Assembly: GCA_015478895.1 (NCBI GenBank)
Contig: JADMKK010000057.1
Location: forward strand, 1-64,000
DNA: 64,000 nucleotides
From: Comamonas sp.
GTDB taxonomy: Bacteria > Pseudomonadota > Gammaproteobacteria > Burkholderiales > Burkholderiaceae_C
Direction: 5' to 3'
This document shows, in pieces, positions 1-64,000 of the stretch. Under the pieces are notes generated by a model that saw nothing but the letters and a program-made list of their open reading frames with translations, did not search any database and was not told the DNA's origin. The position numbers were made by a program, and so were the translations under genes. Numbering within the stretch: position 1 is the first letter of the stretch; every line of letters starts with the position of its first letter.

Positions 1-331
1 ATCTCTTTTGGAATTTTAGCTCGCTGCGATCAGCGAAGCCTTGTATTGTAGCACGTTTTCGCCGTGCACTTCTAAATAATTTTTTAGAAGTTTTCGTTAA
101 AAGCAGTGTTACTGTTTTAGCGAAGCCTTGCAGTATACATCGCTTTTGGTGCTTTCAGAAATTCCTGCAAAAACCTTTTCAGCAACTGCGCAAAAAGATG
201 CGCTGCAATGGCGAGGAGACGGACTATAGCACCGTTCAAGCAGCTTTTCAGAAAAAACCTTTTCACTCAAAGCCTTCAGCAAGGCTTTGGGTCAGGCAGC
301 GCTTTGCGCTGCCTTGGATAATGGAGTCAAC
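1..331 (-). promoter_or_regulatory. Tandem leftward promoter region (possible rRNA/tRNA operon leader)
   Basis: This stretch has no gene. On the minus strand there are three extended -10-like elements: TGCTACAAT (-10 at 45-50), TGTATACT (-10 at 132-137) and TGCTATAGT (-10 at 223-228). The first two are each followed by almost the same start-site sequence (ACAAGGCTTCGCT and GCAAGGCTTCGCT), as if one promoter had been duplicated. I see no strong -35 boxes. Strong stacked promoters followed by a short GC-rich leader suggest a stable-RNA operon just left of the window; that is inference, since no RNA gene is visible. Confidence 0.45.
268..313 (+). other. Two small hairpins in the uup leader
   Basis: Two adjacent inverted repeats lie just before uup: AAAGCCTT/AAGGCTTT with a 4-nt loop (about 269-288), and GGCAGCGC/GCGCTGCC with a 3-nt loop (295-313). 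Neither is followed by a T-run, so they do not look like intrinsic terminators. They could fold in the 5' leader of the uup mRNA; their role is unknown. Confidence 0.4.
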
Positions 332-2257
332 ATGGCACTTATTACCTTAATAGACGCACAGCTCGCATTCGGGCATGTGGCACTGCTGGATCACACCAGT
401 TTTTCTCTGGAAACCAACGAACGCGTGGGACTGATCGGGCGCAACGGCACCGGCAAGTCTTCGCTGTTGAAAATTTTGGCCGGTATGGCGCATGCGGATG
501 ACGGCACACTGCAAGTGCAGGCTGGCGTCCGTATTGCCTACGTGGCCCAGGAACCCAACCTCAATCCAGAACACAGTATTTTTGAATCTGCCTCGGAAGG
601 CTTGACAGAAGTGGCGGCGATCCGTGATTTGTACCTGTCCGGTGCAGAAGGCGTGGATCTGGATGCCCTGCAGTCACGCATTGAAGCGCAGGATGCTTGG
701 AACTGGGAGCAACGCGTAGAAGAGGCGTTGCAGCGCCTGCATTTAAATCCAGAAGCCAAAATCAGCAGTTTGTCTGGCGGGATGCGCAAGCGCGTGGCAT
801 TGGCGCAGGCCTTGGTCATGCAGCCTGATGTACTGTTCCTGGATGAGCCGACCAATCACCTGGATCTGGATTCGATTGAGTGGCTGGAAGGTTTGCTCAA
901 GGAGTTCAAGGGCTCCATCGTGCTGATTACGCACGACCGCTCTTTCCTAGACAACGTGGTGACACGTATTGTGGAGTTGGATCGTGGCCAGCTCATGTCC
1001 TACCCAGGCAACTTTACTGCTTATGTGACAAACAAGGCCGAGCAGTTGGCACAAGAAGCCGTGATCAATGCCAAGGCTGACAAGCTGCTGGCACAAGAAG
1101 AGGTGTGGATCCGCAAAGGGGTGGAAGCCCGCCGCACGCGAGCGACCGCCCGTATTGTGCGGCTCAAGGAGCTGCGTTCCGAACATGCTGCCCGTCGTAA
1201 CGCGCAGGGCAGCGTCAAGATGGATGTGAGCAGCGGCGAAAAGAGCGGCAAGCTGGTGTCTGAACTCACGCACGTGAGCAAGACGTTTGGCGGGCGTGTG
1301 ATCGTGGACGATTTCAGCGCTACCATTTTGCGCGGTGACAAGATTGGCTTGCTGGGGGCCAACGGTGCTGGCAAGACAACGCTATTGAAACTGATTTTGG
1401 GCCAGTTGGCGCCTGATCCAGCGCCAGCCAACGCACCCGAGCCTGAGCCCGGCAACAGCCCGTGGGGCACAGTGCGCCAAGGCACCAACATTACCGTGGC
1501 TTATTTTGATCAGATGCGCAACTCGCTGGACTTGGACGCCACGCTGGAAGACTTCATCAGCCCAGGCAGTGAGTGGATTGAAATCGGCAACCAGCGCAAG
1601 CACGTCAAGAGCTATCTGGGTGACTTCCTGTTCTCCCCCTCGCGTGCGAATTCGCCGGTACGCACCCTGTCTGGCGGTGAACGCAACCGTTTGTTATTAG
1701 CACGTTTGTTTGCTCGCCCGACCAATGTCTTGGTCCTGGATGAGCCGACCAATGACTTGGACATTGACACCCTGGAGTTGCTGGAAGACCTGCTGCAAAA
1801 CTATGACGGCACGGTGTTCTTGGTCAGCCACGACCGTACTTTCCTGGATAACGTGGTCACCAGCACCATCGCTGCGGAAGGCAATGGCAAGTGGCGCGAA
1901 TATGAAGGTGGTGTTCAAGACTGGTTGCTGCAGTCCAAACGTGCCAAGGCTTTGCAGGACCAAACCACGAAGAAGGGCAACACGCCTCCCAAGGAAAACG
2001 CTGCAGTCTCTGCTACAACTGCCCCAGCTGTGACTGCCAAACGCAAGCTGAGCTACAAAGAACAGCGTGAATTAGAACAATTGCCTGTACAGATTGAAGT
2101 GCTGGAAAAAGAGCAGCAAGAAATCCGTACAGCGCTGGAAGACGGAACGCTGTACACCAAGGACAACGCCCGGGCGATGCAGTTGCATGCACGCGATGGT
2201 GAGATTGATGAAGCCTTACTGGTGGCGATGGAGCGTTGGGAAACGCTGTCCAACTAA
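332..2257 (+). CDS. uup: ABC-F family ATPase, Uup type
   Basis: Soluble duplicated ATPase of the ABC-F class (641 aa). Uup proteins bind nucleic acid or ribosomes and are linked to precise transposon excision and ribosome quality control; they are not transporters. The first ABC domain has Walker A GRNGTGKS (residues 36-43), signature LSGGMRKR and Walker B LFLDEPTNHLD. The second has Walker A GANGAGKT near residue 350, signature LSGGERNR and LVLDEPTNDLD. The C-terminus is the charged coiled-coil typical of Uup (KRKLSYKEQRELEQLP onward), which separates it from EttA. ATG at 332 is preferred over the in-frame TTG at 287 because GGAG lies six bases upstream. It is a single-gene unit, unrelated to the flagellar genes, ending in a bidirectional terminator shared with cheB. 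Confidence 0.93.
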   Translation: MALITLIDAQLAFGHVALLDHTSFSLETNERVGLIGRNGTGKSSLLKILAGMAHADDGTLQVQAGVRIAYVAQEPNLNPEHSIFESASEGLTEVAAIRDLYLSGAEGVDLDALQSRIEAQDAWNWEQRVEEALQRLHLNPEAKISSLSGGMRKRVALAQALVMQPDVLFLDEPTNHLDLDSIEWLEGLLKEFKGSIVLITHDRSFLDNVVTRIVELDRGQLMSYPGNFTAYVTNKAEQLAQEAVINAKADKLLAQEEVWIRKGVEARRTRATARIVRLKELRSEHAARRNAQGSVKMDVSSGEKSGKLVSELTHVSKTFGGRVIVDDFSATILRGDKIGLLGANGAGKTTLLKLILGQLAPDPAPANAPEPEPGNSPWGTVRQGTNITVAYFDQMRNSLDLDATLEDFISPGSEWIEIGNQRKHVKSYLGDFLFSPSRANSPVRTLSGGERNRLLLARLFARPTNVLVLDEPTNDLDIDTLELLEDLLQNYDGTVFLVSHDRTFLDNVVTSTIAAEGNGKWREYEGGVQDWLLQSKRAKALQDQTTKKGNTPPKENAAVSATTAPAVTAKRKLSYKEQRELEQLPVQIEVLEKEQQEIRTALEDGTLYTKDNARAMQLHARDGEIDEALLVAMERWETLSN

Positions 2258-2270
2258 CTCATAGTTAAAT

Positions 2271-2361
2271 AAAAAGGAGCGCCTGGCCGTTGACCTGCCT
2301 TGATTTCAGAGTGTTTTGCATCTGAAAATCAAGCGGAGTCAGGGCTAGGCGCTCCTTTTTT
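2271..2361. repeat. Palindromic intergenic repeat, copy R1 (bidirectional terminator)
   Basis: A large inverted repeat lies between convergent uup and cheB: AAAAAGGAGCGCCTGGCC at the left pairs with GGCTAGGCGCTCCTTTTT at the right, and an inner arm CTTGATTTCAGA pairs with TCTGAAAATCAAG. A-runs and T-runs at both ends suit intrinsic termination on both strands. It is one of eight related elements in the window; the inner TTTCAG...CTGAAA core is shared. Confidence 0.8.
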
Positions 2362-2382
2362 ATAAATAACTTAGCTGTATCT

Positions 2383-3504
2383 TTAGATGCGGTGGCGTAC
2401 ATCCGGCGAAGCACGCAGCTTGGTCAGCAGCGCCGGGGAAATTTGGGTCAGTGGCAGCACTTCATCAGCGGCACCTCGGGCAATGGCCTCACGCGGCATG
2501 CCAAAGACAATGCAACTGGCCTCGTCTTGCACATAGTTGTAGCTGCCAGCATCTTTCATTTCACGCATGGCGATTGCACCATCGGCGCCCATGCCGGTGA
2601 GCATCACACCAAAGGCATTGCGCCCAGCAAATTGCGCCACCGACTTAAACAGCACTTCCACCGATGGCTTGTGGCGATTGACCGGCGGCGCTTGCTCATC
2701 CACCACCGCCACATAGTTGGCACCACTGCGCGAGATAGCGAACTGCTTGCCGCCTGGCGCGATGTACGCGTGGCCCGGCAAGATGCGCTCTCCATGCGTC
2801 GCTTCTTTCACGGTGATCTGGCACAAGCTGTTCAACCGCGCTGCGAAACTGGTGGTAAAGCCGGGAGGCATGTGCTGGGTGATGACGATGGCCGGTGCAT
2901 CCGCGGGCATGTGCGTCAGCACTTCCTTGATGGCTTCGGTGCCCCCCGTAGAGGCGCCAATGGCAATCAGTTTTTCTGTCGATACGCGCCCCAGCAAGCT
3001 TGCTGAAGATAAGGATGCAACTGTTGGGGTACCCAACGAGGTCAAGGAAGCCGATTTCGCAGCAGCAGTTTTTGCAGCGCGCTCCACCGTCCGGTGCACA
3101 TGGGCGACCGAGGCGACACGAATTTTCTCGACGATTTCCGTGGCCAATTGCCCCAAACCGTTGGCAACACCCACCCGAGGTTTGGCAACGAAATCCACCG
3201 CGCCCAGCTCCAGGGCGCGCATGGTGACTTCGGCGCCGCGCTCGGTCAGCGTAGAGATCATCAGCACTGGCATGGGACGCAAGCGCATGAGACGGCCCAG
3301 GAAATCAATCCCGTCCATCTTGGGCATTTCTACATCCAAGGTAATCACATCGGGGTTGAGTTCTCGAATCATTTCGCGGGCCACCAAGGGATCGTTGGCT
3401 GTGCCCACACATTCCATGTCGTTTTGGCGGTTGATGATTTCGGCCAACAGACTGCGCACCAGGGCCGAGTCATCCACCACCACTACCCGAATCTTTTTGT
3501 TCAT
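2383..3504 (-). CDS. cheB: Protein-glutamate methylesterase/deamidase CheB
   Basis: CheB removes methyl groups from chemoreceptor glutamates during adaptation (373 aa). The N-terminal receiver domain (about 1-125) has the acidic pair D11-D12 and phospho-acceptor D57 in [10 protein letters not shown]. After a low-complexity linker comes the methylesterase domain with the nucleophile serine in IAIGASTGG, histidine in ITQHMPPGF and aspartate in LTGMGADGA, so the catalytic triad is intact. It is the last gene of the che operon, 16 bases after cheD, and ends at the terminator shared with uup. Its chemoreceptor substrates are not encoded in this window. Confidence 0.96.
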
Positions 3505-3520
3505 TCCTCTTCAACCTCTC

Positions 3521-4228
3521 TCAAAACAGGTCCACACTGCCGCCGGCGTTGGTCTTGGCCAACTGAGCCGCGCTGCCACGGGCACGTTCTTGCGCCACCA
3601 GCTCTTCAGGATGTGCATGTGCCAAACGTTTGACCATGGCTTTACCTGTTGCAGGGAAATAGACCACTTTGCGCGGATAAATATCCAGCACGTCTTCCGA
3701 CACGATGGGGATACGCTCTGTCTGTAAATATTGGGTCACAAACTCGGTGTTGCGCTCCCCCACATTCATGGTGGTGAAGTTGGCCATGACTTGACCCCCA
3801 CCAAAAATTTTGGCTTGCATGGTTTCGCGCCGTGCACCCAATTTAATCATCTCGTTGATCAGCAATTCCATAGCGTAAGAGCCATACCGACCGCTGGAAT
3901 CTGAGCTGTCTCCATCCGGCAGCATGAAATGATTCATGCCTCCCAAATTGAGTGTGCGATCCCATAAGCATGCAGCGATGCAGGAACCCAGCACCGTGCA
4001 GATGACCATGTTCTCGCCGGTCACGAAGTACTCGCCGGGAAGCACTTTGACCGCGTTGTACTGAAAGTGATGGTCAAAATAAAAGAACGAGGCCTCTCCA
4101 GGTCGGGCGGGGCGGCTGCGCGGGGTCTCCAGCGATGACTGCGACGCAGGAGCAGATACCGTAGCGCTCTGCCCCGCCCAATTGGGGCGTACAGAAGCAC
4201 GGGGCGAGCCATTGTGCAGTGTGTTCAT
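3521..4228 (-). CDS. cheD: Chemoreceptor glutamine deamidase CheD
   Basis: CheD deamidates specific glutamines in chemoreceptors to give methylatable glutamates (235 aa). The catalytic cysteine C83 sits in VLGSCIAACLWD and the catalytic histidine H100 in GMNHFMLP. The first 45 or so residues are a Pro/Ser-rich tail outside the conserved fold. The C-terminus ends GGSVDLF, close to the AGSIELF end of the CheZ-like protein at 8427-8873. It lies between cheR and cheB, the usual order when all three adaptation enzymes are together. Confidence 0.93.
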   Translation of the reverse strand: MNTLHNGSPRASVRPNWAGQSATVSAPASQSSLETPRSRPARPGEASFFYFDHHFQYNAVKVLPGEYFVTGENMVICTVLGSCIAACLWDRTLNLGGMNHFMLPDGDSSDSSGRYGSYAMELLINEMIKLGARRETMQAKIFGGGQVMANFTTMNVGERNTEFVTQYLQTERIPIVSEDVLDIYPRKVVYFPATGKAMVKRLAHAHPEELVAQERARGSAAQLAKTNAGGSVDLF

Positions 4229-4278
4229 AGGAGCACCTTTATGTGGAAATGCACCAGGGTCTATGCCCTTGCACCTTA

Positions 4279-5145
4279 TTAGATGCGCTCATAGACCGTT
4301 TTGCCGCGTAACGCGAACAGGTCTCGCGATTCACTGAAGTTTTCGGCATGCCCGACAAACAGCAGGCCGCCGGGCTTGAGCACGCGATGGATGCGCTCCA
4401 ACACTTTACGTTGTGTGGGAGCATCAAAATAGATCATGACGTTGCGGCAAAACACCATGTCAAAGGGTTCCTTGAAGGGCCAGTCATCGCGTATCAGATT
4501 GACCTGCATAAAGTCAATCATGCGACGCAGCTCCGGCCTGACCCGCGCCATGCCGGCATTGGTTGCCTTGCCGCGCATAAAAAATCGTTGGAGCCGCTCT
4601 TGGCTCAGATTTTTGACATGCTCCATGCGGTAAACGCCATTCGAAGCAGAAGCCAAGACCTTGGAGTCAATGTCGCTGGCCGTCAATTTGAAATTGGCAT
4701 TGGCGCCCAGTGTTTCCAGGGCCGTCAATACGATGGAGTAAGGCTCTTCCCCTGTGGATGCCGCGTTGCACCATACTCGCCACGCAGTGCTGGCCGGTTT
4801 GCTTTTGAGGTGCTGCGCCAAGATATCAAAATGGTGTTGCTCGCGGAAAAAAGCGGTCAGGTTGGTGGTCAGCGCATTCACGAACTCTTGCCATTCGTGC
4901 GCATCGCCTTGCTTTTCGAGCCAGCTCAGATAGTCATCGAAACTTTCATGCCCGGTTTCTCGCAAGCGGCGCGACAAGCGGCTGTACACCATCGCATGCT
5001 TACCGTCATGCAAGCTGATACCTGCATGTTTGTAGATAAGGGCCTGCACACGACTGAAGTCGGCGGAAGTCCAAGCGAACTCTCTCCCTTGGGCAACAGG
5101 GCCTGCAGCCATAGTCGGCAGAGACGGATGATCTGTTTGACGCAT
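4279..5145 (-). CDS. cheR: Chemotaxis protein methyltransferase CheR
   Basis: SAM-dependent methyltransferase that methylates receptor glutamates (288 aa from the ATG at 5145). The N-terminal helical CheR domain is followed by the methyltransferase fold with NAASTGEEPYS (SAM-binding motif I), a later motif MVFCRNVMIYFD, and a C-terminal GGLLFVGHAE segment. An in-frame TTG at 5190 would add 15 residues, but it overlaps the hairpin region after cheW and has no clear ribosome site, so I use the ATG. It follows cheW directly; no receptor gene intervenes. Confidence 0.94.
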   Translation of the reverse strand: MRQTDHPSLPTMAAGPVAQGREFAWTSADFSRVQALIYKHAGISLHDGKHAMVYSRLSRRLRETGHESFDDYLSWLEKQGDAHEWQEFVNALTTNLTAFFREQHHFDILAQHLKSKPASTAWRVWCNAASTGEEPYSIVLTALETLGANANFKLTASDIDSKVLASASNGVYRMEHVKNLSQERLQRFFMRGKATNAGMARVRPELRRMIDFMQVNLIRDDWPFKEPFDMVFCRNVMIYFDAPTQRKVLERIHRVLKPGGLLFVGHAENFSESRDLFALRGKTVYERI

Positions 5146-5195
5146 ATAGAAAAAGCCCAGAAAACGCGTGACTGGCCGCGACACAGCCAAAACTC

Positions 5196-5221
5196 AACAG
5201 CCCACCTCTAGGCGGGCTGTT
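5196..5221 (-). terminator. Hairpin between cheW and cheR
   Basis: The inverted repeat AACAGCCCACC/GGCGGGCTGTT (one mismatch, 4-nt loop) lies in the cheW-cheR gap. On the minus strand it is followed by GAGTTTTGG, a weak T-run. It could be a partial terminator or an mRNA-processing/stabilising hairpin that sets cheA-cheW expression above cheR-cheD-cheB. Confidence 0.5.
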
Positions 5222-5246
5222 ATCACTATGAGAAGTCTGTGACGAC

Positions 5247-5735
5247 TTACTCGGCTGGAGGTACCAAGCCCATATCGACATTCGACATGAGCTTTTCGAT
5301 GTCCAGCAAAATCAGCATGCGATCACCCACAGAGCCCAGACCCAGAATGCAGCCCACATCGATGGCGCTTTCAATATCGGGAGCGGGACGCACAGCCTCG
5401 GGCGGCAGCTCCATGACGTCGCTCACCGAATCCACCACGATGCCGACGACACGGTTGCGCAGATTCAGGATGATGACGACCGTGAAGCTGTTGTATTCGA
5501 CTTGCGAACAGTTGAACTTCAAGCGCATATCCACGATGGGCACAATCGTGCCACGCAAATTGACCACGCCCTTGATGAACTCTGGAGCATTGGCAATGCG
5601 CGTCGGCTGCTCATAACCACGGATTTCTTGCACCTTCAAGATGTCGATGCCGTATTCCTCTTCACCCAAGCGGAAGGTGAGGTATTCACGAGCACCGGAA
5701 GCCTTGCTACCAGCGTTTTTTCCCATAATGTTCAT
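5247..5735 (-). CDS. cheW: Chemotaxis coupling protein CheW
   Basis: CheW (162 aa) links chemoreceptors to the CheA kinase in the receptor array. The whole protein is one CheW/SH3-like domain: [20 protein letters not shown] at the N-terminus, the [13 protein letters not shown] segment in the middle and the final [12 protein letters not shown] strand. It is a normal CheW except for a short Gly/Ala/Ser N-terminal tail. It sits 111 bases after cheA and before cheR. Confidence 0.95.
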
Positions 5736-5803
5736 TGTTTTCTCCTAGGGCGCAAGCATCATTGATGGACAACGCCTGCGCCAGATAATTTTTAAGAGAT
5801 CTA

Positions 5804-5831
5804 TGACTGCATTCCTGCATTCCTGCAGTCA
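5804..5831 (-). other. Inverted repeat in the cheA-cheW gap
   Basis: TGACTGCA (5804-5811) and TGCAGTCA (5824-5831) form an 8-bp stem between the end of cheA and the start of cheW. No T-run follows on the minus strand, so it is more likely an mRNA structure than a terminator. Confidence 0.35.
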
Positions 5832-5846
5832 CAGACCATCATTTTT

Positions 5847-7967
5847 TTAACGTGATCGGCGCACCAAGCTGCTGGTATCCAAAATCAGTGCGACCGTACC
5901 ATCGCCCAAAATAGTGGCGCCCGATACGTTAGGCACTTTGCGGTAATTGCTCTCCAGATTTTTCACGACCACTTGGTGCTGGCCCAGCAATTCATCAACC
6001 AGCAGCGCCACACGCATTCCGTCAGACTCCACCACGACCATGATGTCGCTGCGCTTTTCGCCTTGGGCACGGGGCACACCGAAAACACGCTCCAGCTCAA
6101 TGACGGACATATATTCGTCACGGACCTTCACCAGTTGAGAGCCTTGGGTCACCGTGCTGACATCCGCAGGGTTGACTTGGAAAGACTCCACCACCGAAGA
6201 CAGGGGCAGGATGTACACCTCATTGCCCACGCCAACGGACATACCGTCCATGATGGCCAGCGTCAAGGGCAGGCGAATCGACACGCGCATGCCCACGCCT
6301 TCGACGGAGTCGATTTCCACCGAACCGTTCAGGGCAGCAATATTTTTGCGCACAACGTCCATGCCTACGCCACGGCCCGAGACGTCAGTTACCACGTCAG
6401 CGGTCGAGAAGCCGGGCGCAAATATCAGCATCCATACTTCGCTGTCGGGCATGCTGTCCGAGACGTCCATGCCACGCTCACGCGCTTTGCGAAGAATTTT
6501 CTCGCGACTCATGCCCTTGCCGTCATCACGCACTTCAATGACGATGGAGCCTCCTTGGTGCGAAGCCGCCAATGTCAGGGTACCGACTTCGGGTTTCCCG
6601 GCCTTGATGCGGTCTTCAGGCATTTCAATGCCGTGGTCCAAGCTGTTACGTACCAAGTGGGTCAAGGGATCGGTGATCTTTTCGACCAGGCCCTTGTCCA
6701 GCTCTGTGGCTTCACCCTGAGTGACCAAGTTGATTTTCTTGTCCAGCTTGTTGGCCAGATCCCGCAACATACGCGGGAAGCGGCTGAACACCGTGGACAT
6801 GGGAATCATGCGGATCGACATGACAGCTTCTTGCAAGTCACGCGTATTGCGATCCAGATCCGCCAACCCTGCCAGCAATTGCTGGTTGGCAGACGGATCT
6901 AAAGCACGGCTGTTTTGCGCCAGCATCGCTTGAATGATGACCAGCTCGCCTGCCAGATTGATGAGCTGATCGACCTTCTTCACATCCACACGGATGCTGG
7001 TTGATTCCATCTGCGCAGTGTTAGGGCGTGTGGTCGCCTTTGCGGCAGCTGCTACTGGCTTCATCACAGGAGCACCCGGTGCACCTTCAAAGATTCCAAA
7101 AGCGGCCTCAGCTTCCACTTCCGGGCCAGGGATCGGGGCGGGCACTTGATCCGCCACACCTGGAGCTGCCGATGCTTGCGGCTGCGCAGCGACTGCGCCC
7201 GGATGGCTGGCAGTGATGGTGACTTGCTCTTTAGCGACGTGAAATGCCATCAAGTCCAGCAAATCTTCATCGGTTGAATGCGTTTTCACTGCAAAGAGCC
7301 GTGTTTTGGCTTCATTGCAAGGCACATCTTCGACATGGCCCAGTCCAGGAATATCGCGGAACAGTTCCTTGATTGCATCGACCGATTCGAGCGCATCCAC
7401 AGGCCCGATCTTGATCTGCAGCATCCGCTCGCCATTTGGCGCTATAGCCGCTGCTACTGGTTCTGGCGTTGCTTGCAGTACAGGTACAGGGGCAGCAACA
7501 GGCGTTGGGGCAACAGGGGCGGCGGTAAGGTCAGGCGCAGGAGCGCCCTCGCCAGCAGCAAGCACTGTAATCCGCTCAACCAACTCGGCTGTGGACGTGG
7601 CCTCACCTTCGCCACCCGCCTGGTGGCGCGCCAGCAAGCTGCGCGAAGCATCTGCAGACTCCAGCAGCACATCCACCATTTCCGGGATAGGTGTAATTTC
7701 GTGGCGGCGCAAGCGGTCAAGCAACGACTCCATCTTGTGTGTCAGCTGGGCCACATCGGTAAAACCAAATGTGGCGGAGCCGCCCTTGATAGAGTGTGCG
7801 CAGCGAAAGATGCCGTTGAGCTCTTCGTCGTTGGCTTCACTCAGATCCAAATTCAGGAGCATCTGCTCCATCTGGTCAAGGTTCTCACCAGCTTCTTCAA
7901 AAAAAATCTGATAGAACTGGGTGAGATCGAAATCAGCCCCTGCCCCATCTTGGTTCGTATCCGCCAT
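5847..7967 (-). CDS. cheA: Chemotaxis histidine kinase CheA
   Basis: Central sensor kinase (706 aa) that phosphorylates CheY and CheB. Order of domains: HPt with the phospho-histidine H58 in CAHSIKGGS; Ala/Pro linker; a response-regulator-binding-like region around 180-255; second Ala/Pro linker; dimerisation domain from about 330; ATPase with N-box LVRNSLDHGIEMP, G1 EVRDDGKGM and G2 GRGVGMDVVRKNI; C-terminal CheW-like domain from about 570. All catalytic boxes are intact. It lies downstream of cheY1, upstream of cheW. Confidence 0.96.
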   Translation of the reverse strand: MADTNQDGAGADFDLTQFYQIFFEEAGENLDQMEQMLLNLDLSEANDEELNGIFRCAHSIKGGSATFGFTDVAQLTHKMESLLDRLRRHEITPIPEMVDVLLESADASRSLLARHQAGGEGEATSTAELVERITVLAAGEGAPAPDLTAAPVAPTPVAAPVPVLQATPEPVAAAIAPNGERMLQIKIGPVDALESVDAIKELFRDIPGLGHVEDVPCNEAKTRLFAVKTHSTDEDLLDLMAFHVAKEQVTITASHPGAVAAQPQASAAPGVADQVPAPIPGPEVEAEAAFGIFEGAPGAPVMKPVAAAAKATTRPNTAQMESTSIRVDVKKVDQLINLAGELVIIQAMLAQNSRALDPSANQQLLAGLADLDRNTRDLQEAVMSIRMIPMSTVFSRFPRMLRDLANKLDKKINLVTQGEATELDKGLVEKITDPLTHLVRNSLDHGIEMPEDRIKAGKPEVGTLTLAASHQGGSIVIEVRDDGKGMSREKILRKARERGMDVSDSMPDSEVWMLIFAPGFSTADVVTDVSGRGVGMDVVRKNIAALNGSVEIDSVEGVGMRVSIRLPLTLAIMDGMSVGVGNEVYILPLSSVVESFQVNPADVSTVTQGSQLVKVRDEYMSVIELERVFGVPRAQGEKRSDIMVVVESDGMRVALLVDELLGQHQVVVKNLESNYRKVPNVSGATILGDGTVALILDTSSLVRRSR

Positions 7968-8009
7968 TTGGATTCCTATCTTCTTCTCATCATCCGCACA
8001 TCAAGAGGA

Positions 8010-8372
8010 TCAACGAATGACCTTTTGTATAACTTCAATCAAACGATTGGGATCGAATGGTTTGACCAACCATCCAGTTGCGCCGGCTGCTTTGCCCGCC
8101 TGTTTCATCTGATCACTGGACTCGGTGGTCAAAATCAGGATGGGCGTATTTTTGAAACGGGGATGCTGGCGCAGACGTTGTGTCAGGCCAATTCCATCCA
8201 GGCGCGGCATATTCTGATCAGCCAGCACCAAATCGATTTGCTGAGCTTCTGCTTTTTCCAGCGCATCCATTCCGTCAACGGCTTCTACCACCTTGTAACC
8301 GGCACCTGTCAGGGTGAACGCGACCATTTTTCGCATGGATGGTGAATCATCAACAGCTAGGATCGATTGCAT
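8010..8372 (-). CDS. cheY: CheY-like single-domain response regulator (first of two)
   Basis: A lone receiver domain of 120 aa with the acidic pair D8-D9, phospho-acceptor D52 in LADQNMPRLDG, the conserved threonine in ILTTES and lysine in WLVKPFDP. The start at 8372 (MQSILAVDD) has GGAG six bases upstream; a longer reading from TTG at 8384 is less likely. Its acceptor context DQNMP differs from the motor-type CheY at 42487-42879 (DINMP). It is probably a phosphate sink or a regulator served by the adjacent CheZ-like protein and CheA; which CheY binds the switch cannot be told from sequence. Confidence 0.9.
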   Translation of the reverse strand: MQSILAVDDSPSMRKMVAFTLTGAGYKVVEAVDGMDALEKAEAQQIDLVLADQNMPRLDGIGLTQRLRQHPRFKNTPILILTTESSDQMKQAGKAAGATGWLVKPFDPNRLIEVIQKVIR

Positions 8373-8426
8373 GTAAGGCTCCAACGGGCTTTTGAGTTTT
8401 GGTGTTGATTCAAGCGTTTCTGCAGC

Positions 8427-8873
8427 TCAGAAGAGTTCTATTGAGCCTGCATCCATTTCGCTTTGGGTCACGGGGTTAGGGCGTTCAGGCTGCATAGGCG
8501 CGCTTGGCGTTTCCAGCTCATCGTCCTCACGCCCCATCGTTTCTGATGCCAAACGAAATGCACAGCCTTGCAAAACCTGCGTAGTGTGACAAATTAACTG
8601 GGTGGCCATATCGTGGAACTGCAACTCGGTCACTGCGCTGCGCAGCGCAGTGCGTGCAGCATCCAGATCCGGTGCTCCGCCAACGTCTTCGCCAGACAAC
8701 AAAACATTGGCCTCCCCGAAACGCTCCAGCAAATTGGCCGTGGCATGATTGAGGAGCCCTTCCAGCCGATGCAGATCTCGCATCACCACCAAAAGGGAGT
8801 CTTGCAATTCAGCCGCAACCATGACTGGCACCTGAACGACAGGTTCTCCGGCTAATGTTTGCGTTGACTGCAT
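8427..8873 (-). CDS. Small CheZ-like protein (candidate CheY phosphatase)
   Basis: A 148-aa, mostly helical protein at the head of the che operon. Two long predicted helices (about 19-52 and 70-108) could form a CheZ-style helical hairpin. The second contains LQFHDMATQLI, which lines up with QDFHDLTGQVI of the full-length CheZ at 42885-43640 and keeps the DxxxQ phosphatase pair (D88, Q92). A Pro-rich linker leads to an acidic-hydrophobic C-terminus, DAGSIELF, comparable to the CheY-binding tail of CheZ (VDDLLASLGF). I infer a reduced CheZ-type phosphatase acting on the neighbouring CheY. No enzymatic proof is possible from sequence, and many annotators would call it hypothetical. Confidence 0.6.
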   Translation of the reverse strand: MQSTQTLAGEPVVQVPVMVAAELQDSLLVVMRDLHRLEGLLNHATANLLERFGEANVLLSGEDVGGAPDLDAARTALRSAVTELQFHDMATQLICHTTQVLQGCAFRLASETMGREDDELETPSAPMQPERPNPVTQSEMDAGSIELF

Positions 8874-8901
8874 CGTTTCTCCAAGATGGGGTGGGTGCTA
8901 T

Positions 8902-10062
8902 GTGTACTTCAGCAAATACGGCAGGAAGGAATCCACACCCCGAATGGTTTGTTCCAAGATGTTTCCTATGATAGCGCCCCTTGCGGCGACTGATCCAAGA
9001 GATAAGCACTTGCTTGTCCTGCACCTTGAAGATTCACTTGCCGACCAAAGGCTTGCCAGCGTCACGTTACGTCGTGCGGGCATGGCTTGCACGGTCGATT
9101 GCGTGGATACGCTGGATGAATTTATCGCAGCTTTGCGTGGCAAAGCTTACAACCTGGTGTTGGCCGATTATTACTTGCCCGGCTTTAACGCAAAAGATGC
9201 CTGGAATGCAGCACGCATGCTGCCGCATTGCCCGCCTTTTGTACTGCTGTCTGGTGCAATCGGAGAAGCAGCCGCCGTCGAAGCGATTCGCCAAGGAATT
9301 GCCGACTACTTGTTAAAAGACGACATCGCTCGTTTGCCGCATGTGCTGTCGCGCGCCCTGGAGGTGCATGAGGCCCGCCGCGCCAAAGAACAGGCGATGC
9401 AGGAGTTGGCACGCTCTGAGCGGCAGCTGGCAGAGCTCACTGAGCATTTGCAGCAGTCCATTGAGCAAGAGCGCGCAATGATCGCCCGCGAAATCCATGA
9501 TGACATTGGCGGATCGTTGACTTCCGTCAAATTCGACGTGTCCTGGATTGCCAGAAATGCAACAGATCCGGCTTTGAAAAGCCATGCTTTGGCAGGGCTG
9601 GAGATGCTGCAGCATGCGCTGGGTGCCAGCCAGCGGATCATGATGAACCTGCGCCCGCCGGTGCTCGATCAAGGCTTGGTGGCCGCTGTGCAATGGCTGG
9701 CTGAAAATTTCGAGCGCCGCACAGGCGTGCCCACCCAGGTGCAGTGCAGCCGGGAGCGCATGGACGTCGCCGCCGACGTACAGGTGGTCGCCTATCGAAC
9801 GGCCCAAGAAGCGCTCACCAACATCAGCAAATACGCGCAGGCTACGGCGGTGCACATTGATCTGTCGGATGCAGAAGGCTTTCTCACCCTGGAGGTGCGC
9901 GACAACGGCTGCGGCATTGCATCTGCAATGCGCGATAAGCCCAAGGCTTTCGGCTTGCGGGGCCTAGCAGAAAGAGCCAGAACGGTGGACGGCTGGCTAG
10001 ATATCAGCAGTCAAGTCGGAAAAGGAACCAGCATCATTGTTTCCATTCCATTAGGTCACTAA
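8902..10062 (+). CDS. Receiver-first hybrid histidine kinase (HisKA_3 type)
   Basis: A soluble 386-aa protein with an N-terminal receiver domain (about 36-150; acceptor D89 in LVLADYYLPG), a short coiled coil (about 155-190), a HisKA_3 dimerisation/phosphoacceptor domain with H199 in AREIHDDIGG, and a HATPase_c domain (QEALTNISKYA, VRDNGCGI, GLRGLAERA). No membrane segment or PAS domain. This is the REC-HisKA_3-HATPase layout of NarL-system kinases controlled by an upstream phosphorelay. The next gene, 27 bases on, is a NarL-type regulator and surely its partner. The start is uncertain: 8902 lies only 28 bases from the divergent CheZ-like gene, and ATGs at 8944 or 8968 would leave room for promoters. 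Confidence 0.88.
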   Translation: MYFSKYGRKESTPRMVCSKMFPMIAPLAATDPRDKHLLVLHLEDSLADQRLASVTLRRAGMACTVDCVDTLDEFIAALRGKAYNLVLADYYLPGFNAKDAWNAARMLPHCPPFVLLSGAIGEAAAVEAIRQGIADYLLKDDIARLPHVLSRALEVHEARRAKEQAMQELARSERQLAELTEHLQQSIEQERAMIAREIHDDIGGSLTSVKFDVSWIARNATDPALKSHALAGLEMLQHALGASQRIMMNLRPPVLDQGLVAAVQWLAENFERRTGVPTQVQCSRERMDVAADVQVVAYRTAQEALTNISKYAQATAVHIDLSDAEGFLTLEVRDNGCGIASAMRDKPKAFGLRGLAERARTVDGWLDISSQVGKGTSIIVSIPLGH

Positions 10063-10089
10063 GATCCACTCGTTTATGGGAGAGAAACA

Positions 10090-10719
10090 TTGATTTACGT
10101 TGTGATTTGTGACGACCATGCCGTCCTGCGCCGCGGCATACGCGACACGCTGGCCGAGGCCACGGACATCCAAGTCACCGGTGAATCCGCGGGCTACACC
10201 GAACTGCGTGAAACTTTGCGCACGGTGCAATGCAGCGTCTTGCTGCTGGACATCAACATGCCTGGGCGCAATGGTCTGGAGGTGTTGGTCAGTGTGCGCG
10301 AGACGTACCCGCACATCAAAGTGCTCATGGTTTCGATGTACCCCGAAGATCAGTATGCGCTGCGCTGTCTGAAAGCCGGCGCCCATGGCTATGCCAACAA
10401 GGCGGGTGATCCGCTGGAGCTGCTGGAGGCGGTACGCGTCGTTTATGCAGGCCGCAAATATTTAACGGCGGAAGTGTCGCAGATGCTGGCAGACAGCCTG
10501 TCGCAGCCTACGCTGGAGGTGCCGCACGCCGCCTTGTCTGAACGCGAAATGCAGACCTTGCAAAAGATTGCCAGTGGCAGGCGTCTGACCGATATCGCAG
10601 AAGAATTGATGCTCAGCCCCAAAACGGTGAGCGTGTACCGCGCCCGCGTGCTGGAGAAGCTGCAGCTGAGCAACAACGCAGAGTTGACGGTCTACGCGAT
10701 CCGCAACAATCTGGTGTGA
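10090..10719 (+). CDS. NarL/FixJ-family response regulator
   Basis: A 209-aa DNA-binding response regulator. The receiver (1-125) has D8-D9, acceptor D54 in LLLDINMPGRNG and the conserved lysine in YANKAGDP. The C-terminal LuxR-type helix-turn-helix starts at LSEREMQTLQKIASG and includes the recognition-helix region LSPKTVSVYRARVLEKL. The gene starts with TTG at 10090, supported by GGGAGAG seven to eight bases upstream. It forms a two-gene operon with the kinase at 8902-10062. Target genes are unknown; the position inside the flagellar locus hints at, but does not prove, motility control. Confidence 0.9.
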   Translation: MIYVVICDDHAVLRRGIRDTLAEATDIQVTGESAGYTELRETLRTVQCSVLLLDINMPGRNGLEVLVSVRETYPHIKVLMVSMYPEDQYALRCLKAGAHGYANKAGDPLELLEAVRVVYAGRKYLTAEVSQMLADSLSQPTLEVPHAALSEREMQTLQKIASGRRLTDIAEELMLSPKTVSVYRARVLEKLQLSNNAELTVYAIRNNLV

Positions 10720-10725
10720 GCTTTC

Positions 10726-10818
10726 AAAAAAGTAGCAGCTTGCCGTTGATAAATAAGGATTTCAGGCACAAAGCATGCTGAAGTCGTTATTTATGAACGG
10801 CTAGTAGCTATTATTTTT
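10726..10818. repeat. Palindromic intergenic repeat, copy R2 (bidirectional terminator)
   Basis: Lies between the convergent response regulator and fliR. Outer arms AGTAGC...GCCGTT and AACGGC...GTAGCT and inner ATAAATAA/TTATTTAT pair; an A-run and a T-run flank the stem. The core AAGGATTTCAG...CTGAAGTCGTTAT is nearly the same as in copy R6 (43643-43738). Confidence 0.75.
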
Positions 10819-10826
10819 AAAGTTAC

Positions 10827-11597
10827 TTACAGAACCCCGCTGCCAAAGATCGACAGCGTCGTCTCCATCAGGCGCAAGAAGGGCTGCTCCATCATGGGCA
10901 AAGTGGCCGTGATGCCCAGCATGCCCACCGTCAGCGTCACGGGAAAGCCTACGGCAAACACGTTCATTTGCGGGGCAATGCGAGCGATGACGCCCATGGT
11001 CAAGTTCACGAACAGCAGCAGCGCCATCATCGGCAAAGCGATCCACAACGCGCTGGAAAACACTGCGCTGCCCAGCTCATGAATGCGCATTTGTGCGACT
11101 GCCTGCAAGAAAGAGCTGTTGACCGGAAATGCTTCAAAACTGGTAATGACGGCCATCAGCACCAGCAAGTGGCCGTTCACCACCACAAAAAACAGCGTGA
11201 AGATTTGCACCAGGAAACGTGAAATGGCGCTCAGTTGCGCGCCGCTGGTGGGGTCAAAAAAGGAGGCGAAGCTCAGGCCCATTTGCAAACCAATCGCTTC
11301 TCCGGCAACTTCCATGGCGGCGATCACCAGGCGCGCTGCCAGGCCAATCGCCAAGCCAATGCCCACTTGCTGGATCACGCAAGGCAAGGCATCCGGGGAG
11401 TTGATGGCAACCATGGGCTGATCCAGTACCGCCTGCGCGCACACGGCAACCAAAAAGGCCAGCCCGACCTTGACGCGCATGGGAATCGCTTTTTGCGAGA
11501 ACACCGGCGCAGCCGAAAACATGGCCAGCGTGCGCAAAAATGGCCAGATGATGGGCGACAGCCACGCCATCAGTTGGTCTTCGGATATGCCAATCAC
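10827..11597 (-). CDS. fliR: Flagellar export gate protein FliR
   Basis: Inner-membrane component of the flagellar type III export gate (256 aa) that assembles with FliP5 and FliQ4. Hydrophobic throughout, with about six membrane segments; the characteristic FliR stretches GLAIGLAARLVIAAMEVAGE and NGHLLVLMAVITSFEAFPV are present, followed by MALLLFVNLTMGVIARIAPQ near the C-terminus. Length is normal for the family. It is the last gene of the fliLMNOPQR run and ends at repeat R2. Confidence 0.95.
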   Translation of the reverse strand: MIGISEDQLMAWLSPIIWPFLRTLAMFSAAPVFSQKAIPMRVKVGLAFLVAVCAQAVLDQPMVAINSPDALPCVIQQVGIGLAIGLAARLVIAAMEVAGEAIGLQMGLSFASFFDPTSGAQLSAISRFLVQIFTLFFVVVNGHLLVLMAVITSFEAFPVNSSFLQAVAQMRIHELGSAVFSSALWIALPMMALLLFVNLTMGVIARIAPQMNVFAVGFPVTLTVGMLGITATLPMMEQPFLRLMETTLSIFGSGVL

Positions 11598-11640
11598 TTC
11601 AGCACTCGCTCATACATTCGCAATGCGTGGGCGCGGGCAC

Positions 11641-11910
11641 TCAGCCCAGGCCCATCGGAATGTTCTCAATGGTGCGGCGGATGAACTCCACCGCCGTAGA
11701 CAGCATCCACGGCCCTGCCACTGCGAACACCAAGATGGCAGCGACCAGCTTGGGCACGAAGGACAAGGTGTTTTCATTGATTTGCGTAATGGCCTGAAAA
11801 ATACTGACCAGCACACCGACCGTCAGCACCGTCAACAAAACGGGCAAAGAGATCATCAGCAAAATCGTGAGGGCTTCGCGACCAATGGTCAGCACCATTT
11901 GGGGAGTCAT
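11641..11910 (-). CDS. fliQ: Flagellar export gate protein FliQ
   Basis: Small inner-membrane export gate subunit (89 aa) with two hydrophobic helices (about 15-40 and 54-75) and the family-typical N-terminus MTPQMVLTIGREALTILL and IFQAITQINENTLSFVPK loop. It lies between fliP (18-base gap) and fliR (43-base gap), the universal order. Confidence 0.95.
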   Translation of the reverse strand: MTPQMVLTIGREALTILLMISLPVLLTVLTVGVLVSIFQAITQINENTLSFVPKLVAAILVFAVAGPWMLSTAVEFIRRTIENIPMGLG

Positions 11911-11928
11911 GCTCGCTACCTTTCTGCG

Positions 11929-12723
11929 CTAGATCGCAAAACTTGATGCCAGAGAACCGATCAACAGGTTCCAGCCATCGGCCAGCACAAACAGCATGAT
12001 CTTGAACGGCAGTGCCACCAGTACGGGTGACAGCATCATCATGCCCAGCGACATCAGGATCGAGGAGACCACCATGTCAATGATCAGAAACGGGATAAAG
12101 ATCATGAAGCCGATCTGGAAGGCCGTTTTCAGCTCACTGATCACAAAAGACGGCACCACCACGCGAAACGGCGCGTCTTCAATTTGCGTACCGGGCTCAA
12201 GCTTGGCCAGACGCGCAAACAACGCGTAATCAGACTGCCGGGTCTGGCGCACCATGAAGTCACGCATGGGCGCTTCGGCCTTTTGAATGGCTTCTTCAAA
12301 CTGCATGGTGTTGTTGCTGTAAGGCACGTAGGCTTCTTGGTAGACGCGGTCGAGCGTCGGCCCCATGACAAACAGCGTCAAAAACAGCGACAAGCCAATG
12401 ATGACCTGATTGGGCGGCGCAGACTGTGTGCCCAAGGCCTGGCGCATGAGGCTCAGCACAATCACGATGCGGGTAAAGCCCGTCATCATCAGTAAAACGG
12501 CCGGCAAGAAAGACAGTGCCGTAAAAAACAGCAGCGTCTGAATCGGCACGGAAAAGCTGTTCCCACCACCGCCAGAGCCCACCAGGATGGGCAAACTGGG
12601 TGCGGTTTGTGCCCACGCAGAGGAAAAAGGTGCCAGCAAGCAAAAAGCCGCCAAGACGGCGGCTGTTGCAGCCCACAGGGCGTGTTTGGCAGAAATGCCG
12701 GAGCGCATCATGTGAGGTCTCAT
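11929..12723 (-). CDS. fliP: Flagellar export gate protein FliP
   Basis: Core pore subunit of the flagellar export gate (264 aa). It carries a cleavable signal sequence (about 1-38, ending FSSAWA before QTAPS), as is known for FliP, then membrane segments around LLFFTALSFLPAVLLMMTGF, the LSLFLTLFVMGP segment and two C-terminal helices. The conserved FTRIVIVLSLMRQALGTQ and PFLIIDMVVSSILMSLGMMM stretches are clear. Its ATG overlaps the fliO stop by one base (TAATG), implying translational coupling. Confidence 0.96.
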   Translation of the reverse strand: MRPHMMRSGISAKHALWAATAAVLAAFCLLAPFSSAWAQTAPSLPILVGSGGGGNSFSVPIQTLLFFTALSFLPAVLLMMTGFTRIVIVLSLMRQALGTQSAPPNQVIIGLSLFLTLFVMGPTLDRVYQEAYVPYSNNTMQFEEAIQKAEAPMRDFMVRQTRQSDYALFARLAKLEPGTQIEDAPFRVVVPSFVISELKTAFQIGFMIFIPFLIIDMVVSSILMSLGMMMLSPVLVALPFKIMLFVLADGWNLLIGSLASSFAI

Positions 12724-13094
12724 TAGGGTTGGGGGCTCGCGGGCTCAGTGGCGCTGGGATTGCGCGCTTGTGCCATGGCGTCTGCAAAAGCAGGGGCGGT
12801 GCTGGCGAGCGTATCGGTCTTAGGCTGGCCAAGCACATGCAGGCATTGAATGCTCTGTGGTGTGACGCCCAGGACAAGGCAAGTTTTCTGCGTACCTTGT
12901 CCCACTTCGATGGTGACCACCCGCTGCTGCTGCCCCACCACCACCGAGGACAGCACCTGGGTGCTGACGCCCGCCACCGCCTGGCTATTTTGCTGGCGCT
13001 GCTGCCAGCGCTTGAGCAGCCAAGGCAAAGTCGCCAGGGCACTGATCATGACGACCAGCACCAAGAGCGACGAAGTAAAACTCGCGTTATCCAC
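12723..13094 (-). CDS. fliO: Flagellar biosynthesis protein FliO
   Basis: Short bitopic membrane protein (123 aa) that helps assemble the FliP ring. One membrane helix (about 8-27, LLVLVVMISALATLPWLL) is followed by a small cytoplasmic domain with VVVGQQQRVVTIEVG and CLVLGVTPQSIQCLH, typical of FliO, and a disordered Ala/Pro tail. It overlaps fliN by 8 bases and fliP by one. FliO is poorly conserved, so the call rests partly on position. Confidence 0.88.
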   Translation of the reverse strand: MDNASFTSSLLVLVVMISALATLPWLLKRWQQRQQNSQAVAGVSTQVLSSVVVGQQQRVVTIEVGQGTQKTCLVLGVTPQSIQCLHVLGQPKTDTLASTAPAFADAMAQARNPSATEPASPQP

Positions 13095-13536
13095 GGCTCA
13101 CACGGCGCAAGCGCTCCGAAGGCGTGACCACGTCGGTCAAACGGATACCGAACTTGTCGTTCACAACCACCACTTCGCCCTGTGCGATCAAATAGCCGTT
13201 GACCAACACGTCCATAGGTTCACCTGCCAGTGCATCCAGCTCCACGACCGAACCCTGGGCCAACTGCAGGATGTACTTGATCGGCACCTTGGTACGACCC
13301 AGCTCCACGGACAGCTGCACCGGAATGTCCAGCACCATGTTGATGTCGTTGACCGGCACTTCGGTGCCACCATGCCCACCCGCGTAAGCGGGCTGGCCAG
13401 ACAGCGGGCCACCTTGCTCGGCATCAAAGGCGGTTTGCCCATCGTCCGTGGTCTTTTGTTCTTCCAACGCTTCTGCCCAATCCGAAAACGGATCATCGCC
13501 TGGGACGTTGCCGTTGTTGTTCTGATCAGTTGCCAT
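13087..13536 (-). CDS. fliN: Flagellar motor switch protein FliN
   Basis: C-ring protein (149 aa) that binds phospho-CheY and FliH. The N-terminal 60 residues are acidic and disordered; the SpoA domain runs from about 70 (LDIPVQLSVELGRTKVPIK, LAQGSVVELDALAGEPMDV, VNGYLIAQGEVVVVNDKFG). The start at 13536 is chosen because GGAGAG lies four bases upstream; the frame is open much further, but that sequence is fliM. It overlaps the end of fliM by 11 bases. Confidence 0.95.
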   Translation of the reverse strand: MATDQNNNGNVPGDDPFSDWAEALEEQKTTDDGQTAFDAEQGGPLSGQPAYAGGHGGTEVPVNDINMVLDIPVQLSVELGRTKVPIKYILQLAQGSVVELDALAGEPMDVLVNGYLIAQGEVVVVNDKFGIRLTDVVTPSERLRRVSRG

Positions 13537-14530
13537 TCTTCTCTCCGGTCCAAGTCGACTCGACACCGCGCAGACACTGCTCGATGCGAACTGCATATTT
13601 GTTGTTGTGGGTGCCGTATTGGCACTCAAAAATCGGTACACCGCCAATCGAGGCACGAATGCGGGGCTGGCGATCAAGCTCAATGAAATCGCCGGCCTTC
13701 ATGGCCAGCAACTGCTCGACCGTGGCATCTGCGCGGGCCAGTTCGGCCACCAAGGTCACATCGGCCGATTGAATTTCACGCGTCAGCACCTTGACCCAGC
13801 GACGGTCCACTTCGATGGAGTCGCCCTGTGTGGACGAGTACAAGATGTCACGGATAGGCTCCATCGTTGCATAGGGCATGCAAATGTGAATAGAGCCGGA
13901 CACATCACCAATTTCCAGTTGAAACGCCGTGGATACCACGATTTCACTCGGGGTAGCGATATTGGCGAACTGCGGCTGCATTTCCGAGCGCTGGTAGGCC
14001 AGCTCCAACGGATAAATACCGTGCCATGCCTTTTTGTATTCTTCGCTGATGACATCGACCAGGCGATTAATCACACGCTGCTCGGTCGCAGAAAAATCAC
14101 GGCCTTCAATACGCGTTTGCAAACGGCCTGCGCCACCATACAAGGTATCAATAATGCCAAACACCAACGAGGGATCACATACGATCAAGCCGTTGCCGCG
14201 CAAAGGGCGAATGGCCACGATATTGAAGTTCGTAGGCACTGCCAAGCGACGCAGGAAAGCGCTATAGCGCTGTACGCTGACCGTACCGACGGAAACTTCC
14301 GGGCTGCGGCGAATAAAGTTGAACAAGCCAATGCGGAAATTGCGCGCGAAGCGCTCATTGACAATTTCCATCGTGGGCATGCGCCCGCGAACAATGCGCT
14401 CCTGGCTGGAAATGTCGTAGTTACGTACCGAGCCTTCATCGACCTCTTCGGCGTCAGATTTCTGGCGCTCGCCCGTTACCCCTTCCAGCAGGGCATCGAC
14501 TTCCTCTTGCGATAGGAAAGAATCACTCAT
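13526..14530 (-). CDS. fliM: Flagellar motor switch protein FliM
   Basis: Major C-ring switch protein (334 aa). The N-terminal CheY-P docking peptide is intact (MSDSFLSQEEVDALLEG). The middle CheC-like domain (about 50-230) includes the GGAGRL loop, and the C-terminal SpoA domain (about 255-325) packs with FliN. It overlaps fliN and follows fliL by 18 bases. Its docking peptide is the likely target of one or both CheY proteins in this window. Confidence 0.96.
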   Translation of the reverse strand: MSDSFLSQEEVDALLEGVTGERQKSDAEEVDEGSVRNYDISSQERIVRGRMPTMEIVNERFARNFRIGLFNFIRRSPEVSVGTVSVQRYSAFLRRLAVPTNFNIVAIRPLRGNGLIVCDPSLVFGIIDTLYGGAGRLQTRIEGRDFSATEQRVINRLVDVISEEYKKAWHGIYPLELAYQRSEMQPQFANIATPSEIVVSTAFQLEIGDVSGSIHICMPYATMEPIRDILYSSTQGDSIEVDRRWVKVLTREIQSADVTLVAELARADATVEQLLAMKAGDFIELDRQPRIRASIGGVPIFECQYGTHNNKYAVRIEQCLRGVESTWTGEKNGN

Positions 14531-14548
14531 GCCGATTACTCCTAACGC

Positions 14549-15088
14549 TTACTGAATGATGAAGCTGGAGAACAGCACACGGCGCACCGTATTACGGCGG
14601 CGCGGGCGCTCAGCTTCTTCATCTTCTTGTACCCGGGGTGCTGCCGCCAGGCCCAAGGGGCGAGAGACTTCACGCAGGATGTCTGCCGCCAGCTTTTCTT
14701 TGCCTTCACGCAGCAGCAACTCGTCTGCGGTGCGCTGGGAAACCAGCATCAAAATGCCATTGCGAATACTGGGCATGTATTGCTTTACCACGGTGGCGGT
14801 AGCCTCGTCTTGCAACTCCAGCGTGATGCCAATCTGGGCAAAACGGTCACCGCCTTGATCCGCTAAATTCACCACCATGTTTTCCAGCGGCAGAAAAGTC
14901 GGCACGACAGAAACCATTTTTTCGGATTCACCCTCACCATACGGGTCGGTTTGGGATTGATTGGCGACAAACAGTGCCCCCGCTGCGCCAATAACAACCA
15001 GCAAGGCGACGATGGCACCAATCACGATCAACTTTTTGCTTTTGCCCGGTGCATTGCCGGTGGTGGCTGCAGTATTTGTTGCCGACAC
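14549..15088 (-). CDS. fliL: Flagellar basal-body-associated protein FliL
   Basis: Single-pass membrane protein (179 aa) that surrounds the stator units at the motor. A cytoplasmic tail is followed by one membrane helix (LIVIGAIVALLVVIGAAGAL) and a periplasmic domain with FLPLENMVVNLADQGGDRFA and ILREVSRPLGL. I start it at GTG 15088 (SATNTAATTG follows) because AAGGA lies eight bases upstream; the ORF is open to an ATG at 15142 without a good ribosome site. The C-terminus is normal for betaproteobacteria. Confidence 0.92.
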   Translation of the reverse strand: MSATNTAATTGNAPGKSKKLIVIGAIVALLVVIGAAGALFVANQSQTDPYGEGESEKMVSVVPTFLPLENMVVNLADQGGDRFAQIGITLELQDEATATVVKQYMPSIRNGILMLVSQRTADELLLREGKEKLAADILREVSRPLGLAAAPRVQEDEEAERPRRRNTVRRVLFSSFIIQ

Positions 15089-15290
15089 GTGGTGTTTCCT
15101 TGATGGGTAGAGGGTCAGGCTTGAACGCCCCATGAGCGCCACGAGAATTTCTCTGTGGCTGCGCAGCGCAAGCTTTAGTGGAGATTATTCAGGATATGAC
15201 TTGAAATCATAGCCAGAATAAAAGATGCAAACATCCGCCAAACAAAAGGGTTTGACACCCACTCAGGCACTGCACATGCAGCGCCCATGG

Positions 15291-16661
15291 TTAAGCGTAG
15301 ACATCCAAGGCTCGCGCTGAACCCCTTGACTGTCCACCAGCTCCAGGAACGGCGACTTGCGCATGTTGCACGCCGCTTTGCTGCGCTGCACCATTATCGC
15401 CTTGTTGCGCCTGCTGATGAGGGCCCTGCTGACTTTCCTGTTCTTGGGCTTGCACCGAGACGCCCAAGAGTTCAACGCCTTGCTGCGCTAACATTTCCCG
15501 CAATTGTGCCAAGCTAGCGTCCAGCATGTCTCTGGTCTGCTGTTGCTGACTGTGGAAGGTGACATGTGCCTCGTTACCATTCACCGCGACCCGTACGCGC
15601 ACAGCTTGACCATCTCGATCCAGCGTCAACTCCGCACGCTGCTGCTTGCCTTGCAGCCAAAAGCGCATATCTTCAACGGGAGCTTCCTGTTCCGCTTCAA
15701 AAGCAGTGGTTTGCGATTGTTGCGTCTCACGGACGGCATTTTCGGTCAGCCGCATGCCACTACCTTGGCCATTGGCCAACCATGACGCACTGTCCGCGAA
15801 AGACTTGCTGCTTTCTGCGCGTTCGACGGCTTTTGGCAGCGCCCCAGCACCCGCTACCGCCCATTGCTCAATCTGCCCCATCAAACGCTGCAGCATCGCA
15901 GTGGGTGGAGTTTGCGGATCTTCCAGCTTCCACGCGCCTTGCAAGGCAAAGCGTCCTTCACTGGAAGCCTCTTTGCCCTGCATTTCAGGAGCCATTTGCC
16001 CCACGGCATCTGCCACGTCACCCGCTTGTGCCATCACGGCTGCAGCCATCGCTGCCGGCTCATTGCTGGAGAAAAAAGCCTTGGCCGTGTCGACCGGCTG
16101 CTGCACTCCAGCTGCCACTGTGGCGATGGCTTGGCCTGCTGCAATATGCGGCTGCGCTCCGATAGCAGCATGTAATGCCGTTGCTGCAGCGCCCTCAGCG
16201 CCTTGCTGGCTCCAAACAAAAGAGCCATCGCGCAGTGCGGTATCGCTGCGCTGGTCTAAAAGCAGTGTCTGGGCCAGCAAGCTATCTAGATCCTGCGATG
16301 AGGCCTCATCTCTTTCGGGAGAAACTTCAAAGTTCGAAACCTGACCCAACAAACTTTCCAGATCCAAAAACTCAGCCTGCTGGTCTGAACTGATCAAAGC
16401 TGCATCCGGTAAAGGAACACTGACCAGCTCTAGCGCGCCGTCTTGCGGCTGAATTCCTTGCAATAACTTCGAAAAATCCGGCGAGAGAACATCTACTAGC
16501 TCTAGTGCGCTGTCTTGTGCCTGGGCACCTTGCAGTAACTTTGAAAAGGCAGCGCCTTGAATGTGCGCGTTGCCCTCTGTGTTCTTGTCTGCAGCAGGAC
16601 TGTTTTTCTCTGACGCTGAGTTCTTGACAGGTATTGGAGTTATGCCTGGCGTGATGTCCAT
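15291..16661 (-). CDS. fliK: Flagellar hook-length control protein FliK
   Basis: Secreted molecular ruler (456 aa) that stops hook growth and switches export specificity. The first 330 or so residues are low-complexity (Ala, Gln, Ser, Asp) with an imperfect internal duplication near the N-terminus (FSKLLQGAQAQDSALELVDV and FSKLLQGIQPQDGALELVSV). The C-terminal Flg_hook domain includes RAELTLDRDGQAVRVRVAVN and LREMLAQQGVELLGVSV. The start at 16661 is set by AGGAGA seven bases upstream. It follows fliJ with a one-base gap. A gap of 202 bases separates it from fliL. Confidence 0.9.
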   Translation of the reverse strand: MDITPGITPIPVKNSASEKNSPAADKNTEGNAHIQGAAFSKLLQGAQAQDSALELVDVLSPDFSKLLQGIQPQDGALELVSVPLPDAALISSDQQAEFLDLESLLGQVSNFEVSPERDEASSQDLDSLLAQTLLLDQRSDTALRDGSFVWSQQGAEGAAATALHAAIGAQPHIAAGQAIATVAAGVQQPVDTAKAFFSSNEPAAMAAAVMAQAGDVADAVGQMAPEMQGKEASSEGRFALQGAWKLEDPQTPPTAMLQRLMGQIEQWAVAGAGALPKAVERAESSKSFADSASWLANGQGSGMRLTENAVRETQQSQTTAFEAEQEAPVEDMRFWLQGKQQRAELTLDRDGQAVRVRVAVNGNEAHVTFHSQQQQTRDMLDASLAQLREMLAQQGVELLGVSVQAQEQESQQGPHQQAQQGDNGAAQQSGVQHAQVAVPGAGGQSRGSARALDVYA

Positions 16662-16662
16662 G

Positions 16663-17127
16663 TCAGATCTCCTGAAATTGCATGCCGAAAGTTCGGCCAA
16701 TGAACTGCAGCGCAGCCCGTTCATCGGTTTGCTTTTGATCGCGGCGCATTTGCGTCAAAGCGATGTCTCGGCGGCGTGCTTCCACCACTTTGTTAAGGCT
16801 ACTCAAGCGCAACTCCGTAGCCATCAACGCTTTTTGCGCAGTTTCCAAACGGATGGATTGATCCGCCACCACCTTCGTTTGCAAATTCACCGCATGCTGC
16901 AAACGTTCCATGAACTGGCGGTGGTGAAACATGACTTCTGGTTTCATGGCAGCCCCTTCCGAGGCACCCCAGCGCTGTTGCATCTCCAGGGAATAGCTCT
17001 CCAGCTGTTCTATCTGGGACTTGGCAGCATCAAAGGCATGCTGACGCTCACGCAACATTTGGCGTGCTTCATCGCGCTTGCGTGCAGCCATTTCGATTGC
17101 GATCATCAAAGCGTTGAGTGACGACAT
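16663..17127 (-). CDS. fliJ: Flagellar export protein FliJ
   Basis: Cytoplasmic coiled-coil protein (154 aa) that sits in the centre of the FliI hexamer and helps couple export to the proton motive force. Almost the whole chain is charged helix; the family-typical pattern (MMIAIEMAARKRDEARQML-like opening, then QQRWGASEGAAM and VEARRRDIALTQMRRDQKQ) is present. It lies 23 bases after fliI. FliJ sequences diverge quickly, so position supports the call. Confidence 0.9.
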   Translation of the reverse strand: MSSLNALMIAIEMAARKRDEARQMLRERQHAFDAAKSQIEQLESYSLEMQQRWGASEGAAMKPEVMFHHRQFMERLQHAVNLQTKVVADQSIRLETAQKALMATELRLSSLNKVVEARRRDIALTQMRRDQKQTDERAALQFIGRTFGMQFQEI

Positions 17128-17150
17128 CCCAGTTCCCTCTTGTTAACCTG

Positions 17151-18566
17151 TCAAGGCTGGCCAACGATGGCAGCCATCTCTGTCAAGCTGTCCTCCATCG
17201 GAGCGGCTTCAAACATGGATTGCTGTAAAAAATTGGCCATGGCCGGCTGCAGGCGAATGGACTCATCGACCTGCGGATCCGAACCGTTTACGTAAGCCCC
17301 TACTTGTATCAAATCTTTACTTTTTTGATAGCGCGAATAGACAGCCCTAAACCGTCTAGCTAACTCAAAGTGATCTCGGCTGACCACGTTGTGCATGACA
17401 CGTGAGGCCGATTGCTCGATATCAATCGCGGGGTAATGCCCTTGCTCTGCCAGCGTGCGTGACAGCACAAAGTGCCCATCCAAAATGGCGCGCGAGGCAT
17501 CGGCAATCGGGTCTTGCTGGTCATCGCCTTCCGACAGCACGGTGTAGAAAGCGGTGATGGAGCCAACCCCGTTCAAGCCATTACCACTGCGCTCCACCAG
17601 CCCAGGCAACTTGGCAAAACATGAAGGTGGGTAGCCTTTGGTCGCCGGGGGCTCACCAATGGCCAGTGCGATCTCTCGCTGGGCCTGCGCATAGCGGGTC
17701 AACGAATCCATCAACAGCAGCACATGCTTGCCCTTGTCACGGAAATGCTCCGCAATGGCGGTGGCATATGAAGCGCCCTGCATGCGCAATAGTGGCGGTG
17801 CATCCGCAGGCGCAGCGACAACCACCGCCCGCTCCCGGTCCTTCGCACCCAAAATATCTTCGACAAACTCTTTGACCTCACGGCCACGCTCGCCAATCAG
17901 GCCCACCACGATCACGTCGGCCTTGGTGTAGCGGGCCATCATGCCCAGCAGCACTGATTTACCTACGCCCGAGCCCGCAAACAAACCCAGGCGCTGCCCC
18001 AACCCCACAGTCAACAAACTGTTGATGGCCCGCACGCCGGTATCCAACGACTCACGCACCGGAGCGCGCTCCATGGCGTTAATCGGTTCGCGGTCCAAGC
18101 TTTCAGCCAGCACGCCGGTCAAATCCCCCGCGTTATCCAGCGGCTTTCCTTGCGAATCCACCACCCGGCCCAGCAAACCATCGCCCATGGGCAGGCGCAG
18201 CAAGCCTGTTGCCAGTGAAGGTGCGTGGGTATCGCCCAGCTTCAATGGCGGAACAAATGCTGCGGCCGGAATCACTTTGGCACCGCAAGACAGGCCCTGA
18301 ATATCGCCAGCCGGCATCAAAAATGCCTTGTCGCCAGAAAAACCCACCACCTCAGCCAGCACCGGCTCTTGCCCAGGCATTTTCAGGTGGCATTGCGAGC
18401 CCACAGGCACGCGCAAGCCACTGGCTTCCAGCACCAAGCCTGTCAAGCGCGTCAAAGTCCCGTGGCTTTGCAGCGGCAGCGGCTGATTGACGCGCTCACG
18501 TCCCACGCGCAGCATGCCGTTGAGCTGCGCAATCACGGTGTCATTTGCGCTCGTTTCAGTTTCCAT
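17151..18566 (-). CDS. fliI: Flagellum-specific ATPase FliI
   Basis: Soluble hexameric ATPase of the flagellar type III secretion system (471 aa), related to the F1 beta subunit. Walker A is [15 protein letters not shown], Walker B region [20 protein letters not shown], and the T3SS signature [20 protein letters not shown] is complete; [10 protein letters not shown]-like and [11 protein letters not shown] segments follow. The ATG at 18566 (METETSAND) is preferred to the earlier in-frame position since GAAGG precedes it. It overlaps the end of fliH by 11 bases. Confidence 0.96.
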
Positions 18567-19365
18567 GGTCTGCACCTTCGTACCATGTCGACACCAGCCC
18601 CAAGGCTGCCACCGCACGCTGCCAGCGGCGCTCTAAACTGCCATCTACTTGCGCGCCCTGGCTTTCCACCAGGCAGCCGCCCAAGGGGACGCTGGCATCG
18701 GCCAGCCAATCGACTTTCGGGCTGGGCAGAGCTTCGCGCAGATGCGCTGACAGTTGCTCAAAATCTTGCGGATTCAACCGCACGACCGCAGGCTTGGTAT
18801 CTGCCCCCAACATTTCCAGAGCCTCGCGCACCACGGGCTGCAGGGCCTGGGGATTGCAACGCAGCTCTTGGCGCACGACTTGTCGCGCAATATCACAAGC
18901 CAGCTGCAACAAGTCCGGCGCCATTTTTTGCTGCAGTCCCTGCACGGCAGTCTGCGCACCGTGCAGCACTTCGTTCAAGCGCTGGGCCGTGTCTCTGCCC
19001 AAATTATTTTGGTAGTCCGACATGCGCGCCTGCCACGATTGGCTCGCCTGGGTTTCCCCTTGTTTAACCCCTTGCTGAAACGCCTCTTGCCGCGCCTGCT
19101 CCAGCAAACGCTGCACTTCCTCTTCGGGCACTCCTGGGGGCAACAAAGGCTCTGGCGCAACTTCAGCGACCTCAATCAATGTTTCTTCAGACGGCGCAGC
19201 TTCCAGCGGCTCTGGCGCTGCAACCGCAGGCTCAGGGCTGAAAGTGGGGTTCATCTTCATCTCAGGCATGGCAGAAAACCCGGAGTTTTTGCCCTTCACA
19301 CTGCCAAAGTGCCAGTGCTGAACACTCTGGGCGTCGATTTCTTCGCTGGGAATAAAGCGCGTCAT
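18556..19365 (-). CDS. fliH: Flagellar assembly protein FliH
   Basis: Regulator and partner of FliI (269 aa), docking the ATPase complex to FliN at the C-ring. The N-terminal 85 residues are acidic and Pro/Ala-rich; a central coiled coil follows ([20 protein letters not shown]), then the C-terminal FliH/V-ATPase E-like domain with [18 protein letters not shown] and [18 protein letters not shown]. It lies between fliG (27-base gap) and fliI (overlap). Confidence 0.92.
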
Positions 19366-19392
19366 AAATTCTTCTCTTGAAGTTTTGCCGCT

Positions 19393-20388
19393 TTAGACAA
19401 AGCTGTCCTCGGCACCACCGCCAATCGTGATCTGGTTCTCATCGGCCAGGCGGCGCACCACTTTCAAGATTTCCTTTTGCTGGGTTTCCACTTCAGACAA
19501 ACGCATGGGCCCGCGCGCTTCCAGATCCTCGCGCAGCGCAGAGGCAGCACGCATGGACATATTGGCCAGAATCTTGTCGCGCACTTCCATCGATCCGCCC
19601 TTGAGCGCAACGATCAAGGTTTCGGATGCCACCTCGCGCAGCACCAGCTGCAGCGAACGATCGTCGAGCTTGACCAGGTCGTCGAACACAAACATCTTGT
19701 CCATGATCTTCTGGGCCAAATCCGAGTCGTAATTGCGGATCGTGTCCAAGATGGCCACGTCGGCATTGCCACCCAGCAAGTTGATCATTTCGGCGGCCGT
19801 CTTTACCCCGCCCAGCGAGGTCTTGCGAATCTTGTCGCCACCTGCCAGCACCTTGTAGAGCACCTCGTTGAGGTCCTTCAATGCGGAAGGCTGAATCCCT
19901 TCCAGCGTGGCCACCCGCAGCACCACTTCGCTGCGCAGGCGCTCTGGCAGCTGCATCAGCACCGCAGCGGCCTGGTCGTACTCCAAATGCACCAGGATCG
20001 CAGCCACAATCTGTGGGTGCTCATTGCGCAGCAGCTCGGCCACCGAGACCGGGTCCATCCACTTCAGGCTTTCGATGCCAGAGACATCTCCGCCTTGCAA
20101 AATGCGATCCAGCAGCAACGCGGCCTTGTCATCCCCCAAAGCGCGGCGCAGCACCGCTTTCACGTAGTCACTCGCGTCTTCCACCAGCAGACTTTGCGCA
20201 GCGCAATCATCGGTAAAGCGCGCAATCACAAAGTCCACTTTTTCCTTGGAAACACCGCGCATGCGCGCAATCGTCTCACCCAGTTTTTGCACTTCTTTGG
20301 GCGACAGGTGCTTGAAGACCTCGGCCGCCTCTTCCTCGCCCAAGGACATCAGCAAAATGGCAGCGTCGTTCAGACCTCGATCATCCAT
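19393..20388 (-). CDS. fliG: Flagellar motor switch protein FliG
   Basis: Rotor protein (331 aa) that joins the MS ring to the C-ring and interacts with MotA to generate torque. The N-terminal domain has DAAILLMSLGEEEAAEVFKH, the middle domain the EHPQIVAAILVHLEYDQAA stretch (EHPQ motif), and the C-terminal torque helix carries the charged residues in LDDRSLQLVLREV. Length and layout are standard. It follows fliF by 57 bases. Confidence 0.96.
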   Translation of the reverse strand: MDDRGLNDAAILLMSLGEEEAAEVFKHLSPKEVQKLGETIARMRGVSKEKVDFVIARFTDDCAAQSLLVEDASDYVKAVLRRALGDDKAALLLDRILQGGDVSGIESLKWMDPVSVAELLRNEHPQIVAAILVHLEYDQAAAVLMQLPERLRSEVVLRVATLEGIQPSALKDLNEVLYKVLAGGDKIRKTSLGGVKTAAEMINLLGGNADVAILDTIRNYDSDLAQKIMDKMFVFDDLVKLDDRSLQLVLREVASETLIVALKGGSMEVRDKILANMSMRAASALREDLEARGPMRLSEVETQQKEILKVVRRLADENQITIGGGAEDSFV

Positions 20389-20445
20389 AAGAAACTCTTT
20401 GCGTTATGTGCGTTATCAATGTTGCGTGCTGCATGCCCAGTGCGA

Positions 20446-22131
20446 TCAGTGCGCGTTTTCGCCGTTAACCCAGGTCTTGACAATGTTGGCCACTGCAATC
20501 GGGTTTTGCTTGGCCAAAGCGCGTGCTTGCTCCAAACGCAGCTCCTCTGGCGAAGGCTCACCGGGTTTCAAAGGTGCAATTAGCACGGGGCGCTCCAGCT
20601 CTTCAGCCTCCAGCAAGTCCAGCTGCAGGCGCTCTTTCTTCTTGCGCGATTGAAGAATCGGGCGCACCACACCGAACATCAAAATCAACGCTGCCAGCAC
20701 CAAGCCTGCGGGCCAGGCAATGGAGCGAACCAAGGCAATCGTCTCGGGCTGCTGCCACACCGGCAGATCGGACACCACGCGGGCCTCTTGCAGGAAAGGC
20801 GTATTCATCAGATTGACGGAATCACCGCGGTCCGCGCTATAGCCAATCGTTTCACGCACCAAGGCCAGCATTTGTGCCTGCTGCGCCTCACTCATTGCCT
20901 GGGGCGTCGGTAAAGCGCCAGGCTCCACCGGAGTGCCAGGCAAATAATTCACCACCACCGCCGCCGTCAAACGCTTGACGCCGCCAGTGCTGTTGCGGGT
21001 GACCCGTACGGTCTTGTCCACTTCATAGTTCGTCACCGACTCACGCTTGCTGCCGGGGATCGCCAAAATATTGCTCGACTGACCATTGGCCGCCTGCAGC
21101 GTGGGGGCAGCACCATTAATGGGCGCTTGTGCAGTTTGTGGAGGCTGGTTGCTCACAGCGCCGGGCACACCTGTTGGTGGCACAGCTTCTTTCTCGCCCG
21201 TAGCCTCCAGCACTTGCTGGCTGCGAATCGCGCTGGGCGCCTGGCCCTGGTTTGGGTTGTGCAATTCAGAGGTGGACTCGGTGCGCGAGAAATCCAGCTC
21301 TGCCGTCACCTGCGCCTTGACATTGCCCTTGCCCACGACCGGCTCCAGAATGTCCAAAATACGCTGTGTATATTGCTTTTCCAGCTGCTGCTGGTACATC
21401 AATTGCTGCACGTCAACAGGACTGTCGTCAGCGTTCGGTGTTTGCGACAGCAGCTTGCCCGAATCATCCAGCACGCTCACTGCACCAGGCAGCATCTCCG
21501 GCACACTCGAAGAGATCAAATGCACAATGCCGGCGATCTGCGTACGGTCTAGCATGCGCCCCGGGTAGAGCGTGAGCAGCACAGAGGCCGAAGGCTTTTG
21601 CTGCTCACGGAAAAAACCGTTTTGATTGGGCAGCGCCAAATGCACGCGTGCGTTCTGCACCGCCGCCAAGCCCAAGATCGAGCGTGTCAGCTCACCCTCC
21701 AAACCGCGCTGATAGTTCACGCGCTCTTGAAACTGGGTGATACCAAACTTGCTGTTTTCCATGATCTCGAAACCCGAGACCGAGCCCTTCGGCAGGCCCT
21801 GCGTGGCCAGCTTCAGCCGTACATCATGGATGCGTTCAGCGGGCACCATGATCGCGCCACCGCCTTCGGTGTACTTGTAGGGCACATTCATGCCCGTCAG
21901 CTGCGCCACAATCGCGCCGCCGTCCTTGTCACTCAGGTTAGAGAACAGCACACGGTAATCGGGCTGCCCGCTGAACAAAGAAGCAGCCAGCACGCCTGCC
22001 ACCACCAAAGCGCCAATAGCTCCAGCCATGATGCGCTGGTTGCGATCGAGCGAACTCAACCGCTGCTGCCAAGTCAAGGGACTGGCTGCAGAGGGAGTTT
22101 GTGCAACAGGAATTTCGGCGACTGCGGACAT
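20446..22131 (-). CDS. fliF: Flagellar MS-ring protein FliF
   Basis: Forms the membrane MS ring on which the flagellum is built (561 aa). A short cytoplasmic N-terminus leads to membrane helix 1 (IMAGAIGALVVAGVLAASLF), then the YscJ/FliF periplasmic domains (YRVLFSNLSDKDGGAIVAQL, GVPYKY-like segment, RVHLALP), a disordered Ser/Pro/Gln stretch, membrane helix 2 (AWPAGLVLAALILMFGVVRP) and a cytoplasmic FliG-binding tail. The start at 22131 (MSAVAEIP) is preferred; the frame stays open upstream toward fliE but lacks homology. It heads the fliFGHIJK operon, divergent from fliE. Confidence 0.95.
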   Translation of the reverse strand: MSAVAEIPVAQTPSAASPLTWQQRLSSLDRNQRIMAGAIGALVVAGVLAASLFSGQPDYRVLFSNLSDKDGGAIVAQLTGMNVPYKYTEGGGAIMVPAERIHDVRLKLATQGLPKGSVSGFEIMENSKFGITQFQERVNYQRGLEGELTRSILGLAAVQNARVHLALPNQNGFFREQQKPSASVLLTLYPGRMLDRTQIAGIVHLISSSVPEMLPGAVSVLDDSGKLLSQTPNADDSPVDVQQLMYQQQLEKQYTQRILDILEPVVGKGNVKAQVTAELDFSRTESTSELHNPNQGQAPSAIRSQQVLEATGEKEAVPPTGVPGAVSNQPPQTAQAPINGAAPTLQAANGQSSNILAIPGSKRESVTNYEVDKTVRVTRNSTGGVKRLTAAVVVNYLPGTPVEPGALPTPQAMSEAQQAQMLALVRETIGYSADRGDSVNLMNTPFLQEARVVSDLPVWQQPETIALVRSIAWPAGLVLAALILMFGVVRPILQSRKKKERLQLDLLEAEELERPVLIAPLKPGEPSPEELRLEQARALAKQNPIAVANIVKTWVNGENAH

Positions 22132-22311
22132 GTGTTTTTCCAAATGGGAGCTTGGGCCCAACACGGAGCCCAACGTTGCGCCGATTATTCGGACTTCCCA
22201 CCAATCCGTTCGCTGGATAAGGCGCCCGTTTCCCCACCTATTCGCACAGATGAAAGCCGTAAAACTGCATACGATTGCCCCATCTTCCAAGAATTAGCCA
22301 GGATGAACACC

Positions 22312-22635
22312 ATGGATCTCAGACTTCAAAGCGCCACCTCATCGTTGACCACGCACAGCAGTGACATGGCCAGCCGATTGACCAAGCCTTTGCAAAAGGC
22401 AGAGGCCGATGGTCATGGCTTTAGCTCAGCTTTGGAAAATGCCTTGCGCTCTGTCAGCGCAGCCCAGAACAACTCCAGCCACTTGCAAAAAGAAGTGCAA
22501 CTGGAAAACCCATCGGTCAGCCTGGAAGAAACCATGGTTGCCATGCAGAAAGCACAAATCGGCTTTCAAGCCACTTTGCATGTCCGCAACCGCTTGGTAC
22601 AGGCTTACACCGATGTCATGAACATGCAGGTCTGA
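22312..22635 (+). CDS. fliE: Flagellar hook-basal body protein FliE
   Basis: Small export substrate (107 aa) that joins the MS ring to the proximal rod. The conserved C-terminal part is clear: FSSALENALRSVSAAQN, VSLEETMVAMQKAQIGFQA and HVRNRLVQAYTDVMNMQV. I use the ATG at 22312 with AGGA eight bases upstream; an ATG at 22303 would add three residues. It is a single-gene transcript divergent from fliF, sharing a 180-bp intergenic region, and ends at a strong terminator. Confidence 0.95.
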   Translation: MDLRLQSATSSLTTHSSDMASRLTKPLQKAEADGHGFSSALENALRSVSAAQNNSSHLQKEVQLENPSVSLEETMVAMQKAQIGFQATLHVRNRLVQAYTDVMNMQV

Positions 22636-22710
22636 GCACCTGCTTGTGCATGCTGCCCGGCAAAGGCCAGCAGCATGCTCGAACGCTCATCCCCTTCAAA
22701 AAAACTTTAT

Positions 22711-22743
22711 GGCCGCACCCTCACGGGTTGCGGCCCTTTTTTG
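22711..22743 (+). terminator. Intrinsic terminator after fliE
   Basis: GGCCGCACCC and GGGTTGCGGCC form a GC-rich stem (one bulged base, 4-nt loop) followed by a T-run, 75 bases after the fliE stop. The 22636-22963 gap otherwise holds repeat R3 and the fliT terminator. Confidence 0.85.
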
Positions 22744-22760
22744 TTCTTCAGCACAAACAA

Positions 22761-22845
22761 AAAAATAGCAGCATGCCTTTTTAAAACAAGGACTTCAGCT
22801 AATTTAATAGCTAAAACCCTTTATCTACAACGGCAACCTGCTATC
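22761..22845. repeat. Palindromic intergenic repeat, copy R3
   Basis: Diverged copy of the repeat family between convergent fliE and fliT: AAAAATAGCAG...GCC at the left, ACTTCAGCTAATTTAATAGC core, GGC...CTGCTAT at the right. It has more mismatches than the other copies. Confidence 0.6.
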
Positions 22846-22887
22846 AAAACACAAGCCCTCCAACTACATCCACCTTCTTCGGGCACC

Positions 22888-22922
22888 AAAAAGAAAGCCC
22901 GCATACCTTGCAGCATGCGGGC
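22888..22922 (-). terminator. Intrinsic terminator after fliT
   Basis: GCCCGCAT (22897-22904) pairs with ATGCGGGC (22915-22922). Read on the minus strand, the stem is followed by TTTCTTTTT. It ends the fliD-fliS-fliT transcript. Confidence 0.85.
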
Positions 22923-22963
22923 CTGGCCAAACCTTGGAGGGAATAGCTTGAAAAAAATCACCC

Positions 22964-23254
22964 TCAGTGTAGGACTGACGATAGGGGCTTGGCGCCCATG
23001 TGCTCCAGCGTCAACAACCAAGGCTCAGCCAGCACACGAAGCTGCGCATCATTGCGCAAAATACTTTGCATGATGCGCGTCTTTTCCTTGCGCTGCACAG
23101 GCGTCAAATGCATCTCTTGAGACTGCACACGCAACTCACCAATCAATACGGCGCACAGCTTCTCGCACTCCACTACGCCCGCCCAATTTTGCTGCATAGC
23201 GGCAGACAACATTTCCGCGCTCTTGGCTTCAATGGCCTTGTAGTAATCAAGCAA
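22964..23254 (-). CDS. fliT: Flagellar protein FliT (FliD chaperone)
   Basis: Small helical export chaperone (96 aa), expected to bind FliD. The order fliD-fliS-fliT is the main evidence, with a FliT-like opening (LDYYKAIEAKSAEMLSAAMQ), a tryptophan-containing helix QNWAGVVECEKLCAVLIGEL, and a charged C-terminal helix region. I choose TTG at 23254 because AGGAG lies exactly six bases upstream; the frame is open to an ATG at 23308 inside fliS. Sequence conservation in FliT is low, so the name rests largely on context. Confidence 0.78.
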   Translation of the reverse strand: MLDYYKAIEAKSAEMLSAAMQQNWAGVVECEKLCAVLIGELRVQSQEMHLTPVQRKEKTRIMQSILRNDAQLRVLAEPWLLTLEHMGAKPLSSVLH

Positions 23255-23279
23255 TCTGTTCTCCTGCACAACGACCACC

Positions 23280-23690
23280 TTAACCCTGTTGATTGGCCGT
23301 GGGTCCAATTTCTTTCCAGCCCAGGGCTACAGGCTGCAAAATTTTGATAACTTCTTCCACCAATACCGCATTATTGTGAATATTGGCTTTCGTTAATTGG
23401 GCCACAGAATAGTCATAAAGCAACTTCAAATTAGCAGCCAATTCCCCACCCTTTTCTAAGTCCAGCCCCATAGCCAAACCCTCTTGCAAAATGCGTACAG
23501 ATTTGGTTATATGACGACCTTTAACTTCAACTTCACCTCGCTCAATCGCGCCACGCGCCGCATTGAGCGACTGAAAAAGACCGTCGAACAACATCTGGAT
23601 CAGTTGATGCGGCGAAGCACTCTCCACACCCGAATGGGCGCCCACTTGCCGGTAGGTATTGGCCTTGCTAAAACCTGGAGATGAAAACAT
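23280..23690 (-). CDS. fliS: Flagellin export chaperone FliS
   Basis: Cytoplasmic chaperone (136 aa) that binds flagellin C-termini before export. Conserved features: the tyrosine-containing N-terminal region (SKANTYRQVGAHSGVESASP), HQLIQMLFDGLFQSLNAARG and KGRHITKSVRILQEGLAMGL, and LKLLYDYSVAQLTKANIHNN. Start at 23690 with AAGGAG just upstream. It lies 121 bases after fliD and 25 bases before fliT, and serves the three flagellins of this locus. Confidence 0.95.
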   Translation of the reverse strand: MFSSPGFSKANTYRQVGAHSGVESASPHQLIQMLFDGLFQSLNAARGAIERGEVEVKGRHITKSVRILQEGLAMGLDLEKGGELAANLKLLYDYSVAQLTKANIHNNAVLVEEVIKILQPVALGWKEIGPTANQQG

Positions 23691-23773
23691 ATTGCTCCTT
23701 ACTCTTATTCGATGACGCCATGCTGAGCATTCAGCTGCACGAATGCGTCTATTCAGAAAATTTGGTGTCTGAG

Positions 23774-23810
23774 CACGCAAAACTGCGCATTCGACTCTTG
23801 GTTTTGCGTG
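23774..23810 (-). other. Inverted repeat in the fliD-fliS gap
   Basis: CACGCAAAAC (23774-23783) and GTTTTGCGTG (23801-23810) form a perfect 10-bp stem immediately after the fliD stop. On the minus strand no T-run follows, so it looks more like an mRNA-stabilising or attenuating hairpin than a full terminator. Confidence 0.5.
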
Positions 23811-23811
23811 A

Positions 23812-25194
23812 TTATTTCGACTTATTCCAATTCGTCACCATCTGAGTCACATAAGTGCTCAGGCTGTTGAGGGAAGCCATCTTCACATCTAGCGCTGTGT
23901 ATTGTTTGTATAACCGCTCTTCCAGCACCATAGCGCGCTCATTCACTTTATTCTGAGCGTCACTATTGCTCTTAAGCACTTTTTGCAGCGCATCATCCTT
24001 GCTGTTCAGAGTCCCGTCATAAGCCAGTAGCTTGTCGGTGAGATTTTTGAAATTCACAGCAATACCACCGTTTTGCCCCAAGCCATCTGCCTTATTGGCG
24101 AACAGCCCCTTGAGGTCATCGACAGAGGTCAGCGCCTTGTCGAGCTTGGTGTTATCTATTGAAAGCGTGCCGCCTTCCAACATCTGAATACCAATAGAAG
24201 ATAAATTTTTATAGGCACCATTGGAGCCCGATATACCCATCGTCAGCATACGCAGCGAGTTCTGCAAGCTCACTGTAGCGCTATCACCTTGCAATATCCC
24301 TGAACCAGTCAGCTGCGCGGCCTCATCCATCTTGCCATCGGCTGTCCGCACGGCCTTAGTAGATTTGGCCAACAGCTCGTTCAGTGCGTTGTAGGCCTCT
24401 ACAAACTCTTGGATATTCTTCTTCATCCCTTCGGTGTCAAGTTTGACCGTCAGGGTTGCCGTATTTGTAGTCAACTCAGTCGCTGTAAACGACATGCCTG
24501 GAACGGTGTTGGCAAACGTATTGCTGCTGGACTCCACCTGGACACCGTTCAATTCAATTCGAGCATTTCCTGCGGGCTGGGCTTCCGCCTGACCCAATTT
24601 ACTCAAGGCTGGGTCAATAGTTACACTAAAAGCCTTGTCGGTACCCGTTTCTTTGGAGCGCAGCATCAAGCGCTCTTTTCCATCCACATCCGTAATCACA
24701 GAGGCTTGAATACCCATTCCGGCTTCATTTACCTTGACTGCAATCTTGGACAAGGTGTCAGCGCTGGAAATATCAATTTCCTTGATCGTTGCCCCCATGG
24801 TCAGCGTCATCTTTCCTGAGCTGTCCATGGTTTCATCTTTAGCTAATGCTGCAGCAATTTCGCTACCAATGATTGTGGTCTGCGCTTGGGCCAGCTGAGT
24901 TACCTTGATACTGTAAGTGCCAGGCGAAGCGATCCCCGTCATCGTGCCTGAAAGTGTGGTGTTGCTGGAAGAGATATTCACCCCATTCCAAGCGCTGTCT
25001 CGCGTCAACTTGGAGACGATATCACCCAGCTTGGATGTCAGCGATTTAATTTCGCCATAGGTGGAAATCTGGGTCTTCACACTGTCCGCACGCACTTCCA
25101 GCTTTCTCAGGGGTGTTTTCTCTGCAGCCACCATCTGCTCAACGATCTTGGCAACATCCAAGCCGCTGCCAATACCTGCCGATGAAATTGCCAT
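23812..25194 (-). CDS. fliD: Flagellar filament capping protein FliD
   Basis: Filament cap (hook-associated protein 2, 460 aa) at the growing tip that folds exported flagellin. The FliD N-terminal domain has ISSAGIGSGLDVAKIVEQMV and coiled-coil KTPLRKLEVRADSVKTQI; the C-terminal FliD_C domain runs from about 240 and ends with the coiled-coil LNSLSTYVTQMVTNWNKSK. Start at 25194 has AGGAGG eight bases upstream. A good sigma-28 promoter lies 186 bases upstream (25380-25406). No MCP or flaG gene separates it from flagellin. Confidence 0.95.
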   Translation of the reverse strand: MAISSAGIGSGLDVAKIVEQMVAAEKTPLRKLEVRADSVKTQISTYGEIKSLTSKLGDIVSKLTRDSAWNGVNISSSNTTLSGTMTGIASPGTYSIKVTQLAQAQTTIIGSEIAAALAKDETMDSSGKMTLTMGATIKEIDISSADTLSKIAVKVNEAGMGIQASVITDVDGKERLMLRSKETGTDKAFSVTIDPALSKLGQAEAQPAGNARIELNGVQVESSSNTFANTVPGMSFTATELTTNTATLTVKLDTEGMKKNIQEFVEAYNALNELLAKSTKAVRTADGKMDEAAQLTGSGILQGDSATVSLQNSLRMLTMGISGSNGAYKNLSSIGIQMLEGGTLSIDNTKLDKALTSVDDLKGLFANKADGLGQNGGIAVNFKNLTDKLLAYDGTLNSKDDALQKVLKSNSDAQNKVNERAMVLEERLYKQYTALDVKMASLNSLSTYVTQMVTNWNKSK

Positions 25195-25379
25195 GGTGAG
25201 AACCTCCTGAATAAAGTGCGGCGTTTTGCTTTGAGGTGTAGCTCTTGCCAAGAGGACAGCTTGCACCGCCGCTTATTGTGGCCCATGCATCCTGGATACA
25301 AAAGCCCAAACAAAACCTATAGCACCCGCCAATCCGCTTGACTTACGAGCACAGTGCAACTGCTATCGTCGCACTTGGG

Positions 25380-25406
25380 ATATCGGAACACTACGACCAA
25401 ACTTGA
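25380..25406 (-). promoter_or_regulatory. Sigma-28 promoter for fliD-fliS-fliT
   Basis: On the minus strand the sequence reads TCAA, 15 bases, then TCCGATAT, matching the FliA pattern T(A/C)AA-N15-GCCGATAA at the key positions. It is 186 bases upstream of the fliD ATG and points toward it. The rest of the 25195-25611 gap holds only the flagellin terminator. Confidence 0.75.
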
Positions 25407-25508
25407 GAGATTTCATGCAAATGCGTATGTTGGAGTGCTGCGCAGCCACCTGCGTCTTAGCACACAGTCCAAAACCGGAAAAAAGCAAACATCAACACAA
25501 AAAACCAT

Positions 25509-25540
25509 AAAAAAAGACAGCCTCGCTTGCACAAGGCTGC
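25509..25540 (-). terminator. Intrinsic terminator after the first flagellin
   Basis: CAGCCT (25518-25523) and AGGCTG (25534-25539) form a stem that on the minus strand is followed by TCTTTTTTTATGG. It lies about 70 bases after the flagellin stop at 25612. Confidence 0.75.
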
Positions 25541-25611
25541 CATCAAAAGCAAAACGTTCACTCGTCCAGCCCATCTTGCTATTTGGGTAGCAAAATGGAC
25601 TGCATCAACGA

Positions 25612-26811
25612 TTAACGCAGCAAACTCAATACACTTTGTGGCAACTGGTTAGCCTGCGCCACCATCGCGGTCCCTGCTTGTTGCAAGATTTGCGTGCGGC
25701 TGAGGTTGGCAGTTTCCTTGGCGAAGTCGGCATCAATGATGCGACCACGGGCAGCGGTAATGTTCTCACTCTGTATGTCGATGTTTTCGACCGTCTTTTC
25801 AAAGCGGGTCTGCATGGCACCCAGCTCACCGCGTGCGCTGTTGACCTTGTCGATAGCGTTGTCGATGCGCTGCAGGGCTTCCCATGCGCCAGCCTGGGTA
25901 TCAATGTTCACTTCGTGGATACCAACGGCCTGTGTTTCAGCAACCGTAGTAGTACTCACACTGAAGGCATCGCCAAAACCGACACCACCCGACACAGACA
26001 CTGTCGCAACGGCCGAAGTCGCGGTGCTGTTGGCAGCCGTGTTGCGGTAGCTGATGGTGTAATCGTCGCCATCTTTTTCCAGGAAAGCCGTCAGACCCGT
26101 ATCAGCGGTCTTGCTATTGATGGCTTCCATCACTTTACCCAGCGCTTCTTCGTTGGTGCGCTTGGCATCAGCAGCCACAGTCACTTTGGCAGACACGCCG
26201 TTGGCACCTGTTACGGTCACAGTGATGGCGCTGGTGCCGGCCAGACCAGTCACAGCTGTGCCAGCCATGGTGGCGCTGGTCGTACCGAAGGTGGAATTAC
26301 CCAGCTTGTCCACCTTGGTGTTGGCCAAAGCACCCACGGTGATGTTGTCACCAGAGTTGGCACCCACTTGGAACACCGCACCGGTAAAGCTGCCGTCCAG
26401 CAACTTGGCACCGTTGAAGCTGGTGGTTTTAGCCACACGGTCCACTTCGTCGCGCAATTGCTTCAGTTCAGACTGCAGGGCTTCACGGTCGCTCTTGCTG
26501 TTGGTCGCATTGCCAGACTGCACAGACAGTTCGCGCATACGTTGCAGCATGTCGCCCACCTTGCCCAGCGCGCCTTCAGCGGTTTGCGCCAGCGAAATGC
26601 CGTCATTGGCATTGCGCGAAGCGACCGCCAAGCCACGCACTTGCGTATTCATACGCTCAGCGATGGCCAAGCCGGCAGCATCATCCTTGGCACTGTTCAC
26701 ACGCAAGCCCGAAGACAGACGCTGCATCGAAGTTGCCAGCGAACCGCCCGACAAGCCCAGATTGCGCTGGGCGTTGATGGACACCGCGTTGGTGTTAATT
26801 GACATACCCAT
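25612..26811 (-). CDS. fliC: Flagellin (first minus-strand copy)
   Basis: Filament subunit (399 aa). Conserved D0/D1 ends are intact: [20 protein letters not shown] and [20 protein letters not shown] at the N-terminus, and [20 protein letters not shown] with a C-terminal [13 protein letters not shown]. The central variable part (about 170-310) is rich in Thr, Ser and Ala, suitable for O-glycosylation by the enzymes downstream. It is a near-duplicate of the flagellin at 27003-28202, sharing a 114-bp identical tract. Unlike that gene it has no recognisable sigma-28 promoter in its 191-bp upstream gap, so it may be read through from the copy upstream. Start ATG 26811 has GGGG seven bases upstream. 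Confidence 0.95.
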
Positions 26812-26857
26812 TTTGATTCCCCTTCATGATGGATCTACCTTCAGTGATATGCCTTTG

Positions 26858-26893
26858 CCCAAGCTTTGAAATATGACTCTTCAAATGCTTGGG
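26858..26893. other. Inverted repeat between the two flagellin genes
   Basis: CCCAAGCTTTGAA (26858-26870) pairs with TTCAAATGCTTGGG (26880-26893), one bulged base, 9-nt loop. It lies in the 191-bp gap 27002-26812, upstream of the first flagellin. No T-run follows on the minus strand; it may protect or process a bicistronic flagellin mRNA. Confidence 0.5.
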
Positions 26894-27002
26894 CTTGGGC
26901 TTTTTGTGCGGAGGTTTTGACGCCCCCCGTTTCCTTGTGCACCACCGGTTTGTGGGTTGAAGAGGCGAACAACCCGGTGGCGCAAAACTTTCACAACCTT
27001 GC

Positions 27003-28202
27003 TTACTGCAGCAGGCTCAGCACTTGCTGCGGCAGTTGATTGGCCTGGGCCACCATCGCAGTGCCTGCTTGTTGCAGAATCTGTGTGCGGCTCAGGTTGG
27101 CTGTTTCCTTGGCAAAGTCAGCATCTACGATGCGACCGCGGGCTGCCGTGATGTTTTCGTTTTGAATATCAATGTTTTCGATCGACTTTTCAAAACGTGT
27201 CTGCATGGCACCCAGCTCGGCGCGGGCAGAGCTGACCTTGTCCAAGGCGTTGTCGATGCGCTGCAGCGCTTCCCATGCACCCGCTTGGGTGTCAATGTTC
27301 ACTTCATGGATACCGATCGACTTCGACTCTTCCACGGTGACGGTATCGCCAGAGAAATGGGTGCCGAAGTCAACACCAGTCACACTCACGTTCGCCACGG
27401 CGGAAGTTGCAGTGCTGTTGGCAGCCGTATTGCGGTAGCTGATGGTGAAGGTATCGCCATCTTTTTCCAGGAAAGCAGTCAGACCCGTATCTGCAGTCTT
27501 GCTGTTGATGGCTTCCATCACTTTACCCAGCGCTTCTTCGTTGGTGCGCTTGGCATCAGCAGCCACAGTCACTTTGGCAGACACGCCGTTGGCACCTGTT
27601 ACGGTCACAGTGATGGCGTTAGTGCCGGCCAGACCTGTCACATCGCCACTGGTCATGCTAGTGATATTGGTCGTACCGAAAGTAGAGCTACCCAGCTTGT
27701 CCACTTTGGTGTTGGCCAAAGCACCCACGGTGATGTTGTCACCCGCATTGGCACCCACTTGGAACACGCCACCGGTAAAGCTGCCATCCAGCAACTTTGC
27801 ACCATTGAAAGTGGTGGTCTTGGCGACGCGGTCGACTTCGTCGCGCAGTTGCTTCAATTCAGCTTGCAGGGCTTCACGGTCAGACTTGCTGTTGGTGGCG
27901 TTGCCAGACTGCACAGACAGTTCACGCATGCGCTGCAGCATGTCGCCCACCTTGCCCAGTGCACCTTCAGCAGTCTGCGCCAGAGAGATACCGTCGTTGG
28001 CATTGCGAGAGGCTACTGTCAAACCACGCATTTGAGTGCTCATACGCTCGGCAATCGCCAAGCCTGCGGCGTCGTCCTTGGCGCTGTTGACGCGCAAACC
28101 AGAAGACAGACGCTGCATCGACGTGGCCAAAGAACCACCCGACAGACTCAGGTTGCGCTGAGCATTGATGGACACTGCGTTGGTGTTGATAGACATACCC
28201 AT
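27003..28202 (-). CDS. fliC: Flagellin (second minus-strand copy)
   Basis: Filament subunit (399 aa), same length as its neighbour and nearly identical at both ends ([21 protein letters not shown]-terminal [13 protein letters not shown]). Differences cluster in two short parts of the central domain (about 192-205 and 280-300), while the stretch between is identical at the DNA level over 114 bp. It is preceded by the clearest sigma-28 promoter of the flagellin group (28315-28341), so it is probably the main expressed copy. Start ATG 28202 has AAGGA upstream; a second in-frame ATG follows two codons later. Confidence 0.95.
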
Positions 28203-28314
28203 GATGCGATTCCTTTAAACGGACGGTGTGTAAACAATGTTTTGCTTGTCGCTGCAGGACTGCCTAGCCTCTATGGGCGTTTGCGGCGTTTGGTGTCTGC
28301 TGCGTACAAATGGT

Positions 28315-28341
28315 TTATCGGGCAATGCTCAGAAATCTTTA
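28315..28341 (-). promoter_or_regulatory. Sigma-28 promoter for the second flagellin
   Basis: On the minus strand: TAAA, 15 bases, CCCGATAA, matching seven of eight bases of the FliA -10 and all of the -35. It lies 113 bases upstream of the flagellin ATG. The 28203-28595 gap is the divergent flagellin control region; I found no equally good sigma-28 site facing the plus-strand flagellin. Confidence 0.85.
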
Positions 28342-28595
28342 GCGAATTTCTTAAAAACAGCAAAATATCCTTATCAACACAGGTTAAGTTGCTATCTTTT
28401 TTAATGCAAAAAATCAATCAAAACCTCAAGAAGAGGCTCAAACCCCATGCTTATTGATGCAATAGCCTTAGGGTAAAAAAGAAAGAATCCAGCCATCGCT
28501 CCTGTTGCCTGCCCGTTTACCGGCGCCCATGGTTTCTAGGCGACGCGACGCAACTCGCATCCTCCGTTTTCTGCCTAACTGAAGGAATCACAGCA

Positions 28596-29888
28596 ATGGC
28601 TGCAACTATCAACACGAACATCGCCTCAATCAATGCGCAGCGCAACCTGTCTTTGTCTGGTGCATCGCTGAATACCACCATGCAGCGCCTGTCGTCTGGC
28701 CTGCGCGTCAACAGCGCCAAGGACGACGCCGCAGGCTTGGCCATTTCTGAGCGCATGAACACCCAGGTCAAAGGCCTGACGGTAGCGTCTCGCAATGCCA
28801 ATGACGGCATCTCGCTGGCGCAGACCGCTGAAGGTGCACTGGGCAAGGTGGGTGACATGCTGCAACGCATGCGCGAACTGGCCGTGCAAGCAGGCAACGC
28901 CACCAACAGCGCCAGTGACCGCAAGGCACTGCAGGCCGAAGTCAGCCAGTTGAGCGCCGAAATCGACCGCGTGTCCAAGCAAACCAACTTCAATGGCACC
29001 AAAATTTTGGACGGCAGCTTTGCAGGTGCGGTGTTCCAAGTGGGTGCCAACTCTGGCGACAACATCACCCTAGGTGGTCTGGCGGATACACGCTCTTCGC
29101 AACTGTCCACGATCTCTTATGCCGACAAAGGTATTGATCCTCTTGTCGCGGTCGATACCAGCATTGATGCCACCACCGGCGGCGCCAATGCGATCACGGA
29201 TTTCCGCCTCGGCATTGACGCTGGCACCTTGGATATCCAAATTGACGGCAACGACCAAACAGGTACAGCCCTGCCCGCCATCAACATTGATTTGGGCAAG
29301 ATCGAGCCTGCAGAAAGCCCGCAGCAGCGCCTGGGCCAGATCATGGACGCCATCAACAAAAAGTCGACCGACACGGGCGTGACTGCATACCTGAACAAGG
29401 TAGAAGGCACAGACACTTACAACCTTGAACTCATGTCCAGCAAGCTGGATGGTGAAGGCAACCCCGTCTCCGTCACCTTCAACGGCTTTACAGAAGCACT
29501 GACTGGCAAGGACGCTGCTGATATCAACATCACCGGCGGCGCTGGCGGTGCAGATTCCAAAGAAAATCAAAAGGGCATTGAAGACATCGATGTCAGCACC
29601 CAGTCCGGTGCATGGGTGGCCCTGAAGAAGATTGACAGTGCTGTAGACCAAGTCAACAGCGCGCGCGCCACACTGGGTGCGGTGCAGGCCCGCTTTGAAA
29701 ACACCGTCAACAACATCGACATTCAGGTGGAAAACCTGTCTGCCGCCCGCGGCCGCATCATTGATGCCGACTTTGCTCAGGAAACTGCCAACCTGAGCCG
29801 CACGCAAATCTTGCAACAAGCGGGTACGGCGATGGTCGCTCAAGCTAATCAGATTCCTCAAAACGTCCTGCAGTTGCTGCAAGGCTAA
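28596..29888 (+). CDS. Flagellin (third copy, divergent and longer)
   Basis: Flagellin of 430 aa on the opposite strand. The ends are conserved ([41 protein letters not shown]-terminal ANQIPQNVLQLLQG), but the central domain (about 165-335) is unrelated in detail to the other two: acidic, with VDTSIDATTGGANAITDFRL and a Gly-rich TGGAGGADSKENQKG stretch. AAGGA lies before the ATG. It may form a minor or segment-specific part of the filament. It ends at repeat R4. Confidence 0.94.
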   Translation: MAATINTNIASINAQRNLSLSGASLNTTMQRLSSGLRVNSAKDDAAGLAISERMNTQVKGLTVASRNANDGISLAQTAEGALGKVGDMLQRMRELAVQAGNATNSASDRKALQAEVSQLSAEIDRVSKQTNFNGTKILDGSFAGAVFQVGANSGDNITLGGLADTRSSQLSTISYADKGIDPLVAVDTSIDATTGGANAITDFRLGIDAGTLDIQIDGNDQTGTALPAINIDLGKIEPAESPQQRLGQIMDAINKKSTDTGVTAYLNKVEGTDTYNLELMSSKLDGEGNPVSVTFNGFTEALTGKDAADINITGGAGGADSKENQKGIEDIDVSTQSGAWVALKKIDSAVDQVNSARATLGAVQARFENTVNNIDIQVENLSAARGRIIDADFAQETANLSRTQILQQAGTAMVAQANQIPQNVLQLLQG

Positions 29889-29924
29889 GCGCTAAAGGCG
29901 ACATAGCGCCGCCATGCGCTCTTT

Positions 29925-30016
29925 AAAAAATAGCTACCCCCCGTTGCCATTGCGAGCTTTCAGATAGTTTTTCATCTGAAATCCAACAATAGCAGCGGGG
30001 GGTAGCTATTTTTTTT
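29925..30016. repeat. Palindromic intergenic repeat, copy R4 (terminator)
   Basis: The outer arms form a perfect 19-bp stem, AAAAAATAGCTACCCCCCG against its complement at about 29996-30014; the inner arm TTTCAGATAG pairs with CATCTGAAA. The A-run and T-run ends suit termination of the flagellin transcript at 29888 and insulation of the octapeptide-repeat gene. Confidence 0.85.
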
Positions 30017-30057
30017 GCTGAATATCCACGGCTGGCTATTATTCGCGCTTTCAGCCC

Positions 30058-30084
30058 TAAATTGTTACAAGATTATGCCGAAAG
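30058..30084 (+). promoter_or_regulatory. Sigma-28 promoter for the octapeptide-repeat gene
   Basis: TAAA (30058-30061), 15 bases, GCCGAAAG (30077-30084). The -35, the spacer length and the GCCGA core match the FliA consensus; two bases at the end of the -10 differ. It lies 122 bases before the ATG at 30206, the same distance seen for motA and the second flagellin. The remainder of 29889-30205 holds repeat R4 and the leader. Confidence 0.7.
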
Positions 30085-30205
30085 CGATGCAAGCCTTGGA
30101 TTGTGGGACTGCTTTGCCTACTACCTTTTTGTCGCGCCCAGGGTTGTGTTGAGTTGTTGTCATTCACCGATCTTCAGATCATTCAAGCAAAAAACGGAGC
30201 ACCTT

Positions 30206-33200
30206 ATGTCCATCATCAGCGGCATGTCGCCAACGCAGATCGCGCAGCTATCCACAACGCAAATCGCAGACTTGAAGGCCTCGGACTTCAAGGCCATGAA
30301 GGCCGATCAGCTTGGCGCACTCACCAAAGACCAGATCGGCGCCATCGAAACCCGTGACCTTGTCACCCTGAGTGCCAAAGCTATCGCCGCACTCAAAGCT
30401 GATGAACTGGCTGAAGGCCTCACCGCAGGCCAGATTGGCGCTCTAACAGCCACCCAGCTCAAGGGACTGACCAACGGCCAGATGGAAAAACTGGGCAGCG
30501 ATTTCGTCAAGGAACTGAGCGCCTCCCAGGTCAAGGCCATGACCCCAACGCAGCTGAACCAGTTGACTGCCGCCCAAGTGACCGCTTTGGGCGACAAAAT
30601 TCAACACTGGTCTGCTGCACAACTCAAGGCGCTGGACGACACCAAGCTGGCCGCACTGGATGGTGACCAAGTCAAGGTATTGACCGGCACCCACCTCAAA
30701 GCACTGACACCAGACCAGATCAGCAAGCTGGACAAGACTGCCTTCGCCGAAGTCGACAGCACAGCCCTCAAAGCATTAAGCGCCAAGCAAGTCGGCGCGC
30801 TGACCAATGACCAGATAGAAGCGGTCGGTGCAAAAATTGCGGATCTGTCGGCCGTCCAAGTCAAGGGATTGACCGCTGCGCAAATGACAGGCTTGAAGGC
30901 CGACTCTATCCAGGCACTGACTGCAGACCAGCTCAAGGTGTTGTCTGCCGCCCAAGTCAATGCGATTGACGATGCCGTGTTCGACAAATTAAACGCCGAC
31001 ACCATCGCGGGCTTGACGACCGCGCAAATCCAAGGCTTGTCCGTAGACAAGGTGGAAAAGCTGACCACAGATCAGGTCGAGAAACTCAGCGCCGCCCAAC
31101 TCAAAATTTTCAGCGAAGACCAAATCAAGGCCTTGGGCGACAAGATTGCCAATATTGGCGATAACGTCAAAGTACTTTCGACCAAGCAAATCCAAAGCTT
31201 GGAAACCGCTCAGATTCAAAAACTGAGCACCGACCAAGTCGGAGCACTGACCGCAGCACAGGTTAAAGGCCTGAAGCCCGATCAGTTGAAAGAGTTCACC
31301 AACGATCAGCTGGGCGCGCTCAAAGGCAAGGAACATATCGCGAATCTGTCTGCTGCACAGCTCAACAGCCTGACAGAAGCCCAAGTTCAAGCACTGGACG
31401 TGGAAGGCGTGGCCTTCATTGCTGTGGCCACGCTCAAAGGCATGGACGCTGCGCAGTTCAAGAACCTGTCAGAAGGCCAGGTCGAGAAACTGACCGCCAA
31501 CCAGCTCAAGGCACTGACCACCACCCAGATCGCCGCAATTGACGATACCGACTTTGCCAAGATTGATGGTGAAAAGCTCAAGGTACTGAGCAGCGCGCAA
31601 GTTGGTGCGCTGACGGCAGATCAGGTCAGCAAGATCAGCGATGACAATATTGCCTTGCTGGGCGCCACACAGCTCAAGGGTTTGGGCCAAACGCAGATTG
31701 CGGCATTGACCGAAGCGCAAGTGACAGCTCTGACAGACAAGCAGGTCAAGTTGCTGTCGGCAGCACAGCTCAACCACATGTCAGATACCCAGATCGCAGC
31801 ACTGGACGTGGGCGATGTCGGCGGTATGACGTCAGCACAGCTCAAGGGCCTTGGTGATGACCAGCTCAAGGCGATGACAAAAGACCAGATCACAGGCCTG
31901 AGTGCTGCGCAGCTCAAGGTACTGACACCTGATCAAATCTCCAAAATCGACGCTACTTATATTGCCGACATTGCGGTGGATAAGTTCAAGGCGCTGTCTG
32001 GCGCACAAATCGCCAAGCTGACGGACGACCAGGTCGAGGCACTGACCGCCGGTCAACTGGAAAGCATGAGCGCTACGCAGCTCAAGGGCTTGCAAGGCAC
32101 CCAGATCAAACTGCTGGATGACACCCAGCTCGGGGCCATCACAGGCAAACAATTAGCCAGCTTCAGCGCTGACCAGATCAAGGCACTGGAAACCACGCAA
32201 GTTGCCAAGCTCGACACGGATCAACTTCAAGCCCTTACGGCCAAGCAAGTTCAGGCCCTGACCCAGACCCAAATCCAAGCCTTGGAACAAACCCAGATTC
32301 AAGATTTGACCAAGGGCCAAGCCAAAGCACTGACCGCCGCTCAGGTCGGCTGGCTGAGCGATGAACAGGCAAGCTGGTTGGAAGTCGAAGATCTGCAGCA
32401 GCTGAATGCCACACAGATAAAGGAACTCAACGTCTCCAAACTGACGGAAGACCAAGTCAAGGCGATGAAGTACACCCAAGTCGCCGCACTGTCCGAAACC
32501 CAGATCGACACACTGGAGAACGACGCGCTTGGCGCTATGGGCGCAGAACAGGTCAAGGGATTGAGCACTGCGCAACTGACCAAGCTGGGCACCAAGGTTG
32601 AGCACATTGACGCAGACGCTTTGAGCCAGCTCACCACCCAACAGATCAAGGCGCTGACACCTGAAGGCGTGGAAGCCCTGACATCGGACCAGTTTGCCAA
32701 ATTGGGCAAGGCACAAGTCTCTGCGCTGCTGAACGACCAGGTCGCCAAAATCACCACAGCCAATTTCACAGCGCTGGACGATACCCAACTGGCCGCCCTG
32801 ACAGCCACCCAAATGGGCGCTGTCACCAAGGAGCAGATCGGGGCACTGGATGACACCCAGTTCGGCAAGCTCACCGCCGCACAAATGGGTGGCCTGGACA
32901 AATCGGTCATCAGTGGTTTGAGCGATGACAAAGTTGCGGCCCTGAGCGCTACTGCCATCAAGGGCTGGGGCACCGACCACTTCGCAGAGTTGACGGACAC
33001 GCAAACCAAGAAATTGGATACCGCCGTGCTGCAATCGCTGTCGAAAACACAGTTGGACGGCCTCAACGTTAAAGACATGGAAAATCCCCAGCTGCAAGCC
33101 CTGCAAGCCAAACAGATCGCAGGCATTGACGCTGCCAAGTTCAAAGAACTGAGCAAAGACCAGTTGGCTGTACTGAGCTACACGCAAGTGCAGGCACTGA

Positions 33201-33274
33201 CCCAAGACCAGCTTGATGCACTTGACCCCGACCAGTTCCAGGCGTTGAACTTGAAAGACCCTGCGGAGGTCTAA
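30206..33274 (+). CDS. Large octapeptide-repeat protein of unknown function
   Basis: A 1022-aa protein I do not recognise as a named family. From residue 8 to the end it is built of about 125 eight-residue units with consensus [ST]-x-x-Q-[VIL]-x-x-L, for example TAAQVKGL, TPDQISKL and TNDQLGAL. Shorter seven-residue units (GDKIANI, GAKIADL) and Asp-Phe units (DDTDFAKI, DKTAFAEV) recur at wider spacing. The S/T-x-x-Q pattern resembles a helix N-cap, so each unit may be one helical turn in a long solenoid. No cysteine, no signal peptide and no membrane helix are seen. ATG 30206 has GGAG six bases upstream; the longer reading from 30062 would run through the promoter. The sigma-28 promoter and position beside flagellins suggest a late flagellar or motility-linked product, perhaps secreted through the flagellar exporter. 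Confidence 0.9.
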   Translation: MSIISGMSPTQIAQLSTTQIADLKASDFKAMKADQLGALTKDQIGAIETRDLVTLSAKAIAALKADELAEGLTAGQIGALTATQLKGLTNGQMEKLGSDFVKELSASQVKAMTPTQLNQLTAAQVTALGDKIQHWSAAQLKALDDTKLAALDGDQVKVLTGTHLKALTPDQISKLDKTAFAEVDSTALKALSAKQVGALTNDQIEAVGAKIADLSAVQVKGLTAAQMTGLKADSIQALTADQLKVLSAAQVNAIDDAVFDKLNADTIAGLTTAQIQGLSVDKVEKLTTDQVEKLSAAQLKIFSEDQIKALGDKIANIGDNVKVLSTKQIQSLETAQIQKLSTDQVGALTAAQVKGLKPDQLKEFTNDQLGALKGKEHIANLSAAQLNSLTEAQVQALDVEGVAFIAVATLKGMDAAQFKNLSEGQVEKLTANQLKALTTTQIAAIDDTDFAKIDGEKLKVLSSAQVGALTADQVSKISDDNIALLGATQLKGLGQTQIAALTEAQVTALTDKQVKLLSAAQLNHMSDTQIAALDVGDVGGMTSAQLKGLGDDQLKAMTKDQITGLSAAQLKVLTPDQISKIDATYIADIAVDKFKALSGAQIAKLTDDQVEALTAGQLESMSATQLKGLQGTQIKLLDDTQLGAITGKQLASFSADQIKALETTQVAKLDTDQLQALTAKQVQALTQTQIQALEQTQIQDLTKGQAKALTAAQVGWLSDEQASWLEVEDLQQLNATQIKELNVSKLTEDQVKAMKYTQVAALSETQIDTLENDALGAMGAEQVKGLSTAQLTKLGTKVEHIDADALSQLTTQQIKALTPEGVEALTSDQFAKLGKAQVSALLNDQVAKITTANFTALDDTQLAALTATQMGAVTKEQIGALDDTQFGKLTAAQMGGLDKSVISGLSDDKVAALSATAIKGWGTDHFAELTDTQTKKLDTAVLQSLSKTQLDGLNVKDMENPQLQALQAKQIAGIDAAKFKELSKDQLAVLSYTQVQALTQDQLDALDPDQFQALNLKDPAEV

Positions 33275-33347
33275 TCAAGCGACAACGGGGCGGCCAAGCC
33301 TATAACTTGTGCCGCTTCTAAAAGAAAAGCGATGAGCGCTTATATTT

Positions 33348-33385
33348 AAAGGGTTTCAGATAGTTTTTTATCTGAAACCCTTTTT
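33348..33385. repeat. Palindromic repeat core, copy R5 (terminator)
   Basis: AAAGGGTTTCAGATA and TATCTGAAACCCTTT form a perfect 15-bp stem with a short T-rich loop and a trailing T-run, 74 bases after the octapeptide-repeat gene. Outer arms are decayed (AGCAGCTATCTTT remains at the right). I see nothing definite in the rest of the 33275-33631 gap, which must contain the promoter of the glycan genes. Confidence 0.85.
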
Positions 33386-33631
33386 CGTTTATTCCAGCAG
33401 CTATCTTTATTTGGTTTATCTCAGCCAGGGACAAAGAAAGAACAGCGTGCTGCGGGTGCCCGCGGTTCCACATTCATTGGCATACACGTCTTTTCAGACG
33501 AGTAAATCGTTACATTTCGAAACTCCCACCCTTTTGCCCACCTTCTCACCACTTTAGCGTTGGCCCGCGCTGCTAACCTTGCCAAATCTGAAATCACCAA
33601 CCACAAACTGCCCTAAGGGACTGACCGCGCT

Positions 33632-34747
33632 ATGGCTGCAGAAAAAATCTACGTCACCCAACCTTACCTGCCGCCCCTGGAAACGTTCACGCCTTATCTG
33701 GAGCAAATCTGGGCCAACAAGATACTGACCAACGGTGGCCCTTTTCACCAGCAATTGGAAAAAGCGCTGTGCGACTACCTCGGTGTCCAGCACGTGGCAC
33801 TTTTCAGCAATGGCACCTTGGCACTGATCACTGCCCTGCAAGCCTTGCGCGTAACGGGAGAAGTGATTACCACCCCCTACTCCTTCGTTGCTACCGCTCA
33901 CGCATTGCTGTGGCAAAACTGTAAGCCCGTGTTTGTCGATGTGGAACCACACACCCTCAACCTGGATCCCGCAAAGATCGAAGCGGCGATTACCCCACAG
34001 ACCACTGCCATCTTGCCTGTGCATTGCTATGGCAATCCCTGCGATACCGACGCCATTCAAAAAATTGCCGACAACTACAACCTGCGCGTCATTTATGACG
34101 CAGCACATGCTTTTGGCGTAGAAGATGCAGGCGGCAGCGTTTTGCGCCACGGTGATTTAGCCGTCTTGAGTTTTCACGCAACCAAGGTTTTCAACACCTT
34201 TGAAGGCGGTGCCATCATTTGCCCAGATGCAAAAACCAAGCAGCGCATCAATCATCTGAAAAATTTCGGCTTCGTCAATGAAACCACGGTAGTAGCCCCG
34301 GGCATCAATGCCAAGATGAGTGAAATCAATGCGGCCTTTGGTCTATTACAGTTGCAGCACATGCCTCAAGTCATGCAGCGCCGGGCAGAAATAGATGCTT
34401 ACTACCGTAAGCAACTCAGTGACGTGGCCGGTATTACGTGCCTACCTCAAGGAACACAAACCAAGGCAAATCACTCCTATTTCCCCATACTTGTCAGCCC
34501 CGAGTACCCATTAAGTCGTGATGCGCTGTATGAGAAATTCAAAAAAAACGAAATCTACACACGACGGTACTTTTACCCCCTGATTACCGACTTCCCCATG
34601 TATCGAGGCTTGCCCTCTGCCTTGCCCGCGAATGTCGTAGAGGCTGGCCACGCGGCATCACAGGTACTGTGCCTGCCCATTTACCCCGCACTGACAGACA
34701 CACAACAGGAGCGTGTTATTTCGGTGATATTGGAGTTGCTCGCATGA
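33632..34747 (+). CDS. DegT/DnrJ/EryC1-family sugar aminotransferase
   Basis: PLP-dependent nucleotide-sugar transaminase (371 aa). Clear family features: LFSNGTLALITALQALRV, the glycine-free turn VITTPYSFVATAHAL, the PLP-contacting aspartate in IYDAAHAFGV, and the catalytic lysine in LSFHATKVFNTFEGGAI. The overall sequence resembles VioA/FdtB-type enzymes that make 4-amino or 3-amino dideoxy sugars; the exact substrate cannot be assigned. Its stop overlaps the start of the WbqC-like gene (ATGA), so the two are coupled. It probably supplies an amino sugar for flagellin or surface glycan. Confidence 0.9.
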   Translation: MAAEKIYVTQPYLPPLETFTPYLEQIWANKILTNGGPFHQQLEKALCDYLGVQHVALFSNGTLALITALQALRVTGEVITTPYSFVATAHALLWQNCKPVFVDVEPHTLNLDPAKIEAAITPQTTAILPVHCYGNPCDTDAIQKIADNYNLRVIYDAAHAFGVEDAGGSVLRHGDLAVLSFHATKVFNTFEGGAIICPDAKTKQRINHLKNFGFVNETTVVAPGINAKMSEINAAFGLLQLQHMPQVMQRRAEIDAYYRKQLSDVAGITCLPQGTQTKANHSYFPILVSPEYPLSRDALYEKFKKNEIYTRRYFYPLITDFPMYRGLPSALPANVVEAGHAASQVLCLPIYPALTDTQQERVISVILELLA

Positions 34748-35436
34748 GGGGGGCCATCATGCAGCCGTATTTCTTCCCTTATATCGGCTATTACCAGTTA
34801 GCTTACGCAGCAGAGAAGTTTATTTTTCTAGACGATGTCAACTACATCAAAAAGGGATACATCAATAGAAATTCAATACTTTTAAATGGAAATAAATTTG
34901 ATTTTTCAGTTCCAGTAGAAAAAATCAGTCAGAATCGAAAAATTAATGAGCACAACTATATAAATAATTTTTCTGATTTCTTGCTACTTATTGAGAATGC
35001 ATATAAAAAAATGCCTCAATTCAATCAGGTAATGCCATTGATTGAAGAAATTGTGTTTGATGAAAATTTAAATGTCGCACAAAAAAACTCCAGAAGTTTG
35101 AGTGCTGTATTTAGATATTTAGACCTTCATCGCGAATTTATTTTCTCATCTGATATTGACCAAGCACACAAAGACAAAGGTCAGACCAGAATTCTTACGC
35201 TTTGCAAAAAAACCAATATCGATCAATATCGAAATGCTATTGGAGGTCAGTCCCTTTACGATGCAAAAGCATTTGAGAATGAAAATATAGAATTGAAATT
35301 CACGAAAAGCAACACATCGAAGTACGATCAGGGTTCACAAGAATTCATCGGCAATCTATCCATCATCGATGTTTTGATGCACTGTGAAAAGAGCACAGTA
35401 ATAAAACTTTTTGAAGACTATACTTTAATAAATTAA
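34744..35436 (+). CDS. WbqC-like family protein
   Basis: A 230-aa protein with the WbqC signature at the N-terminus (MQPYFFPYIGYYQLAYAAEK, FLDDVNYIKKGYINRN) and a late GGQSLYDAKAF segment. WbqC-like proteins occur in O-antigen and flagellin glycan loci and are thought to act in sugar modification, often beside VioA/DegT-type transaminases; their biochemistry is unclear. ATG 34744 overlaps the aminotransferase stop by four bases. The gene is much richer in A+T (Lys, Asn, Ile codons) than the flagellar genes, which suggests acquisition by transfer. Confidence 0.85.
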   Translation: MRGAIMQPYFFPYIGYYQLAYAAEKFIFLDDVNYIKKGYINRNSILLNGNKFDFSVPVEKISQNRKINEHNYINNFSDFLLLIENAYKKMPQFNQVMPLIEEIVFDENLNVAQKNSRSLSAVFRYLDLHREFIFSSDIDQAHKDKGQTRILTLCKKTNIDQYRNAIGGQSLYDAKAFENENIELKFTKSNTSKYDQGSQEFIGNLSIIDVLMHCEKSTVIKLFEDYTLIN

Positions 35437-35442
35437 AACCAA

Positions 35443-35487
35443 TAAAAAAGCAGTCTTAAGAAAACCCCCAAGACTGCATAATTTTTA
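35443..35487. terminator. Bidirectional intrinsic terminator between convergent glycan genes
   Basis: GCAGTCTT (35450-35457) and AAGACTGC (35470-35477) form a stem with an A-run before it and ATTTTTA after it, ending both the aminotransferase-WbqC unit and the leftward methyltransferase unit. Confidence 0.85.
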
Positions 35488-35496
35488 TAGATTTCT

Positions 35497-36255
35497 TTAA
35501 GAAAAATATTTCGATTTCAAAATAAAAATTGGTCTATTCAGGAATTCGCCCAGTTGATCGTTGCGCGCCATCCGTTCGGGGCTCACATCAACATACTCTA
35601 TGTAATCATCAATCAAGGCAGGAATACCAATTTCCTCTATATTCCAAGATTTGAGATTTTCTCTGAGAAAATTAATTACTTCATCCTTTTCACCCTTGGC
35701 AAACAAAGGTAAATTCACATTACCTTTCCAGTTATAGCCCATTTGAAAAACCATGTATTTTGATGTTTCTGCAAAAGCATCAATGTTTTTCACCATCATC
35801 ACTTTTGCATTTTCAACGTCTACATCTGCACCGTAATCGTCTCCAAAGTGGTGCACAACATTGAGTAGATGAACAACGTCTGCAGCGGGGATTTTATCGC
35901 TACTGAAATCAAAATATATATTATGGTGCTCTATATTTTCATCAGATCTCTGAATAAAGTCAGCCAAAACTTCATAAGAATCTGAAGCACCTTCATAACA
36001 TATGATATTTTTTGCTCCGTTATCCAGTGCATCAAATATAAAGAAACCTGTTGTACAACCAATATCTAAAACAGATTGGTCATTGTAGTTAATAAATTTT
36101 TTGATGAAATCTGCACGAGGTGTTTCGAAATGCTTGTCCCCTGGCATATTCTTTACTTTTGACTTGTACAAAGTCACATGTTCTAAATCTGCGCTATCTA
36201 AAAACCGTGCTGGCTTGCGATAATAAGCCACATGTTTATCTTGCACTCTGCTCAT
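35497..36255 (-). CDS. SAM-dependent methyltransferase (class I)
   Basis: A 252-aa Rossmann-fold methyltransferase. Motif I is SVLDIGCTTGFFIFDALDNG, followed by an acidic position in ICYEGASDS and a motif IV-like region ADVVHLLNVVHHFGDD. GGAG lies eight bases before the ATG. It starts one base after the ParB-like gene, so the two are translated together. In this island it may methylate a glycan or its carrier, but the substrate is not visible. AT-rich like its neighbours. Confidence 0.85.
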   Translation of the reverse strand: MSRVQDKHVAYYRKPARFLDSADLEHVTLYKSKVKNMPGDKHFETPRADFIKKFINYNDQSVLDIGCTTGFFIFDALDNGAKNIICYEGASDSYEVLADFIQRSDENIEHHNIYFDFSSDKIPAADVVHLLNVVHHFGDDYGADVDVENAKVMMVKNIDAFAETSKYMVFQMGYNWKGNVNLPLFAKGEKDEVINFLRENLKSWNIEEIGIPALIDDYIEYVDVSPERMARNDQLGEFLNRPIFILKSKYFS

Positions 36256-36256
36256 T

Positions 36257-37123
36257 TCAGCTCCAATTTACCTGAGGTTGGAAAATATTTCTAAAGATAT
36301 GCATAGCCATATCTTTACTATAAAAACCACTTGATACATGAGGCCAGAAATCCACCTCATCTTCCCGTATCACCAAATTGACTCTGACTGGAATGGTTTC
36401 CTCTCCCATGGCAGCAAGCACACAAGCTCGATGATAGCCACTGGTCACCAACCAGCACCAATCATTGTTCTTATTGACTAGCGCTGTTGCTACAATATCG
36501 CCATCATTTTCAAAAGAACGCTGATATCCGTTTTTTCGAAAACTATAAATCAATTCATTGATTCTCTTCGCTTCGATACTTAGCTTCTCTTCAGAGACTG
36601 GGCCGCAATAAGCCCATCCTTTTTCAATCCCGCCCTGCAAACCATCTTTTTCATTATCTTTTCTCGTGCCATCCTCGATGGTCTCTTGAAAAGATTTTAC
36701 GCTCCGCGCTCTCCAAGGCAAGACCGCAGCCCAGGCTGGAAATTTCCTCAGATTAGACTCATTGTGCGCGTTTAACAAAAACCAGTCACTGATGCTTTTT
36801 GGTTGGAATTGTTCATAAAAATCATTCAATACAGTTCTCACTGCATTGAATGATTCCATCTTTTCTTCAAACAAGAATCCAGCTTTCGCAGCCTTATAGA
36901 ATGGAGCATTCTTATTCAATTCAAAATAAGGCAATAATCTTCCCTGCCGAACATTTGCATCAATTAACGCGCTACTAAAAATTTCACCATATTTCAAAGA
37001 CAAGGGATGATTGGATTTACTTCGCAAGTCAATCACACCATTGTGATTATCTTCATAAACGCTTGCCAGTTTATTCATAATTTCAGCAATTATTTTCAAG
37101 AGAAGATTGCGAAAAAAAATCAA
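36257..37123 (-). CDS. Hypothetical protein with ParB/sulfiredoxin-like motif
   Basis: A 288-aa protein without a clear known name. Near the C-terminus (about 210-250) it has IVATALVNKNNDWCWLVTSG then Y-H231-R232-ACVLAAMGEETIPVRVN, matching the GxHRxxAxxxxG...VPV pattern of the ParB N-terminal/sulfiredoxin-like fold, which binds nucleotides. The N-terminal 200 residues are unassigned. The frame starts at TTG 37123; an ATG at 37078 is an alternative, and neither has a clear ribosome site. It lies 13 bases after the glycosyltransferase and one base before the methyltransferase, so a role in glycan assembly is the best guess. Confidence 0.7.
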   Translation of the reverse strand: MIFFRNLLLKIIAEIMNKLASVYEDNHNGVIDLRSKSNHPLSLKYGEIFSSALIDANVRQGRLLPYFELNKNAPFYKAAKAGFLFEEKMESFNAVRTVLNDFYEQFQPKSISDWFLLNAHNESNLRKFPAWAAVLPWRARSVKSFQETIEDGTRKDNEKDGLQGGIEKGWAYCGPVSEEKLSIEAKRINELIYSFRKNGYQRSFENDGDIVATALVNKNNDWCWLVTSGYHRACVLAAMGEETIPVRVNLVIREDEVDFWPHVSSGFYSKDMAMHIFRNIFQPQVNWS

Positions 37124-37135
37124 ACACGAGTGAAA

Positions 37136-39985
37136 TCATCGGTTAAGAATAGATTCTGGGCAGGTCAATCCAATATCTTCATACTTCACCTGAAAACTCT
37201 TGGGCTTCTTACCCATACACCAGCGTATCCACATTTGGCGCATAGCAAGAATAGTGCTCTGAACGACTGCAGCAGGTTCTGCCATTTGATCTTGTGAGAA
37301 ATAAACAGATTGCAACTCTCTGCGCACCTTGTTCAAGGTTTGTGGTTGGGTCGCCCACACACGAGCTAAATCGACAAGCTCTGGCACACTGCGGGCCACG
37401 CACATGCTTTCGATTCCAACGCTATGCAAAATAGCAGAAGACTGACGACCTGGATAAGTATCACCAGCAATCGTCAAGGTGGGCACCCCCATCCATAAAG
37501 CATGAAGGGTGGTAGTACCGCCGGTATACGGAAAGGTATCGAGGCAAAGATCAACCTGTGCGTGCAGTTTGAGATAATCAGACAAGCTTGTCCGAGGGAA
37601 GAACATCACACGCTCGCTTGCGATTCCTTCGTTTTTAAACCATTCAGCCACCTCTGACGGCACCCCGTTTGCAGGCATTGCACCCATAATTAATCGAGAA
37701 TCTGGAAGCGCTTTTAGCAGCTGACACCAAGATACGACCACTTCATGGCTAATTTTATTTAAACGATTGAATGAACCAAAAGTTAAGTAACCATTTTTGA
37801 GGAATGGTGCATCTCCGGTATCAACTTTCTCGTCCGATTCTTTAAATGAAAAACTGGATGGAAGCAGAGCAAGCTTTTCTGTGAATTGGCTTTGAAGATC
37901 AACTTTACCTTCTGGCTTTAAATAAAGAGCATTCACAAGTTTGTAATCCATCCCTTTCAGCCCCGTTGTACCTGGGTATCCAAGCCAAGTTACTTGCACA
38001 GGTGCTGGATGGCGAGCAAACACTGATAAGCGATTTCCTGCTGTATGCCCACTGACATCGACAAGAATATCAATCCCATCTTCTCTAATTTTTTCTACCA
38101 AACGGTCATCTGACCATTTCACTACCGAACGCCATACATTAATATTCTTTTCAATTTGCAGCGTTGCGCCGTCACGTGCCCCGTGATTCACATAAGCATA
38201 GGAGATTATTTCGCTATGCTCTGCCAAGGATTGAAAAAATGGAATAACAAATTGCGCGACAGCATGGTTACGGAAGTCAGCAGAGACAAAACCGACTTTC
38301 AATGCTCTTTCAGGTATTCGGGTATTGTTGTATCTTGAAAATTGTCGACCCTTGACGCCCTCTTCGATTAAGCGTCCATACAGTCTATGCTCACGATAAA
38401 GCTCTTCCGGCGTTATTTTTGTACTGTGACTGAGAGCAAAAAGCAAACAACTGCGTGCAAAATCAAAATCAGGATCGACCGCTAATGCTTGGCGAAAACA
38501 AGCAATCGCATCGTCAATACGGCTAAGCGCCAGATTGATGACGCCTAGATTGGTATGCAATTGAGGAACATTTGGCAATACGGCAATACTGGATTTGACT
38601 TCCTCCATCGCCACAGATGGCTCTTCCGTACTGTTAAGGGCCGCACTGAGCATGATGTGTGCAGGAACAAAATCCGGCTTGATCTTGATGGCACGGCGCA
38701 ACCAGTCTACCGCTTCGTTTTCGCGCTTTTGATGGACCAGATTGCGGCCGACCTCAAACAAAGTTTCCGGGCTGCCATTGTCAATTTCTGTGCATCGCAA
38801 AAGCCCTGCTTCAGCTTCAGCAAATCGCCCATGAAATTCTAAAAGATGGCACAAATTACGCAATGCTGGGGTGTAGCCAGGATGGATTTTTAATGCGCTC
38901 CGGAACGCATTTTCTGCAGCGGCCAATCGATCTTGATTGCGCAGGGTAATACCATAGGCATCTAGCAATTCCGGCACATTCGGGCTGGCTTCTACAGCTA
39001 ATTTAAAACACACAAGTGCGCCGTCTTGATCGCCTTCACTGCGCAACAAAGAACCAAATTTTTCCAAAAGCATCGGACTCAGTCCTTCGCTCCGTAATGC
39101 CCAAGCGTAGCTGTGCAGCGCTTTTTCCGCTTTACCTTGCTTTTGATAGATCAATCCCATTTTGCCGAGCGCTTGGGCATTGCTGGGATATATGCGCAGC
39201 ATGCCTTGTAATACCGTTTCCGCTTCATCCAAACGATTCAAATCAAGCAATGCATCGGCCAATGCAATGTGGTTTGCCACACTTGTGGGTTGCAATATGG
39301 CAACTTGACGACGCGCCTCCAGTGCTTTTTCAAGGAATCCTTGCCGTTTTTCCGTTTCAGCCAACATCGTCCAAACGACGACAGCTTGCGGAAAGCGCTG
39401 AAGCATCGCGGTAATGGCATTAAGAGTTGGTTCGTATTTTTTTTGATTGAAAACACTCAACAGCTGCTGCAAATCCTGCATGCTGGGATCCGCCCCCCTC
39501 ATAGTTTGCGCTTCTAACGGCTGAGGTTCTGGCAAGGGGGGGGCATCGGTCAATACAGCATCCACCAAATCAGCAATAGTGGTGCGTTCCAATCGAATAT
39601 CACGTGTGAATGAGGCAATTTGCAAATCATTCAAGCCATAGTTGCTGGCAAGAATCAATACATGCTCGGCCACATCCAGAGCACCCGCCTTAATAAGTGA
39701 ATCCAGATAGCTGAACCAGAATTGCAATCTAGTGGGGTCAAGGTTAAGAGCCGCTTCAAAATACGGGAGAGCCTCTGCTGGCTCAAGCAGCTGCACCGAA
39801 AACAGGACGCCAAGGTTGTGCAGAGCATCAGCATCATCGGGACATTCTTTTAGCAGCGAAAAGTATTGTGACTTGGCTTCTTCAAAACGCCATTGCTGCT
39901 GCAGGCTTATAGCGTATTCCAGTTTATCTTCTGGAATGGAAGAACTTTTATTGTCTAAAACGACGTTTTGATCATTAGTTTTCAT
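37136..39985 (-). CDS. TPR-containing O-GlcNAc-transferase-like glycosyltransferase (GT41)
   Basis: A 949-aa cytoplasmic protein with about 13 tetratricopeptide repeats (residues 20-540; e.g. DADALHNLGVLFSV, NAQALGKMGLIYQKQGKAEK, QLHTNLGVINLALSRIDDAI) and a C-terminal GT41 catalytic domain (from about 560). Catalytic-domain landmarks are VGFVSADFRNHAVAQFV, DILVDVSGHTAGNRL, VTWLGYPGTTGLKGMDY, LTFGSFNRLNKI and LDTFPYTGGTTTLHALWMGV followed by GRQSSAILHSVGI. Bacterial members near flagellin genes are known or proposed to glycosylate flagellin Ser/Thr. It heads the leftward three-gene unit. Alternative: a lipid- or polysaccharide-directed transferase. Confidence 0.9.
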   Translation of the reverse strand: MKTNDQNVVLDNKSSSIPEDKLEYAISLQQQWRFEEAKSQYFSLLKECPDDADALHNLGVLFSVQLLEPAEALPYFEAALNLDPTRLQFWFSYLDSLIKAGALDVAEHVLILASNYGLNDLQIASFTRDIRLERTTIADLVDAVLTDAPPLPEPQPLEAQTMRGADPSMQDLQQLLSVFNQKKYEPTLNAITAMLQRFPQAVVVWTMLAETEKRQGFLEKALEARRQVAILQPTSVANHIALADALLDLNRLDEAETVLQGMLRIYPSNAQALGKMGLIYQKQGKAEKALHSYAWALRSEGLSPMLLEKFGSLLRSEGDQDGALVCFKLAVEASPNVPELLDAYGITLRNQDRLAAAENAFRSALKIHPGYTPALRNLCHLLEFHGRFAEAEAGLLRCTEIDNGSPETLFEVGRNLVHQKRENEAVDWLRRAIKIKPDFVPAHIMLSAALNSTEEPSVAMEEVKSSIAVLPNVPQLHTNLGVINLALSRIDDAIACFRQALAVDPDFDFARSCLLFALSHSTKITPEELYREHRLYGRLIEEGVKGRQFSRYNNTRIPERALKVGFVSADFRNHAVAQFVIPFFQSLAEHSEIISYAYVNHGARDGATLQIEKNINVWRSVVKWSDDRLVEKIREDGIDILVDVSGHTAGNRLSVFARHPAPVQVTWLGYPGTTGLKGMDYKLVNALYLKPEGKVDLQSQFTEKLALLPSSFSFKESDEKVDTGDAPFLKNGYLTFGSFNRLNKISHEVVVSWCQLLKALPDSRLIMGAMPANGVPSEVAEWFKNEGIASERVMFFPRTSLSDYLKLHAQVDLCLDTFPYTGGTTTLHALWMGVPTLTIAGDTYPGRQSSAILHSVGIESMCVARSVPELVDLARVWATQPQTLNKVRRELQSVYFSQDQMAEPAAVVQSTILAMRQMWIRWCMGKKPKSFQVKYEDIGLTCPESILNR

Positions 39986-40566
39986 TGCACGTTTTTACCT
40001 TGCACATTTTTTGAAAAAATTCCCATCTTATTTAGCAAAAACATTTCAATTGTTCAAAGAGATTTTGCAAGATATTCAAACTTAGTCAGCTTTAGAAAAT
40101 ACAGGTAATTTTTTAAATTTGCTTTTTACAAATTTAATATCTAATACCAGCCACAACAATAAATTAAATTTCATCTAATAAAAATATAATCAATGATTAT
40201 CCATGGTATATAGAAAGCCAGCTTATTTCATATTCCAGCGGGAAAATTGGATTTTCTTTTAAGTCATCTCGAAATATTTGCGGTTTGTTCAAACCGAACC
40301 TTAGACTCAAAACGGTAATAATGCCGAAGTGAAACTGCTTGAATAAATGCTGCAGACAAGACGGAAGAGACATGAGTGGGGAGGACTCGATACGATGTAT
40401 TAAGACAAATTATTCAAGAAACAGACTGATCTGCCGATAGCTACTAAGCGTGTAATTTGCCAACTAGAGCTTAACGAGGCAGCCCCCTTCCGAACCCAAG
40501 AAGAGACGCGAGCTTCTGCGCTAGTTTCTTCTTTTGGTCGGCATCCAGTCTGACAGAATCACTCCC
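39986..40566. other. AT-rich intergenic region before motA
   Basis: Gap of 581 bases between the divergent glycosyltransferase and motA. The first 220 bases are very AT-rich and presumably hold the glycosyltransferase promoter; the only specific signal I can name is the sigma-28 promoter at 40414-40440. A 21-codon ATG frame at 40372 overlaps that promoter and is not credible as a gene. No RNA gene is seen. Confidence 0.6.
40414..40440 (+). promoter_or_regulatory. Sigma-28 promoter for motA-motB-cheY-cheZ
   Basis: TCAA (40414-40417), 15 bases, GCCGATAG (40433-40440): a near-perfect FliA promoter. It lies 127 bases upstream of the motA ATG, and the downstream genes are classic late (class III) motility genes. 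Confidence 0.88.
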
Positions 40567-41424
40567 ATGCTTGTCCTCATTGGTTACATCATTGCCTTCG
40601 GTTGCGTTTTCGGTGTCTATGCCCTGCACGGCGGAAACATGGGCGTACTCGGCAAAGCCCTCCCCTTCGAAATGGCCACAATTGGCGGCGCTGCCATTGG
40701 CGCTTTCATTGTGAGCAATCAGCCCAAAGTGCTCAAAGCCACCATGGCGGCCATACCCGCTGCGCTCAAGGGCTCTAAATACACCAAAGCCCGCTTTATG
40801 AGCTTGATGGCATTACTGTATGACATGCTGCAAAAAGCGCGCAAAGAAGGCTTGATGGCGATTGAAATGGACGTGGAAGAGCCCGCTGAATCCCCCATCT
40901 TTCAAAAGTACCCCGAAATCTTGGCCGACCAGCATCTGGTTGAGTTCATGACCGACTATTTGCGCATGATGGTTTCGGGCAATCTCAATTCCCACGAGAT
41001 CGAAGCCCTGATGGAAAACGAGATGGAGGCCCACCACAATGAAGACAATCGCGTGGTGGTGGCGCTGCAGCGTTTGGCGGGCGCTTTGCCAGCCTTCGGT
41101 ATCGTGGCGGCGGTGCTTGGTGTGGTGAACACGATGGGCTCGGTGGGGCAACCGCCCTCGGTGCTGGGCGGCATGATTGCCTCGGCTTTGGTGGGTACTT
41201 TTCTAGGTATTTTGCTGGCCTATGCACTGGTCGAGCCCTTGGCAGGTCTGATCGAACAACGCTACCAAGATGGCCACAAGGAACTCGAATGCATCAAGTG
41301 CACCTTGATTGCCAGTATGCAAGGCTACAACCCCCCCACTGCCATTGAATTTGGCCGCAAGGTGTTGTACTCCAGCGAACGCCCCGGCTTCTTGGAGCTG
41401 GAAGCATTCGTCAAAGGAAAATAA
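40567..41424 (+). CDS. motA: Flagellar motor stator protein MotA
   Basis: Proton-channel stator subunit (285 aa) with four membrane helices: VLIGYIIAFGCVFGVYALHG, an adjacent second helix (FEMATIGGAAIGAFIVS), and two C-terminal helices (AFGIVAAVLGVVNTMGS, VGTFLGILLAYALVEPLAGL). The large cytoplasmic loop carries the charged residues that contact FliG. The start at ATG 40567 matches the usual MotA N-terminus; a TTG at 40534 would add eleven residues. No good ribosome site is seen. Transcribed from the sigma-28 promoter with motB 4 bases downstream. Confidence 0.95.
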   Translation: MLVLIGYIIAFGCVFGVYALHGGNMGVLGKALPFEMATIGGAAIGAFIVSNQPKVLKATMAAIPAALKGSKYTKARFMSLMALLYDMLQKARKEGLMAIEMDVEEPAESPIFQKYPEILADQHLVEFMTDYLRMMVSGNLNSHEIEALMENEMEAHHNEDNRVVVALQRLAGALPAFGIVAAVLGVVNTMGSVGQPPSVLGGMIASALVGTFLGILLAYALVEPLAGLIEQRYQDGHKELECIKCTLIASMQGYNPPTAIEFGRKVLYSSERPGFLELEAFVKGK

Positions 41425-41428
41425 GTAG

Positions 41429-42409
41429 ATGCCCCCCCCAATTCCTCCCGGAGGTGCCGCAGGCGGCGCTGCAGCTACTGAGAAAAAGCTGCAGCCCATC
41501 ATCATCAAACGCATCAAAAAAGGGGCGCATGGCCATCATGGCGGCGCCTGGAAGATTGCTTATGCTGACTTCATGACAGCGATGATGGCTTTCTTCTTGC
41601 TGATGTGGTTGTTGGGCTCCACCTCTAAAGGTGACTTACAGGGCATCGCAGCCTACTTTAACTCGCCACTGAAAGTGGCAATGAATGGCGGTGATGGCTC
41701 CGGCAATAGCTCCAGCATCATTCCAGGCGGAGGAACGGATTTGGCAAAAATTCACGGCCAGGTCAAGCGTGCAGATGCCGAGGACGATGCCCAGAAACGC
41801 CAGAACACGCGCCAGCAGCGGGCGCAGCAAGATGCGCAGCGCATCAAGGCTTTGCGCGCCAAGATTGATGCCATGATTTCCAGCAATGCCACGCTGAACG
41901 AATACAAATCTCAAATCCGCATGGATGTCACGCCAGACGGCTTGCAGATTCAAATTGTGGATGAGCAAAACCGCCCGATGTTTGACATTGGCAGTGCCCT
42001 AGTCAAGCCCTACATGCGCGATATTTTGCGTGAGGTGGGTTCAGCTTTGGGCGGTGTTGAAAACCGCATTAGCTTGGCAGGGCACACGGATGCAGCACCT
42101 TATGGCTCGGGCGACAAGGGTTACAGCAACTGGGAGCTGTCCGCGGATCGGGCCAATGCATCGCGCCGTGAACTGGTTGCTGCAGGTATGCCCAATGACA
42201 AGCTGGCACGTGTTGTTGGTTTGTCTGCCAGCGACTTGCTGCACCCAGACAATCCGCGCGCAGCGCAAAACAGACGCATCACCATTACAGTGCTCACCCA
42301 TGAAGCTGAAGAGCGCTTGCTGGGCAAGCGCGATCATTCTGCGCAACAAGATACCCAGTTGGTGCCGGAAAAAAAGGACAATCTTGCCGCTGGGGTCGAA
42401 ACTCCGTGA
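41429..42409 (+). CDS. motB: Flagellar motor stator protein MotB
   Basis: Stator subunit (326 aa) that anchors MotA to peptidoglycan. The single membrane helix holds the proton-carrying aspartate D47 (IAYADFMTAMMAFFLLMWLL), which predicts a proton-driven motor. The periplasmic OmpA-like domain (about 170-290) has the peptidoglycan-binding ISLAGHTDAAPYG and WELSADRANASRRELVAAG. The N-terminus is an unusual Pro/Gly/Ala-rich tail of about 17 residues before the conserved KRIKKGAHGHHGGAWK. Confidence 0.96.
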   Translation: MPPPIPPGGAAGGAAATEKKLQPIIIKRIKKGAHGHHGGAWKIAYADFMTAMMAFFLLMWLLGSTSKGDLQGIAAYFNSPLKVAMNGGDGSGNSSSIIPGGGTDLAKIHGQVKRADAEDDAQKRQNTRQQRAQQDAQRIKALRAKIDAMISSNATLNEYKSQIRMDVTPDGLQIQIVDEQNRPMFDIGSALVKPYMRDILREVGSALGGVENRISLAGHTDAAPYGSGDKGYSNWELSADRANASRRELVAAGMPNDKLARVVGLSASDLLHPDNPRAAQNRRITITVLTHEAEERLLGKRDHSAQQDTQLVPEKKDNLAAGVETP

Positions 42410-42428
42410 CAATTTGTTAATTAAGACG

Positions 42429-42453
42429 AGGCCTGCGTTTCATGCTCAGGCCT
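42429..42453 (+). other. Hairpin in the motB-cheY gap
   Basis: AGGCCTG (42429-42435) and CAGGCCT (42447-42453) form a 7-bp stem in the 77-base gap before cheY. No T-run follows, so it probably acts on mRNA stability or partial attenuation rather than as a terminator. Confidence 0.35.
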
Positions 42454-42486
42454 TACTCAGAGAATCTTTGACCGAAAGGGTCTCCC

Positions 42487-42879
42487 GTGGCTAACAATGC
42501 CCTTCGCTTTTTAATCGTTGACGATTTCTCCACCATGCGCCGTATCGTGCGTAATTTGTTGAAAGAAAGTGGCTTTACTGAGGCTGACGAAGCCGAAGAC
42601 GGTGTCGTTGCACTGCACAAGCTGCGCAACAGCAGGTTCGACTTTGTGGTGACTGACATCAACATGCCGAACATGAATGGCTTTCAGTTGCTTACCGAAA
42701 TCAAGGCGGACGAAAAGCTCAAGCACTTGCCGGTTTTGATGGTGACAGCGGAGGCCCGCAAAGAAGACATCGTGGCGGCTGCGCAAGGTGGCGCCGCAGG
42801 CTATATCGTCAAGCCCTTTACCAAGGCAACGCTGGAAGAAAAGGTCAATCTGATCTTGAAGAAGGTTGGCTTGGGATAA
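42487..42879 (+). CDS. cheY: Chemotaxis response regulator CheY (motor type)
   Basis: A single receiver domain (130 aa) close to the classical CheY: D12-D13, phospho-acceptor D57 in [12 protein letters not shown], conserved threonine in LMVTAEA and lysine in GYIVKPFTK. The aromatic switch residue lies in this last strand. It starts with GTG at 42487, with AAGGG upstream. It sits directly before cheZ, so it is the best candidate for the regulator that binds FliM; the che operon at 2383-8873 encodes a second, more divergent CheY. Confidence 0.94.
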
Positions 42880-42884
42880 TCGAT

Positions 42885-43640
42885 ATGGAACAGATCCCGA
42901 CCAACAGCAGCGCTTTGTCGCCGGGTTTTGACCCTGGCAATGTGCACAACAAAATCGGTGTGCTGACGCGGCAGTTGCACGATGCGCTGCGCGAGTTGGG
43001 CTATGCAGACAGGCTGCGCGGCTCGGCCGAAGAGTTGCCGGATGCGCAAAACAGGCTGTCTTATATTGCCCGACTGACTGGTCAGGCCGCCGAAAAGGTA
43101 CTGACTTTGGTGGATGACGCCAAAGAGCGCCAGACCGACATCGTGGCGCAGACCAAAAAGATGCGCCAGGCGATGATTGCTGACCCTGTCGCAGCGGTGG
43201 CCAAGGGCCACATCATGAATTATTTGGAAGACATGGAAAAAGCCACAGAAATTGTGGACAACCAGTTGACCGACATCATGATGGCCCAGGACTTCCACGA
43301 TCTGACGGGGCAAGTCATTGCCAAGGTGGTGACTCTGGCGGGCAATCTGGAAAGCCAGTTGGTAGGCTTGCTGCTGCAGACAGCGCCGCACCCGACATCG
43401 GCTGCAATGCCTGTTGAAACAGCATCGGCCCCCGCTGCTCTGGCTGCAATGCAAGGCGCAGCCCACCCTGTCTCTGCCGATGAAACTGACGATGTGTGGG
43501 CTGCTGCGCTGGCTGAATCCAGCCCGGTGCAGCCTGAGCACCCGTCACTTTCTGGCCCTGTGGTGGACCCAGAAAACACGCCCGATGTGGTGACCTCACA
43601 GTCCCAGGTGGATGATTTACTGGCCAGCTTGGGCTTTTAA
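42885..43640 (+). CDS. cheZ: CheY-phosphate phosphatase CheZ
   Basis: Phosphatase (251 aa) that resets CheY. The long helical hairpin includes QDFHDLTGQVIAKVVTL with catalytic-region D139 and Q143 (DxxxQ). A flexible Ala/Pro/Ser linker follows, and the C-terminal CheY-docking peptide VDDLLASLGF is the textbook form. Five bases separate it from cheY. It provides the template for recognising the shorter CheZ-like protein at 8427-8873. Confidence 0.95.
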   Translation: MEQIPTNSSALSPGFDPGNVHNKIGVLTRQLHDALRELGYADRLRGSAEELPDAQNRLSYIARLTGQAAEKVLTLVDDAKERQTDIVAQTKKMRQAMIADPVAAVAKGHIMNYLEDMEKATEIVDNQLTDIMMAQDFHDLTGQVIAKVVTLAGNLESQLVGLLLQTAPHPTSAAMPVETASAPAALAAMQGAAHPVSADETDDVWAAALAESSPVQPEHPSLSGPVVDPENTPDVVTSQSQVDDLLASLGF

Positions 43641-43642
43641 AA

Positions 43643-43738
43643 GCATAGCTAAAAGCCGTTAAGAAGTAAGGATTTCAGCGCTTTAAAGCGTTGAAGTCGT
43701 TATATCTCAATGGCTAGTAGCTCTTTAGCTGATAGCAA
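43643..43738. repeat. Palindromic intergenic repeat, copy R6
   Basis: Follows cheZ by three bases. Arms AGCATAGCTAAAAGCCGTT and TGGCTAGTAGCT, inner AAGGATTTCAG...TTGAAGTCGTTAT with an extra CGCTTTAAAGCG palindrome at the tip. Closest to R2. It likely ends the motAB-cheYZ transcript before flhB. Confidence 0.65.
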
Positions 43739-43876
43739 AAACACATTGCTTATCAGAAGCTTGGTTGCCAGCAGCACCCAGAGGCGTTGAAATAGCGGCC
43801 CCGTAAGCGCTCTTATCCAGCTTTAGCTTCCGCGTCCCTTACGGACAATGGCATGAGACACCCCTCTCATACCATC

Positions 43877-45028
43877 ATGGAATCGAGCCAAGACAAATCC
43901 CTACCAGCAACCGCACGGAAGCTGCAGAAAACCCGCGATGACGGGCAGACCTCGCGTTCGCGCGATCTCGGCCATCTGTCGGTGTTGGGCGTCGGCTCTT
44001 TGATGGTGCTGATGCTCGGCCCTACATTGATGCATCAACTGCGCATTGCTTTTAGCAAGCAGTTGACCTTCAGTGCCGACACCGTTTTGGTGCCTCAATT
44101 GATGGTTGAGCGGCTGGCCAGCATGGCGGCCACCGGCATCATGGGCTGCCTGATTTTTGCAGTCTCGATCAACCTTGTTTCTATCATCTTGACGTTGATG
44201 GCGGGCGGCTGGGTGCTGAGCATCAAACCCATCATGCCGAAGTTCAGCCGGCTCAATCCCATCGCTGGACTGGGCAACGTCTTCTCCAAGCAGCAGATCA
44301 TTACCGCGGTCAAGAACGTCGCACTGACACTAGTTTTGGCCACCGTCAGCTGGTTCCACATCAAGTCCGGCATCGTAGAGCTGTCATCCATCCCCGCTTT
44401 GGTCGGCCCTGCCGCATTGGCCCAGGTGGGCGACTGGATTGTCAGCGGCATGATCATGCTGCTGCTGGTGGTCTTCATCGTGGCCATGATTGATGTGCCG
44501 CTGCAAAAAGTGCTGTTCCTGCAACGCTTGAAAATGAGCCACCAGGAAGTCAAGCAAGAACACAAACAGTCCGAAGGCAGCCCTGAGCTCAAGGGCAAGA
44601 TTCGCCAAAAGCAGCGTGAAATAGCGCAACGCTCGAGCATCAACGCCGTGCCCAAGGCCGACTTTGTGATCACCAACCCCACCCACTATTCGGTGGCACT
44701 GCGCTATGACGAGGCCACGATGGCTGCCCCCCAAGTGGTGGCCATGGGTGCAGATTTGGTGGCGCTGAAGATTCGGGAAGTGGCCAAGGCCCACAGCATT
44801 CCGGTGCTGGAGTCCCCCATGCTGGCGCGGGCTTTGTATGCGCATGCCGAAATTGACCAGTCCATTCCTTCCACGCTGTACACCGCCGTGGCCCAGGTCT
44901 TGGCTTACGTTTACCGCCTCAAGGCCGCCATGCGCGGCCAAGGCCCTGCACCGGGTGCGCTCACGCAACCCCACGTGCCCCCAGAACTTGATCCGCACAC
45001 GCCCCGTGCTGCGGACGCAAAGCTTTAA
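43877..45028 (+). CDS. flhB: Flagellar export switch protein FlhB
   Basis: Export gate protein (383 aa) that switches substrate specificity from hook to filament. An N-terminal segment (SSQDKSLPATARKLQKTRDD) precedes four membrane helices; the cytoplasmic FlhBc domain has the autocleavage site NPTH in FVITNPTHYSVALRY. The C-terminal Pro-rich tail (about 25 residues) is dispensable in the family. ATG 43877 aligns with the family start; an ATG eight codons earlier is possible. Confidence 0.95.
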   Translation: MESSQDKSLPATARKLQKTRDDGQTSRSRDLGHLSVLGVGSLMVLMLGPTLMHQLRIAFSKQLTFSADTVLVPQLMVERLASMAATGIMGCLIFAVSINLVSIILTLMAGGWVLSIKPIMPKFSRLNPIAGLGNVFSKQQIITAVKNVALTLVLATVSWFHIKSGIVELSSIPALVGPAALAQVGDWIVSGMIMLLLVVFIVAMIDVPLQKVLFLQRLKMSHQEVKQEHKQSEGSPELKGKIRQKQREIAQRSSINAVPKADFVITNPTHYSVALRYDEATMAAPQVVAMGADLVALKIREVAKAHSIPVLESPMLARALYAHAEIDQSIPSTLYTAVAQVLAYVYRLKAAMRGQGPAPGALTQPHVPPELDPHTPRAADAKL

Positions 45029-45048
45029 GCGCTAGAAAGCACTGCACC

Positions 45049-47172
45049 ATGAGCAATGCATTGATACAGAACCTGAACAACTGGAATGCCAAAAATGGCA
45101 TGGTCCTGCAAAGCTTGGCCGCGCCCATTTTGGTGATCGCGATCCTGGCACTGATGGTGCTGCCCATGCCGCCTTGGCTGCTGGACATGTTCTTTACGCT
45201 GAACATTGCCTCCGCACTCATGGTGATGATGATTGCCGCCTACATGACCAGGCCACTGGACTTTGCGGCTTTTCCTTCGGTGCTGCTGCTCACCACGTTG
45301 ATGCGGCTGTCATTGAACGTGGCCTCGACCCGCGTGGTGCTGCTGGAAGGCCACACCGGCCCCGGCGCGGCAGGTGCCGTGATTGAGTCCTTTGGCCACT
45401 TTCTGATTGGCGGCAACTTTGCCGTGGGTTTGATCGTTTTTGCGATTTTGGTAGTTATTAACTTCATGGTGATTACCAAGGGCGCAGAGCGTATCGCCGA
45501 AGTTTCCGCACGCTTTACGCTGGATGCGATGCCCGGCAAGCAGATGGCGGTGGATGCCGATATGAACTCCGGCCTGATTGACGAGCCTGAAGCCAAGCGC
45601 CGCCGCCTGGAGATTCAAGAAGAGGCTAACTTCTTTGGCTCGATGGACGGTGCCTCCAAGTTCGTGCGTGGTGATGCGATGGCGGGCATTTTGATTTTGA
45701 TCATCACCATCGTTGGCGGTTTCATCATCGGCATGGCCCAGCACGGTCTGAGCGCGGGTGATGCAGCCAACAGCTACATCTTGCTGTCCGTCGGTGACGC
45801 GCTGGTCGCGCAAATTCCTGCGCTGCTGATTTCCGTAGCCTCCGCCATGGTTATCTCGCGCGTCGGCAAGGATACCAACACAGGCCAGCAGATTGCCGCA
45901 CAGATGCTGGCTACCCCCCGCGCCTTGGCCATTACCGCAGCAATTTTGATCATGCTGGGCTTGATTCCCAACATGCCGCACACCGTATTCCTGACCATGG
46001 GCTCTCTGTTTGCCTGGGGTGCATGGCATATCTACCGCCGCAACCAAAAGCTTGCACAAGCCAAGGCCGGTGGTGGCGCAACCCATGAAGCCCCCATGCC
46101 TGGCGCACTGGCTGCGCCCCAGCAAGACAGCGAAGCGACTTGGGACGATTTGCAGCCCGTGGACCTGCTGGGTCTGGAACTGGGCTACCGCCTCATCGCA
46201 CTGGTGGACAAAAAGCGTCAGGGCGACTTGCTCACCCGCATCAAAGGCGTGCGCCGCAAGTTTGCGCAAGAAGTGGGCTTTTTGCCGCCGGCGGTGCATG
46301 TGCGGGACAACCTGGAGCTCAAGCCCAGCGCCTACCGCCTGACCTTGCGCGGCGTGATGGTGGGTGAAGGCGAAGCGTTCCCCGGCATGTACCTGGCGAT
46401 CAACCCGGGTGGCATCACGACACCGCTGATCGGAACGCCCACCACCGACCCTGCCTTTGGTCTGCCCGCGCACTGGATCGATGAACGCCAGAAGGAAGCG
46501 GCACAAATGGCTGGTTTTACCGTCGTTGATTCGGAAACTGTCATGGCGACACATTTGTCACACTTGATGCAAACGCATGCTGCCAAGCTGCTCAGCCGCA
46601 ACGAGGTCCAACAACTGGTGGATCACGTGGCCAAGTCCGCGCCCAAGTTGATTGAAGAAGTGATTCCGAAGATGGTTCCTATCACCACGTTCCAGAAAGT
46701 GCTCCAGCTGCTGCTGGAGGACGCTGTGCACATTCGTGATATTCGCACCATCATCGAAACGCTGGCCGAACATGCCACCTTGACCCAAGACCCCGTAGAG
46801 CTGGCGCGCCGTGTGCGCATTGCATTGGCCCCGGCCATCGTGCAGCAAATCTATGGACCTACCCGTGAGCTGAATGTGATCGCGATTGAGCCTGGTCTGG
46901 AGCGTTTGCTGCTGCAAGCACTCTCTAACCCTCAGGCCCCTTCGCTGGACCCCGGCGTGGCGGACATGCTGACACAACGTGCGGCCGAAGTAGCCAACAA
47001 ACAAGAAGAGCTGGGCATGCCCGCCTGTTTGCTGGTGCCGGACGCCATTCGAAACTCTATCGCGCGCCTGGTGCGTCGTGTGGCACCTCGCCTCCAAGTG
47101 CTTGCGCACAGTGAGATTCCCGAGACCCACACCATCCGCATCGGCCCTATTCTTAAAGGTGCAAACGCATGA
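45049..47172 (+). CDS. flhA: Flagellar export apparatus protein FlhA
   Basis: Largest export gate component (707 aa), forming the nonameric ring that docks chaperone-substrate complexes and conducts protons. About eight membrane helices span residues 20-330, with the conserved FHIPEP-family stretch MTRPLDFAAFPSVLLLTTLM and RLSLNVASTRVVLLEGHTGP, and the cytoplasmic loop ISARFTLDAMPGKQMAVDAD-like segment. The C-terminal domain contains the MQTHAAKLLSRNEVQQLVDH helix. Its stop overlaps the flhF start (ATGA). Confidence 0.97.
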   Translation: MSNALIQNLNNWNAKNGMVLQSLAAPILVIAILALMVLPMPPWLLDMFFTLNIASALMVMMIAAYMTRPLDFAAFPSVLLLTTLMRLSLNVASTRVVLLEGHTGPGAAGAVIESFGHFLIGGNFAVGLIVFAILVVINFMVITKGAERIAEVSARFTLDAMPGKQMAVDADMNSGLIDEPEAKRRRLEIQEEANFFGSMDGASKFVRGDAMAGILILIITIVGGFIIGMAQHGLSAGDAANSYILLSVGDALVAQIPALLISVASAMVISRVGKDTNTGQQIAAQMLATPRALAITAAILIMLGLIPNMPHTVFLTMGSLFAWGAWHIYRRNQKLAQAKAGGGATHEAPMPGALAAPQQDSEATWDDLQPVDLLGLELGYRLIALVDKKRQGDLLTRIKGVRRKFAQEVGFLPPAVHVRDNLELKPSAYRLTLRGVMVGEGEAFPGMYLAINPGGITTPLIGTPTTDPAFGLPAHWIDERQKEAAQMAGFTVVDSETVMATHLSHLMQTHAAKLLSRNEVQQLVDHVAKSAPKLIEEVIPKMVPITTFQKVLQLLLEDAVHIRDIRTIIETLAEHATLTQDPVELARRVRIALAPAIVQQIYGPTRELNVIAIEPGLERLLLQALSNPQAPSLDPGVADMLTQRAAEVANKQEELGMPACLLVPDAIRNSIARLVRRVAPRLQVLAHSEIPETHTIRIGPILKGANA

Positions 47173-48695
47173 ACATCCAACGCTTCATAGCCCCCACTGC
47201 CCGTGAGGCCCTGGACAAGGCGCGTGCCACTTTCGGTGAGAACACCCTGATCCTGTCCAACCGACCCACGCCCCAGGGCGTCGAGGTCATGGCCACTGCC
47301 GAAGAGGCATTGGACAATTTGGACAAGGGCAGCAAGACCAGCCCCGGTTTGATGGCTGCCATCCAGGCACGAGATGCAGACGAAACCCGTGCTCCCAAGC
47401 AGGCGCCCAAGGCACCGCTGCGCATGAACGCTCTGCTGCAACAAGCCAAGCCTGCTGCCAAAGTAAGCCCCCGCCAAAGCGTGGCAGAAGACACCGAGCA
47501 GTTGGCCATGAGCACGCTGTCCTTCCAGAACTATGTGCGTGAACGCATGCTGCGCCGCCGTGGCGAAGCCATGAGTGGAGAGATTGCGCAAGAAGAATTG
47601 CCCACTTTCGCACGCAAAAACCGCCTTGATGCAGTGCGCGACAGCGCGCCCTTGCCCACAGCGCCTTCGGTGGTCAAACACAATCCGCTGCGTGGCTTTG
47701 CGGTCGATCTGCCAACGGAGTCACGCAAGGCTGCCGCTGCAGCTCCGGCACCAGCGCTGATGAACGAGTTGCAGTCGGTCAAAGACCTGATTGAAGAGCG
47801 CTTTAACACCCTGACCTGGCTGGGCCAGACGCGCCAAAATCCGCTGCACTCCAATTTGATGCTCAAGATGATTCGTGCGGGCTACTCCCCCGCCTTGTCG
47901 CGCGCCATGCTGGAACGTCTGCCCCAAGACAAGGGCGCCGCGGAAGCCATGCAGTGGATGATGCAAGTCTTGGCGCACAACCTGCGTACCGACAGTGCCG
48001 AAGCTCCCATCTGGGATAAAGGCGGCGTATTTGCACTGGTAGGCTCCACCGGCGTCGGCAAGACCACTACCGCCGCCAAGCTGGCAGCGCTGTGCGCACA
48101 AAAGTACGGCCCCAACAGCGTCGGCCTGGTCACACTGGACACCTACCGCGTAGGCGGCCACGAGCAGCTGCGTACCTATGGACGCATGCTGGGCGTTGTT
48201 GCCCACCTGGCACACGACAAAGCAGCGTTGCAAGACCTGCTGGGCTTGCTTTCCGGCAAAAAGATGGTGCTGATTGACACCACCGGCGTATCGCAACGCG
48301 ATGCCCGCAAGGATGACATTCTGGAAGTGCTGAACCTGCCCGGCATTGAGCGCCTGCTGGTTGCCAACGCTGGTGCGCACGGCGATACGCTGGATGAGGC
48401 GCTGTCCGCCTTTAAACGTGATGGCTGCAAGCAGGCCATCCTCTCCAAGGTGGATGAGGCCGTCAAACTGGCTCCCGCCATGGATGCCCTGATTCGCCAC
48501 CAGATGGTGCTGCGCGGTATTACCAATGGCCAGCGCGTACCCGAAGACTTCGAACGCGCCAACGCCAAGGAGCTGATCGCCGCATCGATGCGTGCGCACA
48601 CCAAGTCAGCCTTTGACCCCAGTGCGCTGGATATGGATTTTTATTTCACCGAGATGCCCAGCAACTTTGCGGCCCCTGGAGCACTGCATGCTTGA
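47169..48695 (+). CDS. flhF: SRP-type GTPase FlhF
   Basis: GTPase (508 aa) that places flagella, usually at the pole. An N-terminal basic/disordered B domain (1-205) is followed by the N and G domains: P-loop LVGSTGVGKTTTAAKLAALC, TLDTYRVGGHEQLRTYG, the G3 aspartate in LIDTTGVSQRD, and G4 SKVDE. All GTPase motifs are intact. It is coupled to flhA by the ATGA overlap and overlaps the next gene by 8 bases. FlhF normally works with FlhG; the partner here is degenerate. Confidence 0.95.
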   Translation: MNIQRFIAPTAREALDKARATFGENTLILSNRPTPQGVEVMATAEEALDNLDKGSKTSPGLMAAIQARDADETRAPKQAPKAPLRMNALLQQAKPAAKVSPRQSVAEDTEQLAMSTLSFQNYVRERMLRRRGEAMSGEIAQEELPTFARKNRLDAVRDSAPLPTAPSVVKHNPLRGFAVDLPTESRKAAAAAPAPALMNELQSVKDLIEERFNTLTWLGQTRQNPLHSNLMLKMIRAGYSPALSRAMLERLPQDKGAAEAMQWMMQVLAHNLRTDSAEAPIWDKGGVFALVGSTGVGKTTTAAKLAALCAQKYGPNSVGLVTLDTYRVGGHEQLRTYGRMLGVVAHLAHDKAALQDLLGLLSGKKMVLIDTTGVSQRDARKDDILEVLNLPGIERLLVANAGAHGDTLDEALSAFKRDGCKQAILSKVDEAVKLAPAMDALIRHQMVLRGITNGQRVPEDFERANAKELIAASMRAHTKSAFDPSALDMDFYFTEMPSNFAAPGALHA

Positions 48696-49455
48696 AAGCG
48701 CTTGGCACCAAGGCACGGGCCTGCACTGGCAGGGCACACAGTCGCCCTTGCGCGTGCTGCCCGTCGTGCCGTCTGGTGACAACGCCGATGGCACAGCGCT
48801 GTGGATGGCTTGCGCGCACCTGCAGCAGCAAGGCTACCCCGTGGTCGTGCTGGATGGCACAGAGCAAGAAACCACCGCCAATCCAGGCCTGCAAGACTTG
48901 CTGCAGCCGCGCACGGGTTATACGCATACGGCATTGCCCGCCGACATCGCGAACCCGCTCAGCGTGGCCACGCTGCCCGCAGCGCGTGGCATGGTGCAAT
49001 TGCTGCACAAAGCCTCGCAAACCGGCGAGCGCCCTGTCGATCTGCTGCACCGCCATGTGCGCAACCACGCTCTGGTCGTGCTGTGGGGCCCTGCACCTTT
49101 GCTGGCACCCATGCTGCATGGCTGCACGCAGGCAGCGGTGCAACTGGTCTCGGCCCAAAGCCGCAGTGTGGTGAGCAACTACCGCGCGCTCAAGCAAATG
49201 TTCATGGACTGCGGTGTCATGCCGCGCCTGGTGGCCCTGCGCCCGCACAACTACGGCTTGGATTCGGTGCTCAGGTCGGTTTCACAGTGCGCCATGCACC
49301 ATTTGCATACCGAGCCACTGTGCGAACAGTTTGACCCCCTTCAGCCCCGACAGCTACAGCGCTGGGCACTACAATGTTTAGAGCACGCTGAAACTGTGCT
49401 ACCCCCGCATGAGGCTGCTGCCTCTGCAAATTCGTCCGCAGTGTGGAGCCATTGA
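48688..49455 (+). CDS. FlhG-position protein lacking a P-loop
   Basis: A 255-aa protein between flhF and fliA, exactly where the MinD-type ATPase FlhG (FleN, YlxH) is normally found. The segment VLPVVPSGDNADGTALWMAC then AHLQQQGYPVVVLD keeps the shape of a MinD deviant Walker A region and following strand, but the lysines and central glycines of the GKGGxGKT motif are replaced. Other parts (LVVLWGPAPLLAPMLHG, AVQLVSAQSRSVVSNYRALK) recall MinD strands. I read it as an FlhG relative that has lost ATP binding, or a protein replacing it. ATG 48688 overlaps the flhF stop by eight bases. Confidence 0.7.
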   Translation: MLESAWHQGTGLHWQGTQSPLRVLPVVPSGDNADGTALWMACAHLQQQGYPVVVLDGTEQETTANPGLQDLLQPRTGYTHTALPADIANPLSVATLPAARGMVQLLHKASQTGERPVDLLHRHVRNHALVVLWGPAPLLAPMLHGCTQAAVQLVSAQSRSVVSNYRALKQMFMDCGVMPRLVALRPHNYGLDSVLRSVSQCAMHHLHTEPLCEQFDPLQPRQLQRWALQCLEHAETVLPPHEAAASANSSAVWSH

Positions 49456-49459
49456 GTTG

Positions 49460-50176
49460 ATGTACACCGCCTTTGGTCAGTTGGATCGCGATGCGCTCAT
49501 ACGCCAGCATGCCCCGCTGGTGCGCCGGATTGCCCAACACATGATCGCCAAACTGCCCCCCAATGTGGCGCTGGATGACCTCATCCAGGTAGGCATGATT
49601 GGTCTGGCAGATGCGCTTTCCCGCTATGAAGCCAGCCAGGGCGTGCAGTTTGATACCTTTGCCAGCCAGCGTATTCGTGGGGCGATGCTCGATGAATTGC
49701 GTGAAAACGACTGGATGAGCCGCAGCTCGCGCAAAGGCCAAAAAGACATTGAGCAAGCCATTCGGCGCCTGGAGCAGACGCTGGGCAGAGCGCCCAAGGA
49801 GTCAGAAATTGCCGAGTCCATGGAGCTGTCGCTGGAGGAATACCAGTCACTGCTCTCCAAGGTCAAAGGCACGCAACTGGTGTACCTGGAAGATATTTCG
49901 TCCGGGGACGATGACAACCACAGCTTTCTTGACCGCCATGTCGCCGATGCCAGCGCTGACCCGTTTTCCATGCTGCGCGATCACCGCCTGCGTGAAGCAC
50001 TGGTCGCTGCCATTGAAAATCTGCCGGAACGCGAAAAGTACGTCATGGGCATGTACTACGAGCACGACATGAACCTCAAAGAGATTGCTGCGGTCTTGGA
50101 AGTCACCGAATCGCGGGTGTGCCAGCTTCACAGCCAGGCCATTGCCCGCTTGCGCACCAAAATGCGTGCCCACTGA
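49460..50176 (+). CDS. fliA: RNA polymerase sigma factor FliA (sigma-28)
   Basis: Alternative sigma factor (238 aa) for late flagellar genes. Region 2 has HAPLVRRIAQHMIAKLPPNV, DLIQVGMIGLADALSRYEAS and FDTFASQRIRGAMLDELREN (core binding and -10 recognition); region 3 includes RRLEQTLGRAPKESEIAESM; region 4 ends with NLKEIAAVLEVTESRVCQLH (-35 recognition). The start at ATG 49460 matches FliA homologs (MYTAFGQLDRDALI). The five sigma-28 promoters found here are its expected targets; FlgM at 50802-51125 is its inhibitor. Confidence 0.97.
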   Translation: MYTAFGQLDRDALIRQHAPLVRRIAQHMIAKLPPNVALDDLIQVGMIGLADALSRYEASQGVQFDTFASQRIRGAMLDELRENDWMSRSSRKGQKDIEQAIRRLEQTLGRAPKESEIAESMELSLEEYQSLLSKVKGTQLVYLEDISSGDDDNHSFLDRHVADASADPFSMLRDHRLREALVAAIENLPEREKYVMGMYYEHDMNLKEIAAVLEVTESRVCQLHSQAIARLRTKMRAH

Positions 50177-50209
50177 TCCACTGATAGCCAACGCCGCGCT
50201 GAGGATTGC

Positions 50210-50238
50210 AAGGTGCCTGAGGGCACTTTTTTATTTTT
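50210..50238 (+). terminator. Intrinsic terminator after fliA
   Basis: GTGCC and GGCAC form a short stem with a 4-nt loop followed by a long T-rich tail (TTTTTTATTTTT), 37 bases after the fliA stop. Confidence 0.75.
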
Positions 50239-50318
50239 ATAGCAGCAGCCCCTGCATTTAAAAAGGCTTCAGATAGTTTTCTATCTGAAGCCTTTTATTC
50301 ATAGCGGCGAGGCGCTAC
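50239..50318. repeat. Palindromic intergenic repeat, copy R7 (bidirectional terminator)
   Basis: Between convergent fliA and flgN. The inner stem is AAAAGGCTTCAGATAG against CTATCTGAAGCCTTTT, with left arm ATAGCAGCAGCCCC and right arm TTCATAGCGGCGAGGCGCTA. The A-run on one side and T-run on the other allow termination in both directions. Confidence 0.8.
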
Positions 50319-50335
50319 AAATTTTAATCAAGCCC

Positions 50336-50701
50336 TTAACCACTGATGTGGTACATGCGCGCCACAGAGGCAGAACTGCCTGGCAACTTGCTGCCGCCAT
50401 ACGTATGGGCGCTTGCTTGCTCCGGCATGAGTGCCGCCAGTTGCTGGGCCGTGATGGCCGAAACTTTGCTGATATAGCCCCGCATTTGCGACAAGCGATC
50501 TGACATGCTTTGCATGCGCTGCACGTTGTCTGGCGTGAACTGTTGGGATCCGAAGCGAGGTGCCAGTCCCGCAAAAGCCTCCATGCCATCGCGCAACTGG
50601 CGAATGGCTTGCTCGGTGGACTCGGGGTTATTTTCTGCAATCAAGGCCTGAACGAGATCGATCATGCCGTCAATTTGTTCCAAAGCTTCACTAAGTTGCA
50701 T
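50336..50701 (-). CDS. flgN: FlgN-like flagellar export chaperone (candidate)
   Basis: A 121-aa, mostly helical cytoplasmic protein (MQLSEALEQIDGMIDLVQAL, TPDNVQRMQSMSDRLSQMRG) with a short Gly/Ser C-terminal tail. It is encoded directly after flgM in the same direction, the usual place for flgN, the chaperone of hook-junction proteins FlgK and FlgL. I cannot see a decisive FlgN motif, so the name rests on position, size and helical character. Confidence 0.62.
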   Translation of the reverse strand: MQLSEALEQIDGMIDLVQALIAENNPESTEQAIRQLRDGMEAFAGLAPRFGSQQFTPDNVQRMQSMSDRLSQMRGYISKVSAITAQQLAALMPEQASAHTYGGSKLPGSSASVARMYHISG

Positions 50702-50801
50702 GATGGTCGCGGTATTTGAGCGGGTAAAAACGGAGTTCGGGCGCTAGTGCCAGTCAAACCAAGGTCGAAAGCTTGACTGGCGCTCAGCGCCCGAGAGGGT
50801 A

Positions 50802-51125
50802 TTAGTAAGCGGTGGTGAGCAGCTCGGCTGCATCAAACAGCATCTTGTCGGCAACCGCGCTGGCGTTCACCGAAAAAGTGCCGTTGGCAATGGCCGCGCG
50901 CATGGCGTTGACCTTGGCCATATCCATGTCTGCTGAGGCTTTCGCGTTTTGATCCAGGGAGCGCACGGAGTTAGAGACAGTCACGGGGACGCCTGCCGCA
51001 TTCGTGCGGCTTTGTTGCACAGCTTCGCCCGCCGTCCCATTTTTGGTCTGGTGCGCTTGCTGTGTCGAGTTCTGCTGCAACTTGGCTGCCAGCATTTCAA
51101 CGTTTGTGTTCTGTCCGACCTTCAT
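50802..51125 (-). CDS. flgM: Anti-sigma-28 factor FlgM
   Basis: Exported inhibitor of FliA (107 aa). The C-terminal sigma-binding region is recognisable: DMAKVNAMRAAIANGTFSVN followed by ASAVADKMLFDAAELL. The N-terminal half is disordered (Gln, Asn, Thr rich), as in the family. It is preceded by a near-perfect sigma-28 promoter (51168-51194), giving the known feedback in which FliA raises its own inhibitor. Confidence 0.94.
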   Translation of the reverse strand: MKVGQNTNVEMLAAKLQQNSTQQAHQTKNGTAGEAVQQSRTNAAGVPVTVSNSVRSLDQNAKASADMDMAKVNAMRAAIANGTFSVNASAVADKMLFDAAELLTTAY

Positions 51126-51167
51126 TTGTATTCTCCAGTTCGCCCGCTCAAAGGCTTCGTACTGTTG

Positions 51168-51194
51168 CTATCGGCGCTCCGTCCGAGAACTTGA
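51168..51194 (-). promoter_or_regulatory. Sigma-28 promoter for flgM-flgN
   Basis: On the minus strand: TCAA, 15 bases, GCCGATAG, a near-perfect FliA promoter 43 bases upstream of the flgM ATG, in the flgA-flgM gap. Confidence 0.9.
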
Positions 51195-51219
51195 GTATTT
51201 TCTTGTAAAAACTCTTGTA

Positions 51220-51969
51220 TCACTGTGCAACCACCACTTCCCCTTGGGAATTGACAGTGCCTGTGACGGTGCGCCCATTGTCCATGCGCACCCGTACATT
51301 TTGTCCGGCCCCCGCACCTTCCAAAGCTTTGCCCGAAGAAGTGATGGTAAAGCCACCCCCTCCTCCCAGCAGCTTGACGACTGCGCCAGGTTTGAACAGT
51401 TGCGGAGCTTTCACCATGGTCTGGCGCAGTGTCATGCCCGCAGTCAAATTTCTGGCAGCCGTTTGTCCCACCCAATCATCGGGCAGTGCAATGACGGTAT
51501 GCGGCGATTCCGCCCAATCTACTTCCGACTGCATCGCGCTGTCGTGGGTCAACGCCTCGCCCATACTGACATTGCTGGTCAGCACCCATGCCGGCCCATA
51601 GGCCTTGACGGTGACGGGCAAAAACACATTCCAGGGTTTCTCGCCCTGAACACAGCGCATGCCAATGCGAGTGCGGCCCCACAGCTTGCTCCCGCTGGGC
51701 AGATAAGGCTCCACCTTTTGACAGGGGGCCAAGTTTAGACGGGCGTCCAGCTTGCCGACTTGCACTTCCATACGCAGCGGCATGCTTTGCGTTTCACTTT
51801 GCGAAAGCGCACCTTGCAGCCACTGGTTGCTGATGTCTGACAAGTCTTGCGTTTGCGCCCCTGCGCTGGAAACGCTACATACAACCGCCCAAGCTAGCGC
51901 GGTACGGACTGAGCCCGACGTCCAGCGTGTGAGCGAAGCAGCGGCGTAGGCAGGAAGGCGAAGGAACAT
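51220..51969 (-). CDS. flgA: P-ring assembly chaperone FlgA
   Basis: Periplasmic chaperone (249 aa) for FlgI polymerisation. A signal peptide (about 1-38, ALAWAVVCSVSSAGA) is followed by the SAF domain: LTSNVSMGEALTHDSAMQSE, ARNLTAGMTLRQTMVKAP and the C-terminal VKLLGGGGGFTITSSGKALE with VRMDNGRTVTGTVNSQGEVV. It is divergent from flgB across 180 bases, and shares its direction with flgM. Confidence 0.94.
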   Translation of the reverse strand: MFLRLPAYAAASLTRWTSGSVRTALAWAVVCSVSSAGAQTQDLSDISNQWLQGALSQSETQSMPLRMEVQVGKLDARLNLAPCQKVEPYLPSGSKLWGRTRIGMRCVQGEKPWNVFLPVTVKAYGPAWVLTSNVSMGEALTHDSAMQSEVDWAESPHTVIALPDDWVGQTAARNLTAGMTLRQTMVKAPQLFKPGAVVKLLGGGGGFTITSSGKALEGAGAGQNVRVRMDNGRTVTGTVNSQGEVVVAQ

Positions 51970-52149
51970 GGCTGCACTTTAGAGTGACCGCCACTTTTCT
52001 AAACGCGAAAGTACAGGCGCAACCAGCCTTTCTTCGCGCTTTTGCAAAAACGCTGGGTTTTCATAATCGCTGCACGTCCCAACACCTGTCGACCGTGGGT
52101 GTTTTATGACGCTGTCGTATCTAGGTTTTCACATCACGCAAGGACTCTC

Positions 52150-52575
52150 ATGCTTAACAAAATGACCGGACGTTTGGATTTCCACAGCGACGCCCTGCTA
52201 TTGCGTGCAGAGCGCCAGCGTGTGATTTCCAGCAATATCGCCAACGCAGACACCCCAGGTTACGTGGCCCGTGATTTCAACTTCGCCAAGACGCTCAAAG
52301 CAGCCACCGAAGGTGAAAGCACGATCCAGCAAACCCTGCAAGCGGCCAGCACCACCCACAGCAATCACATGCCATTGCCCACCGCCAGCTTTGGCAAGGA
52401 TGGCAAGGGCCCGCTGGGCTACGCCTTGGCTTCACAGCCCAGTCTGGATAACAACACCGTGGATTTGGACCGCGAACGTGCCAACTTTGTCGACAACGCC
52501 GTGCGCTATGAAGCCACGCTGCGTTTCCTCAACGGCACCTCCAAGACCATGCTCAGCGCCATTACTGGTCAGTAA
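52150..52575 (+). CDS. flgB: Flagellar proximal rod protein FlgB
   Basis: First proximal rod subunit (141 aa). The family motif ISSNIANADTPGYVARDFNF is complete, and the C-terminal helix has NFVDNAVRYEATLRFLNG. The ATG at 52150 fits FlgB length; the frame is open 36 codons further without similarity. It heads the flgBCDEFGHIJKL series. Confidence 0.96.
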   Translation: MLNKMTGRLDFHSDALLLRAERQRVISSNIANADTPGYVARDFNFAKTLKAATEGESTIQQTLQAASTTHSNHMPLPTASFGKDGKGPLGYALASQPSLDNNTVDLDRERANFVDNAVRYEATLRFLNGTSKTMLSAITGQ

Positions 52576-52609
52576 GTCGCACTCGCACTGACACAAGGAA
52601 GCAATCACC

Positions 52610-53014
52610 ATGTCCATGTTCTCCATCTTCAGCGTATCGGGCAGCGCCATCAGCGCCCAATCGCAGCGCCTGAACGTTGTGGCCTCTAATCTGGCCAACG
52701 TTGACGCTGTCGCCGGCCCGGATGGCGATGCTTACAAAGCCCGCCAAGTGGTTTTCCAAACCGCGCCCATGGGCCCCGAGGGTGCAGCGGGTGTCAAGGT
52801 CAAGGACATCACCGAAGACAACACACCAGGCCGCCGCGTCCACAACCCCGAGCATCCGCTGGCCGACGAACAGGGCTATGTGACCCACTCCAACGTCAAT
52901 GCCGTCGATGAGATGGTCAACATGATTTCGGCTTCCCGTTCGTACCAGAACAATGTGGAAGTAATGAACACCGCCAAATCGCTGTTGCTCAAAACGCTGC
53001 AGCTGGGCCAATAA
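52610..53014 (+). CDS. flgC: Flagellar proximal rod protein FlgC
   Basis: Proximal rod subunit (134 aa). N-terminal rod domain SMFSIFSVSGSAISAQSQRL and NVVASNLANVDAVAGPDGD, a middle Gly/Pro loop, and the C-terminal HSNVNAVDEMVNMISASRSY helix typical of axial proteins. AAGGA lies before the ATG; 34 bases after flgB. Confidence 0.96.
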   Translation: MSMFSIFSVSGSAISAQSQRLNVVASNLANVDAVAGPDGDAYKARQVVFQTAPMGPEGAAGVKVKDITEDNTPGRRVHNPEHPLADEQGYVTHSNVNAVDEMVNMISASRSYQNNVEVMNTAKSLLLKTLQLGQ

Positions 53015-53037
53015 ATAAAGCAAGAAAGTAGGCGCAC

Positions 53038-53685
53038 ATGATTTCCGGCGTTTCCACAACCACCAACAACACCGCAGCCAACTCCAGCAACGCCACTACG
53101 GCAGCGGATATGCAGAACCAGTTTCTGACGCTCTTGGTCGCTCAACTGCAAAACCAAGATCCGATGAGCCCCATGGACAACGCGCAGATGACCTCGCAAA
53201 TGGCGCAGATCAGCACCGTGACGGGCATTGAAAAGCTCAATGACACCGTGAACAGCGTGACCGGTCAGTTCTCCATGATGCAGATAATGCAAGGCACCAA
53301 CATGATTGGCAGAACCGTGATGACCGAGGGCAACGCCCTGGCCTCCATAGGCGAAAACAAGTTCACCGCTGGTTTTGAGCTAGCCAGCTCTGCCGCTAAC
53401 GCCACGGTGGAAATCACCACCGCTGCCGGCGAGTTGGTCGACAAACTCGATCTGGGCAGCGCCGATGCGGGTCGCAATTACTTCTCGTGGGATAGCTCGG
53501 GCTATAGCGGAGACGCTTCACAACTGCGCTTTAACGTCCGCGCTTCCAATGGCGACAGCACAGTGACCGCCACGTCGTTGACACCGCAATCTGTGGTGGC
53601 GGCAAGCACCCAAAACGGTGGACTCATGCTTGAACTCAGTGATGGCAGAACCCTGCCTTATTCCAGCGTCAAAGCCATCTACTAA
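53038..53685 (+). CDS. flgD: Flagellar hook-cap protein FlgD
   Basis: Hook scaffolding cap (215 aa). The N-terminal export and cap segment MQNQFLTLLVAQLQNQDPMS and PMDNAQMTSQMAQISTVTGI is the FlgD hallmark; the C-terminal part folds as tudor/FnIII-like domains (GFELASSAANATVEITTAAG, YFSWDSSGYSGD). Normal length for the family. Confidence 0.95.
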   Translation: MISGVSTTTNNTAANSSNATTAADMQNQFLTLLVAQLQNQDPMSPMDNAQMTSQMAQISTVTGIEKLNDTVNSVTGQFSMMQIMQGTNMIGRTVMTEGNALASIGENKFTAGFELASSAANATVEITTAAGELVDKLDLGSADAGRNYFSWDSSGYSGDASQLRFNVRASNGDSTVTATSLTPQSVVAASTQNGGLMLELSDGRTLPYSSVKAIY

Positions 53686-53717
53686 GCCACGCTACATCGA
53701 CCAAAGAGGAACACACC

Positions 53718-55238
53718 ATGGGATTCCATCACGCGTTATCCGGCCTCAATGCCGCCAGCAAAAACTTGGACGTCATTGGCCACAATATTGCCAACTCGGG
53801 CACCACTGCCTTCAAATCCTCGCGCGCAGAATTCTCGGAAGCGGTAGCCAGCGCCCTGGGTTCCAGCAGCGGACAGTCTTACGGCATCGGTGTCACCACA
53901 GCGGCCATTACCCAGCAGTTCAAGCAAGGCAACTTAAAACCTACGGGTAACAACCTCGATGTTGCAATCAACGGCAATGGTTTTTTTGTTGTGAAGCAAT
54001 TGGATGGCACGGACGCCTATACCCGTGCCGGCAGCTTCCGCGTAGACCAGGACGGCTATTTGCGCACCGTACATGGTGACCAGATCATGGGCAAGACGTT
54101 GGATCCGGAAACTGGTAAGCCCCTTGCTATCGCCAATCAAGACAACGATTTAGTGGCCATGCAATTTGTGACGGGCAAATTGCTTCCTGCCAAACAGACG
54201 ACGGAAGTCGATGTCCGCTTGAATCTGGACGCGCGCGCTCCCAATGCAGCGGGGGACCCTACGGCCACACCGCCGATCGACGCCACACCTCGCGCCACCT
54301 ATGGCACCTCGTTGAATGTGCATGACCAGCAAGGCGCATCCACTCCCGTTCACCTGTACTTTGAAAAGGGTGCAGCAAACCAGTGGAATGTTTTTGGCGG
54401 ATTGGATGACATGAACGCCAAGCCTCCTATCATCAATCCTTCTTCGGGTTTTATTCAGATGGATGCCATCGGAAAGCCTCGTGGTATTGCGAAAGCCACG
54501 GAATTTGATGCGACAGGAAAATTCCCAACCAAACTCACCTACACATTCAATGCCGATGATGGCAGCGTTAAAACCGCAGACATTGATCGCACTTGGACTT
54601 TCACCACTGATCCAGCAGATCCTACTGTGATGACGGGCGCGAGCTATGTAGACAGCTTTGGGGGCACTCCTTTGACATCGGCCAACTTCGCAGCATTTGA
54701 AGCGAGCGCTACAGCTTCCACCGATGCGTCCATTGTGGATTTCAAGCTGTCCATGAAGATTGACAGTTCCAAGGCCAACCCCAATGCGCCCGAGCCGTTC
54801 GACGTGGCAATTGACCTCAACGAGGTCACGCAATATGGCGTGAGCTTCTCCGTCAGCAAGCTGTTTCAAGACGGCTACCAAGCGGGTCACTTGAACAGCA
54901 TCAACATTAGCGAAGACGGCTCCATCATTGCCCAGTACGACAACGGCGTAAAGCAAGCTGAAGCGCGTCTCATGCTGGCCACTTTCCGCAACGTCCAGGG
55001 CCTGGCCTCCATCGGTGGTGACAAGTGGGCGGAAACCAAAGAGTCAGGCCTCGCAAACAAAGACTTTGCCAAAACCAGTATTTTTGGCTCTTTGCATGCC
55101 AATACGCTGGAAGAGTCCAACGTGGACTTGACGGCAGAACTGGTGGACATGATGACCGCGCAGCGTGCCTACCAAGCCAGTGCACAGGCCATCAAAACAC
55201 AAGATCAGGTGTTCTCCACCTTGGTTAACCTGCGCTAA
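53718..55238 (+). CDS. flgE: Flagellar hook protein FlgE
   Basis: Hook subunit (506 aa). Conserved axial ends: GFHHALSGLNAASKNLDVIG and HNIANSGTTAFKSSRAEFSE at the N-terminus, LEESNVDLTAELVDMMTAQR and AYQASAQAIKTQDQVFSTLV at the C-terminus. The central variable part (about 150-400) is exposed on the hook surface. It lies 32 bases after flgD and 34 before flgF. Confidence 0.96.
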   Translation: MGFHHALSGLNAASKNLDVIGHNIANSGTTAFKSSRAEFSEAVASALGSSSGQSYGIGVTTAAITQQFKQGNLKPTGNNLDVAINGNGFFVVKQLDGTDAYTRAGSFRVDQDGYLRTVHGDQIMGKTLDPETGKPLAIANQDNDLVAMQFVTGKLLPAKQTTEVDVRLNLDARAPNAAGDPTATPPIDATPRATYGTSLNVHDQQGASTPVHLYFEKGAANQWNVFGGLDDMNAKPPIINPSSGFIQMDAIGKPRGIAKATEFDATGKFPTKLTYTFNADDGSVKTADIDRTWTFTTDPADPTVMTGASYVDSFGGTPLTSANFAAFEASATASTDASIVDFKLSMKIDSSKANPNAPEPFDVAIDLNEVTQYGVSFSVSKLFQDGYQAGHLNSINISEDGSIIAQYDNGVKQAEARLMLATFRNVQGLASIGGDKWAETKESGLANKDFAKTSIFGSLHANTLEESNVDLTAELVDMMTAQRAYQASAQAIKTQDQVFSTLVNLR

Positions 55239-55272
55239 GCGCAACCGAACCCGCGCATTGAGGAGTTAGTTT

Positions 55273-56010
55273 ATGGACCGCATCATCTACACCACCATGA
55301 CCGGCGCCAATGCCGCTGCTCAACGGCAGGCGGTGCTGTCGAACAACTTGGCCAACGTCTCAACCACGGGTTTCCGTGCCGAGCTGAGCACCTTCCGTTC
55401 GGTGCCTCTGGAGGGCCAGGGCTCCAGCACGCGGGTGTTTGGGCTGGATGCCACATCGGGGCACCTCGACCAGCCCGGCCCCGCCATCACCACCGGCAAA
55501 AGCACGGATTTGATGGCCCGTGGCAATGGCTGGTTTTCCGTGCAAGGGCTCGATGGCTTGGAGGCTTATACCCGCAATGGTGCGCTGGAAGTCAACGCGG
55601 AAGGCCAGCTGGTCACCGCCAATGGCTTGCCCGTGCTCACCGATGGTGGTGCGCCCGTGGATGTGCCGCAGAACGCCAGAGTCAGCTTTGGCAGCGATGG
55701 CACCGTGGTGGCCACATTGGATGGGCAGGACCCCCTCAATATTGGCCGCCTCAAGATGGTGACGCCCAATATGGAGCAAACCCTGCAGCGCGGTGATGAT
55801 GGCCTGTTCCGCTCTGCCCAGGGTGATTTGCCTGCTGACGCCAACGCCACCATGGTGGCCGGTGCGCTGGAGGGCTCGAACGTGAACGCGGTGGAAGCCA
55901 TGGTCGGCATGATCGCCGCCTCGCGCCAGTTTGAGCAGCAGATGAAGCTGCTCACCACGGCCGAAACCAATGACAAAACTGCCAGCCAGCTGCTGAGCAT
56001 GAACGGCTAA
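55273..56010 (+). CDS. flgF: Flagellar proximal rod protein FlgF
   Basis: Rod subunit (245 aa). MDRIIYTTMTGANAAAQRQA and VLSNNLANVSTTGFRAELST identify FlgF; the C-terminal axial helix contains ALEGSNVNAVEAMVGMIAAS. GAGGAG precedes the ATG. FlgF and FlgG share the FlgE/F/G fold, and the N-terminal ending and shorter length point to FlgF. Confidence 0.95.
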   Translation: MDRIIYTTMTGANAAAQRQAVLSNNLANVSTTGFRAELSTFRSVPLEGQGSSTRVFGLDATSGHLDQPGPAITTGKSTDLMARGNGWFSVQGLDGLEAYTRNGALEVNAEGQLVTANGLPVLTDGGAPVDVPQNARVSFGSDGTVVATLDGQDPLNIGRLKMVTPNMEQTLQRGDDGLFRSAQGDLPADANATMVAGALEGSNVNAVEAMVGMIAASRQFEQQMKLLTTAETNDKTASQLLSMNG

Positions 56011-56046
56011 GGCCGTCCCTCCAAGAATACGCAAGGAAACCTCGCC

Positions 56047-56829
56047 ATGATGAATTCACTGTGGATTGCCAAGACCGGCATGTCTGCCCAGCAGACAAAA
56101 ATGGACGTCGTCTCGCACAACTTGTCCAACGTCTCCACGACGGGCTACAAGCGCCAGAATGCGGTGTTTGAAGACTTGATGTACCAGAACCTGCGCCAGG
56201 TTGGCTCACAGGCCGACGAGCAGAACATTCTGCCCACCGGCATGCATGTGGGTCTGGGTGTGCGCACGGTGGCCACTACGCGCAACTTCCAGCAAGGCAC
56301 GCCCACCGAGTCCGGCAAAGACATGGACGTCGCGATCAATGGCGATGGCTTTTTCCAGGTGCAGATGCCCGATGGCACGACGGCCTATACCCGTGACGGC
56401 ACCTTCTCCAAAGATGCCAACGGCCAGCTGGTGACTCCAGGCGGCTACCCCTTGCTGGACGGCATCACCGTGCCTGCCGATGCCACCAAGCTCAGCATCA
56501 GCAAAAGTGGTGCAGTGTCCGTGACAGTGGCGGGCAACCCCGCACCGCAACAAATCGGCCAGTTCAATACGGCATCGTTCATCAACCCCGCCGGCCTGGA
56601 GCCTGTGGGTGAAAATCTGTACCGCGAAAGCGCTGCCTCCGGCGCGCCGCAGACCGGCACACCGGGCACCAACAATCTGGGCTCGGTCATGCAGGGTTTT
56701 CTGGAGTCTTCCAACGTGAACGTGGTGGAAGAGCTGGTCAACATGATCCAGACCCAGCGCGCCTACGAAATGAACTCCAAGGCGATTTCCACCAGCGACC
56801 AGATGCTGGCCAAGTTGTCGCAGCTGTAA
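56047..56829 (+). CDS. flgG: Flagellar distal rod protein FlgG
   Basis: Distal rod subunit (260 aa). MNSLWIAKTGMSAQQTKMDV and VSHNLSNVSTTGYKRQNAVF, the rod-stiffening loop region DLMYQNLRQVGSQADEQN, and a C-terminal VNVVEELVNMIQTQRAYEMN. Two adjacent ATGs start the frame; AAGGAAA lies upstream. Ends at repeat R8. Confidence 0.96.
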   Translation: MMNSLWIAKTGMSAQQTKMDVVSHNLSNVSTTGYKRQNAVFEDLMYQNLRQVGSQADEQNILPTGMHVGLGVRTVATTRNFQQGTPTESGKDMDVAINGDGFFQVQMPDGTTAYTRDGTFSKDANGQLVTPGGYPLLDGITVPADATKLSISKSGAVSVTVAGNPAPQQIGQFNTASFINPAGLEPVGENLYRESAASGAPQTGTPGTNNLGSVMQGFLESSNVNVVEELVNMIQTQRAYEMNSKAISTSDQMLAKLSQL

Positions 56830-56845
56830 GCGACCATCAATATTA

Positions 56846-56926
56846 AGAGCGCCTGGCCGTCTTAGAACAAGGCTTTCAGATAGAAAACTATTTGAAAGCC
56901 TTTATTCATAACGGCTAGCAGCTTCT
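56846..56926. repeat. Palindromic intergenic repeat, copy R8
   Basis: Between flgG and flgH. The inner stem AAGGCTTTCAGATAG pairs with CTATTTGAAAGCCTT; outer arms GAGCGCCTGGCCGT and AACGGCTAGCAGC. The left arm shares GCGCCTGGCCGT with copy R1 at 2271-2361. It may partly terminate the flgB-G transcript or separate it from flgHIJKL. Confidence 0.75.
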
Positions 56927-56951
56927 GTCTTTGCATTTCCTCGGAGCGTTT

Positions 56952-57689
56952 ATGTCCGCCTCAATCTCACCTGCCCAAGTCATCGTCTGTGCGCAGCGCG
57001 CGGCTCGCCTTGCTGCGTGGGGCGCCGCCAGCTTGGTCGTGAGTGGCTGCGCCTTCAACGATCCACCGCCTGTCGATCTGCACAGCCAGACGCAGCCCCT
57101 GCCCACCACCGCCATTGCCGTTCCCCAGCAGCAGGCGCAGAACACGGGCGGGCTGTTTCAGGCCAACCGCTATCGCCCGCCGTTTGAAAGCCGCCGTGCG
57201 CGCCTGGTCGGCGATATGGTGACGATTGTGATTGCCGAGAAAGTCACCGCCAGTCAACAGTCGTCTTCCACGGTCAATCGCGACAGCTCCATTGGCACGC
57301 GCATTACCGCGCTGCCATTCCTGACGGGGGGTGCTTTGGGCACCGCCCAAAAGCTGGGCATTGACGCTGGCAGCAATGCCGACTTTGCAGGTGGCGGTGG
57401 TACGACCAGCGCCAATACCTTTACCGGGTCCATCACCGCTACGGTGGTGGAAGTGCTGCCCAACGGCCATCTGGTGGTGACGGGTGAAAAGCAGATCGGC
57501 GTCAACCAGAACGTCGATGTGCTGCGCTTTACCGGCACCGTAGACCCCTACCAGCTGCAGCCCAACAGCGTTATCAGCTCGACCCAAGTGGCCAATGTGC
57601 GTGTGGAATCGCGTGGCCGTGGGCAACAAGATTCAGCGCAGGCAATTGGCTGGTTGACGCGCTTCTTTTTGAGCTTTATCCCTTTCTAA
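56952..57689 (+). CDS. flgH: Flagellar L-ring lipoprotein FlgH
   Basis: Outer-membrane L-ring subunit (245 aa). An N-terminal lipoprotein signal ends in the lipobox LVVSGC. Conserved parts are GGLFQANRYRPPFESRRARL, VGDMVTIVIAEKVTASQQSS and VLPNGHLVVTGEKQIGVNQN. The ATG at 56952 has GGAG six bases upstream; an ATG seven codons earlier lies within the repeat flank. Confidence 0.95.
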   Translation: MSASISPAQVIVCAQRAARLAAWGAASLVVSGCAFNDPPPVDLHSQTQPLPTTAIAVPQQQAQNTGGLFQANRYRPPFESRRARLVGDMVTIVIAEKVTASQQSSSTVNRDSSIGTRITALPFLTGGALGTAQKLGIDAGSNADFAGGGGTTSANTFTGSITATVVEVLPNGHLVVTGEKQIGVNQNVDVLRFTGTVDPYQLQPNSVISSTQVANVRVESRGRGQQDSAQAIGWLTRFFLSFIPF

Positions 57690-57710
57690 AGCTCTCCAGA
57701 ATTGGGCAGT

Positions 57711-58856
57711 ATGAAAGTACTGTCCACGCTCCCCACATTCCGCAGCGCACGCCTGGCCCTGACGTTGCTGGCCATCAGCGGCGGCATGCTGGCCTCTCCC
57801 GCCCACGCCTTGCGCATCAAGGAAGTGGCCTCGGTGCAGGGCGTACGGTCTAACCAGTTAACCGGGTATGGCCTGGTAGTCGGCCTCGACGGCACGGGCG
57901 ACCAGACCACCCAGATGCCCTACACCACGCAGACGCTGTCCAACTATCTGCAGCAAATGGGCATCACATTGCCCGCCACGGCCAACACCAACAACCTGCA
58001 GCTCAAAAACGTGGCCGCCGTGATCGTGACCGCAGAGCTGCCAGCGTTTGCCACGCCGGGCCAGCACATTGACATCAATGTCTCGTCCATGGGCAACGCC
58101 AAATCGCTGCGCGGCGGCACGCTGATTACCACGCCACTGCGCGGGGCTGACGGTGAAATTTATGCACTGGCACAAGGCAATTTAGTCATCGGCGGCGCTG
58201 GAGCCTCGCAAGGTGGCTCCAAGGTGCAAATCAACCATTTGAGCGCGGGCCGCATCCCGCAAGGCGCGCAAGTCGAGCGTGCAGTGCCGACACCCATCAA
58301 TGAGGGTGACACCATCAAGCTGGGCTTGAACACCACCGATTTCCAGACCGCCAGCCAGGTGGTGAATGCCATCAACAGTCGCCACGGCATGGGCACCGCC
58401 ATGGCGCTCGATGGCCGCACAGTGGAAGTGCGCGCGCCCATGCACTCCGGTGCCCGCGTGGGCTTTATTGCCGACATTCAAGAGCTGAACCTGCCCACCA
58501 ACAGGCCCTCGGCCAAGGTGGTCATCAACGCCCGCACGGGCTCCATCGTGATGAACCAAGCCGTCACCCTGGGCCCTTGCGCCATTGCCCACGGCAATCT
58601 GGCCATCACCATTGACTCCACCCCCGTCATCAGCCAGCCCGGCGCGTTCTCGCAAGGGCAGACCGTGGTGGCCGAGAAGACCAATATCAACGTCACTCAG
58701 GAACCGGGCCAGATCATTCGCGTGCCTGCATCGCCACAGCTCACCGACGTGGTGCGCTCGCTCAACGCGCTGGGTGCCACACCGCAAGATCTGCTGGCCA
58801 TCCTGCAGGCCATCAAGGCGGCAGGTGCGCTCAATGCAGAGCTGGAGGTCATATGA
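57711..58856 (+). CDS. flgI: Flagellar P-ring protein FlgI
   Basis: Periplasmic P-ring subunit (381 aa). A cleavable signal peptide (about 1-33, ending SPAHA) precedes LRIKEVASVQGVRSNQLTGY and GLVVGLDGTGDQT, the diagnostic start of mature FlgI. Conserved stretches continue to the end (VVINARTGSIVMNQAVTLG, IRVPASPQLTDVVRSLNALG, LLAILQAIKAAGALNAELE). Its stop overlaps flgJ (ATGA). A TTG three codons earlier is less likely than ATG 57711. Confidence 0.96.
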   Translation: MKVLSTLPTFRSARLALTLLAISGGMLASPAHALRIKEVASVQGVRSNQLTGYGLVVGLDGTGDQTTQMPYTTQTLSNYLQQMGITLPATANTNNLQLKNVAAVIVTAELPAFATPGQHIDINVSSMGNAKSLRGGTLITTPLRGADGEIYALAQGNLVIGGAGASQGGSKVQINHLSAGRIPQGAQVERAVPTPINEGDTIKLGLNTTDFQTASQVVNAINSRHGMGTAMALDGRTVEVRAPMHSGARVGFIADIQELNLPTNRPSAKVVINARTGSIVMNQAVTLGPCAIAHGNLAITIDSTPVISQPGAFSQGQTVVAEKTNINVTQEPGQIIRVPASPQLTDVVRSLNALGATPQDLLAILQAIKAAGALNAELEVI

Positions 58857-59812
58857 GCATCTCAATGAATGCCAGCAATGCGCTGGCCACCGACATCAAC
58901 TCGCTCAATGGGCTGAAAAATCAGGCCAACGCCAACAATCCGCAGGCCGCCCGTGAGGCGGCCAAGCAGTTGGAGTCCTTGTTCATGCATGAGATGATCA
59001 AGAGCATGCGCCAGGCCACCATGAAAAGTGGTCTGATGGAGAACGAGAGCTCCAAACTGGCCGACTCCATGATGGACCAGCAATTGTCGGTGTCCATGTC
59101 CGGCCTGCCCGGTGGACTGGCGGACGCCATCACGGCACAGATTGCCCGGTCGATGGGCATTGATCCCGCAGAAGCAGGTATCAATGCATCCGCCGCCGTG
59201 GGCGGCATGGAGCGCAGCTTCAGCATCCCCTCCACCGTCAGTTTTGCAGGCCGCAGCGCACGCTATCCTGGCTTGTCAGGTACTTCCCCATTGGGCGGCA
59301 ACACCGCCTTTCTGGACGCTTATGCGCCCTCGCCCAAGGGCCGTGACAACTTTGTCCAGTCCCATGACGCCGCTGCCCAGCGCGTGGCCCGCGAAAGCGG
59401 CATTCCTGCCAGCTACATGCTCGGTCAGGCCGGTCATGAAACAGGGTGGGGCAAAAGCGAAATTCGAGGTGACAACGGCAGCAACTCCTTCAACCTGTTT
59501 GGTATCAAGGCCACAGGCGGCTGGACTGGCAAGGTCGCTGAAATCACCACCACTGAATACATCGACGGTATTCCCCGCAAGGTCAAGGCCAAGTTCCGCG
59601 CTTACGACTCCTACGAAGACTCGTTTCGCGATTACGCGCGCCTGATTACCGAAAACCCGCGCTACGCCAAAGCTATGCAAAGCACTGGCAGCGCATCCGC
59701 CTATGCAACAGCCCTGCAAAAAGCAGGCTATGCAACTGACCCTCTCTACGCCAACAAATTGTCCCGCGCTATCCAAAGCGCGCAATCGGTGCAGCAAGGC
59801 AATCAAGGTTAA
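58853..59812 (+). CDS. flgJ: Rod-cap and peptidoglycan hydrolase FlgJ
   Basis: Dual-domain protein (319 aa). The N-terminal rod-capping domain (1-100) includes AAKQLESLFMHEMIKSMRQA. The C-terminal glucosaminidase domain (about 160-310) has the catalytic glutamate in MLGQAGHETGWGKSEIRG, then NSFNLFGIKA and YDSYEDSFRDYARLITENPR, and opens the cell wall for the rod. Both domains are complete, as is usual in beta- and gammaproteobacteria. Confidence 0.95.
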   Translation: MSISMNASNALATDINSLNGLKNQANANNPQAAREAAKQLESLFMHEMIKSMRQATMKSGLMENESSKLADSMMDQQLSVSMSGLPGGLADAITAQIARSMGIDPAEAGINASAAVGGMERSFSIPSTVSFAGRSARYPGLSGTSPLGGNTAFLDAYAPSPKGRDNFVQSHDAAAQRVARESGIPASYMLGQAGHETGWGKSEIRGDNGSNSFNLFGIKATGGWTGKVAEITTTEYIDGIPRKVKAKFRAYDSYEDSFRDYARLITENPRYAKAMQSTGSASAYATALQKAGYATDPLYANKLSRAIQSAQSVQQGNQG

Positions 59813-59832
59813 AGCTTTAGAAAGACACATCC

Positions 59833-61857
59833 ATGAGCTTAATGAATGTCGGCGTCTCCGCACTGACGGCCAACCAACAAGCGCTGACCGTCACGGGTCA
59901 CAATATTGCCAACGTCAATACCGTTGGCTACTCGCGCCAAACCGTAGGCATGAGTGCCCAAGAGGGGCAGCAAGCAGGCAGTGGCTATGTGGGCCGCGGT
60001 GTGCAAATCAGCACCGTCCTGCGCCAGTACGACGAACTGCTGGGCAAGCAGTCCAACGCAGCCACCGCGGCCAGCAAGGCCGATGGTGCACGCTACCAGT
60101 TGCTCAGCCAAATGCAGAATGTCTTTACAGGCGGTGACAGTGGGCTGGGTGCGGGCATTAACAGCATGATGAACGCATTCGCCGACGTGCAAGCTGCCCC
60201 CATGGATGCCACAGCCCGCAACGTGGTGCTGACCCGCATGAGCGAGATGGCAGCCCGTTTCCGCGCAGCATCCGCAACGCTGGAGGAGCTGGACTACTCC
60301 GCCAAGCAACAGATCACCAACGGCACGGCCGTGGTCAACAGTTTGGCCCAGCAAGTCGCCAACCTGAATTTGCAGATCAGCCAGGCGCTGGCGGTAGGCC
60401 ACACACCCAATGACCTGCTGGACGCACGCGACAACGCGGTGCGCGAGATCAACCAGTATGTGCAGACGACCCACGTCAAGACCTCCGACGGCAAACTGAA
60501 TCTGTTTGTCGGCGGCAGCCAGGCCTTGGTGATGGGCACGGATGTGGGTCAGCTTCAGGTCAAAGAGACGACGGAATATCCGGGCAGTCAAAAACTGTCG
60601 CTGTACTTTAGCCAGCCCCATGGTGACTTGGTCGAGCTGAGCGCCAGCATGGTGGGTGGCGGTGAAATTGCCGGTTTACTCAAGTTCAACAACGAAGATT
60701 TGTCGCTGGGCAAAAATTCGCTGGGTCGCTTGGCCATGGCGATGGGTGCCGCGCTGAACGAACAAAACAGCTTGGGCCTGACATTGCAAGGCAACCCCGG
60801 CACGGCGCTGTTCGCGTTCAGCCAATCTACGCCTGGCTACAGCAATATCCCTGGCTTCCAATTGGAGCCGCCATCGGCCACGGTGTCGCTGGACAGCGCC
60901 AAAGATGCGAAATTGCTGGTGGCTTCGGACTACCGCATCGTGTTTGATGACACATTGGGCTCGAGCAAGCTGGTGCGCCTGTCAGATGGCGTCACGCGCA
61001 ACCTGGCAGACCTTGCCATTGACCCCGCTACAGGCGGCTACAAAGCTGATGGCTTAGTCTTCACGCTGGACAGCAGCGCGGTAGGTCGAAAGTCGCAAAG
61101 CATCTTGTTTCAGCCTTACAACAAGGCCTCCCATGAACTGCAAGCCGTCATTCACAACCCGGATGATCTGGCCGTTGCCAGCATGGTTTCAGCCAACATC
61201 AACAGCGGCAACAAAGGCACGCTGCAACTGAGTCAATTGGCTGTGCAAGCCCCTGTGGCACCACAGACGAGCCCGAACATTCCGGCTGCAGGCGAACCCA
61301 TTGCGCTGCGTTTTAATGCTGACGGTACGGTCTCCTACGCAACTTTCGATGCAGCCAGCAATGACTACGACTGGGCCACTGCTGAGCCGGTACGCAACCC
61401 TCTCACGAATGCCATCGTTCAATACCAGTCCGGTCAAGCAATGACGGTCAACGGCTGGAGCATCACCCTTACTGGCACGCCGTCTGAAAACGATACCGTG
61501 ACCGTGAACAACGCCAAGGACCTGGGCGACGGCTACAAGCTCAATGCAGGCAATGCAGCAGCATTTCTGGACCTGCGCGACAAGGCGGTCTTTGACAACG
61601 GCACCACCTTGAGTGATGGCTTTTCTTCCGTCATGGCCACCGTAGGTTCGCGCGCCCAAAGTGCGCGATATGCGGCGGAATTGTCCGCCTCGGTGGCGGC
61701 CAATCTGGACGCGGATCGCACCTCCATATCGGGCGTGAACCTGGACGAAGAAGCTGCGCGCTTGCTGCAATTTCAGCAAGCGTACCAAGCCTCGGCCAAG
61801 ATTATTCAAACCGCCCAGACCCTTTTTGAGACGGTGCTAAGCGCCGTAGGCCGCTAA
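59833..61857 (+). CDS. flgK: Hook-filament junction protein FlgK (HAP1)
   Basis: First junction protein (674 aa). N-terminal axial segment LMNVGVSALTANQQALTVTG and HNIANVNTVGYSRQTVGMSA; C-terminal VNLDEEAARLLQFQQAYQAS and AKIIQTAQTLFETVLSAVG. The middle part is long and variable, somewhat longer than the enteric homolog. It lies 20 bases after flgJ and 17 before flgL, without its own sigma-28 promoter, so it is expressed with the hook genes. Confidence 0.96.
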   Translation: MSLMNVGVSALTANQQALTVTGHNIANVNTVGYSRQTVGMSAQEGQQAGSGYVGRGVQISTVLRQYDELLGKQSNAATAASKADGARYQLLSQMQNVFTGGDSGLGAGINSMMNAFADVQAAPMDATARNVVLTRMSEMAARFRAASATLEELDYSAKQQITNGTAVVNSLAQQVANLNLQISQALAVGHTPNDLLDARDNAVREINQYVQTTHVKTSDGKLNLFVGGSQALVMGTDVGQLQVKETTEYPGSQKLSLYFSQPHGDLVELSASMVGGGEIAGLLKFNNEDLSLGKNSLGRLAMAMGAALNEQNSLGLTLQGNPGTALFAFSQSTPGYSNIPGFQLEPPSATVSLDSAKDAKLLVASDYRIVFDDTLGSSKLVRLSDGVTRNLADLAIDPATGGYKADGLVFTLDSSAVGRKSQSILFQPYNKASHELQAVIHNPDDLAVASMVSANINSGNKGTLQLSQLAVQAPVAPQTSPNIPAAGEPIALRFNADGTVSYATFDAASNDYDWATAEPVRNPLTNAIVQYQSGQAMTVNGWSITLTGTPSENDTVTVNNAKDLGDGYKLNAGNAAAFLDLRDKAVFDNGTTLSDGFSSVMATVGSRAQSARYAAELSASVAANLDADRTSISGVNLDEEAARLLQFQQAYQASAKIIQTAQTLFETVLSAVGR

Positions 61858-61874
61858 GGCTTTAGGAGATCGCT

Positions 61875-63071
61875 ATGAGCTTGACACGCATCGGTACGGC
61901 GCACATGTATGACCGCACCATTAACAACATCGGCAAACAACAGTCTCAGCTGACCAGCCAGATGGAGCATGCATCCGCAGGCAAGCGCGTGCTGCGTGCC
62001 AGCGATGACCCCGTTGCTGCCGCGCAGGCCGAGCGCGCCCGCACCCGCCAAAGCCGCATTGAGACCGACCAGCGCACGCTGGACGCGCAAACGGCCACCA
62101 TCAAGTACGGCGAGTCCACGCTGGGTGAAATCAACGGCGCGATGCAAGAATTCCGCTCGCTCATCGTCAACGCGGGTAATGGTGCATACAACCAGACGCA
62201 ACGCGACACCTTGGTAGAGCAGCTGCAAAACCTGCGCAGTCAGATACTGACGTACAGCAATCGCCAGGACAGCAACGGCCTGCCGCTGTTCCGGGGTCTG
62301 GATGCCAACTCCAGCCATGTGTTTCCCAATGGAACGCAGAGCATGCAGTCTGGCCAGACGAACCCAGGCGAATACACCATCACCAATTCGCTCGATGGTG
62401 CTTTGGCATTCTTTAGCGGCAAAACCGGCAATGGCGTTTTGGCGGTCGATGTGGGCGCTACCAACCAAGGTCTGGCATGGGCCGATGTCGGCACCATCCG
62501 CGACCCCGCGACTGCCATTGCCCTGACCACCCCCATCGATATTACCTTCCGTGATGGCGCTTCGGGTGGCATGGAATACAGCGTGGACGGCACCAACTGG
62601 GCTGCGTACAAGTCAGGCGACACCATTGCGGTGGCTGGCATGGATTTGGTAATTACGGGTGCGCCCAAAGCTGGCGATACCTTCACCGTTAAAAGCAGTG
62701 AACGCCAGTCGATCTTTGAAGTGCTGGACAGCGCGATCAAGACCGTCAAAGACAATGTCAAGCCCGATGGTTCCACTGTCTACGGTGGACTGGCGCACGG
62801 GCTGGCCAAGTCTCTGGCGGAAATTGATACGCAACTCAACCGCGTCTCCACCGTGCGTGGCTTTGCGGGTGACTTGCTCAATCAGGCCGAGCGCATGGGC
62901 TCCACGCTGCTGGAACGCAACGAGCAGATGGAAAGCCAGCGCTCTGCTGCTGAAGACATCGACATGGTGGCCGCGCTGTCGCAGCTGAAGACGCAGGAAA
63001 CCGCCATCTCAGCCGCGTTGCAGTCGTATGCTTCCATCCAGAAGCTGTCCCTGTTCAACTACATCAACTAA
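61875..63071 (+). CDS. flgL: Hook-filament junction protein FlgL (HAP3)
   Basis: Second junction protein (398 aa), flagellin-like at both ends: LTRIGTAHMYDRTINNIGKQ, GKRVLRASDDPVAAAQAERA at the N-terminus and ALSQLKTQETAISAALQSYA with a C-terminal KLSLFNYIN. Last gene of the flg series, 33 bases before the next open frame. Confidence 0.95.
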   Translation: MSLTRIGTAHMYDRTINNIGKQQSQLTSQMEHASAGKRVLRASDDPVAAAQAERARTRQSRIETDQRTLDAQTATIKYGESTLGEINGAMQEFRSLIVNAGNGAYNQTQRDTLVEQLQNLRSQILTYSNRQDSNGLPLFRGLDANSSHVFPNGTQSMQSGQTNPGEYTITNSLDGALAFFSGKTGNGVLAVDVGATNQGLAWADVGTIRDPATAIALTTPIDITFRDGASGGMEYSVDGTNWAAYKSGDTIAVAGMDLVITGAPKAGDTFTVKSSERQSIFEVLDSAIKTVKDNVKPDGSTVYGGLAHGLAKSLAEIDTQLNRVSTVRGFAGDLLNQAERMGSTLLERNEQMESQRSAAEDIDMVAALSQLKTQETAISAALQSYASIQKLSLFNYIN

Positions 63072-63103
63072 AACCGCAGTCTTTGACTGCATAGGCGCAT
63101 AAG

Positions 63104-64000
63104 GTGCAATTTGTTCTGAACGCTCTGGCGTTGGGCTATCGCCCGCTGTGGAATGCCGAACGTAACTTGGCAGGCGTGCAGCTGTTTTTGCACGATGAAG
63201 CTGACACGCTGGTCGATAGCGCCCATTTGCTGCGCATCTTGCAGGAGATGTGGGCCCCGACCTCGCCGTTGCTATTGCTCTCGCCGCACTCGCAGCGCTT
63301 GCTGCAAAGCTTGCTGGAACACATCACACCCAGCCCCGCCTGGGCGCTGGAAATCCGTGCCGACTGGCTGGCGCAGGATGTGGTGCTGCAATCGCACGTT
63401 GCTGTTGCCGCACAGCGCGGTGTGCGCATGGTCTGGCGTGGCAGCATGGCCCTGCTGCCCAATGCACAACAGGCGAACAATTTTGTCTGCAGCCTGCTGC
63501 ATCTGGAACCGCAAGATGCTTTTGCATTGATGCAAATTCCTTCAGACCAGCCCGTGCCCCAGCGCTTGATGCTGCTGGAGCACCAGATGTACGAACAGAT
63601 TCACAGCCAGCCTCTGGTGCGCCGTTGCCTGGAGCAATACCACGCCAGCGCGGTGGCAGGCTGGCCGGTGGAAGATGTGCTGCACCGCATGCGCGGCTCG
63701 CGCGTGCTGCATCCCTCGCACGCGCATGTATTGCGCTTGATGAAGGCCGTGGATGCTGACCAGTCGCTGGACACGTTTGAAGAAATTCTGAGCGAAGATT
63801 CGCTGCTGGCCTACCGCTTCATGCTGTACGCCAACTCCGCCGCACTGGGCGCACGCAACCCGATCAACTCCCTGCGCCGCGCGCTGGTCATGCTGGGCTA
63901 CGGCACCATGCAGTCGTGGCTGGCCACGCAACTGGGGCATGCCAGCCATGAAAAAGACCTGCACCCAATTCGCCTGGCGGCCGTCATGCGGGCGCAACTG
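63104..64000 (+). CDS. HDOD-domain signalling protein, partial (runs off the window)
   Basis: Open frame of 299 codons without a stop before the window end. The first 150 residues resemble a degenerate EAL-type domain as in YuxH-like proteins (ALGYRPLWNAERNLAGVQLF, LEIRADWLAQDVVLQSHVAV), with no EAL catalytic motif. The following part is an HDOD domain: LRLMKAVDADQSLDTFEEIL, LAYRFMLYANSAALGARNPI and NSLRRALVMLGYGTMQSWLA. Such proteins act in cyclic-di-GMP or stress signalling; the exact job is unknown. GTG at 63104 is the earliest likely start, but no good ribosome site is visible. Confidence 0.8.
   Translation, partial: MQFVLNALALGYRPLWNAERNLAGVQLFLHDEADTLVDSAHLLRILQEMWAPTSPLLLLSPHSQRLLQSLLEHITPSPAWALEIRADWLAQDVVLQSHVAVAAQRGVRMVWRGSMALLPNAQQANNFVCSLLHLEPQDAFALMQIPSDQPVPQRLMLLEHQMYEQIHSQPLVRRCLEQYHASAVAGWPVEDVLHRMRGSRVLHPSHAHVLRLMKAVDADQSLDTFEEILSEDSLLAYRFMLYANSAALGARNPINSLRRALVMLGYGTMQSWLATQLGHASHEKDLHPIRLAAVMRAQL

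Follow-up and report, generated by a model that had tools for sequence, protein, structure and literature searches.

Sigma-28 (FliA) is the switch for late flagellar genes, and a large secreted protein under flagellar regulation is already known in FrhA of Vibrio cholerae, an RTX adhesin. The repeats and domains of FrhA differ from those of the proteins considered here, which carry the ALTTAQ repeat (Pfam PF20080), while the giant members of this family would resemble FrhA in size, secretion and regulation. A second point of comparison is FlmG of Caulobacter, which binds flagellins via a TPR domain and, like the GT41 enzymes discussed below, combines TPR repeats with a glycosyltransferase of a flagellar system, O-glycosylation taking place in the cytoplasm (PMC7591256). 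The two are set side by side by description, not by sequence, and they differ in that the substrates of FlmG are flagellins, whereas the ALTTAQ-linked GT41 enzymes are mostly OGT-type and often adjoin the ALTTAQ gene, the enzyme of the present locus being SPINDLY-like. Our literature search found no paper on the function, regulation or partners of the PF20080 repeat, and no printed description of the protein studied here, in keeping with an initial annotation that called it undescribed.

The gene lies in a window of 64,000 nucleotides (the whole stretch of Comamonas sp. DNA that was analysed), within a flagellar superlocus that includes fliA and flgM genes. The features of the window are:

15291-16724: FliK, a separate gene in the window
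25612..26811, minus strand: flagellin FliC1
27003..28202, minus strand: flagellin FliC2, with an 11/12 FliA-like box
28596..29888, plus strand: flagellin FliC3, immediately 5' of the repeat gene (Flagellin_N match at 28608-29021)
30058..30084, plus strand: sigma-28 (FliA)-like box, TAAA-N15-GCCGAAAG, 10/12 consensus letters
30206..33274, plus strand: ALTTAQ-repeat (PF20080) solenoid protein, 1022 aa, from ATG 30206 (Pfam E 2.5e-118)
33632..34747, plus strand: DegT-family sugar aminotransferase, 3' of the repeat gene, order kept in G039
34669..35436, plus strand: WbqC-like protein of the glycan island
37136..39985, minus strand: SPINDLY-type TPR-GT41 glycosyltransferase, with no other GT41 gene found in the genome
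49409..50176, plus strand: sigma-28 factor FliA
50802..51125, minus strand: anti-sigma factor FlgM

The position from which the feature was originally drawn, 30058, is that of the promoter box; the open reading frame (ORF) itself runs from ATG 30206, and no second ALTTAQ gene was found in its genome. Its place between flagellins and glycan genes, remarked on in the initial annotation, recurs in a Comamonas relative (G039), whose orthologue shares the gene order, is also exactly 1022 aa long and differs by 4 small indels. The dN/dS of the pair was ~0.1-0.35, with a saturated NG86 dS (3.6), and only 58% of Ser/Thr were conserved vs 83% of Gln and 82% of Leu. Across the genus, ALTTAQ was present in only 3 of 53 genomes. 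Genus-mates G047, G051 and G052 carry flagellin with ALTTAQ absent, so flagella can do without the ALTTAQ protein.

Residue identity within the 1022-aa protein rose to 0.247 at lag 8, vs 0.05-0.09 at lags 2-7 and 9-15, and the strict motif [ST]xxQ[VIL]xxL occurred 44 times, vs a mean of 0.6 and a maximum of 4 in 300 shuffles, which together rule out a chance origin of the repeat. A looser motif was counted 119 times (shuffle mean 47.7), with 869 of the 1022 residues inside 110 in-phase loose units. The earlier figure of about 125 units therefore stands as a geometric count (1022/8 = 128), the strict motif fitting only 44 of them. The protein matched PF20080 at 385.9 bits against a curated cut-off of 26.4, in 34 stretches along its whole length; the Pfam model describes a 38-residue stretch, unlike the 8-residue unit seen here. 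As annotated, the translation holds 0 Cys, and its Kyte-Doolittle value over 19 residues nowhere exceeds 1.35; no export signal was identified, in a check made without a signal-peptide predictor. Flagellin_N/C, FlgK, FlgL and FliD domains were absent from the Pfam listing (E up to 1), as was Flg_hook from the Pfam search. CAAP1 (64.3 bits) and EF-hand_11 (23.7 bits) exceeded their cut-offs with no single stretch passing, and these and weaker further matches were put down to repeat composition. A tandem array at the DNA level was ruled out (a single weak 24-bp array with 2.3 copies), and tblastn against 50,697 phage-collection records gave no match that would indicate phage origin.

The AlphaFold2 model (mean pLDDT 86.7) contained 119 helices of at least 4 residues, and the ALTTAQ models examined consisted of helices only, with zero strands. 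These stacked short helices agree with the solenoid that had been guessed from the sequence. Membership of the LRR class was ruled out, as the models have no beta strand per repeat and the LRR_EndoS match fell below its cut-off; HEAT membership was likewise excluded by Pfam, the AlphaFold2 model and Foldseek. Among known structures, the mesothelin fold (PDB 8cx3, 7ued, 8fsl) also stacks short helices and was matched by the Nitrosomonas europaea ALTTAQ model with a Foldseek probability of 1.00, but the TM-score on the target was only 0.30-0.36 and the identity 13-16%, so that the likeness of the predicted folds is at most an analogy.

Regulation was approached through TMAA-N15-GCCGATAW, which we take to be the sigma-28 consensus. 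The initial annotation placed a box 122 bases upstream of the repeat gene, and its end was indeed found 121 bases before ATG 30206. The same distance had been claimed for motA and a flagellin; both have boxes, but at 126 bases for motA (TCAA-N15-GCCGATAG, from a start taken as ATG 40567; the longest ORF begins at TTG 40534, giving 93 bases) and at 112 for fliC2 (TAAA-N15-CCCGATAA on the minus strand, 11/12 letters). No such box preceded FliC1 or FliC3. Both strands of the window held 10 boxes of at least 10/12 letters with spacer 15, vs 2.8 expected, a density at which a one-strand box in the ~320-bp gap is a ~0.7% event. Across the family, 42 of 96 ALTTAQ genes had a box of at least 10/12 in the 250 bp before them, and in 18 of these the match reached 11 letters or better; the reverse strand gave 3 of 96, and ORFs from random regions 5 of 462. 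After near-identical upstream regions were collapsed, spacer 15 was found in 42 of 95 genes, the window gene among them, and the remaining spacers between 9 and 22 each gave 2-13 of 95, leaving a sharp peak at 15. An unscored G followed TMAA in 30 of the 42 box-bearing genes, and 22 of 41 genes whose loci have neither flagellar nor GT41 neighbours also had a box. The Comamonas orthologue (G039) had no recognisable FliA-like box upstream. As a predicted promoter, the window gene's box is moderate alone and strong over the family; judged by these recurring motifs, the putative sigma-28 link is stronger than was known when a late, motility-associated protein was first proposed, and that proposal is supported.

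Within the family, the OGT-type GT41 is frequently the next gene: 32 of 54 GT41 ORFs (a count containing one duplicate pair) followed an ALTTAQ gene downstream in the same orientation, with a gap of 41-218 bp in 28 cases. The window's only GT41 is SPINDLY-type, 3.9 kb from the repeat gene and on the opposite strand, and no OGT-type GT41 was found in that genome. The split into OGT and SPINDLY types took as its references the enzymes of locus L132 and of the window itself, which makes the SPINDLY calls for the window and G039 true by construction; a PDB search gave independent support for the assignment. The earlier suggestion of glycosylation gains in the family from the common adjacent OGT-type GT41 and is weaker for the window member, with its SPINDLY-type enzyme and poorly conserved Ser/Thr.

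Ser/Thr at repeat position 2 averaged 83% (minimum 54%) in 51 ORFs with OGT in the locus, a set that includes duplicates, and reached 17% of units (0.17) in the window protein. Values were also low in G039 (0.22) and in two genes of G107 (0.06 and 0.08), and no clear OGT-type GT41 was found in the window, G039 or G107 genomes, the G107 enzyme being modestly nearer to the SPINDLY reference (188 bits vs 166). Other genomes were mixed. G025, of the same genus, gave 0.29, 0.39 and 0.48, of which the 0.29 (L034, outside the 51-ORF set) occurred despite an adjacent OGT; L078 had 0.20 in G114, whose OGT lies elsewhere; G103 (gene cut) had 0.50; and G433 had 0.47, with its OGT-type GT41 in two broken pieces. 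High values came from genes cut at contig ends, in G334 (1.0) and G076 (0.58), in neither of which a GT41 was found, and in L116 of G635 (1.0), where all GT41 matches were weak; G139 was left out, as no ORF passed the filter. The apparent pairing of low position-2 Ser/Thr with OGT absence is suggestive only.

Among 399 family genomes, flagellin was found in 94 of 96 with ALTTAQ vs 221 of 303 others (p 3e-9) and GT41 in 93 of 96 vs 148 of 303 (p 2e-20); these p values ignore shared ancestry, and the tallies of 94 and 93 were made by eye. The possibility that homologs lie mostly far from flagellar genes, raised as a check in the initial annotation, was partly borne out: in the family and order samples flagellar genes stood in 2 of 19 and 1 of 12 loci, no more than in 2 of 20 random regions (a small control), but among 71 named loci, picked by the compact N-terminal motif, 21 had them. 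GT41 often accompanied ALTTAQ genes at loci where no flagellar gene was seen. A non-repeat C-terminal tail of at least 100 aa occurred in 56 of 121 ALTTAQ ORFs, some of them incomplete, and ABC, HlyD and OEP genes lay close to some giant relatives. The window member is a compact form with no dedicated OGT and a tail of <25 aa, and none of the 30 window proteins scanned was of the ABC-HlyD-OEP type I set (287-2257 is a soluble-type ABC protein); the missing tail, and the type I genes not seen among these 30, set it apart from FrhA. Cysteine was nearly absent, with 11 in 212,420 repeat-core residues of the 121 ORFs, similar to flagellins of ALTTAQ loci (8e-5) and dissimilar to GT41 (1.4%); duplication of a Cys-free unit could partly account for this.

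The reading we favour, at a probability of about one half, is a motility-phase, sigma-28-driven, exported solenoid rod, often O-glycosylated in the family, for contact with the surroundings. It is built on the observed repeat, boxes, co-occurrence with GT41 and flagellin and cysteine avoidance, together with the predicted fold; from these we infer export, its route, glycosylation and biological role. The gene product would be a rod of ~120 short helices, one stacked every eight residues, produced when sigma-28 turns on the late flagellar genes and, once exported, carried or shed by motile cells only. In the family, a cytoplasmic OGT-type GT41, often produced alongside the rod, would add sugars to its many Ser/Thr ahead of export. 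Type I secretion via the C-terminal tail would carry out the giant relatives, and compact members such as the window's would take a different path, most likely through the export gate of the flagellum. The rod may serve to touch surfaces or surroundings while the cell swims (adhesion, lubrication or filament coating). In relatives from many bacteria, the frequent late-flagellar switch and the frequent neighbouring sugar-attaching enzyme point to a rod of swimming cells, on the surface or secreted, that has not been described before. More tentatively, and with the odds against it, ALTTAQ proteins may be dedicated natural substrates of many bacterial OGT-type GT41 enzymes, forming a sigma-28-switched, exported coat or matrix around swimming cells, O-glycosylated mainly at position 2, of which the Comamonas member would be an offshoot that has no OGT and has lost most acceptors.

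A structural flagellar part that leaves through the type III gate of the flagellum and attaches to the filament, either along its length or at its end (sheath-like, or associated with hook and filament), would explain the repeat gene immediately 3' of FliC3, its box, the flagellin-like cysteine use and the compact relatives beside flagellar genes in Limnohabitans, Nitrosomonas and G575 (another family). We consider it rather unlikely, however, given the many relatives with no flagellar gene in the sequenced piece examined, the long tails, the failure to find ALTTAQ in 50 of the 53 genomes from the genus and the highly variable length. The same variability bears on a molecular length ruler of hook or filament: regular repeats and the identical size of both Comamonas proteins would suit one, but FliK is a separate gene and relatives that are repeat to the end span 261 aa (L144) to >2000 aa (L123, L146, L163), so that this early guess is hardly credible.

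If the protein instead stayed inside, as a cytoplasmic scaffold or chaperone handing flagellins or other substrates to the GT41 TPR domain or the export gate, the lack of an identified secretion signal and the nearby GT41 and flagellins would fit, as would the binding of flagellins by the TPR domain of FlmG (PMC7591256). Cysteine avoidance and the type I secretion neighbours of some giants favour an outward location, and GT41 often accompanies ALTTAQ genes at loci with no flagellar gene seen, which makes a scaffold distinctly improbable. Slightly less probable again is an ordinary relative of giant adhesins, incidentally placed among flagellar genes: the giants resemble type I secreted proteins, FrhA offers a precedent, and loci of the family and order samples show no enrichment near flagellar genes, but the gene order is shared with G039, the sigma-28-like box recurs over the family and the window member has no tail. 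Should the exported rod be right, a large export-type solenoid undescribed in the literature searched would be turned on together with the flagella in bacteria that span several families and no fewer than two phyla, among them Comamonas, Thauera, Tepidimonas, Nitrosomonas, Limnohabitans, Duganella and Riflebacteria; the sigma-28 regulon would gain a class of giant proteins, and many bacterial OGT homologues a candidate substrate, testable by mass spectrometry.

In sequence, the window protein resembles PDB 9zem (HeliScrew4), a chain of 120 aa built from LTPEQIAAL-type units (108 residues matched, E 1.4e-13), known here from its name and sequence alone and missing from the 50 Foldseek matches listed; it is presumably an idealised design. 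One very short helix per eight residues, as predicted for the ALTTAQ fold, is itself of interest for protein design.

The octapeptide repeat that the initial annotation had described in the window's repeat gene (an open reading frame of 1022 residues, from the ATG at 30206 to 33274) is real, with a residue identity of 0.247 at lag 8 versus 0.05–0.09 at neighbouring lags, and 44 strict repeat units versus a shuffle mean of 0.6. Pfam assigns the protein to ALTTAQ_rpt (PF20080, E 2.5e-118), a repeat family that has a name but, within the reach of our searches, no description: no literature was found for ALTTAQ, the matches to PF20080 look unrelated by title, and searches on related topics showed nothing on the family. 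Among the possible mechanisms, the likeliest is a rod whose expression would be timed by sigma-28 and which would leave the cell by export, often with an O-glycosylating partner. The version in the window is compact and without the O-glycosylating partner. The elements concerned are:

30058-30084, FliA (sigma-28)-like promoter box of the repeat gene
30206-33274, + strand, ALTTAQ repeat gene, the only one found in its genome
37136-39985, SPINDLY-type GT41 glycosyltransferase gene (best PDB match 7y4i, E 1e-88), the only GT41 gene found in the genome

A 64-kb flagellar superlocus surrounds the repeat gene, and family searches identified in it FliP, FliM, FliK, FliI, FliH, FliG, FliF, FliS, FliD, flagellins, MotA, MotB, a CheY-like protein, CheZ, FlhB, FlhA, FlgA, FlgE, FlgK, FliA and FlgM, together with a DegT aminotransferase, WbqC and a TPR-GT41 glycosyltransferase; FlgB-D, FlgF-J, FlgL and FlhF are working labels for further genes, given in part by position. 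An orthologue in a second Comamonas genome (G039) is likewise 1022 aa long, 57% identical with four small indels, and stands in the same gene order (three flagellins, DegT, GT41, FliA). The dN and dS values for this pair (0.35 and a saturated 3.6 by NG86; 0.40 and 1.16 by YN00) argue for purifying selection, and conservation is 95% at hydrophobic positions, 83% at Gln, 82% at Leu and 58% at Ser/Thr.

The proposed link to sigma-28 is strengthened by the relatives as a group. For 96 ALTTAQ genes, we scored the preceding 250 bp against TMAA-N15-GCCGATAW (12 scored letters), and found boxes of at least 10/12 in 42 genes, the window gene among them (10/12), and of at least 11 in 18. On the reverse strand of the same upstreams, 3 genes reached the lower threshold and none the higher; shuffled upstreams did so in 3% and 0.3% of cases, and of 462 random-region ORFs in any frame 5 and 0 did. 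With near-identical upstreams collapsed (95 genes), a spacer of 15 gave 42 genes at ≥10/12 and 18 at ≥11/12, versus 2–13 and 0–5 for other spacers in the 9–22 range. A G follows TMAA, outside the score, in 30 of the 42 box-bearing genes, as it does in the TAAAGTTT -35 element. The box was present in 8/28 genes with flagellar neighbours, 12/26 with GT41 only and 22/41 with neither; many of these loci are truncated where a contig stops. Since the box is frequent away from flagellar neighbours, sigma-28 control seems, from these motifs, to be a trait of the family more than of a flagellar address. No box was found upstream of the G039 orthologue, which may be read together with the upstream flagellin.

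Proximity to flagellar genes varied with the sample. By tblastn from window proteins at 1e-10, flagellar genes were found in 21/71 named, 2/19 family, 1/12 order and 1/4 genus loci, so that the family and order samples show no enrichment versus random regions (2/20). At the genome level, flagellin occurs in 94/96 ALTTAQ-bearing family genomes (count read by eye from lists) versus 221/303 without ALTTAQ, the exceptions being G100 and G107 (86% and 90% complete).

Repeat cores hold only 11 cysteines in 212,420 residues, resembling flagellins of the same loci (8e-5) and differing from GT41 (1.4%), and the median pI is 4.2; this composition fits proteins leaving the cell, and unit duplication may contribute to the low cysteine. 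The AlphaFold2 model of the window protein (two sequences; mean pLDDT 86.7) has 119 helices of at least 4 residues, mostly one 4–6-residue helix per 8-residue unit, its overall course being unsure because pTM is 0.40. A single-sequence model of a Nitrosomonas europaea relative shows the same pattern (pLDDT 84.9, pTM 0.63). Among the 50 Foldseek matches listed per model, most were helical solenoids of a generic kind, their TM-scores no higher than about 0.2, and mesothelin reached 0.30–0.36 on target with the N. europaea model. In the PDB, the window protein matched by sequence the chain 9zem, 'HeliScrew4' (E 1.4e-13), a name not found in the literature searched, and otherwise LRR proteins at 8e-5 or weaker.

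GT41 was found in 93/96 ALTTAQ-bearing family genomes (again counted by eye; G076, G139 and G334 are the exceptions) versus 148/303 without ALTTAQ, and in 33/33 chosen ALTTAQ genomes. By tblastn, it lies in 35/71 named, 4/19 family, 6/12 order and 2/4 genus loci, and in 0/20 random regions; its cluster appears in 52 of 109 locus pieces, which include four duplicates and one continuation piece. For 54 GT41 ORFs the same piece includes an ALTTAQ partner; 32 of them lie downstream of it on the same strand, 28 of these at 41–218 bp. Of 55 GT41 ORFs, 51 could be typed, 48 as OGT-type and 3 as SPINDLY-type (the window, G039 and, narrowly, contig L147); the window enzyme may modify flagellins. Ser/Thr occupies repeat position 2 in 17% of units in the window protein and 22% in G039, versus a mean of 83% with OGT in the locus, and in 6–8% in G107; an effect of OGT absence is suggestive only, with exceptions. 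In genome G433 (locus L275), the OGT-type GT41 is apparently broken into two pieces, and position-2 Ser/Thr of its ALTTAQ protein is lower (0.47).

PF20080 matches occur in 3/53 genomes of the genus, and relatives found with the query P0001 in 96/399 genomes of the family and 21/299 genomes (5/153 genera) of the phylum sample. When five compact N-termini were combined into a profile, 12/399 order genomes gave a match at E 1e-12; via one short motif the profile also led to 76 named loci, out of 140, that code for a relative. This sample is non-random and includes Thauera, Tepidimonas, Nitrosomonas, Limnohabitans, Duganella, Sphaerotilus, Pseudomonas, Shinella and Riflebacteria. The proteins form roughly two classes. 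In one the repeats continue as far as the end of the protein (from 261 aa, in L144, to more than 2000 aa); the other consists of giants, with open frames up to 6705 aa and many with a C-terminal tail of at least 100 aa. Such tails occur in 56 of 121 ORFs (some incomplete), and a PLI terminus in 20. Starting from the ABC, HlyD and OEP genes in locus L071, the one locus where these identities were checked, ORF clustering reached 13, 8 and 5 of the 109 pieces, and the ABC cluster may take in other ABC proteins. Because N-termini encoded on eight Riflebacteria/Ozemobacter contigs (L134, L135, L138, L139, L141, L149, L163, L175) are 43–58% identical to compact beta-proteobacterial ones, transfer between these phyla is suggested.

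The same-genus genome G025 (bin 85% complete, 5% contaminated) carries three ALTTAQ ORFs (L033, L034, L035) that have diverged and begin with N-termini of another kind, one adjoining an OGT-type GT41. ALTTAQ proteins matched 57 plasmid records, of which 17 belong to Rhizobium, 13 to Shinella and 11 to Cereibacter. Among the 20 matches listed, the annotation reads 'hypothetical protein' for 8 and 'heme utilization protein' for 2; we saw no support for the latter label. A compact relative in Tepidimonas sediminis (L082, the same as L133; 9179-11512) has expanded recently, since it contains large internal copies that are almost identical, in contrast to the fixed length of the Comamonas pair. One of the 14 control genomes, that of Caulobacter vibrioides, encodes ALTTAQ as well as GT41; this species would be a tractable laboratory host.
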